Translations under genes and position numbers: made by a program | Notes under the pieces: model-generated | What the model was told of the DNA's origin: nothing | The model's database searches: none | The model's input: the letters and a program-made list of their open reading frames with translations, nothing else | Source of the DNA: Desulforamulus reducens MI-1 | GTDB lineage: Bacteria > Bacillota > Desulfotomaculia > Desulfotomaculales > Desulfotomaculaceae | Direction of reading: 5' to 3' | Assembly: GCF_000016165.1 (NCBI RefSeq) | Contig: NC_009253.1 | Location: 2,638,332-2,702,331 of the forward strand | DNA: 64,000 bases | Shown here: in pieces, positions 1 through 64,000 of the stretch | Layout of the letters: every line of letters starts with the position of its first letter | Position numbering within the stretch: the first letter of the stretch is position 1

Positions 1-1964
1 TTCGTAACCGTATTATAATGACTCCTATGCATTTAGGGTACACTCCCAATGGAGAAGTCACTGATCAACTGATTGAGTTCTATCGAGTTCGGGCCCGCGG
101 TGGTGCTGGCCTTATCGTGGTCGGCGGGTGCGGCATCGACCGGATCGGAAATGCCTACGGCATGACTCAACTTGATGATGATCGCTTCATTCCGGGCCTG
201 CGCCGTTTGGCAGATGCAGTACAAGCAGAAGGTGCGAAAATCGTGGCACAGCTTTACCAAGCCGGGAGATACGCCCACTCTGCTTTAACCGGTCAGCCGG
301 CAGTGGCTCCATCCCCTATCCCCTCCAAACTTACAGGTGAAACACCTGTGGAACTTACTGAAGAAAAAATAGCTGAAATTGTTGCCTCATTTGCAAAGGC
401 AGCAAAAAGAGCCAAAACGGCAGGCTTTGACGGGGTTGAGATTATTGCCAGTGCCGGATACCTTATTTCCCAGTTCCTTTCCCCGCTTACCAATAAACGC
501 ACAGACCGTTATGGCGGAGACCTCCAGGCCCGCATGACTTTCGGACTCGAAGTGGTAGCCGCAGTACGAGAAGCTGTAGGTTCGGACTATCCCATTATCG
601 TCCGGGTAGCAGGCAATGACTTTATGCCCGGCAGTCACACTAACACCGAGGCTCAGGTTTTCTGCCAAGCTATGGAAAAATCCGGGGTAAACGCTATTAA
701 TGTAACCGGTGGTTGGCATGAAACTCAAGTCCCTCAAATTACTATGAATGTTCCTCCCGGAGCCTATGCTTACCTGGCCTATGGAATTAAACAGGCTGTT
801 TCTATTCCTGTTATCGCCTGTAACCGTATTAACACCCCTGACCTTGCAGAGGCAATTCTGCAAGAGGGTAAAGCCGACTTTATCGGCATGGCACGGTCGC
901 TCATGGCTGATCCAGAACTGCCCAACAAAGCCATGAGTGGACATCCCGAACAAATTCGCCCGTGTATCGGATGTAACCAAGGGTGTTTAGACCACGTTTT
1001 TCGCATGAAACCGGTAAGCTGTCTGGTAAATGCAGAGGCAGGCCGGGAGGCTGAACTGTCACTAACCCCTACCTCCCAACCTGGTAAAATTCTAGTGATT
1101 GGGGCCGGTGCAGCTGGGCTGGAGTTTGCGCGGGTAGCCGCCCTCCGGGGACACAAGGTGACAATTTGGGAGGAAAGTGATCAGGCCGGGGGACAACTGA
1201 TTTTGGCCGCAGCACCACCTGGACGCAAGGATTTCTTACACCTTAGAACCTATTTGGTTAATGCCTGCCGGGACCTTGGAGTAGAAATTCAGTATCATAC
1301 TAAGGCCACCCCTGAGAACATTCTGTCTGCCGTTCAAGAAGGTAAATTCAATAGGGTAGTTATTGCAACCGGGGCCCACCCCATTACTCCTCCTATCCCA
1401 ATTGAAGAAGGAGTAAAGGTCATTCAGGCCTGGGATGTACTAGCAGGTCGCAGCAAAGCCGGACAAAACATAATTATTGTTGGTGGTGGAGCCGTTGGGG
1501 TAGAAACAGCTCTATTACTGGCTGAATCCGGTACTCTGGATAATGAAACCTTACGTTTTCTCATGCTGCAGCAAGCAGAAACAGAAAAGGAACTCTATCG
1601 CTTGTTAATCCAGGGAACTAAAAAGATTACAGTTCTGGAGATGGCCAACGGAATCGGACGCGACATCGGTCCCAGTACTCGCTGGTCCATGCTGGCAGAT
1701 TTAAAACGCCACCAGGTTAACTGTCTGGACGAAACCACCGTGCTGGAAATTCGCCGGGAAGGTGTTCTGGTGAAGAATGCCGGAACTCAAAAGATTCTAC
1801 CGGCAGATACAGTAATCTTAGCCGTTGGCTCCCGTTCCCAAAATGAACTTTACCAAGCCCTGCAAGGTAAGGTGGAGTATTTGAGCATCATCGGGGACGC
1901 AATAAAACCCCGGAAAGTAATGGATGCAATCCACCAGGCTTATAATGAGGCGATTAAATATTAA
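1..1964 (+). CDS. 2-enoate reductase-type NADH:flavin oxidoreductase (5' partial)
   Basis: Flavoenzyme of the old-yellow-enzyme/2,4-dienoyl-CoA reductase/2-enoate reductase type, expected to reduce an activated C=C bond with NAD(P)H in the cytoplasm. The N-terminal half is an FMN TIM barrel. A CxxCxxxCx11C cluster motif (CIGCNQGC...SC) follows and should hold a 4Fe-4S centre. The C-terminal half has two dinucleotide-binding folds (VIGAGAAGLEFA and IIVGGGAVGVETA). The frame is open to the window edge: codons before the ATG at 18 read RNRII, which continues the family's usual N-terminal NRI-motif, so the true start lies upstream of the window and the ATG at 18 is internal. The substrate cannot be told from sequence. 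Confidence 0.9.
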   Translation, partial: RNRIIMTPMHLGYTPNGEVTDQLIEFYRVRARGGAGLIVVGGCGIDRIGNAYGMTQLDDDRFIPGLRRLADAVQAEGAKIVAQLYQAGRYAHSALTGQPAVAPSPIPSKLTGETPVELTEEKIAEIVASFAKAAKRAKTAGFDGVEIIASAGYLISQFLSPLTNKRTDRYGGDLQARMTFGLEVVAAVREAVGSDYPIIVRVAGNDFMPGSHTNTEAQVFCQAMEKSGVNAINVTGGWHETQVPQITMNVPPGAYAYLAYGIKQAVSIPVIACNRINTPDLAEAILQEGKADFIGMARSLMADPELPNKAMSGHPEQIRPCIGCNQGCLDHVFRMKPVSCLVNAEAGREAELSLTPTSQPGKILVIGAGAAGLEFARVAALRGHKVTIWEESDQAGGQLILAAAPPGRKDFLHLRTYLVNACRDLGVEIQYHTKATPENILSAVQEGKFNRVVIATGAHPITPPIPIEEGVKVIQAWDVLAGRSKAGQNIIIVGGGAVGVETALLLAESGTLDNETLRFLMLQQAETEKELYRLLIQGTKKITVLEMANGIGRDIGPSTRWSMLADLKRHQVNCLDETTVLEIRREGVLVKNAGTQKILPADTVILAVGSRSQNELYQALQGKVEYLSIIGDAIKPRKVMDAIHQAYNEAIKY

Positions 1965-1985
1965 AAATGGCTGAATAAATAGAAC

Positions 1986-2024
1986 TGCCCCCTGCCTGCA
2001 ATCTGGCACCGGGGCACTTTTCTT
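1986..2024 (+). terminator. Rho-independent terminator after the enoate reductase
   Basis: TGCCCC at 1986-1991 pairs with GGGGCA at 2011-2016, with an inner GCC/GGC pairing, and is followed by CTTTTCTT. It lies 20 nt after the stop codon of the flavoenzyme. Confidence 0.75.
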
Positions 2025-2046
2025 GGTTAAAATCGTTCCCCTTGGC

Positions 2047-2075
2047 TTGGCTTTAGAATTATCCAGAGATATAAT
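2047..2075 (+). promoter_or_regulatory. Putative sigma-A promoter of mntA-hepT
   Basis: TTGGCT (2047-2052), a 17-nt spacer and TATAAT (2070-2075) lie about 40 nt upstream of the nucleotidyltransferase gene. Confidence 0.55.
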
Positions 2076-2115
2076 TACCCTAGTGTGTAATGTCTTTTCC
2101 AAATGAGGGATGGTT

Positions 2116-2523
2116 ATGTTCATTGAAGATCAATATTTACCAATTATTAAACAATATTTAGCAGAAAAAATTTCTCCTTATTTAATTATCCTATTTGGTT
2201 CAGGGGCTAAAGGAAACCTCAGAAAAAACAGTGATATTGATATTGCCTTTTTAAGTGACCACCACTTTAGTGACTATGAAATATTTATGTGTAGCCAGGG
2301 TCTTGCTGATAAGTTAGGAAGAGAAGTTGACCTGGTGGATTTAAAAAAAGCATCAACGGTTTTTCAAACCCAGGTAATCAGTACCGGAAAGATTATTTAC
2401 AGCAAAGATGAAACGAAAAGGATGCAATTTTACATGCTTACTTTTAAAAAGTATGCTCGACTAAATGAAGAGCGTCAATGTATCTTTGATAAATTAGAAG
2501 AAAGAGGTAGCATCTATGATTAA
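2116..2523 (+). CDS. mntA: MntA-like minimal nucleotidyltransferase antitoxin
   Basis: A 135-aa minimal nucleotidyltransferase of the MNT/MntA family. The signature GSGAKG (about residues 28-33) followed by SDIDIAF (DxD at 40-42) is the catalytic G-S...DxD of the DNA polymerase-beta fold. In characterised pairs MntA AMPylates the HepT toxin and neutralises it. I place the start at ATG 2116 because GAGG sits 7 nt before it; the ATG at 2110 has the GAGGG directly abutting. The gene overlaps hepT by 8 bp, the usual arrangement of this type VII toxin-antitoxin pair. The C-terminal part is lysine- and arginine-rich. Confidence 0.85.
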   Translation: MFIEDQYLPIIKQYLAEKISPYLIILFGSGAKGNLRKNSDIDIAFLSDHHFSDYEIFMCSQGLADKLGREVDLVDLKKASTVFQTQVISTGKIIYSKDETKRMQFYMLTFKKYARLNEERQCIFDKLEERGSIYD

Positions 2524-2923
2524 TGATGTGCTGGTAAATAAGTCACAGGTTATAAAACGTTGCCTGCAACGAATTAAGGAAGAATATAACGGGGACGTTC
2601 AAAATCTACAAAATTACACCAAACAGGACTCCATTATCTTAAATCTGCAACGGGCCTGTGAAGCTGCCATTGACTTAGCCATGCACATCGTTGCCGAAAA
2701 AAACCTCGGTATTCCCCAGAGTAGTCGACAAGCCTTTGAACTGCTCTGTCAGAATAATATAATTGAAGCAGAACTGGCCGAAAAATTAAAGGCAATGGTT
2801 GGTTTTCGTAACATAGCAGTACATGACTATCAGGCTGTGAACTTAAATATATTAGAGAAAATTATAGAATCTCATTTAGATGATTTTAAAATATTTACTA
2901 ACAAATTATTGCAAATAAAATAA
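2516..2923 (+). CDS. hepT: HepT-like HEPN toxin (DUF86)
   Basis: A 135-aa helical HEPN protein of the HepT/DUF86 family. The RNase motif Rx4HxY is intact as R98-N-I-A-V-H103-D-Y105, so it is probably an active RNA-targeting toxin. It is translationally coupled to mntA by an 8-bp overlap, with ATG 2516 lying inside the end of mntA. A role in plasmid or genomic-island stability or phage defence is known for the family; here only the pairing and the intact motif are seen. No clear terminator follows. Confidence 0.85.
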   Translation: MINDVLVNKSQVIKRCLQRIKEEYNGDVQNLQNYTKQDSIILNLQRACEAAIDLAMHIVAEKNLGIPQSSRQAFELLCQNNIIEAELAEKLKAMVGFRNIAVHDYQAVNLNILEKIIESHLDDFKIFTNKLLQIK

Positions 2924-3011
2924 TAATAAACTTCGTCAAAAAAATAAAACCTCTCAGGTAAGGTAGCCTAAGAAGGATGTAAAAAACTTTAACAAGGTAC
3001 TATGCACCGTT

Positions 3012-3215
3012 TTAAACGTAAAAATCTATTTTGTTTCCCAGATGATCTGATTTAGCCTGGGGAATTGAATTCTCACCTTTCCCCAGCATCTGAGTTAAAA
3101 AGTTACCGTTCTCTTCAGCTGTATTCATTGCTTTCTTTAGAACAGCAACACCAACATCTTGCTGGATTTGAACATGATTTTTAATAATGGATAATGCAGC
3201 AATGTCCACTAACAA
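3012..3215 (-). CDS. YjfB-like putative motility protein
   Basis: A 67-aa protein that begins VDIAALS and continues with an amphipathic helix containing LKKAMNTAEENGNFLTQML, the pattern of the YjfB family (putative motility protein, small and often near flagellar genes). The start is apparently the codon at 3215, just after a purine-rich AGGGAGGTG. It lies downstream of the 75-aa coiled-coil gene on the same strand and the two probably form one transcript. The function of the family is not established. The flagellar block 3 kb away fits a motility link, but this is inference. Confidence 0.65.
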   Translation of the reverse strand: MLVDIAALSIIKNHVQIQQDVGVAVLKKAMNTAEENGNFLTQMLGKGENSIPQAKSDHLGNKIDFYV

Positions 3216-3248
3216 ACACCTCCCTAAGTAATCTTTGTTGGTAAAACC

Positions 3249-3476
3249 CTAATGTAAGACCTCAGGTTCCTCTAGCTTTTCCAGGCTGCTGATTTCATTA
3301 ACTAACTCGTTAACACGAAACTGGATATTTGCAATCTCTTCTTGTCCAATTTCCTTTCTGACTACCTGCTCAGCCAGGGCTTTCATTTCTCTAAGCTTAT
3401 CCTCTATCATGTTCAGTATCTGAATCCTAAATTTTACCCTTTGCAATTCATCTTGCAATAATTCTTCTTTAGTCAC
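3249..3476 (-). CDS. Small predicted coiled-coil protein
   Basis: I do not recognise a family. The 75-aa product is highly charged and heptad-like throughout, with no Cys and no membrane segment, and would form one or two long helices. It starts at GTG 3476 with only a weak GGATAGATG ribosome site. It lies 33 bp upstream of the yjfB-like gene on the same strand, so a small two-gene operon is likely. A TATAAT-like box is present upstream within the AT-rich stretch at 3560-3590. Confidence 0.5.
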   Translation of the reverse strand: MTKEELLQDELQRVKFRIQILNMIEDKLREMKALAEQVVRKEIGQEEIANIQFRVNELVNEISSLEKLEEPEVLH

Positions 3477-3479
3477 TTA

Positions 3480-3748
3480 CATCTATCCCATCTGCCCTAA
3501 CCTTCTTACTTCATCCCATTTCGCTTTGTTGTCACCCACCGCAGGGATGAATTAAGCAATTATATCATATTTTTAATAATAAAAAGTATTCTTTAAATCA
3601 TATTTACTGTCCAACAGGTGGTTTTGTTCTGTCAATACAACAATAATGAATTTTAGCCTATCATCTCCAGGTATGTTAACGCGAATACGGTACCTGGGAC
3701 CCCCTTGGTAACCTTTTATTAAAAGTCGTGGGACTTTTTGATTGTTTG
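3480..3748. other. Intergenic stretch without a recognisable gene
   Basis: An AT-rich divergent intergenic region between the small minus-strand operon and the AbrB/PIN pair. It contains promoter-like AT tracts for both sides. No ORF with coding character, tRNA or strong hairpin was seen. Confidence 0.5.
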
Positions 3749-3777
3749 TTCAACTAATTTTCAAAACCGGATATAAT
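3749..3777 (+). promoter_or_regulatory. Putative sigma-A promoter of the vapBC-like pair
   Basis: TTCAAC (3749-3754), a 17-nt spacer and a perfect TATAAT (3772-3777) lie 32 nt upstream of the AbrB-type antitoxin gene. Confidence 0.6.
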
Positions 3778-3809
3778 ATTAATAAAGTAAAACCGAGAGG
3801 TGAAAAAAC

Positions 3810-4055
3810 ATGAGCATAAACAAAATGTCATACAAAGGTCAAGTAGTTATACCAAAACAACTAAGAGAAAAGTATGGCTTAAAGCCAGAGCAAAACATTA
3901 AAATTACCGAAATAGACGGTCATATTGCCATAATACCGCTTTTGGACGATCCAATTAAAGATACCAGAGGAATCCTTAAAAAGACTCATCCAATGATAGT
4001 TTCATCGGCAGACGAATTAATTAAGGAATACCGCGAAGAAGAAAAGTCTCTGTAA
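3810..4055 (+). CDS. AbrB/MazE-type antitoxin (VapB-like)
   Basis: An 81-aa protein with an N-terminal SpoVT/AbrB swapped-hairpin DNA-binding domain (about residues 3-46; pattern KGQVVIPKQLREKYGLKPEQNIKI). Its charged C-terminal tail probably wraps the toxin. GAGAGGTG precedes the ATG by 8 nt. The PIN gene follows after 26 bp, so it is the antitoxin and autorepressor of a VapBC-type pair. Confidence 0.85.
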   Translation: MSINKMSYKGQVVIPKQLREKYGLKPEQNIKITEIDGHIAIIPLLDDPIKDTRGILKKTHPMIVSSADELIKEYREEEKSL

Positions 4056-4081
4056 TCGCATAGAGAGGCTGGTTTTTAATC

Positions 4082-4495
4082 ATGGAAAGCTATGTTTTTG
4101 ATACTTACGCTGTGCTCGGTTATTTTTTGGACGAGCCATCTGCGGAGACCATTGCTGGAATACTTGAACTAGCAAAAAACAACCAAATTAGGTTGTATAT
4201 GTCTTGGATCAATGTGGGGGAAGTATATTACATTATTCAACGAAGATACGACAGGAAAATAGCAATAGAATTGGTTGAGAATATAAAAGCATGGCCTATT
4301 GAACTAATAAAAGTATCCCATGAACAAGTAATTGTAGCTGGTGATATAAAGGCAAAGTATCCAATGTCTTTAGGAGATTCCTATGTAGCAGCACTAACAA
4401 TACAAGTACGAGGGGTACTTTTAACTGCAGATAAAGAGTTTCAACAGCTAGAAAATCGCATTATCAAGATAAAATGGTTGAGAAAACACAGATAG
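4082..4495 (+). CDS. PIN-domain RNase toxin (VapC-like)
   Basis: A 137-aa single PIN domain. The conserved acidic residues are all visible: D7 (VFDTYAVLGYF), E47 (NVGEVYY), D99 (LGDSYVAAL) and D117 (TADKEF). A metal-dependent RNase active site therefore appears intact. It is the toxin partner of the AbrB-type protein encoded just upstream. Seven bases after its stop codon the DNA turns into a degraded hicB fragment, suggesting this pair was inserted next to, or recombined with, a HicAB locus. Confidence 0.85.
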   Translation: MESYVFDTYAVLGYFLDEPSAETIAGILELAKNNQIRLYMSWINVGEVYYIIQRRYDRKIAIELVENIKAWPIELIKVSHEQVIVAGDIKAKYPMSLGDSYVAALTIQVRGVLLTADKEFQQLENRIIKIKWLRKHR

Positions 4496-4502
4496 GAAAT
4501 TG

Positions 4503-4554
4503 TCTAATGATTTCTCGGGACAACTAAGGGTTAGTATGCCTAAATCCGTTACGT
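4503..4554 (+). pseudogene. hicB 3'-part fragment
   Basis: About 50 nt closely match the ribbon-helix-helix part of the intact hicB (5244-5295). In frame it reads SNDFSGQLRVSMPKSV and then TGA, against SDDFSGQLRVRMPKSL in the intact gene. It has no start or upstream part. It directly abuts the flagellin fragment on the opposite strand. Confidence 0.75.
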
Positions 4555-4736
4555 GAGGCTTGATCTAAGCCACGAATCTGTGCACGCACCTTGTTTAAGA
4601 TAGCAAGGCCTGCAGCACCGTCACCACTTTGATAATTCTTAAGCTAGATGATAACTTTTCTAAAGCTTTTTGTGTTTGAGCACCATTGGCACTCAACTGA
4701 CGATATGTGTTCTGCGAAGTTGAATTGTGGTTCCAT
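4555..4736 (-). pseudogene. Decayed flagellin N-terminal fragment
   Basis: Read on the minus strand, this encodes a broken flagellin start: residues matching NTYRQLS-NG, then [11 protein letters not shown], a frameshift, then GDGAAGLAI and [10 protein letters not shown]. The DNA aligns along its length with the first 185 nt of flagellin 1 (7966-8150). The start codon region is substituted and there is no downstream body, so it cannot make flagellin. It sits between a hicB fragment and the intact hicA. Confidence 0.8.
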
Positions 4737-4770
4737 ATACGATACCATGAAACTTGGTAGGTGATTTCAA

Positions 4771-5022
4771 TTGACCAAGTTTACCAAGCTATACTCACAA
4801 ATTGTTAATAATCCCAAAGATGTTAAATTCGATGATTTGGATAAACTCCTCAGACACCACGGGTTCATGTGCCGTAAACCAGGCGGTGGCTCTAGTCACT
4901 ATAATTACTATCATCTTGACTTGCCCGATGTCCTTACCATCCCCTATAACCGGCCTATTAAAGCCATCTATGTTAAACTGGCCATCAAAGCAATACAACA
5001 ACTTAAAGAGCGGGGTGAATAA
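4771..5022 (+). CDS. hicA: HicA-like mRNA interferase toxin
   Basis: An 83-aa HicA-type double-stranded-RNA-binding-fold protein. The catalytic histidine motif is seen as GGGSSH with H43, after a KLLRHHGF helix. It starts at TTG 4771, preceded by GGTAGGTGA at 6 nt. It is the toxin of a type II pair and is followed with a 1-nt gap by hicB. The size is usual for the family. Confidence 0.85.
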   Translation: MTKFTKLYSQIVNNPKDVKFDDLDKLLRHHGFMCRKPGGGSSHYNYYHLDLPDVLTIPYNRPIKAIYVKLAIKAIQQLKERGE

Positions 5023-5023
5023 G

Positions 5024-5392
5024 TTGAAGAACCTAAATTATTATCTTAACCTAAATTACTCAATCAAACTTAAACAACTCTCCGAAGAAGAAGGCGGTGG
5101 CTGGTTTGCCGAGATACCTCTACTGCCAGGGTGTATGTCAGACGGTGAAACTGTCGAAGAAGCCATATCCAATCTAAATGATGCTAAGAAAGGCTGGATT
5201 GAAACTAGTTTGTCTTTGGGCCGTTCCATTCCTGAACCAGTATCTGATGATTTCTCCGGGCAATTAAGGGTTCGGATGCCTAAATCCTTACACAGGGCAT
5301 TAACCGAAAAAGCTAAGGAGGAAAACGTAAGTTTAAATCAACTTATCATTTACCATCTGGCTCAGGGTATTAGTAAAAATACATCACTATAA
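5024..5392 (+). CDS. hicB: HicB-like antitoxin
   Basis: A 122-aa HicB antitoxin. It has an N-terminal RNase-H-like fold (EEGGGWFAEIPLLPGCMSDGET...) and a C-terminal ribbon-helix-helix domain (GQLRVRMPKSLHRALTEKA...NQLIIYHL). I choose TTG 5024, one base after the hicA stop, because GGGGTGA lies 5 nt before it and translation then begins KNLNYYLNL as in other HicBs; GTG 5015 is an alternative. It should bind HicA and autoregulate the operon. A degenerate second copy of its C-terminal coding part lies at 4503-4554. Confidence 0.85.
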   Translation: MKNLNYYLNLNYSIKLKQLSEEEGGGWFAEIPLLPGCMSDGETVEEAISNLNDAKKGWIETSLSLGRSIPEPVSDDFSGQLRVRMPKSLHRALTEKAKEENVSLNQLIIYHLAQGISKNTSL

Positions 5393-5682
5393 GCCAAAGT
5401 AGAGGGTTGTACCTCTGCTTTTCTGTATATTTAGAATGAATCTTTCCAGGTTTTCTGTACCTGCCGTGAATTGGAATTTCAGGTGCAGGTAAGTATTGTC
5501 TGCAAGGTAGAAGACAAAATCCATGTGTCTTCCATTTGGGGTAGTTCGGTTTTCTCAACCCATTTGATGGGGACCGTATTTACATCGAAGACTTCCAGTG
5601 TCTGTTCAGCGAAGGTTTCAGTTAGGGATTTAAAGATGATATCATAGTTATGACGGCTAATAACTAGATCTTCCTTTGTCAA
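5387..5682 (-). pseudogene. Frameshifted and truncated Rpn-family (PD-(D/E)XK) nuclease/transposase-like gene
   Basis: It starts at TTG 5682 behind AAGGAGGGG and reads NYDIIFKSLTETFAEQTLEVF, the N-terminus typical of Rpn/DUF4351 putative transposase nucleases. The first frame degenerates near 5530. A different frame then continues the family with FVFYLADNTYLHLKFQF, TAGTENLERFI and TLYFGL and stops at 5387. The normal protein is about 250-300 aa, so only about 95 codons in two frames remain. The end overlaps the stop region of convergent hicB, suggesting truncation by the event that joined the two. Confidence 0.75.
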
Positions 5683-5955
5683 GGGTGTTTTCCCCTCCTT
5701 GATCTATTATATCATAGGGTGTTTTGATGATATTTCTTCGCTGGTAGGTTGTTTTTCACCTGCTTTCTACAATTTTTAAGGTTGCTGAATCATTCATATT
5801 CTTCATTAGTAGTTGGGTTTTCATGGACGCACAAAAAAAATAAACCTCTGTCGGCGAGGTGGCCTTGGAAGGGTTCGGAATATACTTTACCTCGTTAAGT
5901 TATTAACACAAGTAGGGACAGTCCCCTTTTGGGAAATTTCGGAAGGACGATTAGA
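5683..5955. other. Intergenic stretch without a recognisable gene
   Basis: No supported gene. It contains the ribosome site and AT-rich promoter region of the Rpn remnant. A stretch at 5826-5890 loosely resembles 2938-3000 (both have an A-run, AACCTCT, AGGTxGCCT, GAAGG and ACTTTA). The short ORF over 5813-6001 has no coding character. Confidence 0.4.
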
Positions 5956-5988
5956 AAAAGGGAAAGAGACCCTGGATAAACCAAGATC
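5956..5988 (-). terminator. Terminator of flagellin 1
   Basis: On the minus strand, GATCTTGG and CCAGGGTC form an 8-bp stem (two G-U pairs) with a 5-nt loop, followed by a T-rich TCTTTCCCTTTTT. It lies 20 nt beyond the flagellin stop. Confidence 0.7.
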
Positions 5989-6008
5989 CCTTAGTTGTTG
6001 ATAGCAAA

Positions 6009-8150
6009 TTAACGAAGCAGTTGCAGTACGCCTTGAGGCTGTTGGTTGGCTTGTGCCAGCATAGCCTGAGCTGCCTGGGAGAGGATGTTGTTCTTGGTGA
6101 ACTCCATCATTTCCTTAGCCATATCTACGTCACGGATACGGGATTCAGCAGCGGTTAAGTTTTCGCTGGAGGTACCCAGGTTGTTAATAGTGTGCTCCAG
6201 ACGATTCTGGAAGGCTCCAAGCTTGGAACGTTCGGCAGAAACTGCCTCAATAGCATCGTTAATGACACTTACCGCTGCCGTGGCTTTTGTATGGGTAGAA
6301 ACATCCAATGCAAATTCAACATTTTTATTGTCAGTTCCATTGGAAACATTTTCGAGTTTTACGTAATTAGCTACTGATCCATTCTTAGCTGTTACAGCAC
6401 CCTCTGAAGTATCTCCACTCACTTTAAGGGCTTTAGCACGCATATCTTTAATATCGATAGAGAAGCTTTGAGCTGTATTTGCACCAATTTGCATTGTAGC
6501 CTTAAAATCAGCAGTTGCATCCTTACTTACATCAAGCTTTATAGTATTCCCAGCAAACCCAGTTGAAGCTGAAGTAACAACCAAGTTTACCGTTCCATCT
6601 GAGCTAAAGTTTTTACCTAGATTAACATCATTTACCAATTTAGCATTAAGATCCGATTGTAGCGCTAATAACTTATCCACAGTTTCTTTTGCTGTTAAGC
6701 CTTTAACATCGATAGCAAAATTAGTCTCTAACCCTGATTTGGCTGTTGCATCACTTGTATAATTTCCTAAAGAGCTATCATAAAAGCCAATTTTTTGATC
6801 ACCTATTGTAATAATTGAACCCTCAGTAGGTGTTCCATCAAAGTTAAAACTGCCTGTTGCAGCTGCGGTTGCAGTAATATCTGTAACACTGGCTCTAGTG
6901 CTACCTGAGAATGCACCATCAGCATTTGCGGTAAGAGTAAGTACACCAGCAGCATTGGAAAGTGTGTAGCCATTTATTCCACTTGCGCCCACCTGGTTAA
7001 CCACTGCTGTTGCCATGTCTGTAGCATTTGCTGCACTAGCTACATCGACTACAAAATCAGCCTGTAATGCAGCTTTTGCTTCAACAGAATTAGCGTAGGT
7101 AGTATTTCCACTATCCCAAAATGCAATTTTCTTATCAGCCAATGTGATGAAAGAACCCTCTTGAGCAACGTTAGTAAAGGTAATCACACCTGTTGCAGCA
7201 ACACCTGTAACACCAGCTACACCAACACCGTTACTTTGTTGAGCAGTAGCACCAACGTTACCAAAGGATGCGTTGGTTGAAGTCTCTGCAAATTCAAAAG
7301 CATTGTTTGTAGCACCTTGAGCTAGCGTACCTGTTGCCTTTAAACCTGTACCTTCAGCAGAAAACGAAATGTCCGCAATTGGACTTCCACCTACTGCAGC
7401 TGCAGCATTAAAAGCAGCTACTAAACCGTCCCTTAATTTTGTAGCATCGGCAATATCTGCGGTATTAATATCCAAGGTAACAGCATTTCCGGCTGTAGAA
7501 GAAAGGTTACCAGTTGTAACCGCACCGACTTTTAGAGTTACTGTCACTCCACCAAATGTAAATGTCTCTGTATCAGCAACACCCGCACCTACATTGATTG
7601 CCCCTGAATCCCAAACTGCGGCTACAGCATCAGTACCATTCACACCACCTGTTACGGAAGCATTAGTAGCAGCTGCTGCTGATCCACCTGTAAGTGCAAC
7701 ACCGGATTTGGTAGCATTTGCTGTAATCTGACGTCCGCCATTCAGTAATTTCTGTGTGTTAAATTCGGTGGTGTTACCAATACGGTTAATCTCTGAGGTT
7801 AGCTGGTTAATTTCCTTTTGAATTTCATCGCGGTCAACGTTTACGTTGGTATCGTTAGCAGCCTGGTTTGCTAGTTCACGCATACGCTGCAGAATACTGT
7901 GGGTCTCATTCAGTGCGCCTTCAGCAGTTTGGATCATGGAAATACCATCTTGAGCGTTACGACTAGCTTGATCTAAGCCTCGGATCTGAGCACGCATCTT
8001 TTCAGAGATAGCTAAACCAGCAGCATCATCGCCGGCACGGTTAATGCGCAGACCAGATGATAATTTCTCTAAAGCTTTGCTTCCATTATCGCCATTGATA
8101 CTTAACTGACGATATGTGTTAAGGGCTGCAATATTATGGTTAATTCTCAT
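6009..8150 (-). CDS. Flagellin 1 (large, 713 aa)
   Basis: Major filament subunit. The N-terminal D0/D1 region ([17 protein letters not shown], residues 1 to about 140) and the C-terminal D1/D0 region ([17 protein letters not shown] to [10 protein letters not shown], about 100 residues) are canonical. The surface-exposed middle is very large, Ala/Thr/Gly-rich and Cys-free. It contains a duplicated module: residues 320-390 and 432-500 share EGSxITxxDxKIxFxDS followed by similar text. AAGGAGGG precedes the ATG. A GGA-loop hairpin in the 75-nt leader suggests CsrA control. The gene lies downstream of csrA and is probably cotranscribed from the sigma-28 promoter at 8561-8587. Confidence 0.95.
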
Positions 8151-8156
8151 TATTAA

Positions 8157-8194
8157 ACCCTCCTTGAATTTTACGGTAAGCTTCCGTTCTTACC
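8157..8194 (-). promoter_or_regulatory. Putative CsrA-binding leader of flagellin 1
   Basis: On the mRNA, GGTAAG/CTTACC (8175-8180 with 8189-8194) form a 6-bp stem whose loop AACGGAAG presents GGA. A second GGA lies in the Shine-Dalgarno CAAGGAGGG (8158-8166). The two-site arrangement, one hairpin upstream and one at the ribosome site, is that known for CsrA repression of Bacillus hag. Confidence 0.6.
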
Positions 8195-8224
8195 TTGTTT
8201 TAGTGGCTATAAGCTTAATGGCTG

Positions 8225-8404
8225 CTAATTAGCAGCCGGGCAGTTTTCCCCTGCCAACTCCAGTAATTCAGTACGGACAATATCCATACTGTTGGGGGCT
8301 TGGATGCCCAGTTTTACGGTATTGCCGATGACCTCCAGGACCACCACTTTGACTTCCTTATTAATAACAACGGACTGGTTTTCCTTACGGGTTAATACCA
8401 GCAC
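8225..8404 (-). CDS. csrA: CsrA carbon storage/flagellin translation regulator
   Basis: A 59-aa RNA-binding protein read from GTG 8404: it opens MLVLTRKENQSVVI, continues KVVVLEVIGNTVKLGIQAP and ends with a short acidic helix. This is the full CsrA fold (five strands plus a helix), with the conserved start LxLTRKxxQS and GxxVxLGIxAP. GGATGGTGA lies 6 nt before the GTG. CsrA dimers bind GGA in RNA hairpin loops and repress flagellin translation in Gram-positive bacteria. Its usual partner gene fliW is not in this window. An 18-nt perfect palindrome (8220-8237) covers the stop codon before flagellin 1. Confidence 0.93.
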   Translation of the reverse strand: MLVLTRKENQSVVINKEVKVVVLEVIGNTVKLGIQAPNSMDIVRTELLELAGENCPAAN

Positions 8405-8475
8405 TATTAATCACCATCCCTTGTGATTTTGTTGACCACCCTCTTTCGTGAACACCCACAATCCTTTGTGGTTTT
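8405..8475 (-). promoter_or_regulatory. csrA leader with two GGA-loop hairpins (candidate autoregulation)
   Basis: On the mRNA, CCACAA-AGGA-TTGTGG (8456-8471) is a perfect 6-bp stem with tetraloop AGGA. AATCAC/GTGATT (8409-8414 with 8423-8428) close a loop AAGGGATG that holds part of the csrA ribosome-binding site. Both fit the CsrA target rule of GGA in a loop, so CsrA may repress its own translation. Confidence 0.55.
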
Positions 8476-8560
8476 ACCAACCACAGCATTGTTGCTGCAA
8501 TTTGTTGTTAACGTTGGTGTGTCATTGTATTAATGCTTCATTTTGTAGCATTTGTTTATA

Positions 8561-8587
8561 TGATCGGTTGCTTTTAACCAGACTTTA
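8561..8587 (-). promoter_or_regulatory. Sigma-28-type promoter of csrA-flagellin 1
   Basis: TAAA (8584-8587), a 15-nt spacer and ACCGATCA (8561-8568) match the flagellar sigma factor consensus TAAA-N15-GCCGATAT at TAAA and CCGAT. Transcription would begin about 150 nt before csrA. Confidence 0.65.
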
Positions 8588-8679
8588 GTCTATGGGTTAA
8601 AAGTTTTTGCTGAGTCTGTATAAGTTGAAAGCATTAGACGAACAATAATGCTACGTTTTGTTGCAATGTGTCGTTATTA

Positions 8680-8700
8680 ATCGAAACTTCGATGTATAAT
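8680..8700 (+). promoter_or_regulatory. Promoter/operator of the XRE regulator gene
   Basis: TATAAT at 8695-8700 is preceded by a perfect inverted repeat ATCGAA-AC-TTCGAT (8680-8693) in the spacer. A repressor bound there would block the promoter, so autorepression by the XRE protein is plausible. Confidence 0.45.
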
Positions 8701-8735
8701 TTATCTAGCATTGATTGTTAATTATGAGGTGAGCT

Positions 8736-9167
8736 ATGTTTGCAAAACGGTTGATTGAGTTACGAACACGGGAAAAGCTGACACAAAAAGAGCTGGCGGC
8801 CAAGTTAAACCTGGGACGAGGGGCCCTGTCTCTTTATGAAATCGGACAGAGAGAACCAGATTTGCAGACCGTGAAAAATATGGCAGATTATTTCAATGTT
8901 AGTGCGGACTATTTGTTGGGCAGAACAAAGGTAATGTCCGGTAATGAAAGGGTTCAGTTAGATCCACTTTATGTGGATATGATCAGAGCCTGGGAAAACA
9001 AAAAAGGAACCCCTGAACAAATGAAAGAGGCTCTGGAAATTAACCACGGTTACATTGAACTTATCAAAGAATGGGAAAAAGAAGGTATGAGTCCAAATAA
9101 AGTTAAGGAAATATGGAATAAGATGTTGGAGGTAAAATCCCTGTTGGATTCGCCAAAGAAAAAATAA
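8736..9167 (+). CDS. XRE-family HTH transcriptional regulator
   Basis: A 143-aa protein. The N-terminal Cro/CI-type helix-turn-helix (about residues 5-60, LRTREKLTQKELAAKLNLGRGALSLYE then a recognition helix and VSADYLLGRT) is clear. The C-terminal 75 residues are charged and helical with no identified domain. GAGGTGAGCT precedes the ATG. It is the only plus-strand gene in the flagellar block and diverges from csrA with a shared 330-nt intergenic region. It may therefore control its own gene or csrA, which is inference. Confidence 0.85.
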   Translation: MFAKRLIELRTREKLTQKELAAKLNLGRGALSLYEIGQREPDLQTVKNMADYFNVSADYLLGRTKVMSGNERVQLDPLYVDMIRAWENKKGTPEQMKEALEINHGYIELIKEWEKEGMSPNKVKEIWNKMLEVKSLLDSPKKK

Positions 9168-9203
9168 GGAATTTTAATTGTCTGTTGTATGTATTGGAAT
9201 AAT

Positions 9204-9638
9204 TTATTTTTTAGGTAAATGCTCTTGTTTGTAGGTTCCTTGCAGAAAAAATTGGGCCAAACGAAAGCCTTGAAGCAAACCTTCCCGAAAGGTAGCATTC
9301 ATGGACAGGGCATTTAAGTTACCAGTGATCTCCTCAAAGGAATAAAAGATTTCCTCAATATGAGGGTGTCCATGTTCCTTTAATGTTTGGTTAACCTCTT
9401 GCAGTTGATTTTTTAGCCGGTTATAGGTTTCCAACTCCGATTGGTTTAAAAAGGCTTCAAGATTGGTTCCATTGTCAAACTTAATTTGATCCACCGGGTT
9501 GTCCTGCAAAGATGTCGGAAGTTTTTTGTCTCTATTCAGTGCATTAATAAACATCTCAATATCCGCTATTTGCATTTTTTCAAGCCTGGGTACCAATTGA
9601 GCCAGGCCTTCCCCCTTTCTGTACCTGGTTAACTCCAC
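9204..9638 (-). CDS. Uncharacterised protein between the two flagellin genes
   Basis: I do not recognise this 144-aa protein. It has no signal peptide, Cys or membrane segment. It is predicted mostly helical, with a central Gln/Glu-rich helix (ETYNRLKNQLQEVNQTLKE) and a C-terminal hydrophobic helix (FREGLLQGFRLAQFFLQG). It starts at GTG 9638 behind GAGGC-AAAGG. It is not FliW or a FliS-like chaperone by sequence that I can see. Its place inside the flagellin cluster suggests a motility role, but nothing in the protein proves it. Confidence 0.6.
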   Translation of the reverse strand: MELTRYRKGEGLAQLVPRLEKMQIADIEMFINALNRDKKLPTSLQDNPVDQIKFDNGTNLEAFLNQSELETYNRLKNQLQEVNQTLKEHGHPHIEEIFYSFEEITGNLNALSMNATFREGLLQGFRLAQFFLQGTYKQEHLPKK

Positions 9639-9753
9639 AAGACCTTTGCCTCAATGCAATGGGACTTTTGTCTTATTATTGATAATTTTCACTATTCGAC
9701 AATTGGATGCTTATTCCTTGTTATTTAAAGCATAATTATTAGAAAATATTAGT

Positions 9754-9880
9754 AGACCCTGATGCTTATGGCATAGGGTCTTTTCTCAGCAAGTCAGAAA
9801 GTATAAAACTTTCCGACTTGCATAAGGGCAAACTAAGGCTCTGCCGGCGTCTAAAAGACTTGGCGGAGCCAAGTTTTTCT
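9754..9880 (+). repeat. Three tandem strong hairpins (possible ncRNA or mobile palindromic element)
   Basis: H1 (9754-9781): AGACCCT/AGGGTCT with inner ATGC/GCAT, followed by TTTTCTC. H2 (9789-9821): GCAAGTC-A-GAAAGT pairs with ACTTTC-C-GACTTGC. H3 (9837-9870): GGCTCTGCC pairs with GGCGGAGCC over 9 bp with an inner GTCT/AGAC stem, followed by AAGTTTTTCT. H1 and H3 look like plus-strand terminators, yet no plus-strand gene ends here. Confidence 0.55.
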
Positions 9881-9939
9881 AATTGGAATCTACTGTTGTC
9901 ATTGCAACATAATTGTTGTCGTGATTTAAAGCAATAAAA

Positions 9940-9966
9940 AGAGACCCTAGAAGGTCTAAGGTCTCT
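9940..9966 (-). terminator. Terminator of flagellin 2
   Basis: On the minus strand, AGAGACC and GGTCTCT form a 7-bp stem followed by TTTTTATT, 17 nt after the flagellin 2 stop. Confidence 0.85.
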
Positions 9967-9982
9967 CTGTATAGTTGATGAA

Positions 9983-11629
9983 TTAACGTAGCAGTTGCAG
10001 TACACCCTGGGGCTGCTGGTTGGCTTGGGCCAGCATAGCCTGGGCTGCCTGGGAGAGGATGTTGTTCTTGGTGAACTCCATCATTTCCTTAGCCATATCT
10101 ACGTCACGGATACGTGATTCAGCGGCGGTCAAGTTTTCGGAAGAAGTGTTTAGGTTGTTAATGGTGTGCTCTAAGCGGTTTTGTACAGCACCCAATTTGG
10201 ATCTCTCGGAAGAAACATTCTTGATAGCAGAGTCAAGTGAAGTCAGAGCTGTAGAAGCACCCCCAGCAGTAGAAATATCAACGCCGGAAATTCCAAGAGC
10301 AGCTGAACGCATATCACCGATTCCAAAAGTAATGGTTTGACTACGATTTGCGCCAATCTGGAAGGTCATTCCACCATTACCTGCAGCTTCTGTTTGAGCA
10401 GAACTTAAACCTAAATCTGAAACAGCGGTCTGTCCAGTCAGATCTTTTAAATTGATCGAACCACTTGGGCTATTAATTTCAAAGCGCCCATCATCAGTAA
10501 CAGTAACGGTAACTGCTTCAACATAACCTTCCTGACCTGCAGTTTTAGCTGTGCCAGTATTGTAGGTATTAATTGCGGCATTAATTTGAGTTTGAAGGGC
10601 AGTTGCTGCGCTAGCCATGGTATCTCCATTGTTTACAGTTAAGGCACCAGATTGTCCAATTAAGGTATCACCAAGGTACACATCAAATTTTTGCGCAGCA
10701 ATATTTGTACCATTATATTTATCTGTACCAAGGTTAGCTGCAGCGGATACTGCTCCATCAGTTTGCGAGAGTAGCTTTGCTCCTACAGATGTACCAGCTG
10801 CAATAGTTGTTACAGTTACCTCAGATTTGGTACCTTGTGTACCACTTTGTAGAACCATTTTATTAGTACCATCAAGGTAACCAGAAATGTGAGTAACGTT
10901 CTTTCCAGAATTATCAATTGCTGTATTAATAGCATTAATAATGGTATCCTTCGCTTTATTAAGCGTGGTTGCATCTGCACTTGATAAGTTGGAATTAAGT
11001 AACGATTTTTCCTCTGTGGTTAACAAAGTATCCCAGTTTACGTCAATTTTTTGTCCATCAATTGTTAAAGTATCAGTACCAAAAGTTAAATTTGCACCCG
11101 ACCAGTCACCTTTCAGAGCATTAGCGCCTGTCATTGTTGCAGCTGTAAGCTTACCTACAACTCCACCTATCGTTGTATTGGCACCAACTGCCGCCCCTGC
11201 AGCGCCTTTTAAAGAACCGTTTAACAACTTCTGAGTGTTAAATTCTGTAGTATTACCAATGCGGTCAATTTCACTCTTTAACTGTGTTACTTCATCCTGT
11301 AGGGCTTTACGGTCATCGGCAGTGTTGGTACCGTTAACAGACTGGTCAGCCAATTCGCGCATACGCTGCAGAATGCTATGTGTTTCATTTAAAGCACCTT
11401 CAGCCGTTTGAATCATAGAGATACCATCCTGAGCGTTACGAGCCGCTTGATCCAGTCCACGGATTTGGCCACGCATTTTCTCAGAAATTGCCAGACCAGC
11501 AGCATCGTCACCGGCACGGTTGATGCGGAGACCGGAAGAAAGTTTCTCCAGGGCTTTGTTGGTTTGAATACCATTGTTACTTAACTGACGATAGGTGTTA
11601 AGGGCTGCAATATTGTGGTTAATTCTCAT
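9983..11629 (-). CDS. Flagellin 2 (548 aa)
   Basis: Second complete filament subunit. Its N-terminal 130 residues and C-terminal 95 residues are almost identical to those of flagellin 1 ([17 protein letters not shown]..., [17 protein letters not shown]..., [10 protein letters not shown]). The middle (about 145-440) is unrelated to flagellin 1 and about 165 residues shorter. GGGAGGAATAACAC precedes the ATG. It has its own sigma-28-type promoter (11731-11757), a GGA-loop hairpin leader and its own terminator, so it can be expressed separately from flagellin 1. Confidence 0.95.
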
Positions 11630-11656
11630 TGTGTTATTCCTCCCTGAATGTTTATA

Positions 11657-11680
11657 CTCGCACGCATCCTTACGTTTGAG
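11657..11680 (-). promoter_or_regulatory. Putative CsrA-binding hairpin in the flagellin 2 leader
   Basis: CTC-AA-ACG pairs with CGT-GC-GAG, leaving the loop TAAGGATG, which contains the CsrA core AAGGATG. A second GGA is in the downstream ribosome site GGGAGGA. The layout is the same as in the flagellin 1 leader, although the sequences differ. Confidence 0.6.
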
Positions 11681-11690
11681 TTAAGCTTTG

Positions 11691-11719
11691 GTTGTCCCGG
11701 TCGGCCGCCCGGGGTTACC
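11691..11719 (-). promoter_or_regulatory. GC-rich hairpin near the 5' end of flagellin 2 mRNA
   Basis: CCCGG (11696-11700) pairs with CCGGG (11709-11713) around the loop TCGGCCGC, and an outer GGT/ACC extends it across an internal loop. It would start a few nt after the predicted transcription start and may stabilise the mRNA. Confidence 0.5.
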
Positions 11720-11730
11720 TTCTAATTCAT

Positions 11731-11757
11731 ATTTCGGTAACTTCTTCCGATGGTTTA
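11731..11757 (-). promoter_or_regulatory. Sigma-28-type promoter of flagellin 2
   Basis: TAAA (11754-11757), 15 nt and ACCGAAAT (11731-11738): same spacing and CCGA core as the csrA promoter. Confidence 0.65.
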
Positions 11758-11833
11758 GCCATTGCATCATACTGCAGCACTTTATGCTATTTTGTATTTT
11801 CGTTTTCATTTTGTTGCTTTGCACCAAATAAAA

Positions 11834-11857
11834 TAGCACCCTGTAAAGCGGGTGCTA
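11834..11857 (-). terminator. Terminator of the FlaG-like gene
   Basis: TAGCACCC and GGGTGCTA (8 bp) on the minus strand, followed by TTTTATTTGG. The 5' arm includes the stop codon of the gene. Confidence 0.75.
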
Positions 11858-12208
11858 GGCGTAACCATCCAACTGGACCCCTTTGGCATCTTCCAGATGG
11901 GCAGCCAGTTGGTCCAATTCATCATATTCAATTTCCTTCTCTTGGCCCGTTCGTTTATCCTTTAATACCATTCTAAGCCTGGGCGGCAGTTCCTTGATGA
12001 CAATTTGGATAGGGTAGTTCAGGGCTTCGACCAGGTGATTAAGGCGTTCCACAGCCCGGTTTAGTTCTTTTTTTAGCTGATTTTGATCCCGTCCCTGGGC
12101 TTGCATGAGGGTTTCCTCAACTCCGGCCTTGGGCTTTACGGTGGGTTCCAGGGATCGCATCATATCACTCATGATAATGGATTGCAGACCACCGGCGCCG
12201 ATTTTCAT
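11855..12208 (-). CDS. FlaG-like flagellar protein
   Basis: A 117-aa protein. The N-terminal half is polar with a Lys/Glu helix. The C-terminal half (LNHLVEALNYPIQIVIKELPPRLRMVLKDKRTGQ) matches the layout of FlaG proteins: helix, then a strand pair ending in a D-x-x-T-G turn. AAAGAGGTGATATAA precedes the ATG. FlaG affects filament length in several bacteria. The gene lies between flgL and flagellin 2, a normal place for flaG. Similarity is moderate, so I call it FlaG-like only. Confidence 0.6.
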   Translation of the reverse strand: MKIGAGGLQSIIMSDMMRSLEPTVKPKAGVEETLMQAQGRDQNQLKKELNRAVERLNHLVEALNYPIQIVIKELPPRLRMVLKDKRTGQEKEIEYDELDQLAAHLEDAKGVQLDGYA

Positions 12209-12244
12209 TTATATCACCTCTTTGTCGGTGTCTAATTTCTTAGA

Positions 12245-12316
12245 GGTGCCAGGCACACGCTCGTATGGTAGTGATTTCTCTGATACAAAGATTTCTGTCG
12301 GCGTGAGCCAGGCACC
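12245..12316. repeat. 72-nt imperfect inverted repeat, copy 1
   Basis: GGTGCCAGGCACACGC at the left end pairs with GCGTGAGCCAGGCACC at the right end, with two mismatches, around a loop of about 38 nt. Copy 2 at 15554-15625 has the same length, the same arms and a following CTAGG. Confidence 0.7.
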
Positions 12317-12348
12317 TAGGACTTTGGTCATCTCACCTTAATAAAAAC

Positions 12349-12388
12349 AACGTTCAGACAGCTTCTTTTTATGCAGTGCCTGAACGTT
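12349..12388 (-). terminator. Terminator after flgL
   Basis: AACGTTCAG and CTGAACGTT (9 bp) on the minus strand, followed by GTTTTTATT, just after the flgL stop. Confidence 0.75.
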
Positions 12389-12398
12389 TGTTGAGTAT

Positions 12399-13715
12399 TT
12401 ATTTTAAGTATTGTAATAGGCTGGTATTCAGTAGATTGGAGGCTGTCATTAAGGATGCCTGGTGTACAAGCTGGTTCTGGGCCACTTCAATGGTTAATTT
12501 GGTAATATCAGCCCCTTGAACATCAACTAGAATACTTTTCAATTTAATTTCCTGGTCATCCAATTGATCCTGCACTGCCTCCAGGTGGCGGGTTCTGGCC
12601 CCTACTCCGACACGTTGCTTCAGCATATCGTCATGGGCATTTTCCAAGTCTTTTAGGGAATCAGTTACTGCTTGGGAATCATTGTTTCTTAAATTCGTCA
12701 CTAACTTACTAAGAACCTCAAAGGGTCCGCCTACAACTTTGGTCATTTTTTGCCCGGGGTTCATGGGGTCATCCAGCTGATTGGCAGGATTTGTGGAGCT
12801 GGCTAATTTACCAAAGACCCCGTTTATAACACTGCGTTCGCCGCCAAAGAAAGTGGTATGCCCCTGTTTGGTGCTGTCCAGTGGATCACTGGATAGCACT
12901 TTAAAGGCCGTGGCGTCGTTATTAGCTTGTAGTACAATATGACCTTTGCCATCATCATCGACAGCGATGGTTTGTGTACCAAAGTTATCATCTAAGGCCT
13001 GCTGCATGGCATTTTTTATATCATCAAACTTACGGAAGCCCGGTGATATATAACCGCTTAAATCAATTTCTTTAACGTTATTCTCATCTAAGGCCACTTT
13101 AAAGGTCATGTCCTCGGCCTTTAGCACTTTGCCCTGGCTGAGGTCCACAGTGCCGGTAATGTAATTATCCGCTACCCCGGCAGCAACTACCTCATAGCTG
13201 TAACCAAAAATAATTTCCCGACTGACCAGGTTGGTATCTCCCCGGTAATAGATTTCGCCGCTGTCAGGGTCCCGATAGAAGGGTGGTTGACCGTTTTTCC
13301 GACCGGCAAATAAATATTTGCCCCCTAAGGCACTGTTAGCCATATCCACCATGGCGTCGATTTGCCGATCAATTTGCTCGGCAATGGCATTCCGATCTTC
13401 CGGTGTTAAAGTACCGTTGGCACCCTTATTAGCCTCTACCTTTGCATCCTGCAGAAGCTTCCCCATTGTATCCAGGGCCGAGTCGCTCTGGTTCAGGTAG
13501 GCCAAACCGTCCTTAATGTTACGGGAATATTGCTCGTTGCTGATCAAAGTAGCATTGACGGACATCAGATAACTTATTTGGCTGGGGCTATCTGATGGCC
13601 TGTTAATAGTTTTACCAGTGGAAGATTGCTCTTGATACTTGGCAGCTCTCTGTAAATTGTTTTGTATATAGTTGCGCAGGTTATTACCTAAAAGACTTGT
13701 AGATACTCGTAACAC
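12399..13715 (-). CDS. flgL: FlgL, flagellar hook-filament junction protein 3
   Basis: A 438-aa hook-associated protein HAP3. The N-terminus (MLRVSTSLLGNNLRNYIQNN...SSGKTINRPSDSP) and C-terminus (ITKLTIEVAQNQLVHQASLMTASNLLNTSLLQYLK) are flagellin-like D0/D1 helices. The middle contains DPDSGEIYYRGD and further beta-rich domains, larger than in short FlgLs of about 300 aa. It starts 14 bp after flgK and is the last gene of the flgMNKL unit. It connects FlgK to the filament outside the cell. Confidence 0.95.
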   Translation of the reverse strand: MLRVSTSLLGNNLRNYIQNNLQRAAKYQEQSSTGKTINRPSDSPSQISYLMSVNATLISNEQYSRNIKDGLAYLNQSDSALDTMGKLLQDAKVEANKGANGTLTPEDRNAIAEQIDRQIDAMVDMANSALGGKYLFAGRKNGQPPFYRDPDSGEIYYRGDTNLVSREIIFGYSYEVVAAGVADNYITGTVDLSQGKVLKAEDMTFKVALDENNVKEIDLSGYISPGFRKFDDIKNAMQQALDDNFGTQTIAVDDDGKGHIVLQANNDATAFKVLSSDPLDSTKQGHTTFFGGERSVINGVFGKLASSTNPANQLDDPMNPGQKMTKVVGGPFEVLSKLVTNLRNNDSQAVTDSLKDLENAHDDMLKQRVGVGARTRHLEAVQDQLDDQEIKLKSILVDVQGADITKLTIEVAQNQLVHQASLMTASNLLNTSLLQYLK

Positions 13716-13729
13716 TGACCATCACCCCT

Positions 13730-15490
13730 TTACCTTATGCGGTTGATTAGGTAATCCAGCATTTCATCCTGCATGGAAATCATGCGGGCACAGGCCTGGT
13801 AGCCATACTGGTATTGAATTACTTTAGTTAGTTCTTCATCTATGGAAACGCCAGAAACAGATTGCCGAAGGGCCTCAATTTGTTGGCCGATGGCCTGCTG
13901 GTTCTCCAACATATTGTCGTGGTGGTCCGCCGCAGCACCCACCTGAGCAACAATGCCTTGGAAAAAATTTTCAAAGGTAGTATCCAAAACATAGGCATCC
14001 TTTGGCTGACCAAAGAGATAGCTTAGACCAATATTGGAACCAGTGGCCTGCACCTTTAGGGTTCCTTCGCCGTTATTGGCCGATAATACAATGTGTCCTA
14101 AGCCATCGTCCCCCACCGTAAACTCCCCTTTACCAAATTTTTGGTCCAGGGCCTTTTGCATAGCAGCTTTTATTTCGCCAAAGTTTCTGTATCCCAGGGC
14201 CAATTCCCCATCCAGATAGAGGTCAATTTCCTGTTTATTGCCACCGGGTCCTTCCACAGTAAAGCGAGTTTGGGACAGATCTGTAAAGGTTCTGCCGTTC
14301 CGTACATCTTCATCTCCGGTTAGGGTCCGAATGGGGGTACTGCGAAGCTGAGCCACGGCCAGAGCATTTTCGCCGATGATAACCTCAGGATTATTTTTTA
14401 TCTCATCGCCCAGAGAAATATCTGCAGCCCCGTTGCCGGTAAAGAAGCTAAAGGGTTTCGTAATTTTCGCCGGACCCGGTAGGCCAGACTTTTCATTGAC
14501 TCGATCGATAATGGATTTTGCTAACAAATCCAACTTATTTGAAACAGACAGGTTCTCTAACCTAGCTGATTCTTGGCCTAAAATACTTCCCCTGCCAGCT
14601 CCTTCTGGTGCGGTGTTAAAGTAGTCGGCCATGGTGGTAAGGTTGATAACATCCTTCCCATCCACTGCCAGATGATTTTCATTGCCATCTTTTCCGGCAT
14701 AGGGAACTAGAGAGAGTTTTGAAGTAATAACCTTGCCATTGACATCATTTTTTACCAGCAATCCAGAGGTTTCAATAAAGCGAACTTCGATGCCTCCGTT
14801 GTCCTGGGTGTCTACACTGATGTGGCCAAATTTAGCCAACTCATCCAGCAGTTTATCTCGCTCATCCAGCAGATCGTTTGGCTGGGCCCCGTTGCCAATC
14901 ACGTTAATAATGGTGTTGGACAGTTCGGCAATACGAGTTGTTAAGTGGTTCACTTGATCCACTTGATACTGTAAGGAACTGTTGACTGTTTTATCAATGT
15001 TGGAAAGTTGATTGTGCATTTGCCGGAAGATGGTGGCCAATTCGTCACCGGTTTCCTTTACGGCCTTTTTAACCCCTGGGTCCTGGGGCGAGTTATTTAG
15101 GTTTTGCCAATCATTGAAGAAGTTCAGTAGGGTTAATTGCAATCCCCTGCCGTCCGGTTCCAGAAAAACTGTTTCTGTCCTTTTGGCCATATCCAGCTTT
15201 TTTTCCCAGTACCCTTCGAAGCTACCGGAATTGCGCATTTGAACGTCCAGATAGTAGTCCCGGATGCGTCTAACTTCTTTTACGTCAGCACCTGTACCCA
15301 GTTGGCCGGGGGTCATTGCTGTTAAATAGTCCGGCCGAGTCCAGGGGGTAGAGGGAGAAATAACCGCTTCCTGCCTGGAATAGCCGGGTGTATTGGCATT
15401 GGTAATATTATGCCCTGTGACATCCATGGCTTTACGATATACCTGGGTGCCCCGTTTTGCAATTTCTAAGCCGAACCATGTACTGGTCAT
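13730..15490 (-). CDS. flgK: FlgK, flagellar hook-filament junction protein 1
   Basis: A 586-aa HAP1. The N-terminal rod/hook signature (WFGLEIAKRGTQVYRKAMDVTGHNITNANTPGYSRQ) and the C-terminal helix (SIDEELTKVIQYQYGYQACARMISMQDEMLDYLINRI) are typical. The middle holds a glycine-rich region and a domain (GYRNFGEIKAAMQKALDQKFG) that also appears in the neighbouring FlgL (ALDDNFGTQ), pointing to shared insertion domains. It is transcribed with flgM and flgN upstream. The 72-nt repeat copy 2 lies between flgN and flgK. Confidence 0.95.
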   Translation of the reverse strand: MTSTWFGLEIAKRGTQVYRKAMDVTGHNITNANTPGYSRQEAVISPSTPWTRPDYLTAMTPGQLGTGADVKEVRRIRDYYLDVQMRNSGSFEGYWEKKLDMAKRTETVFLEPDGRGLQLTLLNFFNDWQNLNNSPQDPGVKKAVKETGDELATIFRQMHNQLSNIDKTVNSSLQYQVDQVNHLTTRIAELSNTIINVIGNGAQPNDLLDERDKLLDELAKFGHISVDTQDNGGIEVRFIETSGLLVKNDVNGKVITSKLSLVPYAGKDGNENHLAVDGKDVINLTTMADYFNTAPEGAGRGSILGQESARLENLSVSNKLDLLAKSIIDRVNEKSGLPGPAKITKPFSFFTGNGAADISLGDEIKNNPEVIIGENALAVAQLRSTPIRTLTGDEDVRNGRTFTDLSQTRFTVEGPGGNKQEIDLYLDGELALGYRNFGEIKAAMQKALDQKFGKGEFTVGDDGLGHIVLSANNGEGTLKVQATGSNIGLSYLFGQPKDAYVLDTTFENFFQGIVAQVGAAADHHDNMLENQQAIGQQIEALRQSVSGVSIDEELTKVIQYQYGYQACARMISMQDEMLDYLINRIR

Positions 15491-15553
15491 TGTATACCAC
15501 CTTTTTAGCTGTCAGCCATCAGCTGTCAGCCATCAGTTATCTGCTTCTTCGAC

Positions 15554-15625
15554 GGTGCCAGGCGCACGCTCGTTTGAGAGCGATTGCTTGGTGCTTGGGA
15601 TTTGTAACGGCGTGAGCCAGGCACC
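15554..15625. repeat. 72-nt imperfect inverted repeat, copy 2
   Basis: Arms GGTGCCAGGCGCACGC and GCGTGAGCCAGGCACC frame a loop unlike that of copy 1. It lies between flgN and flgK and is preceded by a tandem CTGTCAGCCATCAG duplication at 15508-15537. Confidence 0.7.
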
Positions 15626-15659
15626 TAGGTTTAGGTTTCCTAGTTGTTAATTTCTTCAA

Positions 15660-16157
15660 CTAGATCGTTTTGTTAAGAATTGAGGTAGACGGTTTATTAC
15701 CGGATGTTTGGCCTGTTGGGTTGTAGGTAGATTTAGCAGGCCTCATGGTATTTAGCAGGACTTCATTAAAATGCAGGGCTTGCTTTGTTAGGACATTGTT
15801 AATCTCAACTATTTTTTGAATGGCTTCGGTTGTATCGGTGAGACTCTGGGCTACTTTATTTAAATCCTGTACTAGATGTACTGGTGCATGTTGTAGGGTC
15901 TTGTTTAGAGTGCTTCCCTTGGGTAACTGAAGCCTTTCCTCCAGGGAGGCTTGGATGGCCTCACGCTGGGTATCAAAGGTTCTCACCTGTTTGGAAATCG
16001 GGTCCAGTTCCTTGAGAACCTCTTTAATGGTGGTCATGTCGTTGGCCCGCAGGGCTTGGTTGTGGGCCTCGGTGGCCCGCAACATGGCTGTAAGATTTTC
16101 ATTCAATTCAGTCAATACCTGTAATAGGCTAAAAAATAAAGACTCCATCTGCACCAT
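15660..16157 (-). CDS. flgN: FlgN-like flagellar export chaperone
   Basis: A 165-aa helical protein of the FlgN family: long helices with LLQVLTELNENLTAMLRATEAHNQAL and ELDPISKQVRTFDTQREAIQ. FlgN holds FlgK and FlgL before secretion. The gene follows flgM by 3 bp and precedes flgK, exactly the expected order. The start is uncertain between ATG 16157 and ATG 16148; the GGATGGTG element suits the second. Confidence 0.85.
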   Translation of the reverse strand: MVQMESLFFSLLQVLTELNENLTAMLRATEAHNQALRANDMTTIKEVLKELDPISKQVRTFDTQREAIQASLEERLQLPKGSTLNKTLQHAPVHLVQDLNKVAQSLTDTTEAIQKIVEINNVLTKQALHFNEVLLNTMRPAKSTYNPTGQTSGNKPSTSILNKTI

Positions 16158-16160
16158 CCT

Positions 16161-16454
16161 TTAAATCTCTTTGTCCAGGAGCCTCTCTTGTAAAATTCCA
16201 TCTGCAATTTTATGGGCATCCGGCTTGTAGGTGCCGGCCTGAATTTCTTTTTTGAGCTTATTCACTATGTCTTCCCGTACCTCAGGCAGTTCCTTCAAGG
16301 TATTTTCGATTTCTTTCTTAAACTTTGCCTCATGGGAAAGCTGCACGGAATCGGCTGCTGGCTGGCTAGCTTTATTGGATTTATTTTTATCCACTTTATT
16401 TTGCTGGTAGGCCTTGAATACTTCACCGGTTGGTTTGTAGCCGTTAATTTTCAT
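16161..16454 (-). CDS. flgM: FlgM anti-sigma-28 factor
   Basis: A 97-aa FlgM. The N-terminal export region begins MKINGYKPTGEVFKAY. The C-terminal helices bind sigma-28, with ADSVQLSHEAKF and NKLKKEIQAGTYKPDAHKIADGIL as in the family. I choose ATG 16454, where AGGGTGAT lies 5 nt upstream, over the GTG three codons earlier. A sigma-28-type promoter sits directly upstream, giving the usual negative feedback loop. Confidence 0.92.
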   Translation of the reverse strand: MKINGYKPTGEVFKAYQQNKVDKNKSNKASQPAADSVQLSHEAKFKKEIENTLKELPEVREDIVNKLKKEIQAGTYKPDAHKIADGILQERLLDKEI

Positions 16455-16488
16455 AGCGATCACCCTGTTCTTCTCTCTTCTACTTTTG

Positions 16489-16516
16489 TATTCGGCAGTT
16501 CAAGACCTTAACTTTA
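16489..16516 (-). promoter_or_regulatory. Sigma-28-type promoter of flgM-flgN-flgK-flgL
   Basis: TAAA (16513-16516), 16 nt and GCCGAATA (16489-16496). It lies in the 64-nt gap between cheB and flgM, so the late genes can be switched on apart from the che/mot genes. Confidence 0.65.
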
Positions 16517-16518
16517 TA

Positions 16519-17628
16519 TTAAACATCAAAAAAAGCTTGGATTTCCTGGGCAATCTGTGGTAAGGGTACCATTTTACCCGCAGCCCCAATATCGTAGGCT
16601 GCCTTGGGCATGCCATAAACCACACAGGTACTTTCGTGCTCAGCGATGGTAGGGCCACCCTGTTCTTTGATGGCCAGCATCCCTCTGGCACCGTCTCGTC
16701 CCATCCCAGTTAATAGTACGGCTAGGGTTCGGCAACCATAGACTTCGGCGGCAGATTTCATCACCCAATCCACCGAAGGGCGGAAACCCCCGGGAGCCAA
16801 AGGAGCCCCTTGATTACTCAGGGCAACGGTGGAGCCGTTGCCTTTGGCCTTAAAGTTTAAGTCGTAGCCCGCCGGGGCAACCAGTACCTGGCCTGCTTTT
16901 ATTGCATCACCCTCTGCGGCATGACGTACCGAGATGGCACTTTTCTTATCCAAATGCTCTGCCATGGATTTGGAAAAACCCACTGGAATATGTTGAACCA
17001 CCACAACCCCGGCGGGTAAATTGGCAGGCAGGTAGGGAATGATTTGCTGCAGGGCTGCGGGGCCACCGGTGGAGCAGCCAATGACCACTAGATCAATTTT
17101 GCCGCAATAGGGCTGCCTTCGAACCTGGGTCTGGGGCTTCGCTTTAGCTGACCCAGGGGCGGCTGTTGTGGCTGGCTTAGGCCGAGCCAGCGGTGCCGGC
17201 GGCGGTGTTAGGGTGGTTCGCACCCTGCGCAGGGAAACCCTGGCCGCTACCTTTACTTTGGTCTTGAGATCCTCCACCATCCTTGGTAATTCAGCGGAGG
17301 AAGTGGGTTTTGCCACAAAATCTACTGCCCCGGCGGACAGGGCATCCATGGTGGCCCGGGCACCCTCATGGGTATGGGCACTGAGCATCACCGCTGGTGT
17401 AGGAAAATCCACCATCAAGCGGCGCAGGGTGGCAATACCGTCCAACCTGGGCATCTCCACATCCATGGTTACCACATCGGGCCGCAGGGCCTTAATTTGT
17501 TGTAGGGCCTCCAGTCCATCCGCAGCGGTGCCAATGACTTTTATTCCTTTGTCTTCCTCCAATAGGCGGCTAATCAGCCGCCTCATCAGGGAGGAATCGT
17601 CCACCACCAGGACTTTAACCGGCAGCAT
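16519..17628 (-). CDS. cheB: CheB chemotaxis methylesterase/glutamine deamidase
   Basis: A 369-aa response regulator enzyme. Receiver domain residues 4-125 have the acidic pocket (VVDD, D10/D11) and phosphoacceptor D56 (VVTMDVEMP). A Pro/Ala-rich linker (about 140-172) leads to the esterase domain with the triad S186 (GCSTGG), H213 (VQHIP) and D312 (TGMGRDGA). It removes methyl groups from chemoreceptors. The ATG overlaps the end of cheA by 14 bp, so the two are translationally coupled. No cheR or cheY is seen in the window. Confidence 0.97.
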   Translation of the reverse strand: MLPVKVLVVDDSSLMRRLISRLLEEDKGIKVIGTAADGLEALQQIKALRPDVVTMDVEMPRLDGIATLRRLMVDFPTPAVMLSAHTHEGARATMDALSAGAVDFVAKPTSSAELPRMVEDLKTKVKVAARVSLRRVRTTLTPPPAPLARPKPATTAAPGSAKAKPQTQVRRQPYCGKIDLVVIGCSTGGPAALQQIIPYLPANLPAGVVVVQHIPVGFSKSMAEHLDKKSAISVRHAAEGDAIKAGQVLVAPAGYDLNFKAKGNGSTVALSNQGAPLAPGGFRPSVDWVMKSAAEVYGCRTLAVLLTGMGRDGARGMLAIKEQGGPTIAEHESTCVVYGMPKAAYDIGAAGKMVPLPQIAQEIQAFFDV

Positions 17629-19705
17629 AGGCTACCTCCTCAGCCCCGAGATCCTTTACCAGACCTCTCACATCCACAATGAGGGCCACTTTGCCATCAC
17701 CTAGGATGCAGGCACCGGAGAGACCCTGTACTTGCCCCAGGTAATCGCCCAGGGACTTAATGACAATTTCCTGTTCTCCCAACAATTTATCAACAACCAC
17801 CGCAATCTTTTTGTCACCGGAACCCAGAATTACCACATACATCTTGCTGGATTCTTCACACTCAGCACAATTGAACAGACGACCCATGCGAGCCAGTGGT
17901 AGAATTTTATCTCGCACCACAATCACTTCGTTGTTGCCAATGCGGCGAATTTCTTGATCGGTGATACGAATGGTTTCGGATACGTTGGTTAAGGGGAAAG
18001 CATATACCTGGTTGCCCAGGGTTACCATGAGGGCCCGGATAATGGCTAGGGTTAAGGGTAAACGAATGGTGATGGTGGTACCGGCACCCAGTTTGGTATC
18101 CAATTCCACCGTACCATTAATTTGCTCAATGGCAGTGTTTACCACATCCATGCCCACGCCTCGACCAGACAAGTCGCTGACTTCATTATTCTTGGTGGAA
18201 AAACCCGCCTTGAAGATCAATTGCAGGGCATCTCGATCACTCATACGGTCAGCGGTTTCCCGATCCACAAAGCCCATTTCCACAGCCTTGTTGCGGATCT
18301 TATTGGCATCCATGCCCCGACCATCGTCTTTTACGGTGATAACAATATGGCTTTCTGCATAGGAAGCCTTTAGCAATAGAGTTCCCACTCTATTCTTTCC
18401 TGCAGCCTGACGTTCTGCCGGTAATTCTATGCCGTGGTCAATGGAATTTCGAATTAGGTGGATGATGGGATCACCAATAACTTCAATTACATTACGGTCC
18501 AGTTCGGTTTCCTTACCTTCCACCACAAAGTCGATTTCTTTGCCCAGTTTTTGGGCGGTGTCCCGTACCATGCGGGGAAAACGGTTAAATAGCTGTGCCA
18601 CTGGCAGCATGCGGGCTTTCATAATTTGTTCCTGCAGATCGCCGGTTACCTGACCCAGGTGGTTGGAAATTTCATTAATGGCTTCCACCATTTCATCGGA
18701 ACCAAAACGGGACTCAAAGATTTCTGCAAAACGATTGAGTCGGGTACGGTCGATGACCAACTCCCCCACCAAATTCATTAGATTATCCAGTTTGGTAACA
18801 TCCACCCGAACGGTTTTAACGGTCTTTCTCTCGGTGGTCTCCAGCTTGACTGCATTGTTCTCCTGTTCCACCGGGCGGTTTATCGTGGTGGTTGTCTGAG
18901 CTTTCGGTTGCTCAATCACTGCTTCGATACTGTTCAGCAGCACAGGTTGAACCTCTGCTTCGGTAACCTCGGAGATGGTAACCATAAGATTTTTAATTTG
19001 GTCTTGATCTTCCTTAGTAATTAGCAACACCTGGAAACTGATGTCGTACTTACCCTCCTGAATATCCTCGGCAGAGGGCTCACTTTTAATGATTTCACCC
19101 ACCTGCTGCAGGGTTTCAAAGACCAAAAAGGCCCTAACATTTTTCATTTGACAGTCCCGATCAATATCGATGGCAATGCGATAGCATTGGAAGCCCCTTA
19201 ACTCGGCTTCTCTAATTACATTTTCTTCCACATCACCAATTTCCAGCCATTGTCGTACAGTGGCGGCTGCTTTAACAGAAGCTACAGGGTTTTCCTTCGG
19301 TGGTTCGGGTATCTCGGGCGCTGCATCGCCCCCGGTTACAAAGGCTTTAATTTTCTCTACCACTACAGAAGTATCCACAGCGGGACCTTCCCCTGTTACT
19401 TCCTCCTTTAATGCCTTTAGGGTATCCAGGGCTTCGAAGAGTACATTGATCATCTCCGAGGTTACATGAATTTCTCCATGACGGATTTTATCAAAGAGGT
19501 TTTCCATTTCGTGGGTAAGGCTGGCCATGTTCTGGTAACCCATAATACCCGAAGAACCCTTTACGGTGTGGGCAGCTCGAAAAATCTCTTGGATAATGTC
19601 AGGATTACTCTCATCCCGCTCCAAAGCCAGCAAACCATCGTTAATCACTTGAATTTTCTCTTCAAGCTCATCTATAAATACACCAATTTCCAGATCTGAA
19701 AACAT
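17615..19705 (-). CDS. cheA: CheA chemotaxis histidine kinase
   Basis: A 696-aa kinase. The HPt domain has phosphorylation site H46 (AAHTVKGSSG). A P2-like region spans about 150-265. The dimerisation helices start near TVRVDVTKLDNLMNLVGELV. The HATPase domain shows HLIRNSIDHGIE, DDGRGMD and GRGVGMDVV. The CheW-like P5 domain closes the protein with QEIVIKSLGDYLG. It passes phosphate to CheY and CheB in the receptor array. It sits between cheW and cheB with tight spacing (11 bp and a 14-bp overlap). Confidence 0.97.
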   Translation of the reverse strand: MFSDLEIGVFIDELEEKIQVINDGLLALERDESNPDIIQEIFRAAHTVKGSSGIMGYQNMASLTHEMENLFDKIRHGEIHVTSEMINVLFEALDTLKALKEEVTGEGPAVDTSVVVEKIKAFVTGGDAAPEIPEPPKENPVASVKAAATVRQWLEIGDVEENVIREAELRGFQCYRIAIDIDRDCQMKNVRAFLVFETLQQVGEIIKSEPSAEDIQEGKYDISFQVLLITKEDQDQIKNLMVTISEVTEAEVQPVLLNSIEAVIEQPKAQTTTTINRPVEQENNAVKLETTERKTVKTVRVDVTKLDNLMNLVGELVIDRTRLNRFAEIFESRFGSDEMVEAINEISNHLGQVTGDLQEQIMKARMLPVAQLFNRFPRMVRDTAQKLGKEIDFVVEGKETELDRNVIEVIGDPIIHLIRNSIDHGIELPAERQAAGKNRVGTLLLKASYAESHIVITVKDDGRGMDANKIRNKAVEMGFVDRETADRMSDRDALQLIFKAGFSTKNNEVSDLSGRGVGMDVVNTAIEQINGTVELDTKLGAGTTITIRLPLTLAIIRALMVTLGNQVYAFPLTNVSETIRITDQEIRRIGNNEVIVVRDKILPLARMGRLFNCAECEESSKMYVVILGSGDKKIAVVVDKLLGEQEIVIKSLGDYLGQVQGLSGACILGDGKVALIVDVRGLVKDLGAEEVAYAAG

Positions 19706-19716
19706 GTTTATACCTC

Positions 19717-20217
19717 CTAGGCCTGGGCAGCACCCATATTTGCCTGCAGTAATTGATCCTTTTCTTCATCCAGCAGAATCCTATTTTGATCCAGAAGAAT
19801 AATCAGCCTTTCTTCCAGAATTGCAATTCCTCTGATATAGGCTGCATCAATGCCGTTGACCACCGGCGGCGGGGGTTCGATACTGTTGACAGGGATGCGG
19901 AGAACCTCCTGCACGGAATCAACAATAATACCGATGGTTTGCCCGGAAACTTCCACAATAATGATACGGCTGTTTTGGGTACGTTCATTTTGTCCCAGGC
20001 CAAAGCGGTTGCCCAAATCGATCACTGGAATAATACGACCTCGCAGGTTGATAACACCCTCAACAAATTGAGGGGCCCGGGGGATTTTGGTTATGCTTTC
20101 CATACGAATAATTTCATAGACGGAATTAATATCAACACCATAAACCTGCTCCATTAATTGAAAAACAACAATTTGTTCTTCCTGATTGCTTTGATTAAAG
20201 TTTGTCATGTGGATCAC
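19717..20217 (-). CDS. cheW: CheW chemotaxis coupling protein
   Basis: A 166-aa single CheW domain (about residues 14-155), with VFQLMEQVYGVDINSVYEI, PRAPQFVEGVINLRGRIIPVIDL and the conserved GIIVDSVQEVLRI. It bridges receptors and CheA. The start overlaps motB by 4 bp. A short C-terminal tail rich in Leu/Asp follows the domain. Confidence 0.95.
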   Translation of the reverse strand: MIHMTNFNQSNQEEQIVVFQLMEQVYGVDINSVYEIIRMESITKIPRAPQFVEGVINLRGRIIPVIDLGNRFGLGQNERTQNSRIIIVEVSGQTIGIIVDSVQEVLRIPVNSIEPPPPVVNGIDAAYIRGIAILEERLIILLDQNRILLDEEKDQLLQANMGAAQA

Positions 20218-20999
20218 TCCTTCTTACTGGTTGGAGAAAGGGTATTTATTTCTTGCATTGCTTCGGGTTCCACTTCCTGATATTTCGTGCGAAGAACAAT
20301 AATATCTACCCGGCGGTTTTGTTGCCGGTTAGCATCTGAATCATTGGCCCTTCTTGGCCGGTATTCCCCATAACCAGTGGCAGAAAGCCGGTCTGGAGGA
20401 ATGTGACTGAAATTGATCAGCCGGTGCACCACACTGGCAGAGCGGGCTAGGGAAAGTTCCCAGTTGGATGGGAATTTATTGGTTTGGATAGGCAAATTAT
20501 CGGTGTGCCCTTCTACTCTTATGTAATTGGGGGTTTGGCTAAGAATGGCTCCCACCTTATCCACAATCCCTTGGGAGTGGGGCACTAGATCCGCCACCCC
20601 CAGGGGGAACAGCACCACATCCTGAAAGCTAACCACAACGCCTCTTTCCTCAATGGCTACGGTTACTTTACCGGATAGACCGTTTTTATCCACATACTCT
20701 TGAATCTGTTTTTTAATTTTTTCCATCTTCTGCTGTTCAATTTGTTCCATGGCGGTGTCCAATTCCTTACTTTCACTGGCACCGGGAACCATCGACGGGC
20801 CCCCGCTTTCCATGATGCTTTGACTCCCACCCATGGTCTTGGCCAAGGACGAAGCAATGGCATGGTATTTATTGGCATCCACTTTACTAAGAGTATACAT
20901 GACCACAAAAAAGATTAATAGTAGGGTAATTAAATCGGAGTAGGTAATCAGCCAACGTTCGTTATTTTCCTTTTCTGGTTCTTGTCCCCTTTTCCTCAT
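20214..20999 (-). CDS. motB: MotB flagellar stator protein
   Basis: A 261-aa stator B subunit. It has a short cytoplasmic N-terminus and one membrane helix (LITYSDLITLLLIFFVVMYTL) with the proton/sodium-carrying D22. The OmpA-like peptidoglycan-binding domain (about 145-240) contains VEGHTDNLPI and NWELSLARSASVV. The start codon overlaps the motA stop. It is upstream of cheW in the same unit. Confidence 0.95.
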   Translation of the reverse strand: MRKRGQEPEKENNERWLITYSDLITLLLIFFVVMYTLSKVDANKYHAIASSLAKTMGGSQSIMESGGPSMVPGASESKELDTAMEQIEQQKMEKIKKQIQEYVDKNGLSGKVTVAIEERGVVVSFQDVVLFPLGVADLVPHSQGIVDKVGAILSQTPNYIRVEGHTDNLPIQTNKFPSNWELSLARSASVVHRLINFSHIPPDRLSATGYGEYRPRRANDSDANRQQNRRVDIIVLRTKYQEVEPEAMQEINTLSPTSKKE

Positions 21000-21799
21000 T
21001 ATACCTCACCTTCATCAGCCTGGGGCTGCTTACTTTCTCCTGGTTTGATGAAGGCATTTAGCCTTTCACGGATAATGGTCGGGTTGTAGCCGGCCTGCAG
21101 GGCTAGAATACCCTCAATCATCATTTCCCTTAATACCAGTTCCTTTTTACTTAGATTCTTTAGTTTAGCGCCAATGGGTAACCAAAAAACATTGGCAGAA
21201 CCCACCCCATACAGGGTGGCGATAAAGGCCATGGCAATGGCAGGACCGAGACTGTCCGGATCTGACAGATTTCCTAAGACGTGTACTAAACCCATAACCG
21301 TACCAATAATTCCCATGGTGGGAGCATAACCACCGGCTCCTTCAAAGATGTGAACCCCCACCTGATGTCTTTCATAGGCTGAGTAAACCTCGGTTTCCAA
21401 AATGCTGCGTACCATTTCCGGGTCGGTGCCGTCCACCACCAATTGCATGGCCTTACGAAGAAAGGGATCTTCAATGGTATCCAACTGGCTATCGAGATAA
21501 AGCAACCCTTCCCGACGGGCCTTTTCTGCCAGTTCAACAATTAAGTTAATGGTTTCGCTAAAATCCGGTACTTTTTTTGTCATTGCTGTCTTAAGTAATA
21601 TGGGTACTGAAAGAACTTCCTTGGTAGAAAAGGCAACCACCGTTGCACCCAGGGTGCCACCCACCACAATAATAAAGGCAGTGGGTGCCAGCAAAGCACT
21701 AACATGTCCTCCTTCTAAAAGAAAGCCAGAAATTAAACAAACTGCAGCAAACAAAATCCCCGCAGGGGTCATAATTTCCAAAGAAGTCACATCCTCCAA
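20999..21799 (-). CDS. motA: MotA flagellar stator protein
   Basis: A 266-aa (or shorter) stator A subunit with four membrane segments. It shows GGTLGATVVAF near helix 2, a long cytoplasmic loop (residues about 70-155) and the GIIGTVMGLVHVLGNL and GVGSANVFWLPIGAKL helices. The annotated start TTG 21799 overlaps its own possible GGAGG ribosome site, so TTG 21781 (starting LEIMTPAG) is a better start. It is the first gene of the mot-che-flg minus-strand block. No sigma-28-type box is seen upstream. Confidence 0.93.
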   Translation of the reverse strand: MEDVTSLEIMTPAGILFAAVCLISGFLLEGGHVSALLAPTAFIIVVGGTLGATVVAFSTKEVLSVPILLKTAMTKKVPDFSETINLIVELAEKARREGLLYLDSQLDTIEDPFLRKAMQLVVDGTDPEMVRSILETEVYSAYERHQVGVHIFEGAGGYAPTMGIIGTVMGLVHVLGNLSDPDSLGPAIAMAFIATLYGVGSANVFWLPIGAKLKNLSKKELVLREMMIEGILALQAGYNPTIIRERLNAFIKPGESKQPQADEGEV

Positions 21800-21992
21800 T
21801 CTGATATAGATGATTATCTAAAATTTACGACTTTTCCCCTCTAAAATCCTGCATTAAAAGGTTTTTTAAACAAATTGTATTTTATATTTAATAATTCCTG
21901 TATTCTAGATATTAAAATTTAACCTCCTTCATTCGTATAATATAATAATTATATTAAAACTAGTTGCAATAAACATGGAAGGGGCTGGTATT

Positions 21993-22802
21993 GTGAGAAT
22001 TACCCTTGTACCCACTGTCAGGGAGATAGAAAAGGATGTCCTTCTTAATAAATCGGCTGTCATGTTTGATATCTTAAGAGCCAGCAGTACAATTTCGACA
22101 GTTTTTGCCAATGGTTGCAAAAGAGTCCTGCCTGTTGAAGAGGTAGCAGATGCCTTTGCAGTGGCCCAGACACTACCGGAAAACACCTACATACTAGGTG
22201 GTGAAAGAGGTGCTGTAAAATTACCCGGTTTTCATTTGGGTAATTCGCCCCTGGAATATCAGCCAGACATTGTAAGGGACAAAACGGTAATTTTAACCAC
22301 CACCAACGGTACCAGGGCCATCCGCCGCACAGCCGAAGGAAGCGGTCCGGTATTAATCGGCAGTTTGCTGAATGCTTCGGCTGTGGCCCAGAAACTTCTG
22401 GAAATGAATCAGGATATCGTGTTGGTCTGTGCGGGCACCAGGGGGAAATTTTCCTTAGAGGATACACTGGCCGCCGGCAGGGTTATTTTAGAAATTGTTA
22501 AGAGAATAGGAACAGGGAACAAAGACCTGACCAAAGATCCTGTTCCTTCGGCAGATATCTATTTAGATGAGGTACCCATTCTTTCGGAGAACGACCTGGT
22601 ACTGGAAGATGCAGCGCTGGCTGCTCTGCGGCTGGCAGAGTATTATGCCCAGAACCCTTTACAGGCCCTGCAGGATTCCTTGCATGGCCAAAAGTTAGTC
22701 CAGTTAGGGCTGCGGCAGGATTTGACTTACTGTGCCCAGGTGAATTTATTTGACGTGGTACCAGTGTATCAGGATGGCGTAATAAGTGTGGAAATAGATT
22801 AG
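21993..22802 (+). CDS. comB: ComB-like 2-phosphosulfolactate phosphatase
   Basis: A 269-aa ComB family acid phosphatase, known to hydrolyse (R)-2-phospho-3-sulfolactate to sulfolactate. Conserved parts seen are FDILRASSTI, LGGERGAVKLPGFHLGNSPLEY, TTTNGTRAI and VCAGTRGKFSLEDTLAAG. I choose GTG 21993, with GGAAGGGG 8 nt upstream; the ATG at 21975 would put that ribosome site inside the gene. It is a lone gene divergent from motA. No other coenzyme M or sulfolactate genes are in the window, so the pathway is not clear. Confidence 0.85.
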   Translation: MRITLVPTVREIEKDVLLNKSAVMFDILRASSTISTVFANGCKRVLPVEEVADAFAVAQTLPENTYILGGERGAVKLPGFHLGNSPLEYQPDIVRDKTVILTTTNGTRAIRRTAEGSGPVLIGSLLNASAVAQKLLEMNQDIVLVCAGTRGKFSLEDTLAAGRVILEIVKRIGTGNKDLTKDPVPSADIYLDEVPILSENDLVLEDAALAALRLAEYYAQNPLQALQDSLHGQKLVQLGLRQDLTYCAQVNLFDVVPVYQDGVISVEID

Positions 22803-22916
22803 CTATCAGCTATTTCTATTGGCCATTGGCTTAAAAATCACTTTGAGCCATAAGCCTTGGGCTTTTTGTGCATGTTTTGCTTAGTGGTCTTTTGGCTCAT
22901 GGCCCATGGCTTGTTG
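22803..22916. repeat. CATGGC-type dispersed intergenic repeat, copy 1
   Basis: Repetitive text with GGCCATTGGC, GAGCCATAAGCCTTGGGC and GGCTCATGGCCCATGGC. From GCATGTTTTGCTTAGTG onward it closely resembles 38098-38140. Confidence 0.55.
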
Positions 22917-22988
22917 TATTTTCATCAGAGATTGAATCTTGTTTGATAATTCGCTATTATAATAGGTAATGGCTCAGTATTTTGGGGG

Positions 22989-23024
22989 CAGGCTTCGGTT
23001 TAGAACCGTAAGCCTGTTTTTATT
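22989..23024 (+). terminator. Rho-independent terminator
   Basis: CAGGCTT-CGGTT pairs with AACCG-T-AAGCCTG (12 bp with one bulge), followed by TTTTTATT. It is far (190 nt) from comB. It could end comB or act as an attenuator before the next gene, whose TTG start is 60 nt later. Confidence 0.7.
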
Positions 23025-23082
23025 GGCAGAAAGTTTGAAGATGCTAAGGCTTTGGCCGATGCTTTATGAATGAGGTGATACA

Positions 23083-23934
23083 TTGAAAACCTGGTACGTT
23101 GAGGATGCCGGCGGTGGTTGCCAGGCCTTTGGTGAAGTGGTTGTGTTGGTTTGCGAAGAGACAGGAGAAGTATATACCGCGCGGGTTCCCGTTACCTGGA
23201 CCAATAAGATGGGCTGGGAAGAACTGGTCTGTAAGCTGATGATAGAATTGATGGAAAAGGCTGGTGCCACCAAGGAGGATCAATACTTGGTTTGCTCTGG
23301 CAATATTTTCCATACCTATCACAAGTGGTTATCCGAGGAAGGCTATAACTGGCAAACCCATAAAATGGACGGACTGGCCCATGATGCTGCAGAAAATGAG
23401 TTCCACCGCATGGTGGTTGAAACAGGTTTCCCGAAGGATGTTAAACTAGAAGAGCGGGATTACCGGAGTTATTATAGTGCCATTGAAAAATGGATTGCCC
23501 GTGATCCAGAGAGGAAAAAATTTTATTGGAAGGATCGAGAGGTTAGGAAAAAGCCCGCTGTGCCCAGGTATGTCTTAAAGAGTACCATGGGCAAGGCACG
23601 TATCTGTCAGCAGTGCAATCAGCCCATTCCCCCCTTTAACCCGGTGGTGGAGTTAAAACATCGGCTCAATGGGAGGAAGATTCGTTACTTCTACCACCCG
23701 GCATGCAGTCCGGTGGAACCGCTAAAATCCCAGCTGCATCAATTGGAGGTTACCTGGAATGGTAACAAACTGACCGGTGTGTTGGTACCCTGTCCGGAGG
23801 CTGTTCACTGCAGTATCTGCGGTCAACCGGTGGAGCCGGGGCAAAGTACCTTTTATGCCTATGAGGATGACAAGCTGGTTTGCGGGCATCCCGCTTGCTT
23901 TAACAAACCCTGTTCCACAGGGGATATCCCTTAG
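23083..23934 (+). CDS. Uncharacterised protein with two Cys-rich zinc-finger-like motifs
   Basis: I do not recognise this 283-aa protein. It starts at TTG 23083 behind GAGGTGAT. The N-terminal 150 residues are acidic, mixed alpha/beta and Trp/Tyr-rich. Two C-terminal modules each carry CxxC and then HPAC: CQQC (about residue 178) with YHPAC (about 206), and CSIC (about 246) with GHPAC (about 270). They look like two zinc ribbons or LIM-like half-sites and suggest metal-dependent structure or nucleic-acid binding. There is no signal peptide. A perfect 20-bp inverted repeat covers its stop codon. Confidence 0.7.
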   Translation: MKTWYVEDAGGGCQAFGEVVVLVCEETGEVYTARVPVTWTNKMGWEELVCKLMIELMEKAGATKEDQYLVCSGNIFHTYHKWLSEEGYNWQTHKMDGLAHDAAENEFHRMVVETGFPKDVKLEERDYRSYYSAIEKWIARDPERKKFYWKDREVRKKPAVPRYVLKSTMGKARICQQCNQPIPPFNPVVELKHRLNGRKIRYFYHPACSPVEPLKSQLHQLEVTWNGNKLTGVLVPCPEAVHCSICGQPVEPGQSTFYAYEDDKLVCGHPACFNKPCSTGDIP

Positions 23935-23975
23935 AATGTAAAGGACACCTAAATTGGTGTCCTTTACATTCTAAG
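23930..23975. terminator. Perfect 20-bp inverted repeat between convergent genes
   Basis: CTTAGAATGTAAAGGACACC (23930-23949) and its exact reverse complement (23956-23975) frame the loop TAAATT. It lies at the end of two convergent genes, so a bidirectional terminator is likely, but neither side has a proper T-run. Confidence 0.6.
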
Positions 23976-23985
23976 CGGGTGTTCC

Positions 23986-24489
23986 TTAATGATAGGTGGT
24001 AACTTGTGTTTTGCTTCCCTGCAAAATCAGTTGCAGTTTAGCCAGTTCTTCAATATTCTCGTTGACAGCTGCCAATTCCTTTACGTGATCATAGAGCTTA
24101 GCTAACCCATTGTCTACATCCCGGATCAACAAAGCAAAGGGTTTGTACTCCCCTTCATCATAGAGCAGAGTTGCCCCTTCCTCCAGTTCACCGGTTTCTC
24201 CTAGGATAACCATATTTCCTTTCTCGCCAATCAGGTTAATAAATTCCCACATTTCTGATGAAAAAGCAACAATTAACCCTTCACCCTGATCCCAGTTTAT
24301 TTCCAACACCACCAGGTACTCGGCGGTGTTGGTCACAACCAAGTCCCAGGAAAACCAGTAATCAACTTCCTCACCCGCGTGAAACCGTTCAAATAGGTCC
24401 GTCATATCTTCTTTTAAAGAAGGAATAATAACAACCACTGCTATTTCAGATTCCCCCAGAAATTCAGGGAATACAACTTGTTTCAACAA
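23986..24489 (-). CDS. Uncharacterised acidic protein
   Basis: I do not recognise the family of this 167-aa protein. It is acidic, has no Cys and no signal or membrane segment, and looks mixed alpha/beta with a helical C-terminus (LAKLYDHVKELAAVNENIEELAKLQLILQG). It starts at TTG 24489 behind AAAAGGGGAGAT. The Nudix gene lies 46 bp upstream on the same strand and is the only possible operon partner. Confidence 0.65.
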   Translation of the reverse strand: MLKQVVFPEFLGESEIAVVVIIPSLKEDMTDLFERFHAGEEVDYWFSWDLVVTNTAEYLVVLEINWDQGEGLIVAFSSEMWEFINLIGEKGNMVILGETGELEEGATLLYDEGEYKPFALLIRDVDNGLAKLYDHVKELAAVNENIEELAKLQLILQGSKTQVTTYH

Positions 24490-24534
24490 ACCGATCTCCC
24501 CTTTTAGGAACAGTACCCCAAACTATATCCCGGT

Positions 24535-24924
24535 CTATTTTATACCCTGGAGTTTTTTTACAACGGGTACATCCGCTTCACTAAAGTCATACTGGGCCAT
24601 CTCTGCGGGTGTTACCCATCGAAAATCCTGACAGTCCCGTGTGCTGGGCCGTTGCCCCAGGTAGCCACAATGGTAACACAAAAGCAAAATGTGCCTTTCC
24701 CCATAGTGGTGGGAAATCACTTCAAAAATATCTCCCACCTGGATTTCCATGTCCAGTTCTTCGATAATCTCTCTACGAAGGCCATCCTTTGGGTCCTCTC
24801 CATAGTTTAGCTTTCCCCCGGGAAACTCCCATTTCAGGCCATGCTCAGCACTACTTTTTCGCTGAGCAATTAATATTTTATCTTCTCTATGAATAATAGC
24901 TGCGGTGACAACAAGGATGTGCAT
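24535..24924 (-). CDS. Nudix (MutT-like) hydrolase
   Basis: A 129-aa Nudix protein. The box GX5EX7REUXEELXX is complete, running from GGKLNYGED to RREIIEELDM (about residues 36-58). The N-terminus ILVVTAAIIHREDKILIAQR resembles 8-oxo-dGTP/CTP diphosphatases. GGAGATAAAAA precedes the ATG. Likely roles are sanitising oxidised nucleotides or hydrolysing another nucleoside diphosphate derivative; the exact substrate is not visible. Confidence 0.9.
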   Translation of the reverse strand: MHILVVTAAIIHREDKILIAQRKSSAEHGLKWEFPGGKLNYGEDPKDGLRREIIEELDMEIQVGDIFEVISHHYGERHILLLCYHCGYLGQRPSTRDCQDFRWVTPAEMAQYDFSEADVPVVKKLQGIK

Positions 24925-24989
24925 TTTTTATCTCCTAATGGTATTCTGTTCTTTATCTATTGTGCCACTGTTAAACCAATATTACAACC

Positions 24990-25763
24990 TTAGTGCCATT
25001 GTTTTACCACAGCTGAGGCTAGGAGTGCTAATGCCTCCGGGTCACTAAAATAGGCCAGATGTCCCTTTACGGGATTGTATTTTTCCAATTCACATTCTAT
25101 ATTGCTGTCCGCACCACATGTGCTGAACCCCACCAGATGGGGACAGGCCACATCCATTCTGCCGGCCAGATTGGTCCAGTGGGCCAGGGTGGGTCGTTTG
25201 GATAACACCACTCGTTGGGAAAGCCATTTACGGAACCAGAAAATGGGGCTTCCCAATGTTATAAAATGCTTTAGCTTTTCTACTGGTTGGGAACTTTTTG
25301 GCAGAGCACAAAAGGCAACCATCGATCCCAAGCTGTAGGCCACTAGGGTCACGGGGCCAGGTACTTGTTTTAACACAGCATAAAACCGATTGTTTACCCG
25401 CTGATGGGTTTCGTCATCCAGTAGATAGGAAAAAATATCACCAAAGTTATCAACCACAAGGTTTACCAGCGCTTCCAAGGGGCCCCTTCCTAAAAATAGC
25501 GTCGGGTTACCGCCACGGACCATATGTTCCCAAAGTTCTTGCTTAAAATGGCTCAACACATTTCTTTTAAAAATAGAAGAAAGCCTTTGCCAGCCTTCCC
25601 CTGGTTGGGGCACTAAGTCGTAGTAATATATACCATTGAACTGTATATAAGAGGGATCAAGACCTCTTTGTATCAGATGGGGCAACAGTTTTTCTCCCCA
25701 GGCTTTCCAATATTCCCGATTTTGGTCATGACCCATCCCATGCATAAAAACAACCGTACCCAT
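24990..25763 (-). CDS. Alpha/beta-hydrolase-fold protein
   Basis: A 257-aa cytoplasmic protein. It begins with a strand and an oxyanion-type motif (TVVFMHGMGHDQN). The nucleophile elbow is AYSLGSM (G-x-S-x-G-like, with Ser about 148), followed by FITLGSPIFWF, as in lipase/esterase or PGAP1-like folds. A candidate late histidine is in VKGHLAYF. No signal peptide is present. The substrate is unknown. Confidence 0.7.
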   Translation of the reverse strand: MGTVVFMHGMGHDQNREYWKAWGEKLLPHLIQRGLDPSYIQFNGIYYYDLVPQPGEGWQRLSSIFKRNVLSHFKQELWEHMVRGGNPTLFLGRGPLEALVNLVVDNFGDIFSYLLDDETHQRVNNRFYAVLKQVPGPVTLVAYSLGSMVAFCALPKSSQPVEKLKHFITLGSPIFWFRKWLSQRVVLSKRPTLAHWTNLAGRMDVACPHLVGFSTCGADSNIECELEKYNPVKGHLAYFSDPEALALLASAVVKQWH

Positions 25764-25860
25764 GACTCACACCTACTTTCCGCGCTTATCATAGGTTATG
25801 TTTTTTTCATCCCCTTGGTGACTTTTGGCCATTATTAGGAACTATGAAAAGATCTTTTCA

Positions 25861-26514
25861 TTAGTCCATTAATTCGGTATCATTTTCCAGTACTAACAAT
25901 AAATCTGACCATTGGTTTAGAAGATAATCCGGTTCAAAGCGCAGGAGTTCATCACCCTCTGCCATTCCCCAGCTAACGCCGATGGAAGTTACGCCGGCAG
26001 CTTTGGCAGACATAATGTCAAAGGGGCTATCCCCGATGTAAGCGGCACCTTCTGCAGGCACTTGCATTTGTTCCAGGGCTTTAAAAATAGGGTCTGGCTG
26101 AGGCTTATGACGGTCCACATCCTCTACACCGATCAGAACATCCATGTAGCGATCAATTCCTAAAAACCCTGTGCTTCTCAATGCAACTCGGCGGGATTTG
26201 GAAGTAACCACGCCCAGGCGAAGACTTCTTTGGTGCAGGTCTTCTAGCATTTCCATGGTACCGGGGTAGGCTTTTGTCATGGCATCGTGCTCGATGGCAT
26301 AATGCTGCTGGTATAAACTAAAAAATTCTGCGTGCCTTTCCTCTCCGGCAAACTTCTTACCGATATCAACCAGCGGCAATCCAATACATTTCATGACCTC
26401 GCCGTTAGCCCAGGGTATATTCATTTCTTGAAAGACCCTCTTATAGGTCCTCTTAATTAAAGGCAGTGAATCCAGGAGTGTGCCATCCAAATCAAATAGT
26501 ATTGTTTTTATCAT
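25861..26514 (-). CDS. HAD-superfamily phosphatase (PpaX/phosphoglycolate phosphatase-like)
   Basis: A 217-aa HAD hydrolase with a helical cap. Motif I is FDLDGTLLDS (nucleophile D and acid D), motif II VVTSKSR, motif III with K in DRHKPQPDP and motif IV YIGDSPFDIMSA. I choose ATG 26514 because GGAGGGG lies 4 nt before it; the longer reading frame to 26562 lacks a ribosome site. Family members act on pyrophosphate, phosphoglycolate or similar small substrates. Confidence 0.88.
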   Translation of the reverse strand: MIKTILFDLDGTLLDSLPLIKRTYKRVFQEMNIPWANGEVMKCIGLPLVDIGKKFAGEERHAEFFSLYQQHYAIEHDAMTKAYPGTMEMLEDLHQRSLRLGVVTSKSRRVALRSTGFLGIDRYMDVLIGVEDVDRHKPQPDPIFKALEQMQVPAEGAAYIGDSPFDIMSAKAAGVTSIGVSWGMAEGDELLRFEPDYLLNQWSDLLLVLENDTELMD

Positions 26515-26619
26515 GAGACCCCTCCGTTCTTTATCCTGGTATTTTACTACGAAAAAGCACAAAAGCCAAGAAATGCCATCAGCTATCCCTCAAGCCTACG
26601 GCTGACGGCTAAAAAAAAT

Positions 26620-26651
26620 GGTTACAAACAAACCTGAGCTTGTTTGTAACC
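26620..26651 (-). terminator. Terminator of the peptide ABC operon
   Basis: GGTTACAAACAA and TTGTTTGTAACC (12 bp) on the minus strand, followed by ATTTTTTTT, just after dppF. Confidence 0.88.
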
Positions 26652-26660
26652 ACTGAAACT

Positions 26661-27638
26661 TTACTTCTCCTCCTGCACCATATGGCAGGCTACCCAGTGA
26701 CCGGGCTTAATACGTTTAAACACCGGCTCATGTTGCTTGCAAATGTCTTCGCACATAAAGCAACGGGTGTGGAAACGGCAACCCTTGGGCGGATTTACCG
26801 GGCTGGGAACATCCCCGGTGAGAATGATCCGTTCCTTTTTAGCACGGGGGTCCGGGATTGGAACCGCTGAGAGCAGTGCCCTAGTATAGGGATGCAACGG
26901 ATTATAATAGAGTTCATCGTCCTTTGCCAATTCAACCATCTTACCCAAATACATCACACCAATGCGATCACTAACATGTTTAACAACATTTAGGCCGTGG
27001 GCAATGAACAGATAAGTTAAGCCAAACTCCTGCTGTAGATCCTTTAAGAGGTTTAAAACCTGGGATTGGATGGATACATCTAGGGCAGATACCGGTTCGT
27101 CGCAAATAATTAGTTTGGGGTTAAGGGCCAGGGCCCGGGCAATCCCCACACGTTGTCGTTGGCCCCCACTGAACTCATGGGGATAGCGCCTAGCATGGTA
27201 GGAAGCCAGCCCCACACAGGATAATAAATAATCCACTTTCTTCTGGACCTCCGGGCCGGAGGCCAGGTTATATAGCTTTATTGGTTCGGCAATAATATCT
27301 CCCACGGACATACGGGGATTTAAGGATGCATAGGGATCCTGGAAAATAATCTGCATATCCTTACGGAGGGCACGCATCTCGGCAGGGCTGGCCGCAAAGA
27401 CATCTTTTCCTGTAAATTCCACCCGTCCAGCGGTGGGTTCCAACAGGCGTAGAATCACACGCCCGGTAGTGGACTTACCACAGCCGCTTTCCCCAACTAA
27501 ACCAAGGGTTTCCCCTTTGCGAATATCAAAGGATAAACCATCCACAGCCTTAACTTGCCCGGCCTCTTTACCAAACATCCCCACCTTAATGGGGAAGTAT
27601 TTCGTTAGGTTTGTTACATGAACAAGGACATCCGACAT
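26661..27638 (-). CDS. dppF: Dipeptide/oligopeptide ABC transporter ATP-binding protein (DppF/OppF)
   Basis: A 325-aa ATPase. Walker A is GESGCGKST, the signature FSGGQRQRVGIARAL, Walker B LIICDEPVSALD and the switch histidine is in FIAHGLNVV. The C-terminal oligopeptide-transporter extension has CRFHTRCFMCEDIC, a Cys cluster that may bind Fe-S or zinc. It is the last gene of dppA-B-C-D-F. Its start overlaps the dppD stop by 1 base. It powers uptake together with DppD. Confidence 0.95.
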   Translation of the reverse strand: MSDVLVHVTNLTKYFPIKVGMFGKEAGQVKAVDGLSFDIRKGETLGLVGESGCGKSTTGRVILRLLEPTAGRVEFTGKDVFAASPAEMRALRKDMQIIFQDPYASLNPRMSVGDIIAEPIKLYNLASGPEVQKKVDYLLSCVGLASYHARRYPHEFSGGQRQRVGIARALALNPKLIICDEPVSALDVSIQSQVLNLLKDLQQEFGLTYLFIAHGLNVVKHVSDRIGVMYLGKMVELAKDDELYYNPLHPYTRALLSAVPIPDPRAKKERIILTGDVPSPVNPPKGCRFHTRCFMCEDICKQHEPVFKRIKPGHWVACHMVQEEK

Positions 27639-28618
27639 TAGCGAGCACCTCCTTCATGTAGCCAACAACTGACCCGTCTTCCCTGTGAAACTTGGGTTAG
27701 GGTAGGACGTTCCGCATGACAACGGGGTTGAGCCTCCGGGCAGCGGGGTGCAAAGGCACAGCCCACAGGCAAATTGGTTAAAGGAGGCACCATACCATCA
27801 ATCATATAAAGCCTTTCCTGGGTGTCGGTGATATGAGGAATGGATCTCAGCAGACCCTTGGTGTAGGGATGCAGCGGGTTATCAAACAATTCCAGCACCG
27901 GTGCCTCTTCCACCAACTTGCCACAATACATAACTACGGCACGGTCAGCCATTTCTGCCACCACAGCTAGGTCGTGGGTAATCATGATAATGGCCGTACC
28001 CAATTGTTCCTTTAATTCATGCATTAAATCCAAAATCTGTGCCTGAATGGTTACATCCAGGGCTGTGGTTGGTTCATCGGCAATCAATAGCTCCGGTCGG
28101 CAACATAGGGCCATGGCAATCATTACCCGTTGCCGCATTCCTCCACTCATCTGGTGGGGAAAATCGTGCACCCTTTTTTCCGGTGAGGGAATACCCGTTA
28201 GTTTCAACATCTCGATACTTTTTTCCAGGGCTTCCTTTTTGTTTAACCCTTGGTGAATAATTAAGGACTCAGAAATTTGCTGACCCACCCGAAAAACTGG
28301 GTTCAGGGAGGTCATGGGTTCCTGGAAGATCATGGAGATGCGATTGCCTCGGATATCTCTCATTTCCTTTTCACTTTTCTTTAATAAATCTTCCCCGTTA
28401 TAAAGGATTTCCCCTCCCACGATACGACCGGGAGGATTAGGAATTAATCGCATAATGGATGTGGCAGTAATACTCTTACCGCTGCCTGATTCCCCCACCA
28501 CAGCCAGGGTCTCGCCACGGTTTAAATAAAAACTTACACCGTCAACGGCCGGTACCACTCCATCCTCCAGGAAAAAGTGGGTTTTGAGGTCCTTTACTTC
28601 TAATAATGTCTGTGTCAT
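27638..28618 (-). CDS. dppD: Dipeptide/oligopeptide ABC transporter ATP-binding protein (DppD/OppD)
   Basis: A 326-aa ATPase with GESGSGKS (Walker A), [15 protein letters not shown] (signature), [11 protein letters not shown] (Walker B) and ITHDLAVV. The C-terminal Cys pattern is [15 protein letters not shown] choose ATG 28618, which has AGGAGGTG 6 nt upstream; the GTG three codons earlier overlaps this site. It is a partner of DppF in the same operon. Confidence 0.95.
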
Positions 28619-28630
28619 TCGACCCACCTC

Positions 28631-29521
28631 CTAGCGGCGCAACCGTGGATCCAGTGCATCCCGCAGGCCATCCCCCAGCAGGTTAAAGGCCATAACCGTC
28701 AGGGTAATTGCAATACCCGGGAAAAACACCAGATGCGGCGCATTATACATATATCCTCGACCACTTCCCAACATGGTTCCCCATTCTGCGAAGGGCGGTG
28801 CAACCCCCAGACCTAGGAACCCCAGAGCAGATGTCTCCAGGATAGCGGTGGAGATACCAAGGGTGGCACGCACAATTACTGGGGCCATAACGTTAGGCAT
28901 GATATGTTTGAAAATAATTTGAAAGTCATTGTTCCCAATGGCTCGGGCAGCCTGTACATACTCATTTTCTTTAACGGACAATACGGACCCCCGAATAATT
29001 CGAGCATATTCAGGAATAGACACAATACCAATGGCAATAATGGCATTTTCTACCCCCCGACCCAAAACAGCCATTAGGGCTATGGCCAGCAAAATAGAGG
29101 GGAAGGCCAGCATAATATCCATAAAACGCATAATAATGTTATCCAAACGACCACCGTAATAACCGGCCGCAGAACCAACCACCATGCCTACCGATAGGGC
29201 AATGCACACAGCAATCAAACCCACCCGCAGGGATACGCCTGCCCCGTAAATAATCCGGCTTAGGATGTCTCGGCCCAATTCATCGTTGCCCAGCCAATGC
29301 TGCGCACTGGGGCCGTGCAGTGCCTTGGGCATTTCACTGAGATAAGGGTCGTAGGGTGCAACAAAGGGTGCAAAAATAGCAACAAAGGTTAAGGTTAATA
29401 AAAAGATTAGACTGACCATCGCCAGCTTGTTTTTCCGCAGGCGGTGCCAGAAGTCTGCCAACGGTGAGTAAGTCTGCTCGGCCGGTTGAGGAACCGGCGC
29501 AGATGTTTGAGCTTGCGGCAT
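28631..29521 (-). CDS. dppC: Dipeptide/oligopeptide ABC permease (DppC/OppC)
   Basis: A 296-aa inner-membrane permease with about six helices, an N-terminal cytoplasmic tail rich in Pro/Gln and the OppC_N hydrophobic segment (KLAMVSLIFLLTLTFVAIFAPFVAPYDP). The EAA loop reads EYVQAARAIGNNDFQIIFKHIMPN. ATG 29521 has AAAGGA 8 nt upstream and is preferred over the TTG two codons earlier. Confidence 0.95.
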   Translation of the reverse strand: MPQAQTSAPVPQPAEQTYSPLADFWHRLRKNKLAMVSLIFLLTLTFVAIFAPFVAPYDPYLSEMPKALHGPSAQHWLGNDELGRDILSRIIYGAGVSLRVGLIAVCIALSVGMVVGSAAGYYGGRLDNIIMRFMDIMLAFPSILLAIALMAVLGRGVENAIIAIGIVSIPEYARIIRGSVLSVKENEYVQAARAIGNNDFQIIFKHIMPNVMAPVIVRATLGISTAILETSALGFLGLGVAPPFAEWGTMLGSGRGYMYNAPHLVFFPGIAITLTVMAFNLLGDGLRDALDPRLRR

Positions 29522-29554
29522 ACGCAAATTCCTTTCTTATGGGTATTTCTTTGG

Positions 29555-29612
29555 AGTAGGCCTTGGGCCTTGGGTTTTAGGTTTTAGCTCATGGCTCACG
29601 GCCCATGGCTAT
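29555..29612. repeat. CATGGC-type dispersed intergenic repeat, copy 2
   Basis: GGCCTTGGGCCTTGGG, then TTTTAGCTCATGGCTCACGG and CCCATGGCT, in the gap between dppC and dppB. Compare 22803-22916, 38075-38140 and 63590-63660. Confidence 0.55.
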
Positions 29613-29613
29613 T

Positions 29614-30618
29614 CTAGGAATACTTAATTCTAGGATCTAGGTAAGCATAAAGAATATCCACGATCAAGTTCACCACAACAAAGACGGTGGCAACCATGAT
29701 GACGCCCCCCTGAACTACCGGAAAATCACCGGCCAGGATAGCGTTAACAATAAAACTACCGATACCAGGCCAGGAAAATACCGTTTCAGTTAAGACAGCA
29801 CCACCCAGCAGGGAACCCATTTGCAAACCAATAACCGTGATGACTGGAATTAAGGCATTCCGCAGGGCGTGTTTAAACACAACCACCCTTTCCACCAGTC
29901 CCTTGGAACGTGCCGTACGAATGTAGTCCTGACGGATAACCTCCAGCATGGTAGAGCGAGTCATCCTTGCAATAATGGCCATTGAGTAGGAAGATAGGGC
30001 AATGGCAGGTAAAGCAAGGTGACTAACAGATGATTTGAAGGCTTCCCAGTTGCCGGATAAAAGGCTGTCAATCAGGTAGAAGTGAGTGATAGTGGCCGGT
30101 TCCATACCCACCTCGATGCGGCCGGACACAGGCAACCAGCCCAGTGTAACGGAAAATAAAATAATCAGCATTAAACCCAGCCAGAAGATGGGCATGGAAA
30201 CACCCAACAGCGCACCCACCATGCTCAAATAATCAAAGATCGAATACTGTTTTACTGCAGAGATTACACCAACAGTAACTCCAATAAGGGTGGCAATCAG
30301 CATTGCAGCAAAGGCCAATTCCACAGTGGCCGGAAAACGAGCGAGCAATTCATCTGTGACAGGAGACCGGGTCATTAAAGACATCCCAAAGTCCCCCTGA
30401 ATAATTTGGCTAATAAAAACACCAAACTGTACATACAATGGCTTGTTGAAACCCAATTCTTCCCTCAGGGACGCCACTTGTTCAGCGGTGGCATGCTGCC
30501 CAAGCATCATGGCTGCAGGGTCTGTGGTAAAAAGGTGCAGCACTAAAAAAACAAAAAGGCTGACCCCAAAGAGAACGGGAACAAGCAGCATAATTCTTTT
30601 GGCTATATATCTGAGCAT
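29614..30618 (-). CDS. dppB: Dipeptide/oligopeptide ABC permease (DppB/OppB)
   Basis: A 334-aa permease with an N-terminal membrane anchor (MLRYIAKRIMLLVPVLFGVSLFVFLVLHL) and five further helices. It has the EAA loop DYIRTARSKGLVERVVVFKHALRNALIPV and the terminal motif VNLIVDILYAYLDPRI. It forms the translocation pore with DppC. GAGGGAG precedes the ATG. Confidence 0.95.
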   Translation of the reverse strand: MLRYIAKRIMLLVPVLFGVSLFVFLVLHLFTTDPAAMMLGQHATAEQVASLREELGFNKPLYVQFGVFISQIIQGDFGMSLMTRSPVTDELLARFPATVELAFAAMLIATLIGVTVGVISAVKQYSIFDYLSMVGALLGVSMPIFWLGLMLIILFSVTLGWLPVSGRIEVGMEPATITHFYLIDSLLSGNWEAFKSSVSHLALPAIALSSYSMAIIARMTRSTMLEVIRQDYIRTARSKGLVERVVVFKHALRNALIPVITVIGLQMGSLLGGAVLTETVFSWPGIGSFIVNAILAGDFPVVQGGVIMVATVFVVVNLIVDILYAYLDPRIKYS

Positions 30619-30686
30619 TTATCTCCCTCTTTCCCTCGCAAGGGGTAATAAAAATACTAAATTCTTCCTATTGACCGTAAAACATT

Positions 30687-30722
30687 GAAACACGAATATG
30701 GCATGGGCCATATTCGTGTTTC
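30687..30722 (-). other. Intercistronic hairpin between dppA and dppB
   Basis: A perfect 16-bp inverted repeat, GAAACACGAATATGGC (30687-30702) and its complement (30707-30722), with a 4-nt loop and no T-run. Such hairpins after binding-protein genes usually protect the upstream mRNA from 3' decay and raise binding-protein levels over permease. Confidence 0.65.
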
Positions 30723-30742
30723 TTCCAAAGGTGATTGATTTA

Positions 30743-32329
30743 CTACTTGATATCTACATCACGGAAGTATACAACACCTACGGGGTGTAGATCAAAGCCT
30801 TCTACTTTCTTGCTTACAGCAGCCATATCTTTACTGTGGCTAATGAACACCCAGGGAGCTTCGGCCTGTACAATTTTTTGCAATTCACTGTAAGCAGCGT
30901 TCCGCTCTTCCTGAGTTCGGGCGGTACGACCTTTCATTAGCAGTTCATCTACCTGCTTGTTGGAGTACTTGGCAGCATTCAGAGTGCTCTTGATTTCCTT
31001 GGTTTCCAGCAAAGATAAGAAGTTATCCGGGTCACCATTGTCACCAATCCAGCCATAGAGCATCATGTCGCCGGCCTCAACAACTTCAGGGGTATAAATT
31101 TCCTTGTATTCTTTCCAAGGATAGGTTTTAATTTCTGCTTCGATCCCTACTTTACGTAGATCAGCTTGTACAGCAGCAGCCAGTTTATCTCCACCCACGG
31201 GGTTATAAGGACGCACGGTGGAGTAGGTTAACAGGGTAACCTTCAAGCCATTGGGATAACCTGCTTCGGCCAGCAGTTGCTTGGCCTTTTCAGGGTTATA
31301 CTCAGGAGCCTGCAGGGACTTATCATGTCCGGGCATAAAGTTGGGCAGCATACTATTAGGAAGCTCAGCCAGACCCTGGTACAGGAAGTTGATTAAGTTC
31401 TCACGGTTAATGGCATGAGCAACAGCTAAACGTAGTTTAGGATTGTCAAAGGGCTTCTTGTTGCAGAAAAACGCCAGGTAGTTGATATTCATACCGGGGT
31501 TTTTGATTACATTCAGACCTGCCTCTTCCAACATCTTCACATCGTTAGGGTCCACGCCGTTCATGGCCTGAATGGACCCGGTTCTTAACTCACTGGCACG
31601 TACAGAGTTTTCTTTAATAAACTTGTAAACCAGTTTGTCAAGTTTGGGAGCGCCACCCCAGTATTCCTTGTTGGCTTCCAACACGATTTGCTGACCCTTT
31701 TTCCACTCAACAAACTTGAAGGGTCCGGTACCAACAGGGTTCTCAATAAATTTGTCACCATATTTTTCAACGGCTGCAGGGCTAACGATGGGGGCAGCCA
31801 GAGCCATTGCCAGGTTAGCCAAGAAGGGAGCATAGGGCTCGTTGAGGATAAACTTAACTGTGTAGTCGTCCACTTTCTCAATCTTTTCCACAGGACCAAA
31901 GGTAAAGGAAGCATAGGGCATAGCATCGGTTCGATTAGGAGGCAATTGACGGTTTACGCTGAATACCACCGCATCGGCGTTAAAGGGGGTTCCGTCGTGG
32001 AATTTTACGCCTTGACGTAACTTAAAGGTCCATTCTTTGCCATCCTCTGAGGAAGACCACTCGGTAGCCAAGGCAGGTTCAATCTCAGTGCTGCCAGTTT
32101 TATAACGAACAAGACCGTCATAAATATTGACAATAGGGTTGGCAGATTCACCATCATCAACAAAAGCCGGATCCAAGCCCCTGGGATCGGAACCCTGGCC
32201 AAAAACAAATACCTTTTGCTTGGCTTTGTCAGCAGCCTTTTCTTTGTTGTCACCGCCGCCACAGCCAACCATGGCCACTGCCAGCAAAGATACCAGCAAC
32301 AGCATGAAAAAACTTTTCTTACGGAACAT
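30743..32329 (-). CDS. dppA: Dipeptide/oligopeptide ABC substrate-binding lipoprotein (DppA/OppA)
   Basis: A 528-aa SBP family 5 lipoprotein. A signal peptide (RKKSFFMLLLVSLLAVAMVG) ends in the lipobox VGCG, so Cys-22 or so is lipid-anchored. The SBP_bac_5 fold has YDGLVRY, GTGPFKFVEW and AVAHAINRENLI. It captures peptides (or possibly nickel complexes or other ligands; specificity is not readable) for DppBCDF. It is the first gene of the operon. Confidence 0.93.
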   Translation of the reverse strand: MFRKKSFFMLLLVSLLAVAMVGCGGGDNKEKAADKAKQKVFVFGQGSDPRGLDPAFVDDGESANPIVNIYDGLVRYKTGSTEIEPALATEWSSSEDGKEWTFKLRQGVKFHDGTPFNADAVVFSVNRQLPPNRTDAMPYASFTFGPVEKIEKVDDYTVKFILNEPYAPFLANLAMALAAPIVSPAAVEKYGDKFIENPVGTGPFKFVEWKKGQQIVLEANKEYWGGAPKLDKLVYKFIKENSVRASELRTGSIQAMNGVDPNDVKMLEEAGLNVIKNPGMNINYLAFFCNKKPFDNPKLRLAVAHAINRENLINFLYQGLAELPNSMLPNFMPGHDKSLQAPEYNPEKAKQLLAEAGYPNGLKVTLLTYSTVRPYNPVGGDKLAAAVQADLRKVGIEAEIKTYPWKEYKEIYTPEVVEAGDMMLYGWIGDNGDPDNFLSLLETKEIKSTLNAAKYSNKQVDELLMKGRTARTQEERNAAYSELQKIVQAEAPWVFISHSKDMAAVSKKVEGFDLHPVGVVYFRDVDIK

Positions 32330-32560
32330 TTAGTTGGCAACTCCTCTCCTTATTTGTTTAGAATCTCCCCAGTGTCTATCCTTATCTTACAGCTGTCTTC
32401 ACTGGGACTAGTGGTTAAATTTTCTACAAATAATTTAATTTTCCTTCATCTTTGTGAATATTATTTTGTATACTTCTTAGACAGTTGTTGTTTATTTATT
32501 AGTTAAGTATTATAATTATACGTTTTGCTTTGGGTTATGCATAAATCACTCTCGCCGGGG
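32330..32560. other. Divergent intergenic region
   Basis: Promoter region for dppA (minus) and the DUF1540 gene (plus). CCAGTG and CACTGG at about 32354-32404 could pair in the dppA leader. The rest is AT-rich, with no gene seen. Confidence 0.4.
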
Positions 32561-32562
32561 TC

Positions 32563-32578
32563 ATACTACATGTAGTAT
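32563..32578. promoter_or_regulatory. 16-bp perfect palindrome upstream of the DUF1540 gene
   Basis: ATACTACATGTAGTAT lies 7 bases before the ribosome site AGGAGGT. It may be an operator or a small leader hairpin. Confidence 0.4.
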
Positions 32579-32596
32579 ATGATAGGAGGTAATTGT

Positions 32597-32752
32597 ATGC
32601 CGAACATAAGATGTTCTGTAACCGAGTGTGCATATAACTCCAATGTTATGTGTGATGCTCCCATGATTCAAGTAAATCATTCCGGAGGTGAGCAATCCAG
32701 CACCTCTGAAGAAACTAAATGCGATACTTTTAAGCCCAGAACCCAATCTTAA
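32597..32752 (+). CDS. DUF1540 small Cys-rich protein
   Basis: A 51-aa protein reading MPNIRCSVTECAYNSN, VMCDAPMIQV and a late TKCDTFKP. The spacing C-x4-C-x7-C and the terminal CxTF match DUF1540, small proteins common in Clostridia and probably metal-binding. AGGAGGTAATTGT precedes the ATG, and a strong terminator follows. The role is unknown; spore or redox links have been suggested only by distribution. Confidence 0.85.
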   Translation: MPNIRCSVTECAYNSNVMCDAPMIQVNHSGGEQSSTSEETKCDTFKPRTQS

Positions 32753-32780
32753 TACACCTCTTTAAATTTACCTTTCGAAG

Positions 32781-32814
32781 AAGGACGGATATTTACAAAC
32801 CGTCCTTTTTTGTT
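32781..32814 (+). terminator. Terminator of the DUF1540 gene
   Basis: AAGGACGG and CCGTCCTT (8 bp) followed by TTTTGTTTGG. Confidence 0.88.
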
Positions 32815-32878
32815 TGGAACCTTTTAACATTTACTTCAATACTATATATCAAACTCGTAATAGGAGGTTTGATATTCA

Positions 32879-33373
32879 ATGGCTGATAATTTGGAAGCCA
32901 AGGCCGGAATGATGCCGCCGGGCCAACACATGCCGATGGTAGCCCCCACCTTTATACAGCGTCTGTGTCAATTGCTGCACATGCGGGTTACAGTATTTCT
33001 TAATTGCGAAGAAGCCACTGCTCCTTTAACAGGTACTTTACATGCGGTGGGCCAGGATTACATTGAGTTAGTTAATGGTCCCACCAACCAAACCCAGGCT
33101 ACAATTATTCCTTTATGGAATATTTGCACCATTAATGTTGCCGGGGCGATGAATGATGTTTGCCCGCCCCCCCAACCTTATCCCTATCAACCCCAGTACC
33201 CAGTGAGCCCCGGTCAGGATATGATGCCTGGGTGTCCTATGCCAGGTCCTGGTCCAATGCCTGGTTGCCCAAAGCCCGGTGCCGGACATGACTGTACCTC
33301 CATGCAGCCCCCCGGTTGGGCAGCTCCTGCACCTGGTTTTATGGATGTCAAGAAGGAAAAGGAAGAAAAATAA
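32879..33373 (+). CDS. Pro/Gly/Cys/Met-rich protein, possibly coat-like
   Basis: A 164-aa protein, family not recognised. Residues 24-85 form a small beta domain (IQRLCQLLHMRVTVFLN then GTLHAVGQDYIELVNG and IIPLWNICTINV) with the look of an Sm-like/DUF2642-type barrel found in spore-coat-associated proteins. Residues 90-155 are low-complexity with repeated PGCPMPGPGPMPGCPKPG-like units, and the tail is Lys/Glu. AATAGGAGGT precedes the ATG, and a terminator follows. A spore or surface structural role is inference. Confidence 0.6.
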   Translation: MADNLEAKAGMMPPGQHMPMVAPTFIQRLCQLLHMRVTVFLNCEEATAPLTGTLHAVGQDYIELVNGPTNQTQATIIPLWNICTINVAGAMNDVCPPPQPYPYQPQYPVSPGQDMMPGCPMPGPGPMPGCPKPGAGHDCTSMQPPGWAAPAPGFMDVKKEKEEK

Positions 33374-33383
33374 ATAAATAAGT

Positions 33384-33413
33384 AACAGCCGTCACACTGG
33401 CGGCTGTTTTTGT
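33384..33413 (+). terminator. Terminator after the Pro/Gly-rich gene
   Basis: AACAGCCG and CGGCTGTT (8 bp) followed by TTTGTT. Confidence 0.85.
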
Positions 33414-33414
33414 T

Positions 33415-33564
33415 CTACTTATAATTTCTAGGGTCGTAAAAAGGTGCACCACCGCTGAAGGCCCCATGTTGATGCATCATACCATTCATATGACGCTGGT
33501 TGGTCAGATATAGGTGCTTACCATTATAATTTCTGCGTAGCTTTATGCAGGTCACCTCCCACAC
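33415..33564 (-). CDS. Possible 49-aa small protein
   Basis: Reading frame from GTG 33564, behind AAGGGAAATGG. The product is Tyr-, Asn-, His- and Met-rich and ends MMHQHGAFSGGAPFYDPRNYK. Composition suggests a real small structural protein. However, the start is weak and a second overlapping frame (up to 33766, ending 33524) is also open, so a frameshifted or non-coding stretch is possible. Confidence 0.3.
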   Translation of the reverse strand: MWEVTCIKLRRNYNGKHLYLTNQRHMNGMMHQHGAFSGGAPFYDPRNYK

Positions 33565-33758
33565 CCATTTCCCTTATTTTCTCCGGCTGTACCGGGAAGC
33601 ATACAGGATTGCCCTTTGAAACATCCTTTATTTCACCTCTTGTTGTTATTTTCTCCCATCCTACCAGGAGCATTTTATTATCTGCCAATAACATGGTATA
33701 ATTTACATGACCATATTGGTAAATAGTGGAATGTAAATTTAGAGAAATGGGGATTTTA

Positions 33759-34238
33759 ATGAACACAAATCAAAATACAAACCTAAAAGAAATCACCATG
33801 TACACCGATGGAGCCTGTTCCGGCAATCCCGGTCCAGGTGGCTATGGTGTTGTTATGCTATATAAAGGACACCGCAAGGAACTGTCTGCAGGGTTTCGGG
33901 ATACCACCAACAACCGGATGGAGTTATTGGCTACCATTGTAGGCCTGGAAACACTGAAAGAAAAGTGCAATGTTAATCTCTATACAGACTCCCAGTATGT
34001 CGTCAATGCCATTGAAAAGGGTTGGGCTAAGAAGTGGCGGGCCAACGGTTGGATGCGTAATAAGAAGGAACCTGCTCTCAATCCAGATTTGTGGGAACGA
34101 TTATTAAAACTCTGTGAATTTCACAATGTTAAATTCAACTGGGTTAAGGGGCATGCTGGCCATCCGGAAAATGAACGTTGTGACCAACTGGCGGTGGCAG
34201 CTGCCAAGCAGCCTAATCTACCCCTGGATGTACGATAA
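33759..34238 (+). CDS. rnhA: Ribonuclease HI
   Basis: A 159-aa RNase H1. The catalytic acidic residues are in [31 protein letters not shown] and the final CDQLA, with the basic handle KKWRANGW and the [12 protein letters not shown] loop. It cleaves RNA in RNA-DNA hybrids. ATG 33759 has AATGGGG upstream and starts just before the family N-terminus; the longer frame to 33726 lacks a ribosome site. Confidence 0.95.
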
Positions 34239-34335
34239 TTTCTTGGTAACTCCCTAAAAGCATGGTGAAAAAACAATAAGTTGGCATAAAATAATAGAAA
34301 TTCTAAGCTAGAGAAACAAAATGGGGGGCGTATGA

Positions 34336-36123
34336 ATGAATACCAATATTAAAAACCGAGATGAAATAGAAGAGCAGTTTAAATGGAACCTCAGCACCAT
34401 GTATAAAAGTGTTGAAGAAGTTAAACAGGATATGAAAAAAATTAAGGACCTTTTAAATCAGTTTAAAGGTTATCAGGGGAAGTTAACTGATAAAGAAACC
34501 CTTCTGAAAGCCCTGCTTCTACAAGATCAAATGGATCAACTGGTCGAAAAGTGTTACACCTACTCCCATATGAAATTGGACGAGGACAATACCAATACAC
34601 AGTCCTTGGCTCTTTTCGACCAGGTTAGAAGTCTTTTTGTTCTATACAGTGAAGATACCAGTTTTTTTGTGCCAGAAATCATGAAGTTAGACTTTCAACA
34701 ATTAAGCTGCTATGCAAAGGATGAAAGGTTTCAGGATTACCGTCACTTCATCCGGGAAATTGGCAGAAACAAAGAACATATTCTCTCGGATTCGGAGGAA
34801 AAACTACTTTCCTCCTTTGGTGAAATTGCCGGGGCACCCAAAAGTATTTTTCAAACCTTAAATAATGCAGATCTCAAATTTGGAGAAGTAAAAGATGAGA
34901 ACAATGAAACCGTTGAACTTACCCACGGTCGCTATCAGAGTCTCATCCAGAGCCGTCATCGTGATGTTCGTAAGGCAGCCTATAACGAACTATACAGGGT
35001 CTATAAATGCTTCAAGAATACCATTGCCCAAACCTTTATTAATTCTGTAAAAAAGGATTGTCTCTATGCCAGACTACGCAAATACAACAGTGCCTTGGAA
35101 GCCAGTACCTTTTCGGATAACGTAGCTGTTTCGGTTTACAATAATTTAATTGCTTCCATTCACAGGAATATTCCACTACTGCATCAGTATATAAAATTTC
35201 GTAAAGGTGTGATGCAACTGCCTGAACTGTATATGTATGATCTTTATGTGCCTCTGGTAACTGAGCTAAATAAAAAATATTCTTACCAAGAAGCTGTTGA
35301 CATGGTTCTTAAGGGCCTGAATAAGCTGGGAGATCAATATGTCAGCAACCTAAGGCAAGGTCTGGAAAACGGTTGGGTAGACATCTATGAGAATAAAGGA
35401 AAAACCTCAGGGGCTTACTCCACTGGTGCCTATGGCAATCACCCATATATTCTTTTAAATTATAACGGTACAATGAATGATGTTTTTACCCTGGCCCATG
35501 AAGCCGGTCATGCCATGCATACCCTATACTCCCATAAAAATCAACCTTACCGAAACGCCAGTTATACGATCTTTGTGGCAGAGGTGGCTTCTACTCTAAA
35601 TGAAAATCTTTTAATGAAGTACCTGTTGGATGAAACCAAAGATCCTAAGGAAAAATTATTCCTATTAAATTATAATCTGGAGCAGGTTAGAACCACTGTG
35701 TTCCGCCAAACTATGTTTGCTGAATTTGAAAAAATCACCCATGAAAAGGTCGAACAAGGGGAAAGCCTAACTCCAGATAGCCTATGTGAGATCTACTATG
35801 AATTAAATAAGTTTTATTACCAGGGAGTTCAGATGGATGATGAGATTGCCCTGGAGTGGGCCCGCATACCTCATTTCTATAATGCCTTTTATGTATATAA
35901 ATACGCCACTGGCTTCAGTGCGGCTGTGGCACTGTCCAAGGGTATCCTGGAGGGTGGCCAAAATGAGTTAAACAAATATCTTGAGTTTCTATCCAGCGGT
36001 GGCAAGGATTACCCCATTGAGCTTTTGAAAAAGGCCGGCGTAGATATGGCCACCCCCCAGCCAGTGGAAGCTTGTTTACAATCCTTTGGGGAAAACATAA
36101 AGTTGGCCTCTACCTTAATCTAG
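34336..36123 (+). CDS. pepF: Oligoendopeptidase F (M3B metallopeptidase)
   Basis: A 595-aa cytoplasmic zinc peptidase. The N-terminal helical lid (RDEIEEQFKWNLSTMYKS) leads into the peptidase fold. The HExxH site is LAHEAGHAMHT (about residue 390), with the third ligand E in FVAEVASTLNE. The length fits PepF. GGGGGGCGT precedes the ATG. It overlaps the convergent zinc-ribbon gene by 9 bp at the 3' end. Confidence 0.95.
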   Translation: MNTNIKNRDEIEEQFKWNLSTMYKSVEEVKQDMKKIKDLLNQFKGYQGKLTDKETLLKALLLQDQMDQLVEKCYTYSHMKLDEDNTNTQSLALFDQVRSLFVLYSEDTSFFVPEIMKLDFQQLSCYAKDERFQDYRHFIREIGRNKEHILSDSEEKLLSSFGEIAGAPKSIFQTLNNADLKFGEVKDENNETVELTHGRYQSLIQSRHRDVRKAAYNELYRVYKCFKNTIAQTFINSVKKDCLYARLRKYNSALEASTFSDNVAVSVYNNLIASIHRNIPLLHQYIKFRKGVMQLPELYMYDLYVPLVTELNKKYSYQEAVDMVLKGLNKLGDQYVSNLRQGLENGWVDIYENKGKTSGAYSTGAYGNHPYILLNYNGTMNDVFTLAHEAGHAMHTLYSHKNQPYRNASYTIFVAEVASTLNENLLMKYLLDETKDPKEKLFLLNYNLEQVRTTVFRQTMFAEFEKITHEKVEQGESLTPDSLCEIYYELNKFYYQGVQMDDEIALEWARIPHFYNAFYVYKYATGFSAAVALSKGILEGGQNELNKYLEFLSSGGKDYPIELLKKAGVDMATPQPVEACLQSFGENIKLASTLI

Positions 36124-36834
36124 CATTTGGGGGTCCCAAAACAAAATACGACCACAATGATTGCAGTAAACCAAACCCTTCTCATATTTAAGTTCCTTTA
36201 CTTTGTCAAAGGAAATACCAAGGTGGCAACCTGAACAGGCATCTTTGGTAACACGCCCCACGGGATCTGGGAACTTTGTTTTCAGTTGCCGGTATTGCTT
36301 ATATAGATCTTTATCTACATTCTGAATTAATTCTTCCATCTTACGGGCCGTCTCCGCGGTCCGTTCTTTTATTTCTTCTTTTTCTTGCAAGTACCGACTG
36401 TGTAGCTCCTTATACTTGGTCTTTAATAATTCCAGGGTCCCTTTTTTACTTTCCCACTGCTTTTTAATATCTTCTTTAATTTGCATTTTTTCCAGCTCCA
36501 GGTCTTCAAGCCGTGAAATATCCTGTTTTAGACGCTCCACCCTTTGCTGGCAACCCTGTATTTCCTTCACATGGAGGGTTCCGTCATAGATTTTTGCATT
36601 GATTTGTTCACATTTTCCTCTGGTTTCCTTAGATTTCTGTTCCAACTCAAAACTTTGTTCCTTGATCCGTTGATAATGAGTTTTTAATTCTTTGAGTTGC
36701 ATTTGACCTGCTTCAATTTCTTTTTTTAATTGTTGCAGTTGCTGTATAATTTCATTCCCGGGCTTTTTACCTGACATGCTTTTATGGTATTTTTCCAGAA
36801 GTTGTAATTGCCACAAATTACGAGTATAGTTCAT
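36115..36834 (-). CDS. Zinc-ribbon coiled-coil protein (C4-type, DUF164-like)
   Basis: A 239-aa protein. Residues 25-180 are a long coiled coil rich in Lys, Glu and Gln. The C-terminus is a zinc ribbon, CSGCHLGIS...LVYCNHCGRIL, with two CxxC. This is the zf-RING_7/DUF164 architecture conserved next to nif3-like genes. I choose ATG 36834 because GAGGAGGT lies 4 nt upstream. The gene precedes nothing on its own strand and follows nif3 with 85 bp between, so one transcript with trmK and nif3 is likely. Confidence 0.88.
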   Translation of the reverse strand: MNYTRNLWQLQLLEKYHKSMSGKKPGNEIIQQLQQLKKEIEAGQMQLKELKTHYQRIKEQSFELEQKSKETRGKCEQINAKIYDGTLHVKEIQGCQQRVERLKQDISRLEDLELEKMQIKEDIKKQWESKKGTLELLKTKYKELHSRYLQEKEEIKERTAETARKMEELIQNVDKDLYKQYRQLKTKFPDPVGRVTKDACSGCHLGISFDKVKELKYEKGLVYCNHCGRILFWDPQMLD

Positions 36835-36904
36835 ATTTACCTCCTCCATGAGAAAGGCTAGCTTTCACCAAGCCTTTCAAGAAAAATTTATATTTCAAAA
36901 AATA

Positions 36905-36937
36905 ATAGGATACAGAGCTATAAGCCCTCTATCCTAT
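36905..36937 (-). terminator. Terminator after the nif3-like gene
   Basis: ATAGGATA and TATCCTAT (8 bp) on the minus strand followed by TATTTTTTG. It would separate nif3 from the zinc-ribbon gene at least partly. Confidence 0.65.
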
Positions 36938-38049
36938 AAAAACATGAAAGGGTTAGATTGACGTTTTGTTAGCATAAATTCTACAACCAAATTTTTCTTG
37001 ACACAGGCCTCGGACAGTATTCTTTGTAACTCCGGTAAAATAACGTGCTCGGTGGCAAAATGACCGGCATCAATAAAATTTAAACCAGACGCCAGCATAT
37101 CTTGGGCAGTATGATACTTAATATCGCCAGTTATATAGACATCGGCCCCTTTGGCAAATGCAATGGGCCAGAGCTCTGCTCCGGAGCCACCACAAACAGC
37201 GATTCTTCGTACATCCTTCCACATGCTGCCGCCAACCTTAACTGAGGCCAATCCCAAAGCTTCTTTGACTGCAATGATAAAATCTGCAAAACTCTGGGTT
37301 TCTGCTAAATGTCCAATTCTTCCTAAGCCCGCATTGCTGGTCTGATTCTCCAAGGGATACAGATCATAGGCCACCTCTTCGTAGGGATGTGCCTCTAGCA
37401 TAGCTTTGAGAACTGTTTTGATTTTACTGGCTGGTACAATGGTTTCCAGGCGGCTTTCCGCCACCTGTTCCAACTGTCCCTGCTGTCCAATAAAGGGATT
37501 GGTTCCCTCCAGTGGACGAAAGGTTCCTTCCCCCTGAACACTGAACGTGCAATCACTATAGTTACCGATCCAACCAGCACCAGCTTGGGATATGGCCCTC
37601 TGCACCCCTTCCACCTGTTGTACAGGTACAAATACAACTAGTTTTAAGTGCTTTTCTCCCTTGGCAGGGTGGAGAACCTCTATATTTTGCAATCCCAGTC
37701 GTTTAGCCAACTGCTCATTAACTCCGCCTGCAGCACTGTCCAAGTTGGTATGGGCAGCATAAAGCCCAATGTTATTTTTAATTAATTGGGCAATCAATTC
37801 CCCCTTGGGTTCATCCAAGCGGATGTTTTTAATACCTTTCATCAACAGCGGGTGATGGCTAATAATCAGGTTAACCTGCTTTTCCACCGCTTCCCGCACT
37901 ACTACAGCATCTACGTCCAGGGTTAGTAATACTTTGCTAACCCCAGCAGCAGGATCTCCCACCTGCCAGCCGCTGTTATCCCACTCCTCTGCCAGATGGC
38001 GTGGGGCGATTTGTTCTAGCATTGAAACAATCTCCCTGGCTGTTGACAT
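36934..38049 (-). CDS. Nif3/YqfO-like dinuclear metal protein
   Basis: A 371-aa Nif3 family protein with a metal site (IISHHPLL, AAHTNLDSA and, at the C-terminus, ITGDIKYHTAQDM and DAGHFATE). A PII/CutA-like insertion between residues about 130 and 235 (KLVVFVPVQQVEGVQRAISQAGAGWIGNYSDCTFS) is typical of the Gram-positive YqfO form. Function is not firmly known; it may act with TrmK-like neighbours. It lies downstream of trmK as in Bacillus. Confidence 0.92.
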   Translation of the reverse strand: MSTAREIVSMLEQIAPRHLAEEWDNSGWQVGDPAAGVSKVLLTLDVDAVVVREAVEKQVNLIISHHPLLMKGIKNIRLDEPKGELIAQLIKNNIGLYAAHTNLDSAAGGVNEQLAKRLGLQNIEVLHPAKGEKHLKLVVFVPVQQVEGVQRAISQAGAGWIGNYSDCTFSVQGEGTFRPLEGTNPFIGQQGQLEQVAESRLETIVPASKIKTVLKAMLEAHPYEEVAYDLYPLENQTSNAGLGRIGHLAETQSFADFIIAVKEALGLASVKVGGSMWKDVRRIAVCGGSGAELWPIAFAKGADVYITGDIKYHTAQDMLASGLNFIDAGHFATEHVILPELQRILSEACVKKNLVVEFMLTKRQSNPFMFL

Positions 38050-38074
38050 CGGTTAACACCTCCAGATTAGACGT

Positions 38075-38140
38075 TAGCTTTAGGCTGTGGCCTTTTGGGC
38101 ATATTTTACTTAGTGCCTTTGCTCATGGCTCACGGCACAT
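38075..38140. repeat. CATGGC-type dispersed intergenic repeat, copy 3
   Basis: GGCCTTTTGGGCATATTTTA then CTTAGTGCCTTTGCTCATGG and CTCACGGCACATG, in the gap between trmK and nif3. It is similar to 22870-22916. Confidence 0.6.
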
Positions 38141-38215
38141 GACCCAAAGCCCAAAATTTACGGTCAAAGCCATCCTAAAGAAATACCTCAGGGTCTAATG
38201 GCTAATAACTAATAG

Positions 38216-38935
38216 CTAATGACTACTTAAAAGCTCTGCTTCTATTTTTCTAAGTTGTCCAATCTTTTCCTTAATATGTTCTGCTTTCCTTAGTGCAACT
38301 TCCTGGGTACTTTTCTGTAAACCCATTAACACCCGTTGGTATTTTTCGATTAATCTACGGATATGAACTGATAAAAGTAAATGTTTCTTCTCTATCAACC
38401 TGGGCCCTATTTCCAGTAAAATGGATTCACCTATCTCCTCTTGACCCCTTTCGGCCACAAGGACCTGATATAATCGACCATCCTCCAATAGCAGTTCTTC
38501 GTCCCGTAGAGTCCAACCATGCTGCAACAAATATGCCCGAAGCTCCTTTTCATCTGCCATTGGTTGCAGGATAAACCTGGTTGCTTGAAGGGCTACCTCC
38601 GGTGAAGCCTCTAAAATATCTCGTATGGTTCCCCCTCCCATCCCGGCAATAACAATAACATCTGCCTCACCGGGCCTAAGCACCTGTAAACCATTTCCCA
38701 GTCGTAAATCAATTTTATCTTGCACATTGTATTGTAGGATGTTGGACTGGGCTGCTTCCAGGGGGCCTTTATTGATATCTGCGGCAATTGCTCTAGGGCA
38801 GGTTCCCAGCAGTACCAGATGGGTTGGTAAATAACCATGATCGGTTCCGATATCAGCAACAACACTTCCATTGGGCACAAACTGAGCCAGACATTTCAAT
38901 CGTTCACTTAGGTTTATCAATTTATCTTCCCTCAT
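38216..38935 (-). CDS. trmK: tRNA (adenine(22)-N1)-methyltransferase TrmK
   Basis: A 239-aa SAM-dependent methyltransferase. Motif I is VADIGTDHGYLP, the substrate-site motif is IAGMGGGTIRDIL, and a coiled C-terminal helical arm follows (residues about 170-235). It methylates N1 of A22 in bacterial tRNAs. The start is either ATG 38935 or TTG 38920; the second has GAGGG 8 nt before it. It is in the dnaG-sigA-trmK-nif3 neighbourhood, here separated from sigA by a chemoreceptor and tRNAs. Confidence 0.92.
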   Translation of the reverse strand: MREDKLINLSERLKCLAQFVPNGSVVADIGTDHGYLPTHLVLLGTCPRAIAADINKGPLEAAQSNILQYNVQDKIDLRLGNGLQVLRPGEADVIVIAGMGGGTIRDILEASPEVALQATRFILQPMADEKELRAYLLQHGWTLRDEELLLEDGRLYQVLVAERGQEEIGESILLEIGPRLIEKKHLLLSVHIRRLIEKYQRVLMGLQKSTQEVALRKAEHIKEKIGQLRKIEAELLSSH

Positions 38936-39050
38936 ATTGTATTTATTTCTCTGGCAAACCGAAAAATCCTTTAATCACTAATGTTTTCCTTCCTGTAGTA
39001 TTGCCAGTTCCACAGAAAAACTGGCTTCTGCCTAGTGGCCAGGTACAAAA

Positions 39051-39082
39051 AAGGGCTCGGGAATGATTTCCCAGAACCCTTT
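39051..39082 (-). terminator. Terminator of the chemoreceptor gene
   Basis: AAAGGGTTCTGGGAA and TTCCCGAGCCCTTT pair on the minus strand with two mismatches and are followed by TTTTGT. Confidence 0.8.
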
Positions 39083-39088
39083 GTCATC

Positions 39089-40969
39089 CTAGCTACTTTT
39101 AAACCGGCTCAGTTGTTGCTTTAGGTCCTCTGCCATTTGGTCTAAGACACCTGCAGAGGTTGCTACTTGTTGAATGGAAGCAGCTTGTTCTTGAATGGCT
39201 GCTGATATTTCAGAACTACTGGCCGTAGCCTGGCTACCAGAAACAGCCACGGCTTGGGATTGTTGCGCCATTAATTCTACAAGCTCTTTAATCCGTTTAA
39301 ATTTTACTCCCGATTCGTTAATCAATTGGTGGCTTGCATGGACTTCCTTTAACCCTTCATTCATGTTAAACATGACATTTTCGGATTGCTCTGTTATTTC
39401 TATAATAATATTCTTTACATCTTTGGCTGCCTGATTGGAGCGGTCGGCTAACTTACGAACCTCCTGGGCTACCACAGAAAAACCTCGTCCATGCTCCCCT
39501 GCCCTGGCAGACTCAATGGCGGCATTCAATGCCAGCAGGTTTGTTTGCTCTGCGATTTCGCTAATGAGCTGTACAAACTTGTTAACATCTTCGATCTTTT
39601 GTCCAAGTCCACCAGTTTCCTGAGACAAGCCTTCCACCATGCTATCCAAAATTTGTATCTGTTTAACTGCTTGTTGGACTACTTGCTGGCCTTCCTCTGC
39701 AGCTCCGGCTGCTTGTTGGGAATAATCCGCTGCATGCTTGGCCATCGTATCCAATTCCTGCAAAGAATAGGCTAATTTTTCTACCTGTTCAGTTGCTTCC
39801 TCCACTGAAACACTGGTTTCTTCCGTTACCATACTGAGGGCCTTGCTGGACTTAGTGAGTTCCCCGGTTATATAACGTGTTTCTCCAATTAAACGCCGAA
39901 AATCCTTCAGCATGGTATTAAAACTTTGTCCCAGTTTAGAGATCTCATCATTACCTTGCAACTGCAATTTCTTGGTTAAGTCTCCACTGGCTACGGTAGT
40001 CATATTATCACTGATTCTTTGCAGTGGCTTTAATGTGATCGTAATTAACCAATACATAATTAGGGAAATTATCAAGAGTGATAAAAGTAGGTGGACTATG
40101 CTGTCCCGCAACACGGTATCCAATTTATTTAAGACTTCGGTACGGTCCAGGTTCGCCTTCACATAGCTGATGGGTTTCCCACTGTAGTCATAAACCGGAA
40201 TAATCAGAATCGCATGGTTATCACCGTTTACATAGCTGGCGTAGACACCTTTGCTGGACATGGCTTTCTTTATCTCATTTTCATCTATTTTAAGAGGATC
40301 TTCCTTTGCTGTACCCACCAATGGTTTGCTTTTGTCAACCCTTTGCCAAGCAACTTCGGAACTGGCAAAGGGATACATATAGAAATCTCCACCGCACTGT
40401 TCCTTCCAACGTTCTAAGATTGTAGGGCTAAAGCCCATGCCATATTCGGCACTTCCTACATGTTGTCCCTGAAAAAAAACAGGGGCCACCACCCGGAAAC
40501 CATAACCACCTCGTCCCTCTTCTAACCCAGCCACCAGTTTCTTTTCTTGATTACTTTGAACCACGGTGGCTCGGAAAGATGACAGGTCGTCCCCATACTT
40601 TTGTGGTTGATGCAGACGCAGGAAAGAGGTAGCTGGGGGCAAGTGAAACTGAAACTGTTCAATACCATCCTTTTTAGCTTGCTCAAAAATGGGTGCGGTA
40701 AGTCGTTGCAGTTCTTCCCGGTCCCTTCGTGCAAAGGCCTGCTGCACTTCCGGCATATTAATAACACTGGTCAGCCCCATGCGAGTGGAAGTAAAAGTTG
40801 CCTCCAAGTCGTTGCGAACAATACTTTCAATATTCCGGAAACTTACCTGCTCCTGGCTTAGGATAGCACTTCTCATTTGATAATGATTTAAGGAAACAAG
40901 GGTGATTAATGAAACTCCAAAAATCATAATCAGCGGTATCAATAATTTTGCCTTCACACTCTGCTGCAA
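39089..40969 (-). CDS. Methyl-accepting chemotaxis protein with dCache_3-like sensor
   Basis: A 626-aa transmembrane receptor. TM1 is near residues 10-28. The extracellular Cache domain (about 40-285) contains [26 protein letters not shown] and GSAEYGMGF, as in dCache_3. TM2 is about 290-312 ([20 protein letters not shown]). HAMP follows ([11 protein letters not shown]) and then the signalling domain with the hairpin tip [32 protein letters not shown]. It feeds the CheA/CheW system. TTG 40969 has AAGGGGGTT 7 nt upstream. The ligand is unknown. Confidence 0.95.
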
Positions 40970-41134
40970 ACTTCTTAACCCCCTTATATTGGGAAATTTT
41001 TCATAGAACGATGATTATAAAATACATGATATTTCTTTCACATGATGTCCTGTGGATATCTCTTTTTTAGTCAGATTACTGACATTATGAACAGTAATAC
41101 CTCATCTCCTTGGAAAGAACATTGGATATAAAAA

Positions 41135-41160
41135 AACCTTACCTATCAAGGTAAGGTTTA
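41135..41160 (-). terminator. Terminator of the tRNA operon
   Basis: AAACCTTACC and GGTAAGGTTT (10 bp) with a 6-nt loop, followed on the minus strand by TTTTATATCC. Confidence 0.88.
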
Positions 41161-41161
41161 G

Positions 41162-41237
<76 letters not shown>

Positions 41238-41247
41238 ATTATTTATA

Positions 41248-41323
41248 TGGTGACCCCTACGGGATTCGAACCCGTGTTACCGCCGTGAAAGGGCGGTGTC
41301 TTAGACCACTTGACCAAGGGGCC
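41248..41323 (-). tRNA. tRNA-Glu (TTC)
   Basis: Minus-strand cloverleaf: acceptor GGCCCCT/AGGGGTC, anticodon stem CCGCC/GGCGG with loop CTTTCAC (TTC), T-arm ACGGGTTCGAATCCCGT, encoded CCA. Confidence 0.97.
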
Positions 41324-41351
41324 ATCTTTAACATAGAGGTGAGAGGTGAGA

Positions 41352-41426
41352 TGGTGGGCCCACCAGGACTCGAACCTGGAACCAGCCGGTTATGAGCCGG
41401 ATGCTCCACCATTGAGCTATAGGCCC
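41352..41426 (-). tRNA. tRNA with CAT anticodon (Met, or Ile after lysidine modification)
   Basis: Minus-strand cloverleaf: acceptor GGGCCTA/TGGGCCC, anticodon stem CCGGC/ACCGG with loop CTCATAA, T-arm CCAGGTTCGAGTCCTGG, CCA encoded. It is not an initiator (no C1-A72 mismatch). Elongator Met and Ile2 cannot be separated by eye. Confidence 0.93.
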
Positions 41427-41432
41427 TTATAT

Positions 41433-41507
41433 TGGCTCCCCGAGTAGGATTCGAACCTACAACCTACCGGTTAACAGCCGGTTGCTCTACCATTGAGCTA
41501 TCGAGGA
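41433..41507 (-). tRNA. tRNA-Asn (GTT)
   Basis: Minus-strand cloverleaf: acceptor TCCTCGA/TCGGGGA, anticodon loop CTGTTAA (GTT), T-arm GTAGGTTCGAATCCTAC, encoded CCA. First gene of the operon. Confidence 0.96.
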
Positions 41508-41524
41508 GCATCACCACGAAAGTT

Positions 41525-41553
41525 ATTATACTAAAACAACTATGTCAGGTCAA
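41525..41553 (-). promoter_or_regulatory. Strong sigma-A promoter of the tRNA operon
   Basis: TTGACC (41548-41553), exactly 17 nt and TATAAT (41525-41530), just upstream of tRNA-Asn. Confidence 0.85.
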
Positions 41554-41606
41554 CCCATAATTTCATTTTTTATTGTATTTTTTACTTGGTTATTCGCAAT
41601 TATTTA

Positions 41607-42710
41607 TTAATCCAGGTAATCCTTTAATTTCTTACTACGGCTTGGATGTCGCAGTTTCCGTAACGTCTTTGCTTCAATTTGACGAATACGTTCTCTAGTA
41701 ACGCCAAATTTTTGTCCCACTTCTTCCAATGTTCTAGCACGACCATCGTCCAAACCAAAACGCAGGCGAAGAACCTTTTGCTCACGATCCGTTAAGGTTT
41801 TAAGAACTTCATCTAATTGTTCGCGCAAAAGTGTAAAGGAAGCTTCTTCTGCTGGTGCCCTGGCATCTGCATCTTCAATAAAATCACCCAGGTGTGAATC
41901 TTCTTCTTCACCAATGGGCGTTTCCAGTGATACAGGCTCCTGAGCAATTTTCAAGATTTCTCGAACTTTTTCACCAGAAATATCCATCTCTTTGGCAATT
42001 TCTTCAGGGGAGGGTTCCCTTCCCAGTTCCTGTAGCAGTTGGCGAGAAACCCGAATCAATTTATTTATGGTTTCCACCATATGTACAGGGATACGGATGG
42101 TACGGGCCTGATCTGCAATGGCCCGGGTAATGGCCTGCCGAATCCACCAGGTGGCATAGGTACTGAATTTATAACCTTTTCGATAATCAAATTTTTCTAC
42201 CGCTTTAATAAGACCTAAATTTCCTTCCTGGATTAAATCCAAGAAAAGCATACCCCTGCCCACGTAGCGCTTGGCAATACTAACAACCAGTCGTAAATTA
42301 GCCTCCGCAAGACGTCGTTTAGCTTCTTCTTCTCCTTGCTCCATCCTTTTAGCCAAGTCTACTTCTTCTTCGGGCGATAGTAGGGGAACCCGGCCAATTT
42401 CCTTTAGGTACATTCTAACGGGGTCATCGATACCAATACCCTCGGGAATACTTAAATCAACTTCAACCTCAACCTCTTCCTCGGTTGAATTTTCTACTGA
42501 GTCATCTACTTCCAGAGGCTCCAAATCACTGGCTAAGGGGACAACTTCAATACCCATAGCAGAAATCTTTTCATAAATGTCGTCAATTTGATCTGGCGAC
42601 AACTCGGTGCCCTGCAGGGTATCCATAATTTCGTTATATGTTAGTACCCCACGTTTTTTGCCTTTTTCGATTAACTCTTTAATTTGTTCTACTTTCGCTT
42701 CGTCCCTCAT
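41607..42710 (-). CDS. sigA: Primary sigma factor SigA (RpoD)
   Basis: A 367-aa housekeeping sigma-70. Region 1.1 is at the N-terminus ([24 protein letters not shown]). Region 2 has [19 protein letters not shown] and [17 protein letters not shown]. Region 3 and region 4.2 ([31 protein letters not shown]) follow. It directs most transcription, including the TTGACx-N17-TATAAT promoters noted here. The ATG overlaps the dnaG stop by 4 bp, the classic dnaG-sigA macromolecular synthesis operon. Confidence 0.98.
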
Positions 42711-44521
42711 GTTGCCACTCCCCTTTCGGGCCCCTCGGATTTCATGGTAAGATTAATCTTTCGACTCAGCTCGATTACCCGTTCGGTATCTCCGCTTTTC
42801 TCCGCAGCAGCCAATTGCATCAACAAATCATCAAGTTTTGCTTTTTCTCTGGTTCTTTTTATGGTATTAATAAAGTCAGAAAGTATTTGATCCATATTCT
42901 CCCCTGGAATTTCTTGCACCAGCAAACTGCTGACAATCCTTTGGGAGGATTCGTCTAATTCATCCAACAGTCTGGCGGAATTTTGTTCCTTGTTCCCTAG
43001 GTGGACATCAAATATTCTCTGGTAAACATTATTTTGAAAAAAGTCATTGCCCAACTCCTGTAGAATTCTTTCCAGGTATTCTTTATTTTCCAAAGCAAAC
43101 CTTAGAACACCTGCTTCTGCATTAGATCTCGCGTCCTTGGGACGAACAGGAGCAAAATACCGTGCACTCGATATATTATGGCTTTCTTTTGCAAAATTAT
43201 CCTCTATTTGGGATTTTTTTCTGGAATTCCTTTTATACTTTTTAATTTCCTCCAGCACGGTCTCCCAATTTACTTGTAAAACCGTGGCCGCTTGTTTAAC
43301 TGTTTCTTCTAATTCAATGGCACTGGCCACAGAAGCCAAATTGGGTAGCACCTCCCGGAGTATTCTTTGCTTTGCCCCTGCATTTTGTAGGCCATGCTTT
43401 TGAGCAGCCTGTAAAAGCTTGTATTGTACTAAAGGCATTGCATGATCAATTATGCTTTGCCATCCTTCCAGACCATGACTTTGAATATATTCATCTGGGT
43501 CCTTTGCACCTACAATGGTGGCGATCCTCACCTGGCAACCCAATTCTTGGAGAATATCTGCTGCACGGGTTGCTGCTTTTATCCCAGCTGTATCAGCATC
43601 ATAGGCGATAACAACATCATGGGTATACATCATGAGTATCTTACCCTGGTCGCGTGTAAAAGCAGTCCCCAATGAGGCCACTGCATTGGTAACGCCATGT
43701 TGGTAGGTGGAAACAACATCCATATACCCTTCCATTAATACAGCGTAGCCCTGTTCCCGAATGCCCTTACGGGCAATATGCAACCCATAAAGAAGCTGGC
43801 CTTTATTGAAGTATTCACCTTCCGGGGAATTTAGGTACTTCGGATTATCCTCACCCATGGTTCTGCCGCCAAAGCCAACTACCCGGCCCTGATTATCCCA
43901 GATGGGAAACATGATTCGATTTCTAAACCTATCGTAATAACCACCAGATTCCTTTTTTTGTACCAGGCCCAGCTTTGTGAGTTCCTCGCCAGAAATTCCC
44001 TTGGCAGTTAAAAAGCCGGTTAATGAATCCCATCCTAACGGTGCAAACCCCAACTCAAAGGTTTCCCTTGTTTTATCAGTCAGGTTTCGGGACTCCAGAT
44101 ATCTGATGGCCCCAATACCAATTTCTTTGGTAAGAAGAAAATGGTAAAAATCCCTGGCTAATCCATATATTTTAAAAGCCCTATCCTTTTTTCCCTGTTT
44201 AACCCTTTCTTTCGGTGAAATTTCTTCGGGAACCTCTATACCAAGTTTAGTCCCCAAAGACCTCACAGATTCAGGGAAAGAAAGACCTTCCACCATCATA
44301 AGAAATTTAAAGACATTTCCCCCAACACCACATCCAAAGCAGTGAAACATCTGTCGCTCTGGGTTAATGTTAAAGGAAGGTGTCTTTTCCTGGTGAAAGG
44401 GGCAAAGGGCCAGATAGTTCTTGCCGCGTTTTTCCACATGTATAAACCTGGAAATGACTTCGACAATGTCAGTTCTTTGCCTGATTTCTTCAATAACGGA
44501 ATCCGGGATCCTTCCAGCCAT
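42707..44521 (-). CDS. dnaG: DNA primase DnaG
   Basis: A 604-aa primase. The N-terminal CHC2 zinc finger reads [11 protein letters not shown]...[10 protein letters not shown] (residues about 40-65). The primase core with TOPRIM motifs includes [18 protein letters not shown] and the basic RNA polymerase-like motif. The C-terminal helicase-binding domain (about 450-600) is divergent. It makes RNA primers for replication. It is followed by sigA with a 4-bp overlap. Confidence 0.97.
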
Positions 44522-44722
44522 AAACTCACCCTTTTACTACCCTACTTATTTTTGTTCAATGCAGGGTGCTTTCCTTTTTTTGGATTGTAACCGGAATTCC
44601 GAACTACAGTTTAAAGTTTATTCGCTGTAACTAAAAATTTTCCTGCTATGCTTCGACATTTTTTCTATGACGACAGCTTTATTATTGCCAATATTTGCAA
44701 TGAATATATCAAAATTCGCCTA

Positions 44723-45721
44723 TCATAGAGGAAATCCTTTGGGAATAAACAAATTTTTATATTGGGCAACGGCATAACGATCTGTCATTCCGGCGATATA
44801 ATCCACCACCACCCTAGAAACTTCCTCTTGCTCAATCCTTTTTCGCATCTCTCCAGGCAAATGGTGGTAATTTTCAATGTAATACAGGTAAAGCTCCTTT
44901 ACCACATGTCTTGCCTTATCTTCTTCATTTTTTGCTTCAGAACCAATATATACATGTTCAAACATAAAAGTTCTTAACCGTTCCATTGCCTCCTGGATTC
45001 TTTGGCTCATGGTAATTTCTGGTTTGCCTACACTTGATTGTATCAAATCGTAAACCATTGTATTAATGCGTTGGCTATGCCTTACTCCCAAGGTGTCTAA
45101 ACAATCCCAGGGTAGATCTTGAAGGTTTAATATCCCTGCTCTTAAGGCATCATCAATATCGTGGTTGATATAGGCAATTCGATCTGCTATTTTTACTATT
45201 TGACCCTCCAGGGTTTCCGGCTTGCATGGTCCAGTATGGTGAACAATACCATCAAGAACTTCACGGGAAAGATTTAACCCCTGATCTCCTTCCAATTGTC
45301 TGACCACTCGGAGGCTCTGCTCGTTGTGTTTAAAGCCTCGGCTGTAGACCTTATCTAACACCTGCTCACCGGCATGACCAAAGGGAGTGTGCCCAAGGTC
45401 ATGGCCTAATGCTATGGCCTCAGTCAAATCCTCATTTAACCTAAGAGCCTTGGCACAGGTTCTGGCAATTTGGGCAACCTCAAGGGTATGGGTTAATCGT
45501 GTGCGGTAATGATCCCCCTCGGGGATGATGAATACCTGAGTTTTTAATTTTAAACGTCGAAAGGCTTTGGAATGAATGATCCTATCCCTGTCCCGTTGAA
45601 ATGCTGTTCTTACAGGACATGGCTCTTCCTGTCTTTCCCTGCCTTTGCTCTTTGCACTGAGGCAGGCAAAGGACGACAAAAATTTCGCTTCTAATTCTTC
45701 AGTTTGCTGCCTAAATTCCAT
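44723..45721 (-). CDS. dgt: dGTPase-like HD-domain protein
   Basis: A 332-aa deoxyguanosinetriphosphate triphosphohydrolase-like protein. The HD-domain metal ligands are in TRLTHTLEVAQIA, LGHDLGHTPFGHAGE and ADRIAYINHDIDDALR. Its N-terminus (RTAFQRDRDRIIHSKAFRRLKLKTQVF) is diagnostic. It cleaves dNTPs to nucleosides and triphosphate. It lies 200 bp upstream of dnaG, a frequent clostridial arrangement, and follows the FMN reductase gene by 7 bp. Confidence 0.93.
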   Translation of the reverse strand: MEFRQQTEELEAKFLSSFACLSAKSKGRERQEEPCPVRTAFQRDRDRIIHSKAFRRLKLKTQVFIIPEGDHYRTRLTHTLEVAQIARTCAKALRLNEDLTEAIALGHDLGHTPFGHAGEQVLDKVYSRGFKHNEQSLRVVRQLEGDQGLNLSREVLDGIVHHTGPCKPETLEGQIVKIADRIAYINHDIDDALRAGILNLQDLPWDCLDTLGVRHSQRINTMVYDLIQSSVGKPEITMSQRIQEAMERLRTFMFEHVYIGSEAKNEEDKARHVVKELYLYYIENYHHLPGEMRKRIEQEEVSRVVVDYIAGMTDRYAVAQYKNLFIPKGFPL

Positions 45722-45728
45722 CTAGGAC

Positions 45729-46337
45729 CTATCCTTTTTTCCTCTTTCTCAGGGAAGCAGTAGCTAGGGCTACCTCGGCCACACGACGACCTAAGACCCG
45801 GCAGCGTTCTGCAGCCTGTGGATCGCCATCGGCAGGCCTTTGGGCACAGGCTCCGTGATGCCCTGGGTCATTTTCAAAAGCTCCGTCCCCCACAAGGGTC
45901 ATTCCATGTACCAGCATAATATCCTGTAAAGAACGTAACGTCAGTTCCTGTCCACCAAAGCGTGAAGCACCAACTGAGATGGCCGCCCCCACAACATCAA
46001 CTAAGGCTTTTTCTTTTCTTAGGGCCCTGCTTTTATCCCACAGAAGCTTCATAGGTGCAGCAACGGTGCCAAAATAAACCGGACTGCCCAGGATAATACC
46101 ATCTGCTGTTTTGATTAATTCCAACAGATCACCCAGAGATGTGCCTTGATAGCATACTCCTGCGCAGGGATTGCTGCAGGCGTTACAAAACAATGGGTCA
46201 GCTGTTGCCACATGTTCTGCCACATGAATAAGCTTGGTATCTGCACCCAGTTCCTTTGCTGCTTCCAGTGCTTTGTTCAGCATAAATGCCGTATTGCCAT
46301 TGGTATTAGGACTTCCATTCAAACCTAGTATCAGCAT
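45729..46337 (-). CDS. NADPH-dependent FMN reductase / flavodoxin-like protein
   Basis: A 202-aa flavodoxin-fold protein. The flavin phosphate loop is GSPNTNGNTAFML (residues about 8-20), and GIILGSPVYFGTVAAPMKLLWDK is the second FMN contact. A Cys cluster (CNACSNPCAGVCYQG) near residues 52-66 resembles iron-sulfur flavoproteins or a redox pocket. GGGAGGTTTATT precedes the ATG. A structured, possibly regulatory, leader lies upstream. It probably reduces FMN or a quinone-like substrate. Confidence 0.85.
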   Translation of the reverse strand: MLILGLNGSPNTNGNTAFMLNKALEAAKELGADTKLIHVAEHVATADPLFCNACSNPCAGVCYQGTSLGDLLELIKTADGIILGSPVYFGTVAAPMKLLWDKSRALRKEKALVDVVGAAISVGASRFGGQELTLRSLQDIMLVHGMTLVGDGAFENDPGHHGACAQRPADGDPQAAERCRVLGRRVAEVALATASLRKRKKG

Positions 46338-46365
46338 AATAAACCTCCCTAACTTTAATTTAGAG

Positions 46366-46438
46366 GTATCAGATGGTGCAATTAATAAAATAGCGAAAGC
46401 GAAGTTTTTCTAATAAAAACTTATGCCATCTCTGATAC
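46366..46438 (-). promoter_or_regulatory. Structured leader upstream of the FMN reductase gene
   Basis: GTATCAG-ATGG (46366-46376) pairs with CCAT-CT-CTGATAC (46426-46438) across 50 nt. Inside are AAGTTTTT/AAAAACTT (46402-46422) and a small GCGAAAGC hairpin (46393-46400), giving a three-way-junction-like fold. It ends 28 nt before the start codon. No known riboswitch class was recognised; a long operator pair is the alternative. Confidence 0.4.
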
Positions 46439-46439
46439 G

Positions 46440-46690
46440 ATTAGACCCCTTTACCTTTTAGGCAAAAGGTTTCCAATAGGTTATAAATGGCGATAAAAAA
46501 TCTCAGATTCTTCATAGTTCTATCTTTTTTCCCATGTATGGAAATATTCGACGGTGAACGGCCAAATCCTCTTTGAAAAGTTTTGTTTTACTAAGATTTA
46601 CCACATGTGCTTGAAGTATTCCGAGAATGATAGTCTAAACCTTTATAATCCTATGGTTTTGCGCCTTGACGGTTTTTTTTGAAAAACAAA
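46440..46690. other. Intergenic stretch without a recognisable gene
   Basis: No ORF or RNA gene supported. It is AT-rich, with a run of eight T at 46673-46680, and probably holds the promoter of the FMN reductase-dgt unit. Confidence 0.4.
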
Positions 46691-46722
46691 TCAGGGCAGC
46701 AAGGCTGCCCTGAGAATCACTT
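46691..46722 (-). terminator. Terminator of ppsA
   Basis: TCAGGGCAGC and GCTGCCCTGA form a 10-bp stem with a 3-nt loop. On the minus strand it is followed by TTTGTTTTTC. Confidence 0.85.
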
Positions 46723-46775
46723 ATCTATCTAGTTCCTGAATCCGTGAGTTAATCGTATTTTATAAAACAAATGCC

Positions 46776-49124
46776 TTATTTTTTGCCCCTAAGTAATTCC
46801 AACATTACTTTCTGTTCTACAGAAGCCACCAAACGGCGGGTTTGAATGACCGTATCTGGGTTTACACTAACACTGTCAATACCTGTTTTAACCAAAAATT
46901 CAGTGAATTCCGGATAAATTGATGGACCCTGTCCGCAAATGGAAACCGTTTTGCCGTATTTATGAGCGGTTTCTATTAAATGGGCAATGGCTCTTTTAAT
47001 GGCAGGGTCACGCTCATCGAAATAGCCCATGCTATCCAGAACCCCAGAGTCACGGTCTGCACCAAGTATTAATTGGGTTAAATCGTTGCTACCAATACTA
47101 AACCCATCAACTAATTGACTAAACTCATCAGCCATAAATATTACCGAAGGCACTTCCGCCATAATCCAAAGTTTAAAATTCAGGCCTTGTTTGAGGCCCT
47201 CTTCCTCCATGATAGCCTTAACCTGTTTTAATTCCCAGGTGGTACGGACAAAGGGTAACATCGCCCAAATATTGGTTAAGCCATACTCTTCCCGTGCTTT
47301 ACGCATGGCCTTGCATTCTGCACGAAAACCTTCTAAGTATTCTTCAGAAATATAACGGGAAACTCCGCGCCAACCAATCATCGGATTATTCTCAATAGGT
47401 TCAACTTCTTCGCCGCCCTTTAGACCACGAAATTCATTTGTTCTAAAATCACTCATTCTTACCACAACTGGACGTGGGTATATGGCCTGGGCCACGCTAG
47501 TTAATCCTTCGGCCAGTTTATCAATCATAAACTGTTGCTGGCCAGTTTTAATCAGATACATGGGGTGAGCCTTAATCATATTCGTAAAAATAAATTCCAC
47601 CCTCATTAGACCAATACCATCGAAGGGTAAATTCTTATACTTCTCTACCAAAGACGGCTCTCCCAGATTCATATATACTTTGGTTGCAGTAACCGGGAAT
47701 ATTTCCCGCATGATTTCCGGAGGGAAGGTAGCAGCACTGTTAGCTGTTTCTGTCTTATTCTGCCCGAGATCTACTTTACCTTTGTACACGACACCCCTTG
47801 TAGCATCAACGGTAACTTCCTGGCCTTCTTTAAGAACATCTGTAGCATTTTTGCAGCCAACAATACAAGGCACTCCCAACTCACGGGATACAATAGCTGC
47901 GTGACAGGTTCGACCCCCTTCGTCTGTCACGATAGCAGCAGCTTTACTCATGGCTGGAACCATATCAGGGTTCGTCATAATCGTCACCAGAATATCCCCT
48001 TCTTTAACACCGGAGATATCATCATTACGAATGATCGTTACTTTTCCGGAAGCTATGCCAGGAGATGCAGCCATGCCTTTGACTAATACTTCCAGGTCTT
48101 CTTTTTTTACCTCGCTCATATTATCTTTTCTCTCCTCTCCTAAAGTGGTTATCGGGCGAGCCTGTAACAGATAGAACTGCCCGTCATCATTATCGTAAGC
48201 CCACTCTATATCCTGTGGAGAACCGTAATGCTTTTCTATACGGGTACACTCTTTGGACAGGTTGATAATTTCATCATCGGACAGGCATTGTTTGGTAACA
48301 TAATCATTTCCTAAATGTTCACTGACCGGTACCGTGATGGTTCCTACTTCTTTGGCTGGGTCCCTTATTACCATGATCTTTTTTTCAGCAACTTCTTTTT
48401 CTTTTATTTCCCATTTATCTTTTTGTATAATATAATCGTCAGGGGTTACTATACCAGCAACAACAGCTTCTCCCAGCCCCCAACTAGCGTTAATCATAAT
48501 TTCATCTCTGGTTCCGGTTACCGGGTTTGCGGTGAATGCTACTCCGGATTTAGCGGCAGAAACCAGTTTTTGCACAACAGCCGACAGGTAAACATCAAAA
48601 TGATCAAACTTTTGAGTTTGACGGTAGTAGGTTGCTCGGGCTGTCCATAGTGATGCCCAACATTTTTGGACATGAGAAACTACTTCTTTAGCCCCTAATA
48701 TATTTAAATAGGTATCTTGTTGACCGGCAAAAGACGCTTCTGGTAAATCTTCTGCAGTAGCAGAACTGCGCACAGCTACACGTGGGGCATTGCCGGAACC
48801 GGTCAAATAGCCATAAGCGGAGATGATTTCATTCTTAATTTCCGTGGGCATAGAAGTCAAAACAATCATTTGGCGTATTTTAGCTGTATTCTCATCTAAC
48901 TGTTGAACATCACTTAAGTCTGTTTCTGCCAATAACGCACGAATTTTTACCTGTAAACCAGTGGATTTAACAAAATATTGATATGCATCGGCCGTTACAC
49001 AAAAACCGGGCGGTACTCGAATGCCTGCCCTTGTAAGTTCACCTAAATTAGCCCCTTTTCCACCAACCATAGCGACATCTTCTTTGGTTAGTTCATTAAA
49101 CCATTTAATAAACTGGTACCCCAA
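46776..49124 (-). CDS. ppsA: Phosphoenolpyruvate synthase PpsA
   Basis: A 782-aa pyruvate, water dikinase: pyruvate + ATP to PEP + AMP + Pi. The N-terminal ATP-grasp domain begins WFNELTKEDVAMVGGKGANLGEL. The phosphohistidine swivel domain has GGRTCHAAIVSREL (His about residue 412). The C-terminal PEP-binding barrel includes MRVEFIF, GSNDLTQLILGADRDS and CGQGPS. I prefer TTG 49124, 9 nt after GAGGAG; the codon at 49133 abuts that site. The neighbouring ppdK makes PEP by the PPi/Pi route, so the cell has two gluconeogenic entry enzymes. A PpsR-type regulator is encoded nearby. Confidence 0.95.
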   Translation of the reverse strand: MGYQFIKWFNELTKEDVAMVGGKGANLGELTRAGIRVPPGFCVTADAYQYFVKSTGLQVKIRALLAETDLSDVQQLDENTAKIRQMIVLTSMPTEIKNEIISAYGYLTGSGNAPRVAVRSSATAEDLPEASFAGQQDTYLNILGAKEVVSHVQKCWASLWTARATYYRQTQKFDHFDVYLSAVVQKLVSAAKSGVAFTANPVTGTRDEIMINASWGLGEAVVAGIVTPDDYIIQKDKWEIKEKEVAEKKIMVIRDPAKEVGTITVPVSEHLGNDYVTKQCLSDDEIINLSKECTRIEKHYGSPQDIEWAYDNDDGQFYLLQARPITTLGEERKDNMSEVKKEDLEVLVKGMAASPGIASGKVTIIRNDDISGVKEGDILVTIMTNPDMVPAMSKAAAIVTDEGGRTCHAAIVSRELGVPCIVGCKNATDVLKEGQEVTVDATRGVVYKGKVDLGQNKTETANSAATFPPEIMREIFPVTATKVYMNLGEPSLVEKYKNLPFDGIGLMRVEFIFTNMIKAHPMYLIKTGQQQFMIDKLAEGLTSVAQAIYPRPVVVRMSDFRTNEFRGLKGGEEVEPIENNPMIGWRGVSRYISEEYLEGFRAECKAMRKAREEYGLTNIWAMLPFVRTTWELKQVKAIMEEEGLKQGLNFKLWIMAEVPSVIFMADEFSQLVDGFSIGSNDLTQLILGADRDSGVLDSMGYFDERDPAIKRAIAHLIETAHKYGKTVSICGQGPSIYPEFTEFLVKTGIDSVSVNPDTVIQTRRLVASVEQKVMLELLRGKK

Positions 49125-50095
49125 TGCTACCAACTCCTCTCTTTATTGAAGAACATTTTATTACATATCCGGCAAGACCTTTTGGGCCGGAATATAAGTA
49201 AGGGCTAAATTTCATAATGAGATTTCTTTCAAATTCCTGTTAATATTTTTATGCCATTTTTTTAGACTACTATGAATAAATTAAATTATCTGATATTTTT
49301 CACTCTGTTAAGGGACCTTCTTGTTGCTCGTTGCAATAGGACTTCATATGGCCTTTCCTAGCATATCTACCTACCAATAATTGGTGTAAGTGAAAAGTTT
49401 ATCAAACCACTGGACTAAGTTCCATGTTTAATTTCTCCAGTGGAGCAGGATATGTGTTATGCTAATTGCCCCAATATTCTTCAATATATTATACACTATA
49501 TAATATATAATATATTAGAAATAATTTCATCCATTAATTTTAAAAAAAGAAAAAAATTTTTATCTTATTTTATGGTAAGGATCAATATTAAATTAAGGCC
49601 ATGGCTTTAAACAATTTTAATAGTGTTATACTTATTTGAAGTGTTGGGTCAAATAAAAATAGGGTACTGTCTCTTAAAGTTACTAAAAGACAATACCCAT
49701 ATTTATTTTCTCTTAACTTCTAAGTCTTGAAGTAAAAGGCTTAAAAATCTATTCCTACTATTTTTGCGTTAACTATGCCCTTTGATGTTTTACCGCCCCT
49801 TGGGCGGCTGCTATCATAATAGACCAATCGCTATTTTACACTATTATGGAATACTTCTTATAATCTTATACAAATATTTCAATATAGAATCAAATTACAC
49901 TATCAATTAATCTGTTACCAGTAGTCAAACCCGTACTTGTGCCGTTCTTATTCTGATGTAACTTTGTGTGACTTTCGGGAGAGTGAAGTCATTGCGTATA
50001 AAACATAGAGTTTAATAATCACAAGGAGCATTTGCTGAGGCACGCCTTGCTGGAAATACAAGCAAGTTCACCTCTATATACAAAAACCGACAAAA
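49125..50095. other. Long AT-rich intergenic region
   Basis: No supported gene. In the ppsA leader, CCACTGGA and TCCAGTGG (49407-49443) can pair. At 49661-49698 GGGTACTGTCT pairs with AGACAATACCC (one mismatch), which looks like a collapsed mobile-element end. CCGCCC-CTT-GGGCGG lies near 49792-49806. Much of the rest is over 70 percent A+T. Confidence 0.4.
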
Positions 50096-50115
50096 ACGCT
50101 GAATTTCCGCAGCGT
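50096..50115. terminator. Terminator of the RelBE-type pair
   Basis: ACGCTG and CAGCGT (6 bp), with TTTTTGTCGG on the minus strand side after the RelE-like gene. Confidence 0.65.
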
Positions 50116-50148
50116 CCTTCCTTTTTAATGTCAATTTGTTTATCCAAC

Positions 50149-50466
50149 CTACAATAACCAGCCATAATCTTGGCGTGTATCGACAACCGCGTCCACATAT
50201 ACGGTGTTTTCCTTGATCTGATAGACCAATAGATACCTTTTCTCCAATAAGAGTTTTCGGTATTTTCTTGACGGAATCAACTGGTCAACCAGCCATGGAT
50301 TTCTTTCCGGGAACTGTTCCAATGACTTTGCCCTTACCTGAAAGTCTTCAATTAACCGTATGGCTGCATGCTCACTAACCTGTGCCAGAAACTGTGCGTG
50401 TGATACCAGCATTTGCTTGGCCTCATCGGAAATAACTACGGTGTACCGTTTATTTTCTCTGTCCAT
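50149..50466 (-). CDS. RelE/ParE-family toxin
   Basis: A 105-aa RelE/ParE superfamily toxin with the helix-hairpin fold VVISDEAKQMLVSHAQFLAQVSEHAAIRLIEDF and the C-terminal strands SRKYRKLLLEKRYLLVYQI...VYVDAVVDTRQDY. Its basic RKYRKL region would contact ribosome/mRNA or gyrase. The start overlaps the antitoxin gene by 17 bp. The pair interrupts the ppsA-ppdK interval. Confidence 0.88.
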   Translation of the reverse strand: MDRENKRYTVVISDEAKQMLVSHAQFLAQVSEHAAIRLIEDFQVRAKSLEQFPERNPWLVDQLIPSRKYRKLLLEKRYLLVYQIKENTVYVDAVVDTRQDYGWLL

Positions 50467-50737
50467 CTAGCACCTCTCGGACTGCTACTTTCATTATAGC
50501 AGAGACCTCGTCAATGGAATAACCTGGTTTTCCATTCAGCCTGGCTTCTTCTGCAGCAACCAGACTTTCCCGTAGCCGAAGCATACTTTCCCTTCTTGCA
50601 AAAGTTTCTATATCCATGACCACAAGATCCCCTTCTCCGTTTTTCGTAAGATAAACCGGTTCTCCTGACCGCTTGCACAATTCGGAAATCTCATTATAGT
50701 TTTTGCGGATTGCTGCGGACGGTTTGATATTCATCAT
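50450..50737 (-). CDS. Phd/YefM-type antitoxin
   Basis: A 95-aa antitoxin. The N-terminal Phd fold (IKPSAAIRKNYNEISELCKRSGEPVYLTKNGEGDLVVMDIETF) binds DNA. The C-terminal part (SIDEVSAIMKVAVREVLDG) binds the toxin. I choose ATG 50737, with AGAGGTGAT 4 nt upstream, over the frame opening at 50761. It is expected to autorepress. Confidence 0.88.
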   Translation of the reverse strand: MMNIKPSAAIRKNYNEISELCKRSGEPVYLTKNGEGDLVVMDIETFARRESMLRLRESLVAAEEARLNGKPGYSIDEVSAIMKVAVREVLDGQRK

Positions 50738-50938
50738 ACAAATCACCTCTCTCGGTAGCAATAATATGGCCTTATTATATGCTTATTATACTACCACCGA
50801 ATCGATTTGTCTATAATATGCTGCTATCCCCTATACACCGGGAGTTCTGTCAGCACTAAATCCTTTTATTTATCCCACTTCGCCTCAAATAGCCGTTAAC
50901 AAAGTTGTTTTGTCCTATCCTTTTATAGAACATAAAAA
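50738..50938. other. Intergenic region before the toxin-antitoxin pair
   Basis: Holds the promoter of the antitoxin gene and then non-coding sequence up to the ppdK terminator. No gene seen. Confidence 0.4.
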
Positions 50939-50977
50939 CCGCCGATAAAGATGCTTTTTCAGTACCTTTATCGGCGG
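50939..50977 (-). terminator. Terminator of ppdK
   Basis: CCGCCGATAAAG and CTTTATCGGCGG (12 bp) on the minus strand, followed by TTTTTATG. Confidence 0.88.
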
Positions 50978-51057
50978 GTAACATTACCTAGAACCAGACA
51001 CTCCTAATTTTTGTACGTATCTCGGTCTTGAGAGCTTTGCCTATATCATTTTAAGCC

Positions 51058-53715
51058 TTACTTCGATTGGTCTTTGTTGATTACAGCCGCCTGGGCGGCT
51101 GCCAACCGTGCAATGGGTACCCGGTAGGGGGAGCAGCTTACATAGTTCAACCCAATCATGTGGCAAAACTCCACAGAGCTGGGTTCGCCGCCGTGCTCAC
51201 CGCAGATACCAATGAGCAGATCTGGTTTCACCCGACGGGCATTTTCCACAGTCCACTGCATAAGCTTACCAACACCCTTACGATCTAATACAATGAAGGG
51301 GTTATCGTTAAGGATTTTCTTTTCAATATAGGGCTGCATAAATTTGCCCTCTGCGTCATCTCTGGAAAAGCCCAGGGTGGTTTGAGTCAAGTCATTCGTA
51401 CCGAAGGAGAAGAATTCTGCCTGGCTAGCAATTTCATCGGCCAGTAAAGCTGCCCTGGGAATTTCAATCATGGTTCCCACACTATAATGGAAGTCCACAC
51501 CGGTTTCCTTCTTAACTTCCTCAGCAACATCTTCCACCAATTTACGCAGGTATGCTAATTCTTTTAGTTCAATAACCAAAGGAATTTCAACTTCTGGATC
51601 TATCTTGCAATCTTCTTTCACCAGACGAGCAGTTGCTTGGAAGATGGCTCTGGCCTGCATGGCGTATACTTCCGGCCAGGTAATACCTAGACGGCAACCC
51701 CGATGGCCCAGCATGGGGTTAAATTCAGACAAGGAACGTACTTTACGTAACAAATCTTCCTTTTGCTGTATTTTAGCCGGTTCACCGTTGGTCAACTTCA
51801 ACTGAGTAATTTCCACAGCCAGTTCTTCTGCATTGGGCAAGAATTCATGCAACGGGGGGTCTAATAGTCGAATACATACCGGCAGGCCTTCCATGGCCTT
51901 CAGGATACCGTAGAAGTCCCCTTCTTGCATCGGCAGTAATTTAGCCAGTGCTGCTGCACGCTCCTCAATATCATTGGCTAAAATCATTTCTTGCACAATG
52001 GGTAAACGGTCCAATGCCATAAACATATGCTCAGTTCTGGTTAAACCAATACCTTGGGCACCGAATTCCCGAGCCTTTGCAGCATCTTCCGGGGTATCGG
52101 CATTGGCGCGTACTTCCAAAGTACGGATGTTGTCAGCCCATTGCAACAATTTCAAGAATTCCGCCGATAGATCCGGCTCAATCATGGGCACTTCACCCAG
52201 GATAACATCACCGGTGGAACCATCAATGGATACAATGTCCCCATTTTTAACGGTAATATTGCCTACAAAAAACTGTTTATTTTCAGAGTCAATGCGAATG
52301 GCTTCGCAACCACACACACAGGGTTTACCCATACCACGGGCCACCACAGCAGCGTGGCTGGTCATGCCGCCCCTGGAAGTTAGAATACCCTGAGCAGCCA
52401 CCATACCATGGATGTCGTCGGGAGTGGTTTCAGTACCCACTAAGATCACTTTTTGTCCCTGTTTGTTTAATTTTTCAGCCAGATCAGCATTAAAGACCAC
52501 AGCACCAGATGCGGAACCAGGGGATGCCGGCAGACCTTTGGCTACAACTTCTAATTTAGCGTTGGGGTCAATGCGACGGTGTAACAGTTGGTCTAACTGA
52601 TTGGGATCAACACGGTTGATGGCCATTTCTTTATCAATGATACCCTCTTCTACCATTTCCACCGCAATGCGAATGGCAGCCTGGGCAGTACGCTTGCCGT
52701 TACGGGTCTGCAGCATCCATAACTTGTTGCGTTCAATGGTAAATTCAATATCCTGCATATCTTTATAGTGGTTTTCCAATAAAGTACAAGTACGGGCAAA
52801 CTGTTGGTAAACATCTGGCATTTCATCGGCCAGTTTTGCAATGGGCTGAGGCGTACGAATACCAGCCACTACATCTTCACCCTGGGCATTGGTTAAAAAC
52901 TCACCATAGAGTAGTTTTTCGCCTGTGGAAGGATTGCGGGTAAAGGCTACACCGGTACCACAATCATCCCCCATGTTGCCAAATACCATTGCCTGTACGT
53001 TTACTGCTGTACCCAGGTCATCGGAGATTTTATGAATTTTACGATACACGATGGCACGGTCATTTTCCCAGGAATTAAAGACAGCAAAAATGGCTTTGTG
53101 TAGCTGTTCCTTAGGATCCTGAGGAAATTCACGACCGGTTTCTTTCTGAACAATAGCTTTATATTTTCCTATAACTTCCTGCCAGTCTTCGGAAGTCAAC
53201 TGATTGTCAAACTGAACATTTCTTTTATGCTTTTGCTCTTCTAAGATGCCTTCAAACTTATGATGTTCGATGTCTAGCACCACATTACCAAACATTTGTA
53301 TAAAGCGACGATAGCAATCATAAGCCCAGCGAGCATTGCCACTGCTGGTAGCCAAACCAATGACAGTTTGGTCATTAAGTCCTAGGTTTAAAACCGTATC
53401 CATCATACCAGGCATGGATATAACTGCACCAGAACGTACAGACACCAGAAGGGGACCATTGGGATCACCAAATTTTTTATTCAGGGTTTGCTCTAACCAG
53501 TCTACCTTTGTTTCTAGTTCCTGCTCAAGTCCCTCGGGGAATTTACGTCCGGCTATGTAAAACTCTTTACAAGCCTCGGTGGTAATGGTAAAACCAGGGG
53601 GCACCGGAAGACCAATGTTGGTCATCTCTGCCAGGTTGGCGCCTTTACCGCCTAACAGGCTTTTCATATCTGCTCTTCCCTCGGAAAAAGCATACACGTA
53701 TTTTTGGGTTGCCAA
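51058..53715 (-). CDS. ppdK: Pyruvate, phosphate dikinase
   Basis: An 885-aa PPDK: reversible pyruvate + ATP + Pi to PEP + AMP + PPi. The N-terminal nucleotide domain begins KYVYAFSEGRADMKSLLGGKGANLAEM. The swivel domain carries GGMTSHAAVVARGMGKPCVCG with the catalytic His and the regulatory Thr two residues before it. The C-terminal barrel has LTRTEHMFM, FGTNDLTQTTLGFSRDD and GICGEHGG. It starts at TTG 53715, 10 nt after GGAGGG. PpsR, encoded 127 bp upstream, is the expected Thr kinase/phosphorylase. Confidence 0.97.
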   Translation of the reverse strand: MATQKYVYAFSEGRADMKSLLGGKGANLAEMTNIGLPVPPGFTITTEACKEFYIAGRKFPEGLEQELETKVDWLEQTLNKKFGDPNGPLLVSVRSGAVISMPGMMDTVLNLGLNDQTVIGLATSSGNARWAYDCYRRFIQMFGNVVLDIEHHKFEGILEEQKHKRNVQFDNQLTSEDWQEVIGKYKAIVQKETGREFPQDPKEQLHKAIFAVFNSWENDRAIVYRKIHKISDDLGTAVNVQAMVFGNMGDDCGTGVAFTRNPSTGEKLLYGEFLTNAQGEDVVAGIRTPQPIAKLADEMPDVYQQFARTCTLLENHYKDMQDIEFTIERNKLWMLQTRNGKRTAQAAIRIAVEMVEEGIIDKEMAINRVDPNQLDQLLHRRIDPNAKLEVVAKGLPASPGSASGAVVFNADLAEKLNKQGQKVILVGTETTPDDIHGMVAAQGILTSRGGMTSHAAVVARGMGKPCVCGCEAIRIDSENKQFFVGNITVKNGDIVSIDGSTGDVILGEVPMIEPDLSAEFLKLLQWADNIRTLEVRANADTPEDAAKAREFGAQGIGLTRTEHMFMALDRLPIVQEMILANDIEERAAALAKLLPMQEGDFYGILKAMEGLPVCIRLLDPPLHEFLPNAEELAVEITQLKLTNGEPAKIQQKEDLLRKVRSLSEFNPMLGHRGCRLGITWPEVYAMQARAIFQATARLVKEDCKIDPEVEIPLVIELKELAYLRKLVEDVAEEVKKETGVDFHYSVGTMIEIPRAALLADEIASQAEFFSFGTNDLTQTTLGFSRDDAEGKFMQPYIEKKILNDNPFIVLDRKGVGKLMQWTVENARRVKPDLLIGICGEHGGEPSSVEFCHMIGLNYVSCSPYRVPIARLAAAQAAVINKDQSK

Positions 53716-53841
53716 TTTTTCAATTCCCTCCTGTTTTTTATCATGTCAGTAAAATCATACCTTCAAGGTGGTGAGGTGAGAGAAAGAATTCCTCACCCCT
53801 TAGACCCCACCTCTTACTGTATCTCCCTTGGATCTTAAAAA

Positions 53842-54672
53842 CTACCTGTACCGTTCGCCTCGGTAATATATCTCCAGTACCTTGCTGGCAGTTTCTTCCA
53901 CCGCTTTATTGGTTACATCAATTACCGGGCAACCAACCCGTTTCATAATGGACTCGGCATAGTCCAATTCTTTTAAAATGCGTTCATGGCTGGCGTAGTC
54001 AGCATTGGATGTAAGCCCCAGGGTTTTTAAGCGTTCAGTGCGAATCACATTTAATTGTTGGGGCTTAATGGTTAAACCAATCACTTTATGAGATGACAGG
54101 CTAAAGATTTCCTGAGGAGGTGCTACTTCAGGCACCAGTGGAACATTGGCAGCCTTAATTCGTTTATGAGCCAAATACATACTCAAAGGGGTCTTAGAAG
54201 TTCGGGACACCCCTAGAATTACCAGATCTGCCCTTTGAATACCCCGGGGATCCTTACCATCGTCATACTTTACAGCGAATTCAATGGCTTCCACTTTGCG
54301 GAAATATTCCTCATCTAACTTACGTACCAGACCGGGTTCAAGTTTAGGGGGGGCAGCTGTAATTAGGGTTAAGGCATCCAAAAATGGTCCCATAATATCC
54401 ACTGTGGGAATATTATGTTTGTCTGCTTCCCTCACGAGGACTTCCCGTAGCTCAGGTAACACTAATGTGAAGGCAATGATGCAGTTCTGACCTTGGGCTT
54501 CGTCAACAATATCTACAATATCCTGAGGGTCATTTACATAGGGAACCCGTCGTATTTCAACGTTACCGCCGTTAAATTGGCTAACCGCCGCTTTCGCAAC
54601 CAGTTCCGCTGTTTCGCCAATGGAATCCGATACAATATAAACTACAGGATGATCGTCTTTAGGTGCTATAAT
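53842..54672 (-). CDS. ppsR: PPDK/PEP synthase regulatory protein (DUF299 kinase-phosphorylase)
   Basis: A 276-aa DUF299 protein that inactivates PPDK or PpsA by ADP-dependent Thr phosphorylation and reverses it with Pi. Family motifs: [20 protein letters not shown], the P-loop-like [17 protein letters not shown] and the C-terminal [16 protein letters not shown]. In the N-terminal zone no ATG, GTG or TTG has a ribosome site. An in-frame ATT at 54672 lies 6 nt after GAGGAGGGG and starts eight residues before VVYIVSD, where the family begins. The longer frame to 54813 runs back into ccpN. It lies between ccpN and ppdK. Confidence 0.9.
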
Positions 54673-54685
54673 GGTAAACCCCTCC

Positions 54686-55321
54686 TCAAGACCCTTCGCC
54701 AAATTCAACAAAGAGCCGGGTAACGTTTGTCTTAGAAAATCTGCCAATGACTTCGTAATCTTTTCCGCGGGAACCTTGTATAGTCCTGACCACTGGTAGA
54801 GAATCGATTTCATGGGTTAGAAGTTTATGGGCTGCCAACCAAACCGAATCATTCTCCTGCACCATATGAATATTGGGCATACGTGTCATAATGACACCCA
54901 AAGGCAGTTTATGAATATCCTGACCACCAAGGGTGGTCTTTAGTAGATCTTTGCGAGAAACAACACCTTCTAACAAACCACCTTCTCGTACAATATACAA
55001 TGTACCCACATCTTCGATAAACATGGTAACTACTGCATCGTATACCGAACAGCTTTCTGATACCACAGTTGGCACAGATTTAACCTCACCTACTTGTAGC
55101 CGGGTAATTTTCTCCGCCAGTATCCTGTCTGCAGTTTTACCATTATAATAATAGCCTACCCTCGGTCGAGCCTCAAGGAACCCTGCCATTGTCAAGATGG
55201 ATAAATCAGGTCTTAAAGTTGCCCTTGTCAGGTTGAGGCGCTCTGCAATTTGCTCACCGGTGATGGGACCATCATTTTTGACAATCTCAATTATGGTTTC
55301 CTGCCTTTTGGAAAGTTCCAT
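54686..55321 (-). CDS. ccpN: CcpN-like HTH-CBS transcriptional regulator
   Basis: A 211-aa protein. The N-terminal winged helix ([53 protein letters not shown]) is followed by two CBS domains (about 75-205) that bind adenine nucleotides. In Bacillus CcpN represses gluconeogenic genes. Here it is upstream of ppsR with overlapping signals (its TGA is part of the ppsR ribosome site) and of ppdK, so control of PEP synthesis by the same operon is consistent. Confidence 0.92.
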
Positions 55322-55439
55322 CCCCTCACCCCTAACCTAAAATGTGACATACTATTGATAGTGAATTCCCTTACAATAATATACTATATTCGACTAAATA
55401 AATCCTACTTTTTGAGAAAAATTTTTGTCTTTTTTTATA

Positions 55440-57527
55440 CTACTTTGTTTCAACCACTATTTTGCTAAAATCAGCCACATTCATACTTAGTCCAACCAGC
55501 TTTTTCAGAAGGGCCAACCGATTGGTCTTTACCGCCTCATCTTCTACCATAACCATAACGCTTTCAAAGAAAGTATCGAGGGGGCTTTGAATAGTGGCGA
55601 TTTTTTGTAAAGCTAAGGCATAATTCTTTTGTTCCAGCAGGGGCCTTACTTCCCCTTCAAGTTTTGTCAACAGACCGTATAACTCTTGTTCTGCCGAATG
55701 CTCCAGGTGAACTTCCTGTACTTGTGTGGTGGTGGCATGTTTGGCCAAGTTATTGGCTCTGTTAAAGGCTGTCATCAATGCTGCAAAAGCAGGCAATTCA
55801 CGGAAGGCAGCTAGAGCCATTCCTCTGTCTACAACGTCAGCTATGTCGTCAAAGCCTGCGGTCAGTACAGCATCTACGGTGTCATAGGACAAACCCCGAT
55901 CGTTGAGAATGCCTTTAAGTCTCTGTTTAAAGAATTCTTCAATTTCCGTGATTACTTGGTTTAAATCCTGTTTTAACTCTACCCCTTCATGGTAACCCTG
56001 GTAGGCCCACTGAACCAGTTCCCTGAGGGACAGGTGAATGTTACCTTCAATTAGCATGTGGCATATTCCCAGGGCCTGCCGACGAAGTGCATAGGGATCC
56101 TGGGAACCAGTGGGTTGAATACCAATGGCAAAGCACCCAACGATAGAATCCATCTTATCAGCTACACTCAGCACACTGCCTGCCAGGGTCTCAGGTAACA
56201 GGTCCCCTGCAAAACGGGGTAAATAATGTTCAAAAATGGCTTCTGCAACTTCTGGGGCTTCACCGTTGCGCAGGGCATATTCACGACCCATTTCTCCTTG
56301 GAGTTCGGGAAATTCATAGACCATATTGGTAATTAGATCGGCTTTAGCCAGCAGGGCTCCCCGTTGAATATTCTCCCGTTGTTCCTCATTTGCTCCCAGT
56401 GTTTCTGCCAGGTGGTCTGCCATTGCGCCTATACGGTCCACTTTATCAGCGATGGAGCCCAGACCCTCTAGGAACACCACTTTCTGTAAACCGTTTACTT
56501 TGCTGGCTAGGGGTTGTTTTAAGTCTTCTTCAAAGAAGAAGGCCGCATCTGCTAAGCGGGCCCGTAGAACCTTTTCATTACCAGCAGTTACAATTTCTAT
56601 ATATGCCCTGGTTCCGTTTCTTACCGCTATAAATTTATTTAATAGTTTTCCTTCATTGCTAACCACAGGAAAATAACGTTGATGTTCCCGCATGGGAGTA
56701 ACCAGTACAGCTCCGGGCAGCTTCAAATAATCCTCATCAAAGGTGCCACAAAGGGCCGTGGGCCACTCAAGGATGTTGGTGATTTCATCCAGCAGGTCCT
56801 CGTCCTTTTCCACCACGCCACCTTCAGCCGTAGCCAGTTCCTGCACCTGTTGCCAGATGAGTTCCTTTCGTTCAGCTGGGTCAATCAGTACATAGGCACC
56901 TCGAATTTTGGTGAAGTAATCTTCTGGATTGGCTATGGACAGGTCGCCTGTGGACAGGAAGCGATGACCATAGGTAAAACGGTTGGACTGCAAGTTAGCC
57001 AGTTCAAAGGGTACTACAGCTTCACCAAACAGGGCCAGTAACCAGCGAATGGGCCGGGCAAAACGGAGTTCCAGTTCACCCCAGCGCATGGGTTTGGGAA
57101 AGTGCAGCCCGGCGATAAGTCCCGGACATATTTCCGCCAGAACTTGCGCTGTGGGACGACCTTCTTCCCGCTTAAGGGCATAGAGGTATTCTACCTGTCC
57201 GATACTACGTACCACCAGATCTTCCATGGATACCCCCTGGGAACGGGTAAAGCCTAAAATAGCCTTGGTAGGATTACCAGCTGCATCAAAGGCCGCTTTT
57301 TTAGCAGGACCCTTTACTTCCTTTTCCAGGGCAGCCTGATTTTCTGCTAGATCTTTTATGTAAAGTACCAGGCGACGAGGGGTACCATAGGTTTGTATAT
57401 CCGCATATTCAATTCTAAGTTCCTGCAGGGTTTTGACCGTTTGTTCCTTTAATTGTGTTAAAGCCGGACCCAAAAAACGGGCAGGCATTTCTTCGATACC
57501 AACTTCCAATAAAAAATCCTTAGCCAT
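55440..57527 (-). CDS. glyS: Glycyl-tRNA synthetase beta subunit
   Basis: A 695-aa beta subunit of the heterotetrameric GlyRS. The N-terminus is [19 protein letters not shown], with [12 protein letters not shown] and an HD-like region (residues about 350-500, [12 protein letters not shown]); the C-terminal DALR/anticodon-binding part is last. It overlaps glyQ by 8 bp and is cotranscribed under the glycine T-box. Confidence 0.97.
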
Positions 57528-58407
57528 TGATATTGCCCCCTTTCTTTAACAGAGGAAATCCTAATTTTTCACGCTGCTCCACATAGGCATGGGCGCAGGC
57601 CCTGGCCATCTGCCTTACCCGGGCAATAAAGCCCTGCCGTTCAGAGACACTGATGGCCCCTCTGGCATCCAATAAGTTAAAGGTATGGGAGCATTTTAAA
57701 ACATAGTCATAGGCTGGGAGAACTAAACCTTTTTCCAGTATATGGTTGGCTTCTGCCTCATACATATCAAAGAGGTCAAAGAGCATCTCAGTATTGGCCA
57801 CTTCAAAGTTATAGCCCGATTGTTCTACTTCATTCTGGTGGTAAACATCTCCATAGGTGATATCTCCTACCCAGGTAATATCGTAAACACTATCCTTTTG
57901 TTGAATGAACATGGCTAATCTTTCTAGACCATAGGTGATCTCTGCAGATACCGGGTGACAGTCGATACCGCCACACTGCTGGAAGTAGGTAAACTGGGTT
58001 ACCTCCATACCATCCAGCCACACTTCCCAACCCAATCCCCAGGCACCCAGGGTGGGGGATTCCCAGTTGTCTTCCACAAAGCGAATATCATGCTTATCCG
58101 GATCAATGCCGATAGCCCGTAGGGAGTCTAAATAAACGGGAATAACATCGTCGGGGGAAGGTTTTAAAATGACCTGGTATTGGAAGTAATGCTGCAGGCG
58201 GTTGGGGTTTTCTCCATAGCGACCGTCGGTGGGACGACGAGATGGTTCCACATAGGCCACCCGCCAAGGTTCTGGTCCCAGGGCCCGTAAAAAGGTAGCC
58301 GGGTTCATGGTGCCGGCGCCCTTTTCGATGTCGTAGGGCTGTTGAATAATACAATTTTGTTCGGCCCAGAATTTGTTCAAGGTCAGAATGAGTTCCTGAA
58401 AGTTCAC
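57520..58407 (-). CDS. glyQ: Glycyl-tRNA synthetase alpha subunit
   Basis: A 295-aa class II catalytic subunit. Family parts: [77 protein letters not shown] and [20 protein letters not shown]. It charges tRNA-Gly together with GlyS. It is preceded by the T-box riboswitch. Confidence 0.98.
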
Positions 58408-58510
58408 TGTTTTTGCCTCCTTATTTAATAAAACTAAACACCTGGTGGATTTCCCACTTCTGTTTGGCTTGGGATTATCTATTCTCCAATTTTGGGGGTT
58501 AAATTAAAAA

Positions 58511-58745
58511 AACCCCCGCCCCTGACATAATGTCAGGGACGGGAGAGTTTCCCGCGGTTCCACCCTGTTTGGCTGATCCACAGCCCACCTTCATTTTTTG
58601 CAGGATTTACTTACCTGTGTGCGGCTTTCCCCCTGCTGCTCAGGAGCCCCCGTATACGGCCTGTGTTGCCGGCTTTCACCATCCCGACTCGCTAAGAACC
58701 AGTTTCTCGTATACTCTTTCCCTCATCGCAAAGTTTTTAATTATA
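58511..58745 (-). promoter_or_regulatory. Glycine T-box riboswitch of glyQS
   Basis: Minus-strand leader. The T-box core GGGTGGAACCGCGG is at 58552-58565. The terminator stem CCCGTCCCTGACA/TGTCAGGGGCGGG (58515-58543) is followed by TTTTTTT. Stem I occupies about 58620-58740, with matching GTATACG arms. A glycine specifier GGC is at 58659-58661 in ACAGGCCG. Uncharged tRNA-Gly should favour the antiterminator and raise glyQS expression. Confidence 0.93.
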
Positions 58746-58785
58746 ACCAAAAATCTATCAAACTGCCAGGTTCTTGTCAATAGTT

Positions 58786-59253
58786 TTAATGCTGAGGATT
58801 ATTTTTGTCAAAATTATTCTCTGGAACCTCAACCTCAGGTTCCCATCTATCACTATCCTCTTGAAACTCCAGCCGGTAATTATTGACTAATCCGGCGATG
58901 GTGCCCAGGGCACCTACCACTAAAATAGGCGTGCTGGCCATTGCTCCCAAGACCCCTAGGGCACCCACTGTGGCTGGGAATTCCACCACGGTATCATCAT
59001 CCTTCTTTATTTTTACTTTCGTCCTTTGGCCCTTTTCCAGGAGTGTTTTAAATTGGCCCATAAATTCATTTCCCTTGCCATGGAGCTTCTCATTCCAATG
59101 CCGATTCTTTTCTTCCAATTTTATTAAAGCCTGCACAACATCGCCATCGGCTAGATTAAGGGCTTCCTTTGCTTCCTTGTAACTAACGCCCAGTCGGGCT
59201 CGCAGAAGGTCTATCTTCTCCAGTTCACTGGTCACTATATCAAACCTCCCCAT
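58786..59253 (-). CDS. DUF4342/UBA-like domain protein
   Basis: A 155-aa protein. The N-terminal 45 residues form a UBA/TS-N-like helix bundle (KIDLLRARLGVSYKEAKEALNLADGDVVQALIKLE). The middle matches DUF4342 (VKIKKDDDTVVEFPATVGALGVLGAMASTPILVVGALGTIAGLVNNYRL), with one hydrophobic, possibly membrane-inserted helix. The C-terminus is acidic. Function unknown. It starts 11 bp after recO and is probably in one transcript with it. Confidence 0.82.
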   Translation of the reverse strand: MGRFDIVTSELEKIDLLRARLGVSYKEAKEALNLADGDVVQALIKLEEKNRHWNEKLHGKGNEFMGQFKTLLEKGQRTKVKIKKDDDTVVEFPATVGALGVLGAMASTPILVVGALGTIAGLVNNYRLEFQEDSDRWEPEVEVPENNFDKNNPQH

Positions 59254-59264
59254 AGTCCTTTGTA

Positions 59265-60035
59265 TTATATATTTGTACCCCTACCCAAGTTACTTTTATA
59301 CAAGCGATCCATAAATTCTGTGGTTTTTAATTTTTTTTCTAGGTAATACTCAATATAGGAACGTAATAGTGCACTAAGTTCTGTCTTTAGGGGTTCAGAA
59401 ACTTTTAATTGTTGCAGTTTCGTTAATTCCCAACGATAAAGGGTTTTCAACACCTCTACTGTTCCTCGGCTAAATTTTAGGATTCTTTTTTCATGGGTTG
59501 CACAATCCTTACAAAGAATCCCTCCCTGTTGGACTGCAAAGGAAACCTTGGTTTCCCGAATCTCAGCACCACATACACTGCAGTTGGTTAGATCCGGCTG
59601 AAGTCCTGAAAACCCCAGTAGTTTCGCTTCAAAGCCCCGTAAAATCATTTCACTATTACCAACTGCAATCAGGTGCAGTGCACTGTAAAGTAAACTAAAT
59701 AAGTTCTGGTTAGGCTCACCCTCCGCTACAAATCCATCCAGCAACTCGGTTATATAGGCTGCAGCCGTTAGTCGATCCAGGTCATACCTTATCTCTGCAA
59801 AACCCTCTTTTAATTCTGCCTGGCTGATGGCATCAATTTCCCTTCCCCGGTGCAACATAAATTCAGAAAAACAAAAGGGCTGCACAGCTCCCCTTTTGCG
59901 ACTGTTGGGCTTTGCGGCACCATGGGCCACAATTCTTTGCTTTCCCCGTTGTATGGAATATACCGTAAGAATTTTATCGGCTTCTCTCATATCCCGGGAC
60001 TTTAAAACAATTGCGTCTAACTTATATATTTTCAT
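59265..60035 (-). CDS. recO: DNA repair protein RecO
   Basis: A 256-aa RecO. The N-terminal OB fold starts KLDAIVLKSRDMREADKILTVYS. The middle is helical. A zinc site CSVCG...CKDC is at about residues 152-177, with LYRWELTKLQQL in the C-terminus. It loads RecA onto SSB-coated DNA with RecR. It lies downstream of era and upstream of glyQS, as in Bacillus. Confidence 0.95.
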   Translation of the reverse strand: MKIYKLDAIVLKSRDMREADKILTVYSIQRGKQRIVAHGAAKPNSRKRGAVQPFCFSEFMLHRGREIDAISQAELKEGFAEIRYDLDRLTAAAYITELLDGFVAEGEPNQNLFSLLYSALHLIAVGNSEMILRGFEAKLLGFSGLQPDLTNCSVCGAEIRETKVSFAVQQGGILCKDCATHEKRILKFSRGTVEVLKTLYRWELTKLQQLKVSEPLKTELSALLRSYIEYYLEKKLKTTEFMDRLYKSNLGRGTNI

Positions 60036-60163
60036 GAACTAGGCTGTCACCTTTCTTTACTACCACTAAATTAATTCTATTATATCTTATTTAGCACATT
60101 ATCTTTCGGTGACCTTTAGGACAAAATAGTAGAAAGCCAGCTATAAATAGCAAAAGGAGGACT

Positions 60164-60592
60164 TTGGAAATGGAGTTTATTACAGAAAATCAGTATGGTA
60201 TAACCAAAGGAACCGCCGTTGAAGAACATGTGGATAAAAATTTTAAGGGTGAAAACTCGGAGGTAGGTTGGTACCTGGCTGTGGCCAGAAATGCCCAAAG
60301 GGAAGGCTACCCTGAAATTGCTGAAGTATTAAAGACCATCGCCATGGAAGAAGCCTGGCACGCTGCTCGCTTTGCGGAACTCAACGGTGAAATTTCCACC
60401 AGTACCCGGGAGAATTTACAAAAGGCCATCGCCGGTGAGACCGTTTCTAATAAAATGAAAAAGGAAGCTGCGGGTATTGCCAAACAAAATGATGTGGATG
60501 AAGCCCATGATTTCTTTGATGAAGCTGCCAAGGACGAGGCCCGCCATGCGAGGGCTTTAAAGGGCATCTTGGATCGTTATTTTCCTGCTTAA
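60164..60592 (+). CDS. Rubrerythrin-like ferritin-domain protein
   Basis: A 142-aa diiron four-helix protein. The ligand motifs ExxH are seen as [13 protein letters not shown] and [12 protein letters not shown], with partner Glu residues in [23 protein letters not shown]. It lacks the rubredoxin tail, so it is a rubrerythrin-like ferritin, probably handling peroxide in an anaerobe. AAAGGAGGACTTTGGAA precedes the ATG. A single-gene transcript with its own terminator. Confidence 0.9.
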
Positions 60593-60615
60593 ACAACATT
60601 ATACAAAACCATACA

Positions 60616-60644
60616 CCGGGGTAGCACACCCCGGTTTTGTTTTT
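60616..60644 (+). terminator. Terminator of the rubrerythrin-like gene
   Basis: CCGGGG and CCCCGG (6 bp, extended by A/T pairs) with a loop TAGCACA, followed by TTTTGTTTTT. Confidence 0.88.
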
Positions 60645-60706
60645 AGTTTACATTATCTATTATTTCAGACCAAATCCTTGTACAATGGTGGGGGAGGAGA
60701 TGAAAT

Positions 60707-61261
60707 TTGCGTATTGTTGTGGGAATTACCGGAGCCACCGGTGCTATTTACGGCATCAATTTGTTAGAGCAACTAAAAAAAATGGATATAGAAACCCACT
60801 TAATTCTTAGCCACTGGGCTCGTCGAACCATTGAGTTAGAAACGTCCTATTCGGTTCGCCAAGTCATTGATTTGGCCAATATTTACTATCCAGAGGATCA
60901 TTTGGCTGCTGCGATTTCCAGTGGTTCCTTCCGCCACCAGGGGATGATTATCGCTCCCTGTAGTATGAAAACCTTGGCGGGTTTGGCCCATGGCTATGCA
61001 GAGAATTTGATTGTACGGGCAGCTGATGTTACTTTGAAAGAAGGCAGACCATTAATTTTAGTACCCCGTGAAACGCCCTTAAATGCTATTCACTTGGAAA
61101 ATATGCTAAAACTGGCTAAGTGCGGAGCAGTGATTCTTCCGCCCATGCCAGCCTTTTATCATCGCCCGGCATCGATCCAAGACATTGTTGATCAAACTGT
61201 GGGACGTATACTGGACCGACTGGGGGTAGAAAATAACTTGGTAAAACGGTGGACGGAGTAG
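60707..61261 (+). CDS. ubiX: UbiX-like flavin prenyltransferase
   Basis: A 184-aa UbiX/Pad1 family enzyme that prenylates FMN to make the cofactor for UbiD-type decarboxylases. The FMN loop is VVGITGATGAIYGINLLEQL, then SSGSFRHQGMIIAPCSMKTLAGLAHG and LVPRETPLNAIHLENM. TTG 60707 follows GGAGGAGATGAAA. No ubiD is in the window. Confidence 0.93.
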   Translation: MRIVVGITGATGAIYGINLLEQLKKMDIETHLILSHWARRTIELETSYSVRQVIDLANIYYPEDHLAAAISSGSFRHQGMIIAPCSMKTLAGLAHGYAENLIVRAADVTLKEGRPLILVPRETPLNAIHLENMLKLAKCGAVILPPMPAFYHRPASIQDIVDQTVGRILDRLGVENNLVKRWTE

Positions 61262-61274
61262 GTAAAAGAGAGTT

Positions 61275-61307
61275 GAATTAAGCCACGCAATTTGCGTGGC
61301 TTAATTC
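61275..61307. terminator. Perfect 15-bp palindrome between ubiX and the SLH gene
   Basis: GAATTAAGCCACGCA and TGCGTGGCTTAATTC with loop ATT. Located between convergent genes and flanked by short T/A tracts, it is a likely bidirectional terminator. Confidence 0.75.
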
Positions 61308-61333
61308 TTTGGGGAGATTCTTGTTAGGGGGAT

Positions 61334-62506
61334 TTAGGAATTTATATTATCAGTATCTTCGGTGCTATTTTCAGCAGTGTTATCGGTTTCTTCTTCAACG
61401 GTGGTATCATCTTCAGTAGTGCTTTCCTCTACAGTTTGTTCAATTTTAATGGCCAGACCTTCCTCGTTGGTTTCAACCTTGACTGCAGTTCCTTTAACTA
61501 GGTCTGATAGTTCTGCCAATTCACCATTAATGTAAATTTCTACCTCATCTGCCAGTTTAATTTCCTCGGCATTTTCACCTGTACCAATTTTTAAAACCTG
61601 TTGACCATCTGCAGTTTCTACACCCTGGAATGTATCTGTATCTTCCGTTTGCTCTTCGGTTAACATACGGTCAATCAGAGCGGCAATCTGTGCTCTGGTT
61701 ACGGCACTGTTTGGATTCAACATTCCACCGGGACCACCTGCCACAAGACCTTCTTTATATAAAGCCATAACATAACCCATATCTTCGGGAGAGACCAGGA
61801 TTCCATCTTTGAAGGGCAGACCAGTTGTTTCCACAGGTTCTAAATCCATTGCTTTTGCAAGCCAAACCATGGATTGAACTCGGCTGGCCTGTACCCCGGA
61901 ATGGAAGCGGTTAAGGTTAATAATTCCCTTTGCTTTGGCCTCAGCCACTGCTCCTCTGGCCCAGTTCGGAACATCTTCCAGCTCTTCTTCGGTGGCTTCA
62001 GTCTGCTCAGTGGTGATTTCATCAGTCTCATTGGTCGTTTCATTAATTTCTTCACCCTGCAGTTCAAGGGTTCTCACTACCATAGATACTACTTGCTCTT
62101 GGGTTACAGGCGCTTCCGGCTGGAAAGTACCATCAGGGAAACCCGAAGCAATGCCAAGCATTTGTAATCTTTGGATGGGACCCTTTGCCCAGTGATTTTG
62201 CGTATCCTTGAAGTCCTTAGCTGCATATTTTACCTTGCTTTGAACTTCACCAAATTTTTTGTCATTATTTGCCTTATTAGTTTTTGTTTCTTTAATCTCT
62301 ACACCATTGACAGACTTGTTTTGAGTACCACTGTTGGATTGACTGCTGCTTTTTTGAACCTGGCTACTGGAGGGCTTGCTGCTCTTATCTGAAGATCCCT
62401 TACCATTACCCCCTGGGGCTGCATCTGCCATGGCCCCGCCCACCAGCAGACTGCTGGCCACCGCCAATGTAATTATGCCTTTACCTACTTTGCTCACTAG
62501 AAACAC
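61334..62506 (-). CDS. SLH-domain surface protein
   Basis: A 390-aa secreted protein. A signal peptide (GIITLAVASSLLVGGAMADA) is followed by a Ser/Lys/Asn-rich linker (30-90) and three S-layer homology repeats: DTQNHWAKGPIQRLQMLGI...FQPEAPVTQEQ, VPNWARGAVAEAKAKGII and VMALYKEGLVAGGPGGMLNPNSAVTRAQ. A small beta domain (about 300-355) and an acidic Thr/Glu/Asn tail end the protein. It is probably anchored to the cell-wall polymer. Its lone position gives no pathway. Confidence 0.92.
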   Translation of the reverse strand: MFLVSKVGKGIITLAVASSLLVGGAMADAAPGGNGKGSSDKSSKPSSSQVQKSSSQSNSGTQNKSVNGVEIKETKTNKANNDKKFGEVQSKVKYAAKDFKDTQNHWAKGPIQRLQMLGIASGFPDGTFQPEAPVTQEQVVSMVVRTLELQGEEINETTNETDEITTEQTEATEEELEDVPNWARGAVAEAKAKGIINLNRFHSGVQASRVQSMVWLAKAMDLEPVETTGLPFKDGILVSPEDMGYVMALYKEGLVAGGPGGMLNPNSAVTRAQIAALIDRMLTEEQTEDTDTFQGVETADGQQVLKIGTGENAEEIKLADEVEIYINGELAELSDLVKGTAVKVETNEEGLAIKIEQTVEESTTEDDTTVEEETDNTAENSTEDTDNINS

Positions 62507-62605
62507 TCCTTGTTTTTTTTATATTATAAATTACGGCATTATTTGATTTTTTGTTGGGGGTTTATGATAAAACCTTGGTCCTATTTTACAGTCCTAACAA
62601 TAAAA

Positions 62606-62628
62606 GGTGGGACTAAGCCCACCCATTT
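62606..62628 (-). terminator. Terminator of era
   Basis: GGTGGG and CCCACC (6 bp) with a 6-nt loop on the minus strand, followed by TTTTATTG. Confidence 0.8.
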
Positions 62629-62634
62629 ATTGTA

Positions 62635-63543
62635 CTAATCTTCTTTGGTAAAACCAAAATTTCGTATATCGGTCATCTTATTGCGCCAATCCTTCTTCAC
62701 CTTAACCCATAATTCAAGAAATACCTTAGAACCCAGCAGATTTTCGATCTCTTCCCGGGAGCGGCGGCCTACTTCCTTCAACATGTTGCCACCCTTACCA
62801 ATTAAGATAGCCTTCTGGGAGTCACGCTCGGTATAAATGACAGCACTTACAGCCACCACACCGTTATTGCGTTCTTTGATTTGCTCTACCACCACTGCCA
62901 CCGAATGGGGTATTTCTTCGCTGGTTAAATGCAATACCTTTTCCCGGATGATTTCCGCCATGATAAACCGCTCGGGTCGATCGGTTACCATATCTGCGGG
63001 GTAATATTGAGGTCCTTCGGGCAAATACTTAATAATTGTATCAATGAGCCGCTCCACGTTTTCCCCGGCCAAAGCGGAAACGGGAATCACTTCAGCAAAG
63101 GGCAGCAGATCCTTATATTGGAGGATTCTTTCTAATACAGCTTCCCTTTGAATGAGATCGACTTTGTTCAGCATTAAGAATACTGGGGTTTTTATACCCT
63201 TTAATTGCTCGGCAATATACTGGTCGCCAGGGCCTGGGGCTTCTGATGCCTCCACCAGAAAAAGTGCAACGTCTACTTCTTTCAGAGCTCCCAGTGCTAC
63301 ATCCACCATATATTCTCCTAATTTATGCCTGGGTTTATGGATACCCGGAGTATCAAGAAAGACCATCTGGGCATCATTTCTAGTAAGGACAGAGTGAATT
63401 TTATGACGGGTGGTCTGGGGTTTGTCCGACATAATGGCTACTTTTTGACCAACCAGCTTATTTAGTAAAGTAGATTTCCCCACATTGGGGCGGCCCACCA
63501 GGGCCACAAAACCCGAGCGATATCCTTCGGGTGTATTTAGCAT
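62635..63543 (-). CDS. era: GTPase Era
   Basis: A 302-aa essential GTPase for 16S rRNA maturation and 30S assembly. G1 is GRPNVGKST, G2 TTRHKIH, G3 DTPG, G4 NKVD, G5 SAL. The C-terminal KH domain has AILIGKGGNMLKEVGRRSREEIE. I choose ATG 63543 because AAGGAGGAAAC lies just upstream; the frame opening at 63642 includes non-homologous residues. It is downstream of cdd in the typical clostridial order cdd-era-recO, here with the SLH, ubiX and ferritin genes inserted between era and recO. Confidence 0.97.
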   Translation of the reverse strand: MLNTPEGYRSGFVALVGRPNVGKSTLLNKLVGQKVAIMSDKPQTTRHKIHSVLTRNDAQMVFLDTPGIHKPRHKLGEYMVDVALGALKEVDVALFLVEASEAPGPGDQYIAEQLKGIKTPVFLMLNKVDLIQREAVLERILQYKDLLPFAEVIPVSALAGENVERLIDTIIKYLPEGPQYYPADMVTDRPERFIMAEIIREKVLHLTSEEIPHSVAVVVEQIKERNNGVVAVSAVIYTERDSQKAILIGKGGNMLKEVGRRSREEIENLLGSKVFLELWVKVKKDWRNKMTDIRNFGFTKED

Positions 63544-63589
63544 ATCGTTTCCTCCTTGTTGCTTTTGGTGCTTATGGGTATGTCTTTGG

Positions 63590-64000
<411 letters not shown>

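Follow-up and report, generated by a model that had tools for sequence, protein, structure and literature searches.

The intergenic region at positions 9754–9880 of the window (the whole 64,000 nt stretch of Desulforamulus reducens MI-1 DNA that was analysed) carries three tandem hairpins beside which no gene appears to need a terminator, raising the question of what these structures are. An earlier note, made from the sequence alone, had described the three hairpins, and all were found to fold where it placed them with a stability far beyond chance. The minimum free energy (MFE) of the region 9740–9890 is -61.5 kcal/mol for the plus strand (z = -6.9) and -62.3 kcal/mol for the minus strand (z = -8.6), and was reached by none of 200 shuffled sequences. 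On the plus strand, H1 (positions 9754–9781, followed by TTTTCT; the part spans 9754–9786) resembles an intrinsic terminator, and H2 (GCAAGTCAGAAAGTATAAAACTTTCCGACTTGC; positions 9789–9821) is indeed a long near-perfect stem, 33 nt with one mismatch. H3 (positions 9837–9870) is separated from H2 by a linker (ATAAGGGCAAACTAA; positions 9822–9836) and is followed by the tail AAGTTTTTCTAA (positions 9871–9882), giving it, like H1, the look of a plus-strand terminator. The genes on either side, a flagellin gene (positions 9983–11629) and an unnamed open reading frame (ORF) of 144 aa (positions 9204–9638), were confirmed to lie on the minus strand. As the flagellin gene also has its own minus-strand terminator at 9938–9968, H1 and H3 serve no plus-strand gene at this locus. 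A second flagellin gene is present in the window (positions 6009–8150) on the same strand as the first, and the two have near-alike ends and differing central regions.

The D. reducens MI-1 genome, a single contig of 3,608,104 bp, was searched at the DNA level, which identified 40 places scoring 73–273 bits, none of which, other than the window itself, reaches across H1. H1 occurs once in the genome, and its position in the other copies is taken by unrelated hairpins with T-runs. The three hairpins, which had been read as a single modular unit, are thus not one: the part that recurs only begins at the first G of H2 and stops at the terminal CTAA (positions 9789–9882, 94 bp, plus strand). H1 lies outside it and is the target: the element inserted behind it. 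It is an orphan terminator-like hairpin, and the copy in the window opposes the direction of both flanking genes.

A covariance model (R1) found 66 matches scoring at least 46 bits. At E ≤ 0.01 the number rises to 93, and the weak matches among these include six opposite-strand echoes of H2 from copies already counted. The copy number is therefore about 60–70, and the flanks are unrelated between copies. The element is ~95–115 bp in length with boundaries GC...CTAA or TTTA, and falls into a short subfamily, GGGCAAACTAAGG ... TTTTTCTAA, to which the window copy belongs, and a long subfamily, GGGCAACTAAGG ... TTTTCTTTA, in which most copies have an extra inner hairpin; the right-end tail is kept as TTTTTCTAA or TTTTCTTTA across copies. 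Seven of the short copies share one and the same sequence from GCATATC to CTAA, indicating that amplification was recent. A search of the genome and its relatives had been suggested in the earlier note, with dispersed copies as the mark of a mobile element and no other copies as evidence against one, and many dispersed copies were found. Of the two possibilities it had raised, a non-coding RNA (ncRNA) or a mobile element, the second is borne out by these copies, their unrelated flanks and the empty sites described below, and an origin as a single-copy ncRNA is excluded. It had matched the sequence to no known family, and likewise no Rfam family matches the repeat.

The best explanation, to which we assign a probability of roughly 0.85, is that the repeat is a non-coding, non-autonomous mobile element with hairpin ends and with intrinsic terminators as its targets; this figure covers the element and its targeting, leaving the enzyme apart. 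A search for autonomous copies, in the form of a left end with no nearby right end, recovered decayed or truncated copies only. The recurrent neighbour genes of the copies include no transposase and belong just to common families, such as ABC transporters. No copies were found in plasmid, phage or viral sequences, the viral scan having used the exact linker of the long subfamily and not that of the window copy.

The ends of the element were fixed by comparing occupied and empty sites, in a search that covered 13 occupied sites in one species. Three pairs with clean junctions were found between genome G006 and genomes G002 and G005 (L237/L246, L232/L268 and L233/L247, the occupied site given first), and in each the joined left and right flanks of the occupied site equal the empty site, with no target-site duplication. 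A further pair (L231, occupied; L249, empty) agrees save for small indels. The pair L227/L265 apparently represents two different copies, not an empty site, and L234/L261 is an example of a shared copy. The empty sites place the left boundary at the first G of H2 and the right one at CTAA, such that the tail stops at the exact insertion boundary, and there are no terminal inverted repeats. A miniature element of a DDE transposase was rejected, as both terminal inverted repeats and target-site duplication are absent from the occupied/empty pairs, and H2 and H3 are different hairpins. The orthologous locus in G008, consulted for the age of H1, is without the element, and the intergenic alignment there was uninformative.

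The insertion points were found to lie behind terminator-like structures. Among the 63 own-genome copies having flanks, 79% have a same-strand hairpin directly upstream at ≤ -8 kcal/mol and 67% at ≤ -12 kcal/mol by a simple energy filter. The corresponding shares are 23.5% and 14% for T-run ends between genes and 18% and 5% for random intergenic positions, in controls drawn from 400 kb of the genome using a crude gene caller; looser controls gave 28% for random positions and 25% for T-rich positions anywhere. As the intergenic T-run control is much lower, T-runs alone do not account for the targeting. The upstream hairpin has a median of -15.3 kcal/mol, the median gap between its end and the insertion point is 3 nt, and in 94% of own copies at least four of the last eight bases before that point are T. 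By the energy filter, about 20% of own copies have no strong hairpin upstream. In other genera, the hairpin is present upstream of 67% (-8) and 53% (-12) of 57 copies, and three identical copies in G189 follow the same trend. One copy, L239, was inserted directly after the end of an older copy.

None of the 63 copies falls within a predicted ORF. A same-strand gene lies upstream of 51 of them at a median distance of 57 nt, and the window copy is among the remaining 12. Purifying selection removing insertions elsewhere may exaggerate the apparent targeting. Co-orientation with replication was seen for 55 of the 63 copies (87%) and 298 of 368 genes (81%), thus a replication-strand preference was rejected, since the gene bias is enough to account for the figure.

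H2 is supported as a helix by covariation. In an alignment of 28 sequences across genera (A2), 7 of the 10 pairs of the H2 lower stem show double compensatory changes, 91.9% of cells are paired, and the covariation score is 0.512 compared with at most 0.094 for slid pairings. Members of A2 were picked for paired H2 ends, which favours the helix, and the slid and shuffled controls allow for this bias only partly. In the own-genome alignment (A1), the H2 signal is weaker, but no shuffle reaches it on three of the five measures. H3 was delimited from its fold and from alignments A1 and A3, and is misaligned between the subfamilies in R1, so the covariation count rests on H2. The linker was delimited in A2 and A3, and its core, AAGGGCAA, is near-invariant in the copies sampled there. 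Copies of the Desulfosporosinus type have a differing left end (ATACTAGTCAGAAAGTATA...), and the statement on the H2 helix covers left ends of the GC...GC type. Many copies hold a second palindrome, around CGTGCGAAGACAGTGTCTTCG, inside their hairpin loops (L109–L215 in Desulfosporosinus; L367–L371 in G219).

The distribution of the repeat is patchy, with high copy numbers where it is present. In eight congeners, R1 gave 69 (as a lower bound), 48, 25, 4, 3, 2, 0 and 0 matches among the best 70 candidates per genome. Across the phylum, 24 of 249 genomes and 18 of 187 genera carry the repeat at E ≤ 1e-4 among the best 21 candidates per genome. An exact linker pattern was found in 110 DNA stretches. 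Most are true copies, from Desulforamulus, Desulfosporosinus and various Bacilli, and a few are chance matches in other DNA, e.g. in Colwellia, Sulfurimonas and Extibacter.

By these observations and the exact ends, the element lands in one orientation, immediately behind the T-tract of an intrinsic terminator, precisely and with no target-site duplication. We infer that it moves in trans; neither a mobilising enzyme nor an autonomous relative was found. An enzyme supplied in this way would recognise the folded single-stranded ends, H2 and H3, and could recognise the target by its likeness to the right end of the element itself, namely a hairpin, a T-rich tract and a purine. An element placed behind an existing terminator, and itself ending in a hairpin and T-rich tract, would be expected to do little harm, which would account for the high copy number. 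The best-fitting mobiliser would be a non-DDE recombinase working on folded DNA, an assignment for which the odds are about even. More tentatively, the repeat may belong to a family of small elements, in the phylum of D. reducens and in Bacilli, that recognises terminators by structure and is moved by a recombinase that is neither of the DDE nor the Y1 HUH type and is not a group II intron reverse transcriptase (RT). The mobilising enzyme could have been lost or gone unrecognised in any carrier, and a missing HMM match in one genome is no proof.

The strongest alternative is a miniature element of the IS200/IS605 type (Y1 HUH), or a REP, for which a Y1 transposase or RAYT resident in the genome would act in trans, and this is possible though unlikely. 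Y1 single-strand transposition fits the lack of duplication and of terminal inverted repeats, the hairpin near each end and the T-rich right tail, features shared with IS200/IS605-derived miniature elements. Y1 genes exist in the genus and in nine carriers of other genera, and CTAAGTTTTCTGTAA is an IS200-type right end in one congener. However, no element was found within ~1.5 kb of the Y1 genes tested in the genus and these nine carriers, no copy lies near any of the Y1/RAYT genes examined, and no ends are shared with a resident Y1 element in these genomes, bar one weak right-end resemblance (L078). The single Y1 gene of D. reducens is within an IS605-type element that has a different right end. 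Two single-contig carriers, G189 with its three identical copies and G268, have no PF01797 match, although later gene loss is possible, whereas congeners G001 and G004 have Y1 genes and no R1 match. The repeat also differs from the IS200/IS605 miniatures in that its left hairpin starts from the first base, its target is a terminator structure where theirs is a short fixed sequence, and no transposase is linked to it.

REPs of the GTAG and CGTC families are likewise short, palindromic, intergenic and high-copy, and are often found 3' of genes. A REP is defined as a 20–40 bp palindrome with a GTAG or CGTC end tag, and these families were not listed from Firmicutes in the REP/RAYT survey (PMC3733652 for each of these points). 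In contrast, the repeat has no such tag, has two unlike hairpins in fixed order and has no neighbouring RAYT. The REP/IS200 type proposed for this locus in the earlier note is therefore not borne out, given the lack of an end tag and of association with Y1 genes, and given that no Y1 gene was found in the two single-contig carriers.

A non-autonomous derivative of IS110/IS1111, moved by a DEDD recombinase and guide RNA, is improbable. IS1111 insertions add no bases, folded sites such as attC and REP are the targets of some of them (PMC11187229), and PF02371 proteins are abundant in eight of nine carriers tested. However, no protein of this family (PF02371) was found in the draft assembly of G006, which has ~69 copies. 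A typical guide RNA region together with ends would not fit into so short a repeat, subterminal inverted repeats are lacking, and terminators have shape, not sequence, in common. In G219, moreover, the repeat is the target of an IS110-type element.

Slightly less probable again is a retroelement inserted through the machinery of group IIC introns, which insert precisely, in the sense orientation, at terminator motifs directly after intrinsic terminators (PMC4424553). The repeat follows the same target rule, with precise insertion in the orientation of the terminator. Group IIC introns are, however, far longer, with a ribozyme, differing ends and usually an intron-encoded protein, and neither an Rfam group II intron match to the repeat nor an intron-encoded protein in the D. 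reducens genome was seen. The only RVT_1 protein found in this genome (L223; C1:1302912–1303529, 342 aa) carries the motif IGNLTSQ, which we take to resemble the RTs of diversity-generating retroelements, thus L223 is possibly derived from one of these rather than being an intron protein. Copies are present in G005, in which an RT was not found, and a terminated transcript would not be expected to end as the element does, beyond its T-run at a conserved CTAA. Lastly, a functional RNA (a 3' UTR element or sRNA) spread through ordinary duplication would fit the covarying helix, the 3'-end hairpin and T-run and the position after genes, but is very improbable given that the occupied/empty sites are precise, that unrelated sites hold identical copies, that the distribution among species is patchy and that no Rfam family matches.

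The modular structured repeats of pneumococcus, SPRITE, BOX and RUP, are also comparable, and SPRITE resembles a terminator and shows enrichment 3' of genes. According to the available part of their description (PMC3049150), BOX and RUP differ in having inverted repeats and target duplications, no sequence common to these repeats and the present one was noted, and insertion behind existing terminators is not described. Each family tested fails on a defining feature, in a comparison that covered the open-access literature, and a prior description may exist.

Insertion behind terminators is already known for group IIC introns, and its occurrence in a tiny repeat with no known machinery suggests a second, independent route to such low-harm sites. 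In its carriers the mobile element supplies dozens of 3' ends with additional hairpins, its copies may be transcribed, and annotation may mistake them for terminators or ncRNAs. Because exact ends and empty sites are known, the search for the enzyme is open to direct test.

The repeat is itself a landing site in at least one genome: in G219, five of five copies (L400–L404) have an IS110/IS1111-type element (375 aa) within the linker, with the junctions GCATAAGT / IS / GTGCAACTA and GT on both sides. Separately, the D. reducens genome carries an IS110-family element of ~1.79 kb with a 434-aa transposase frame in eight near-identical copies (L386–L393; e.g. C1:368624, 907009 and 3070618). The end of this element, ...TTGAGGGAGG, is always 7–11 nt upstream of an ATG, a position that would fit insertion into Shine-Dalgarno sequences, with the element bringing along a replacement.
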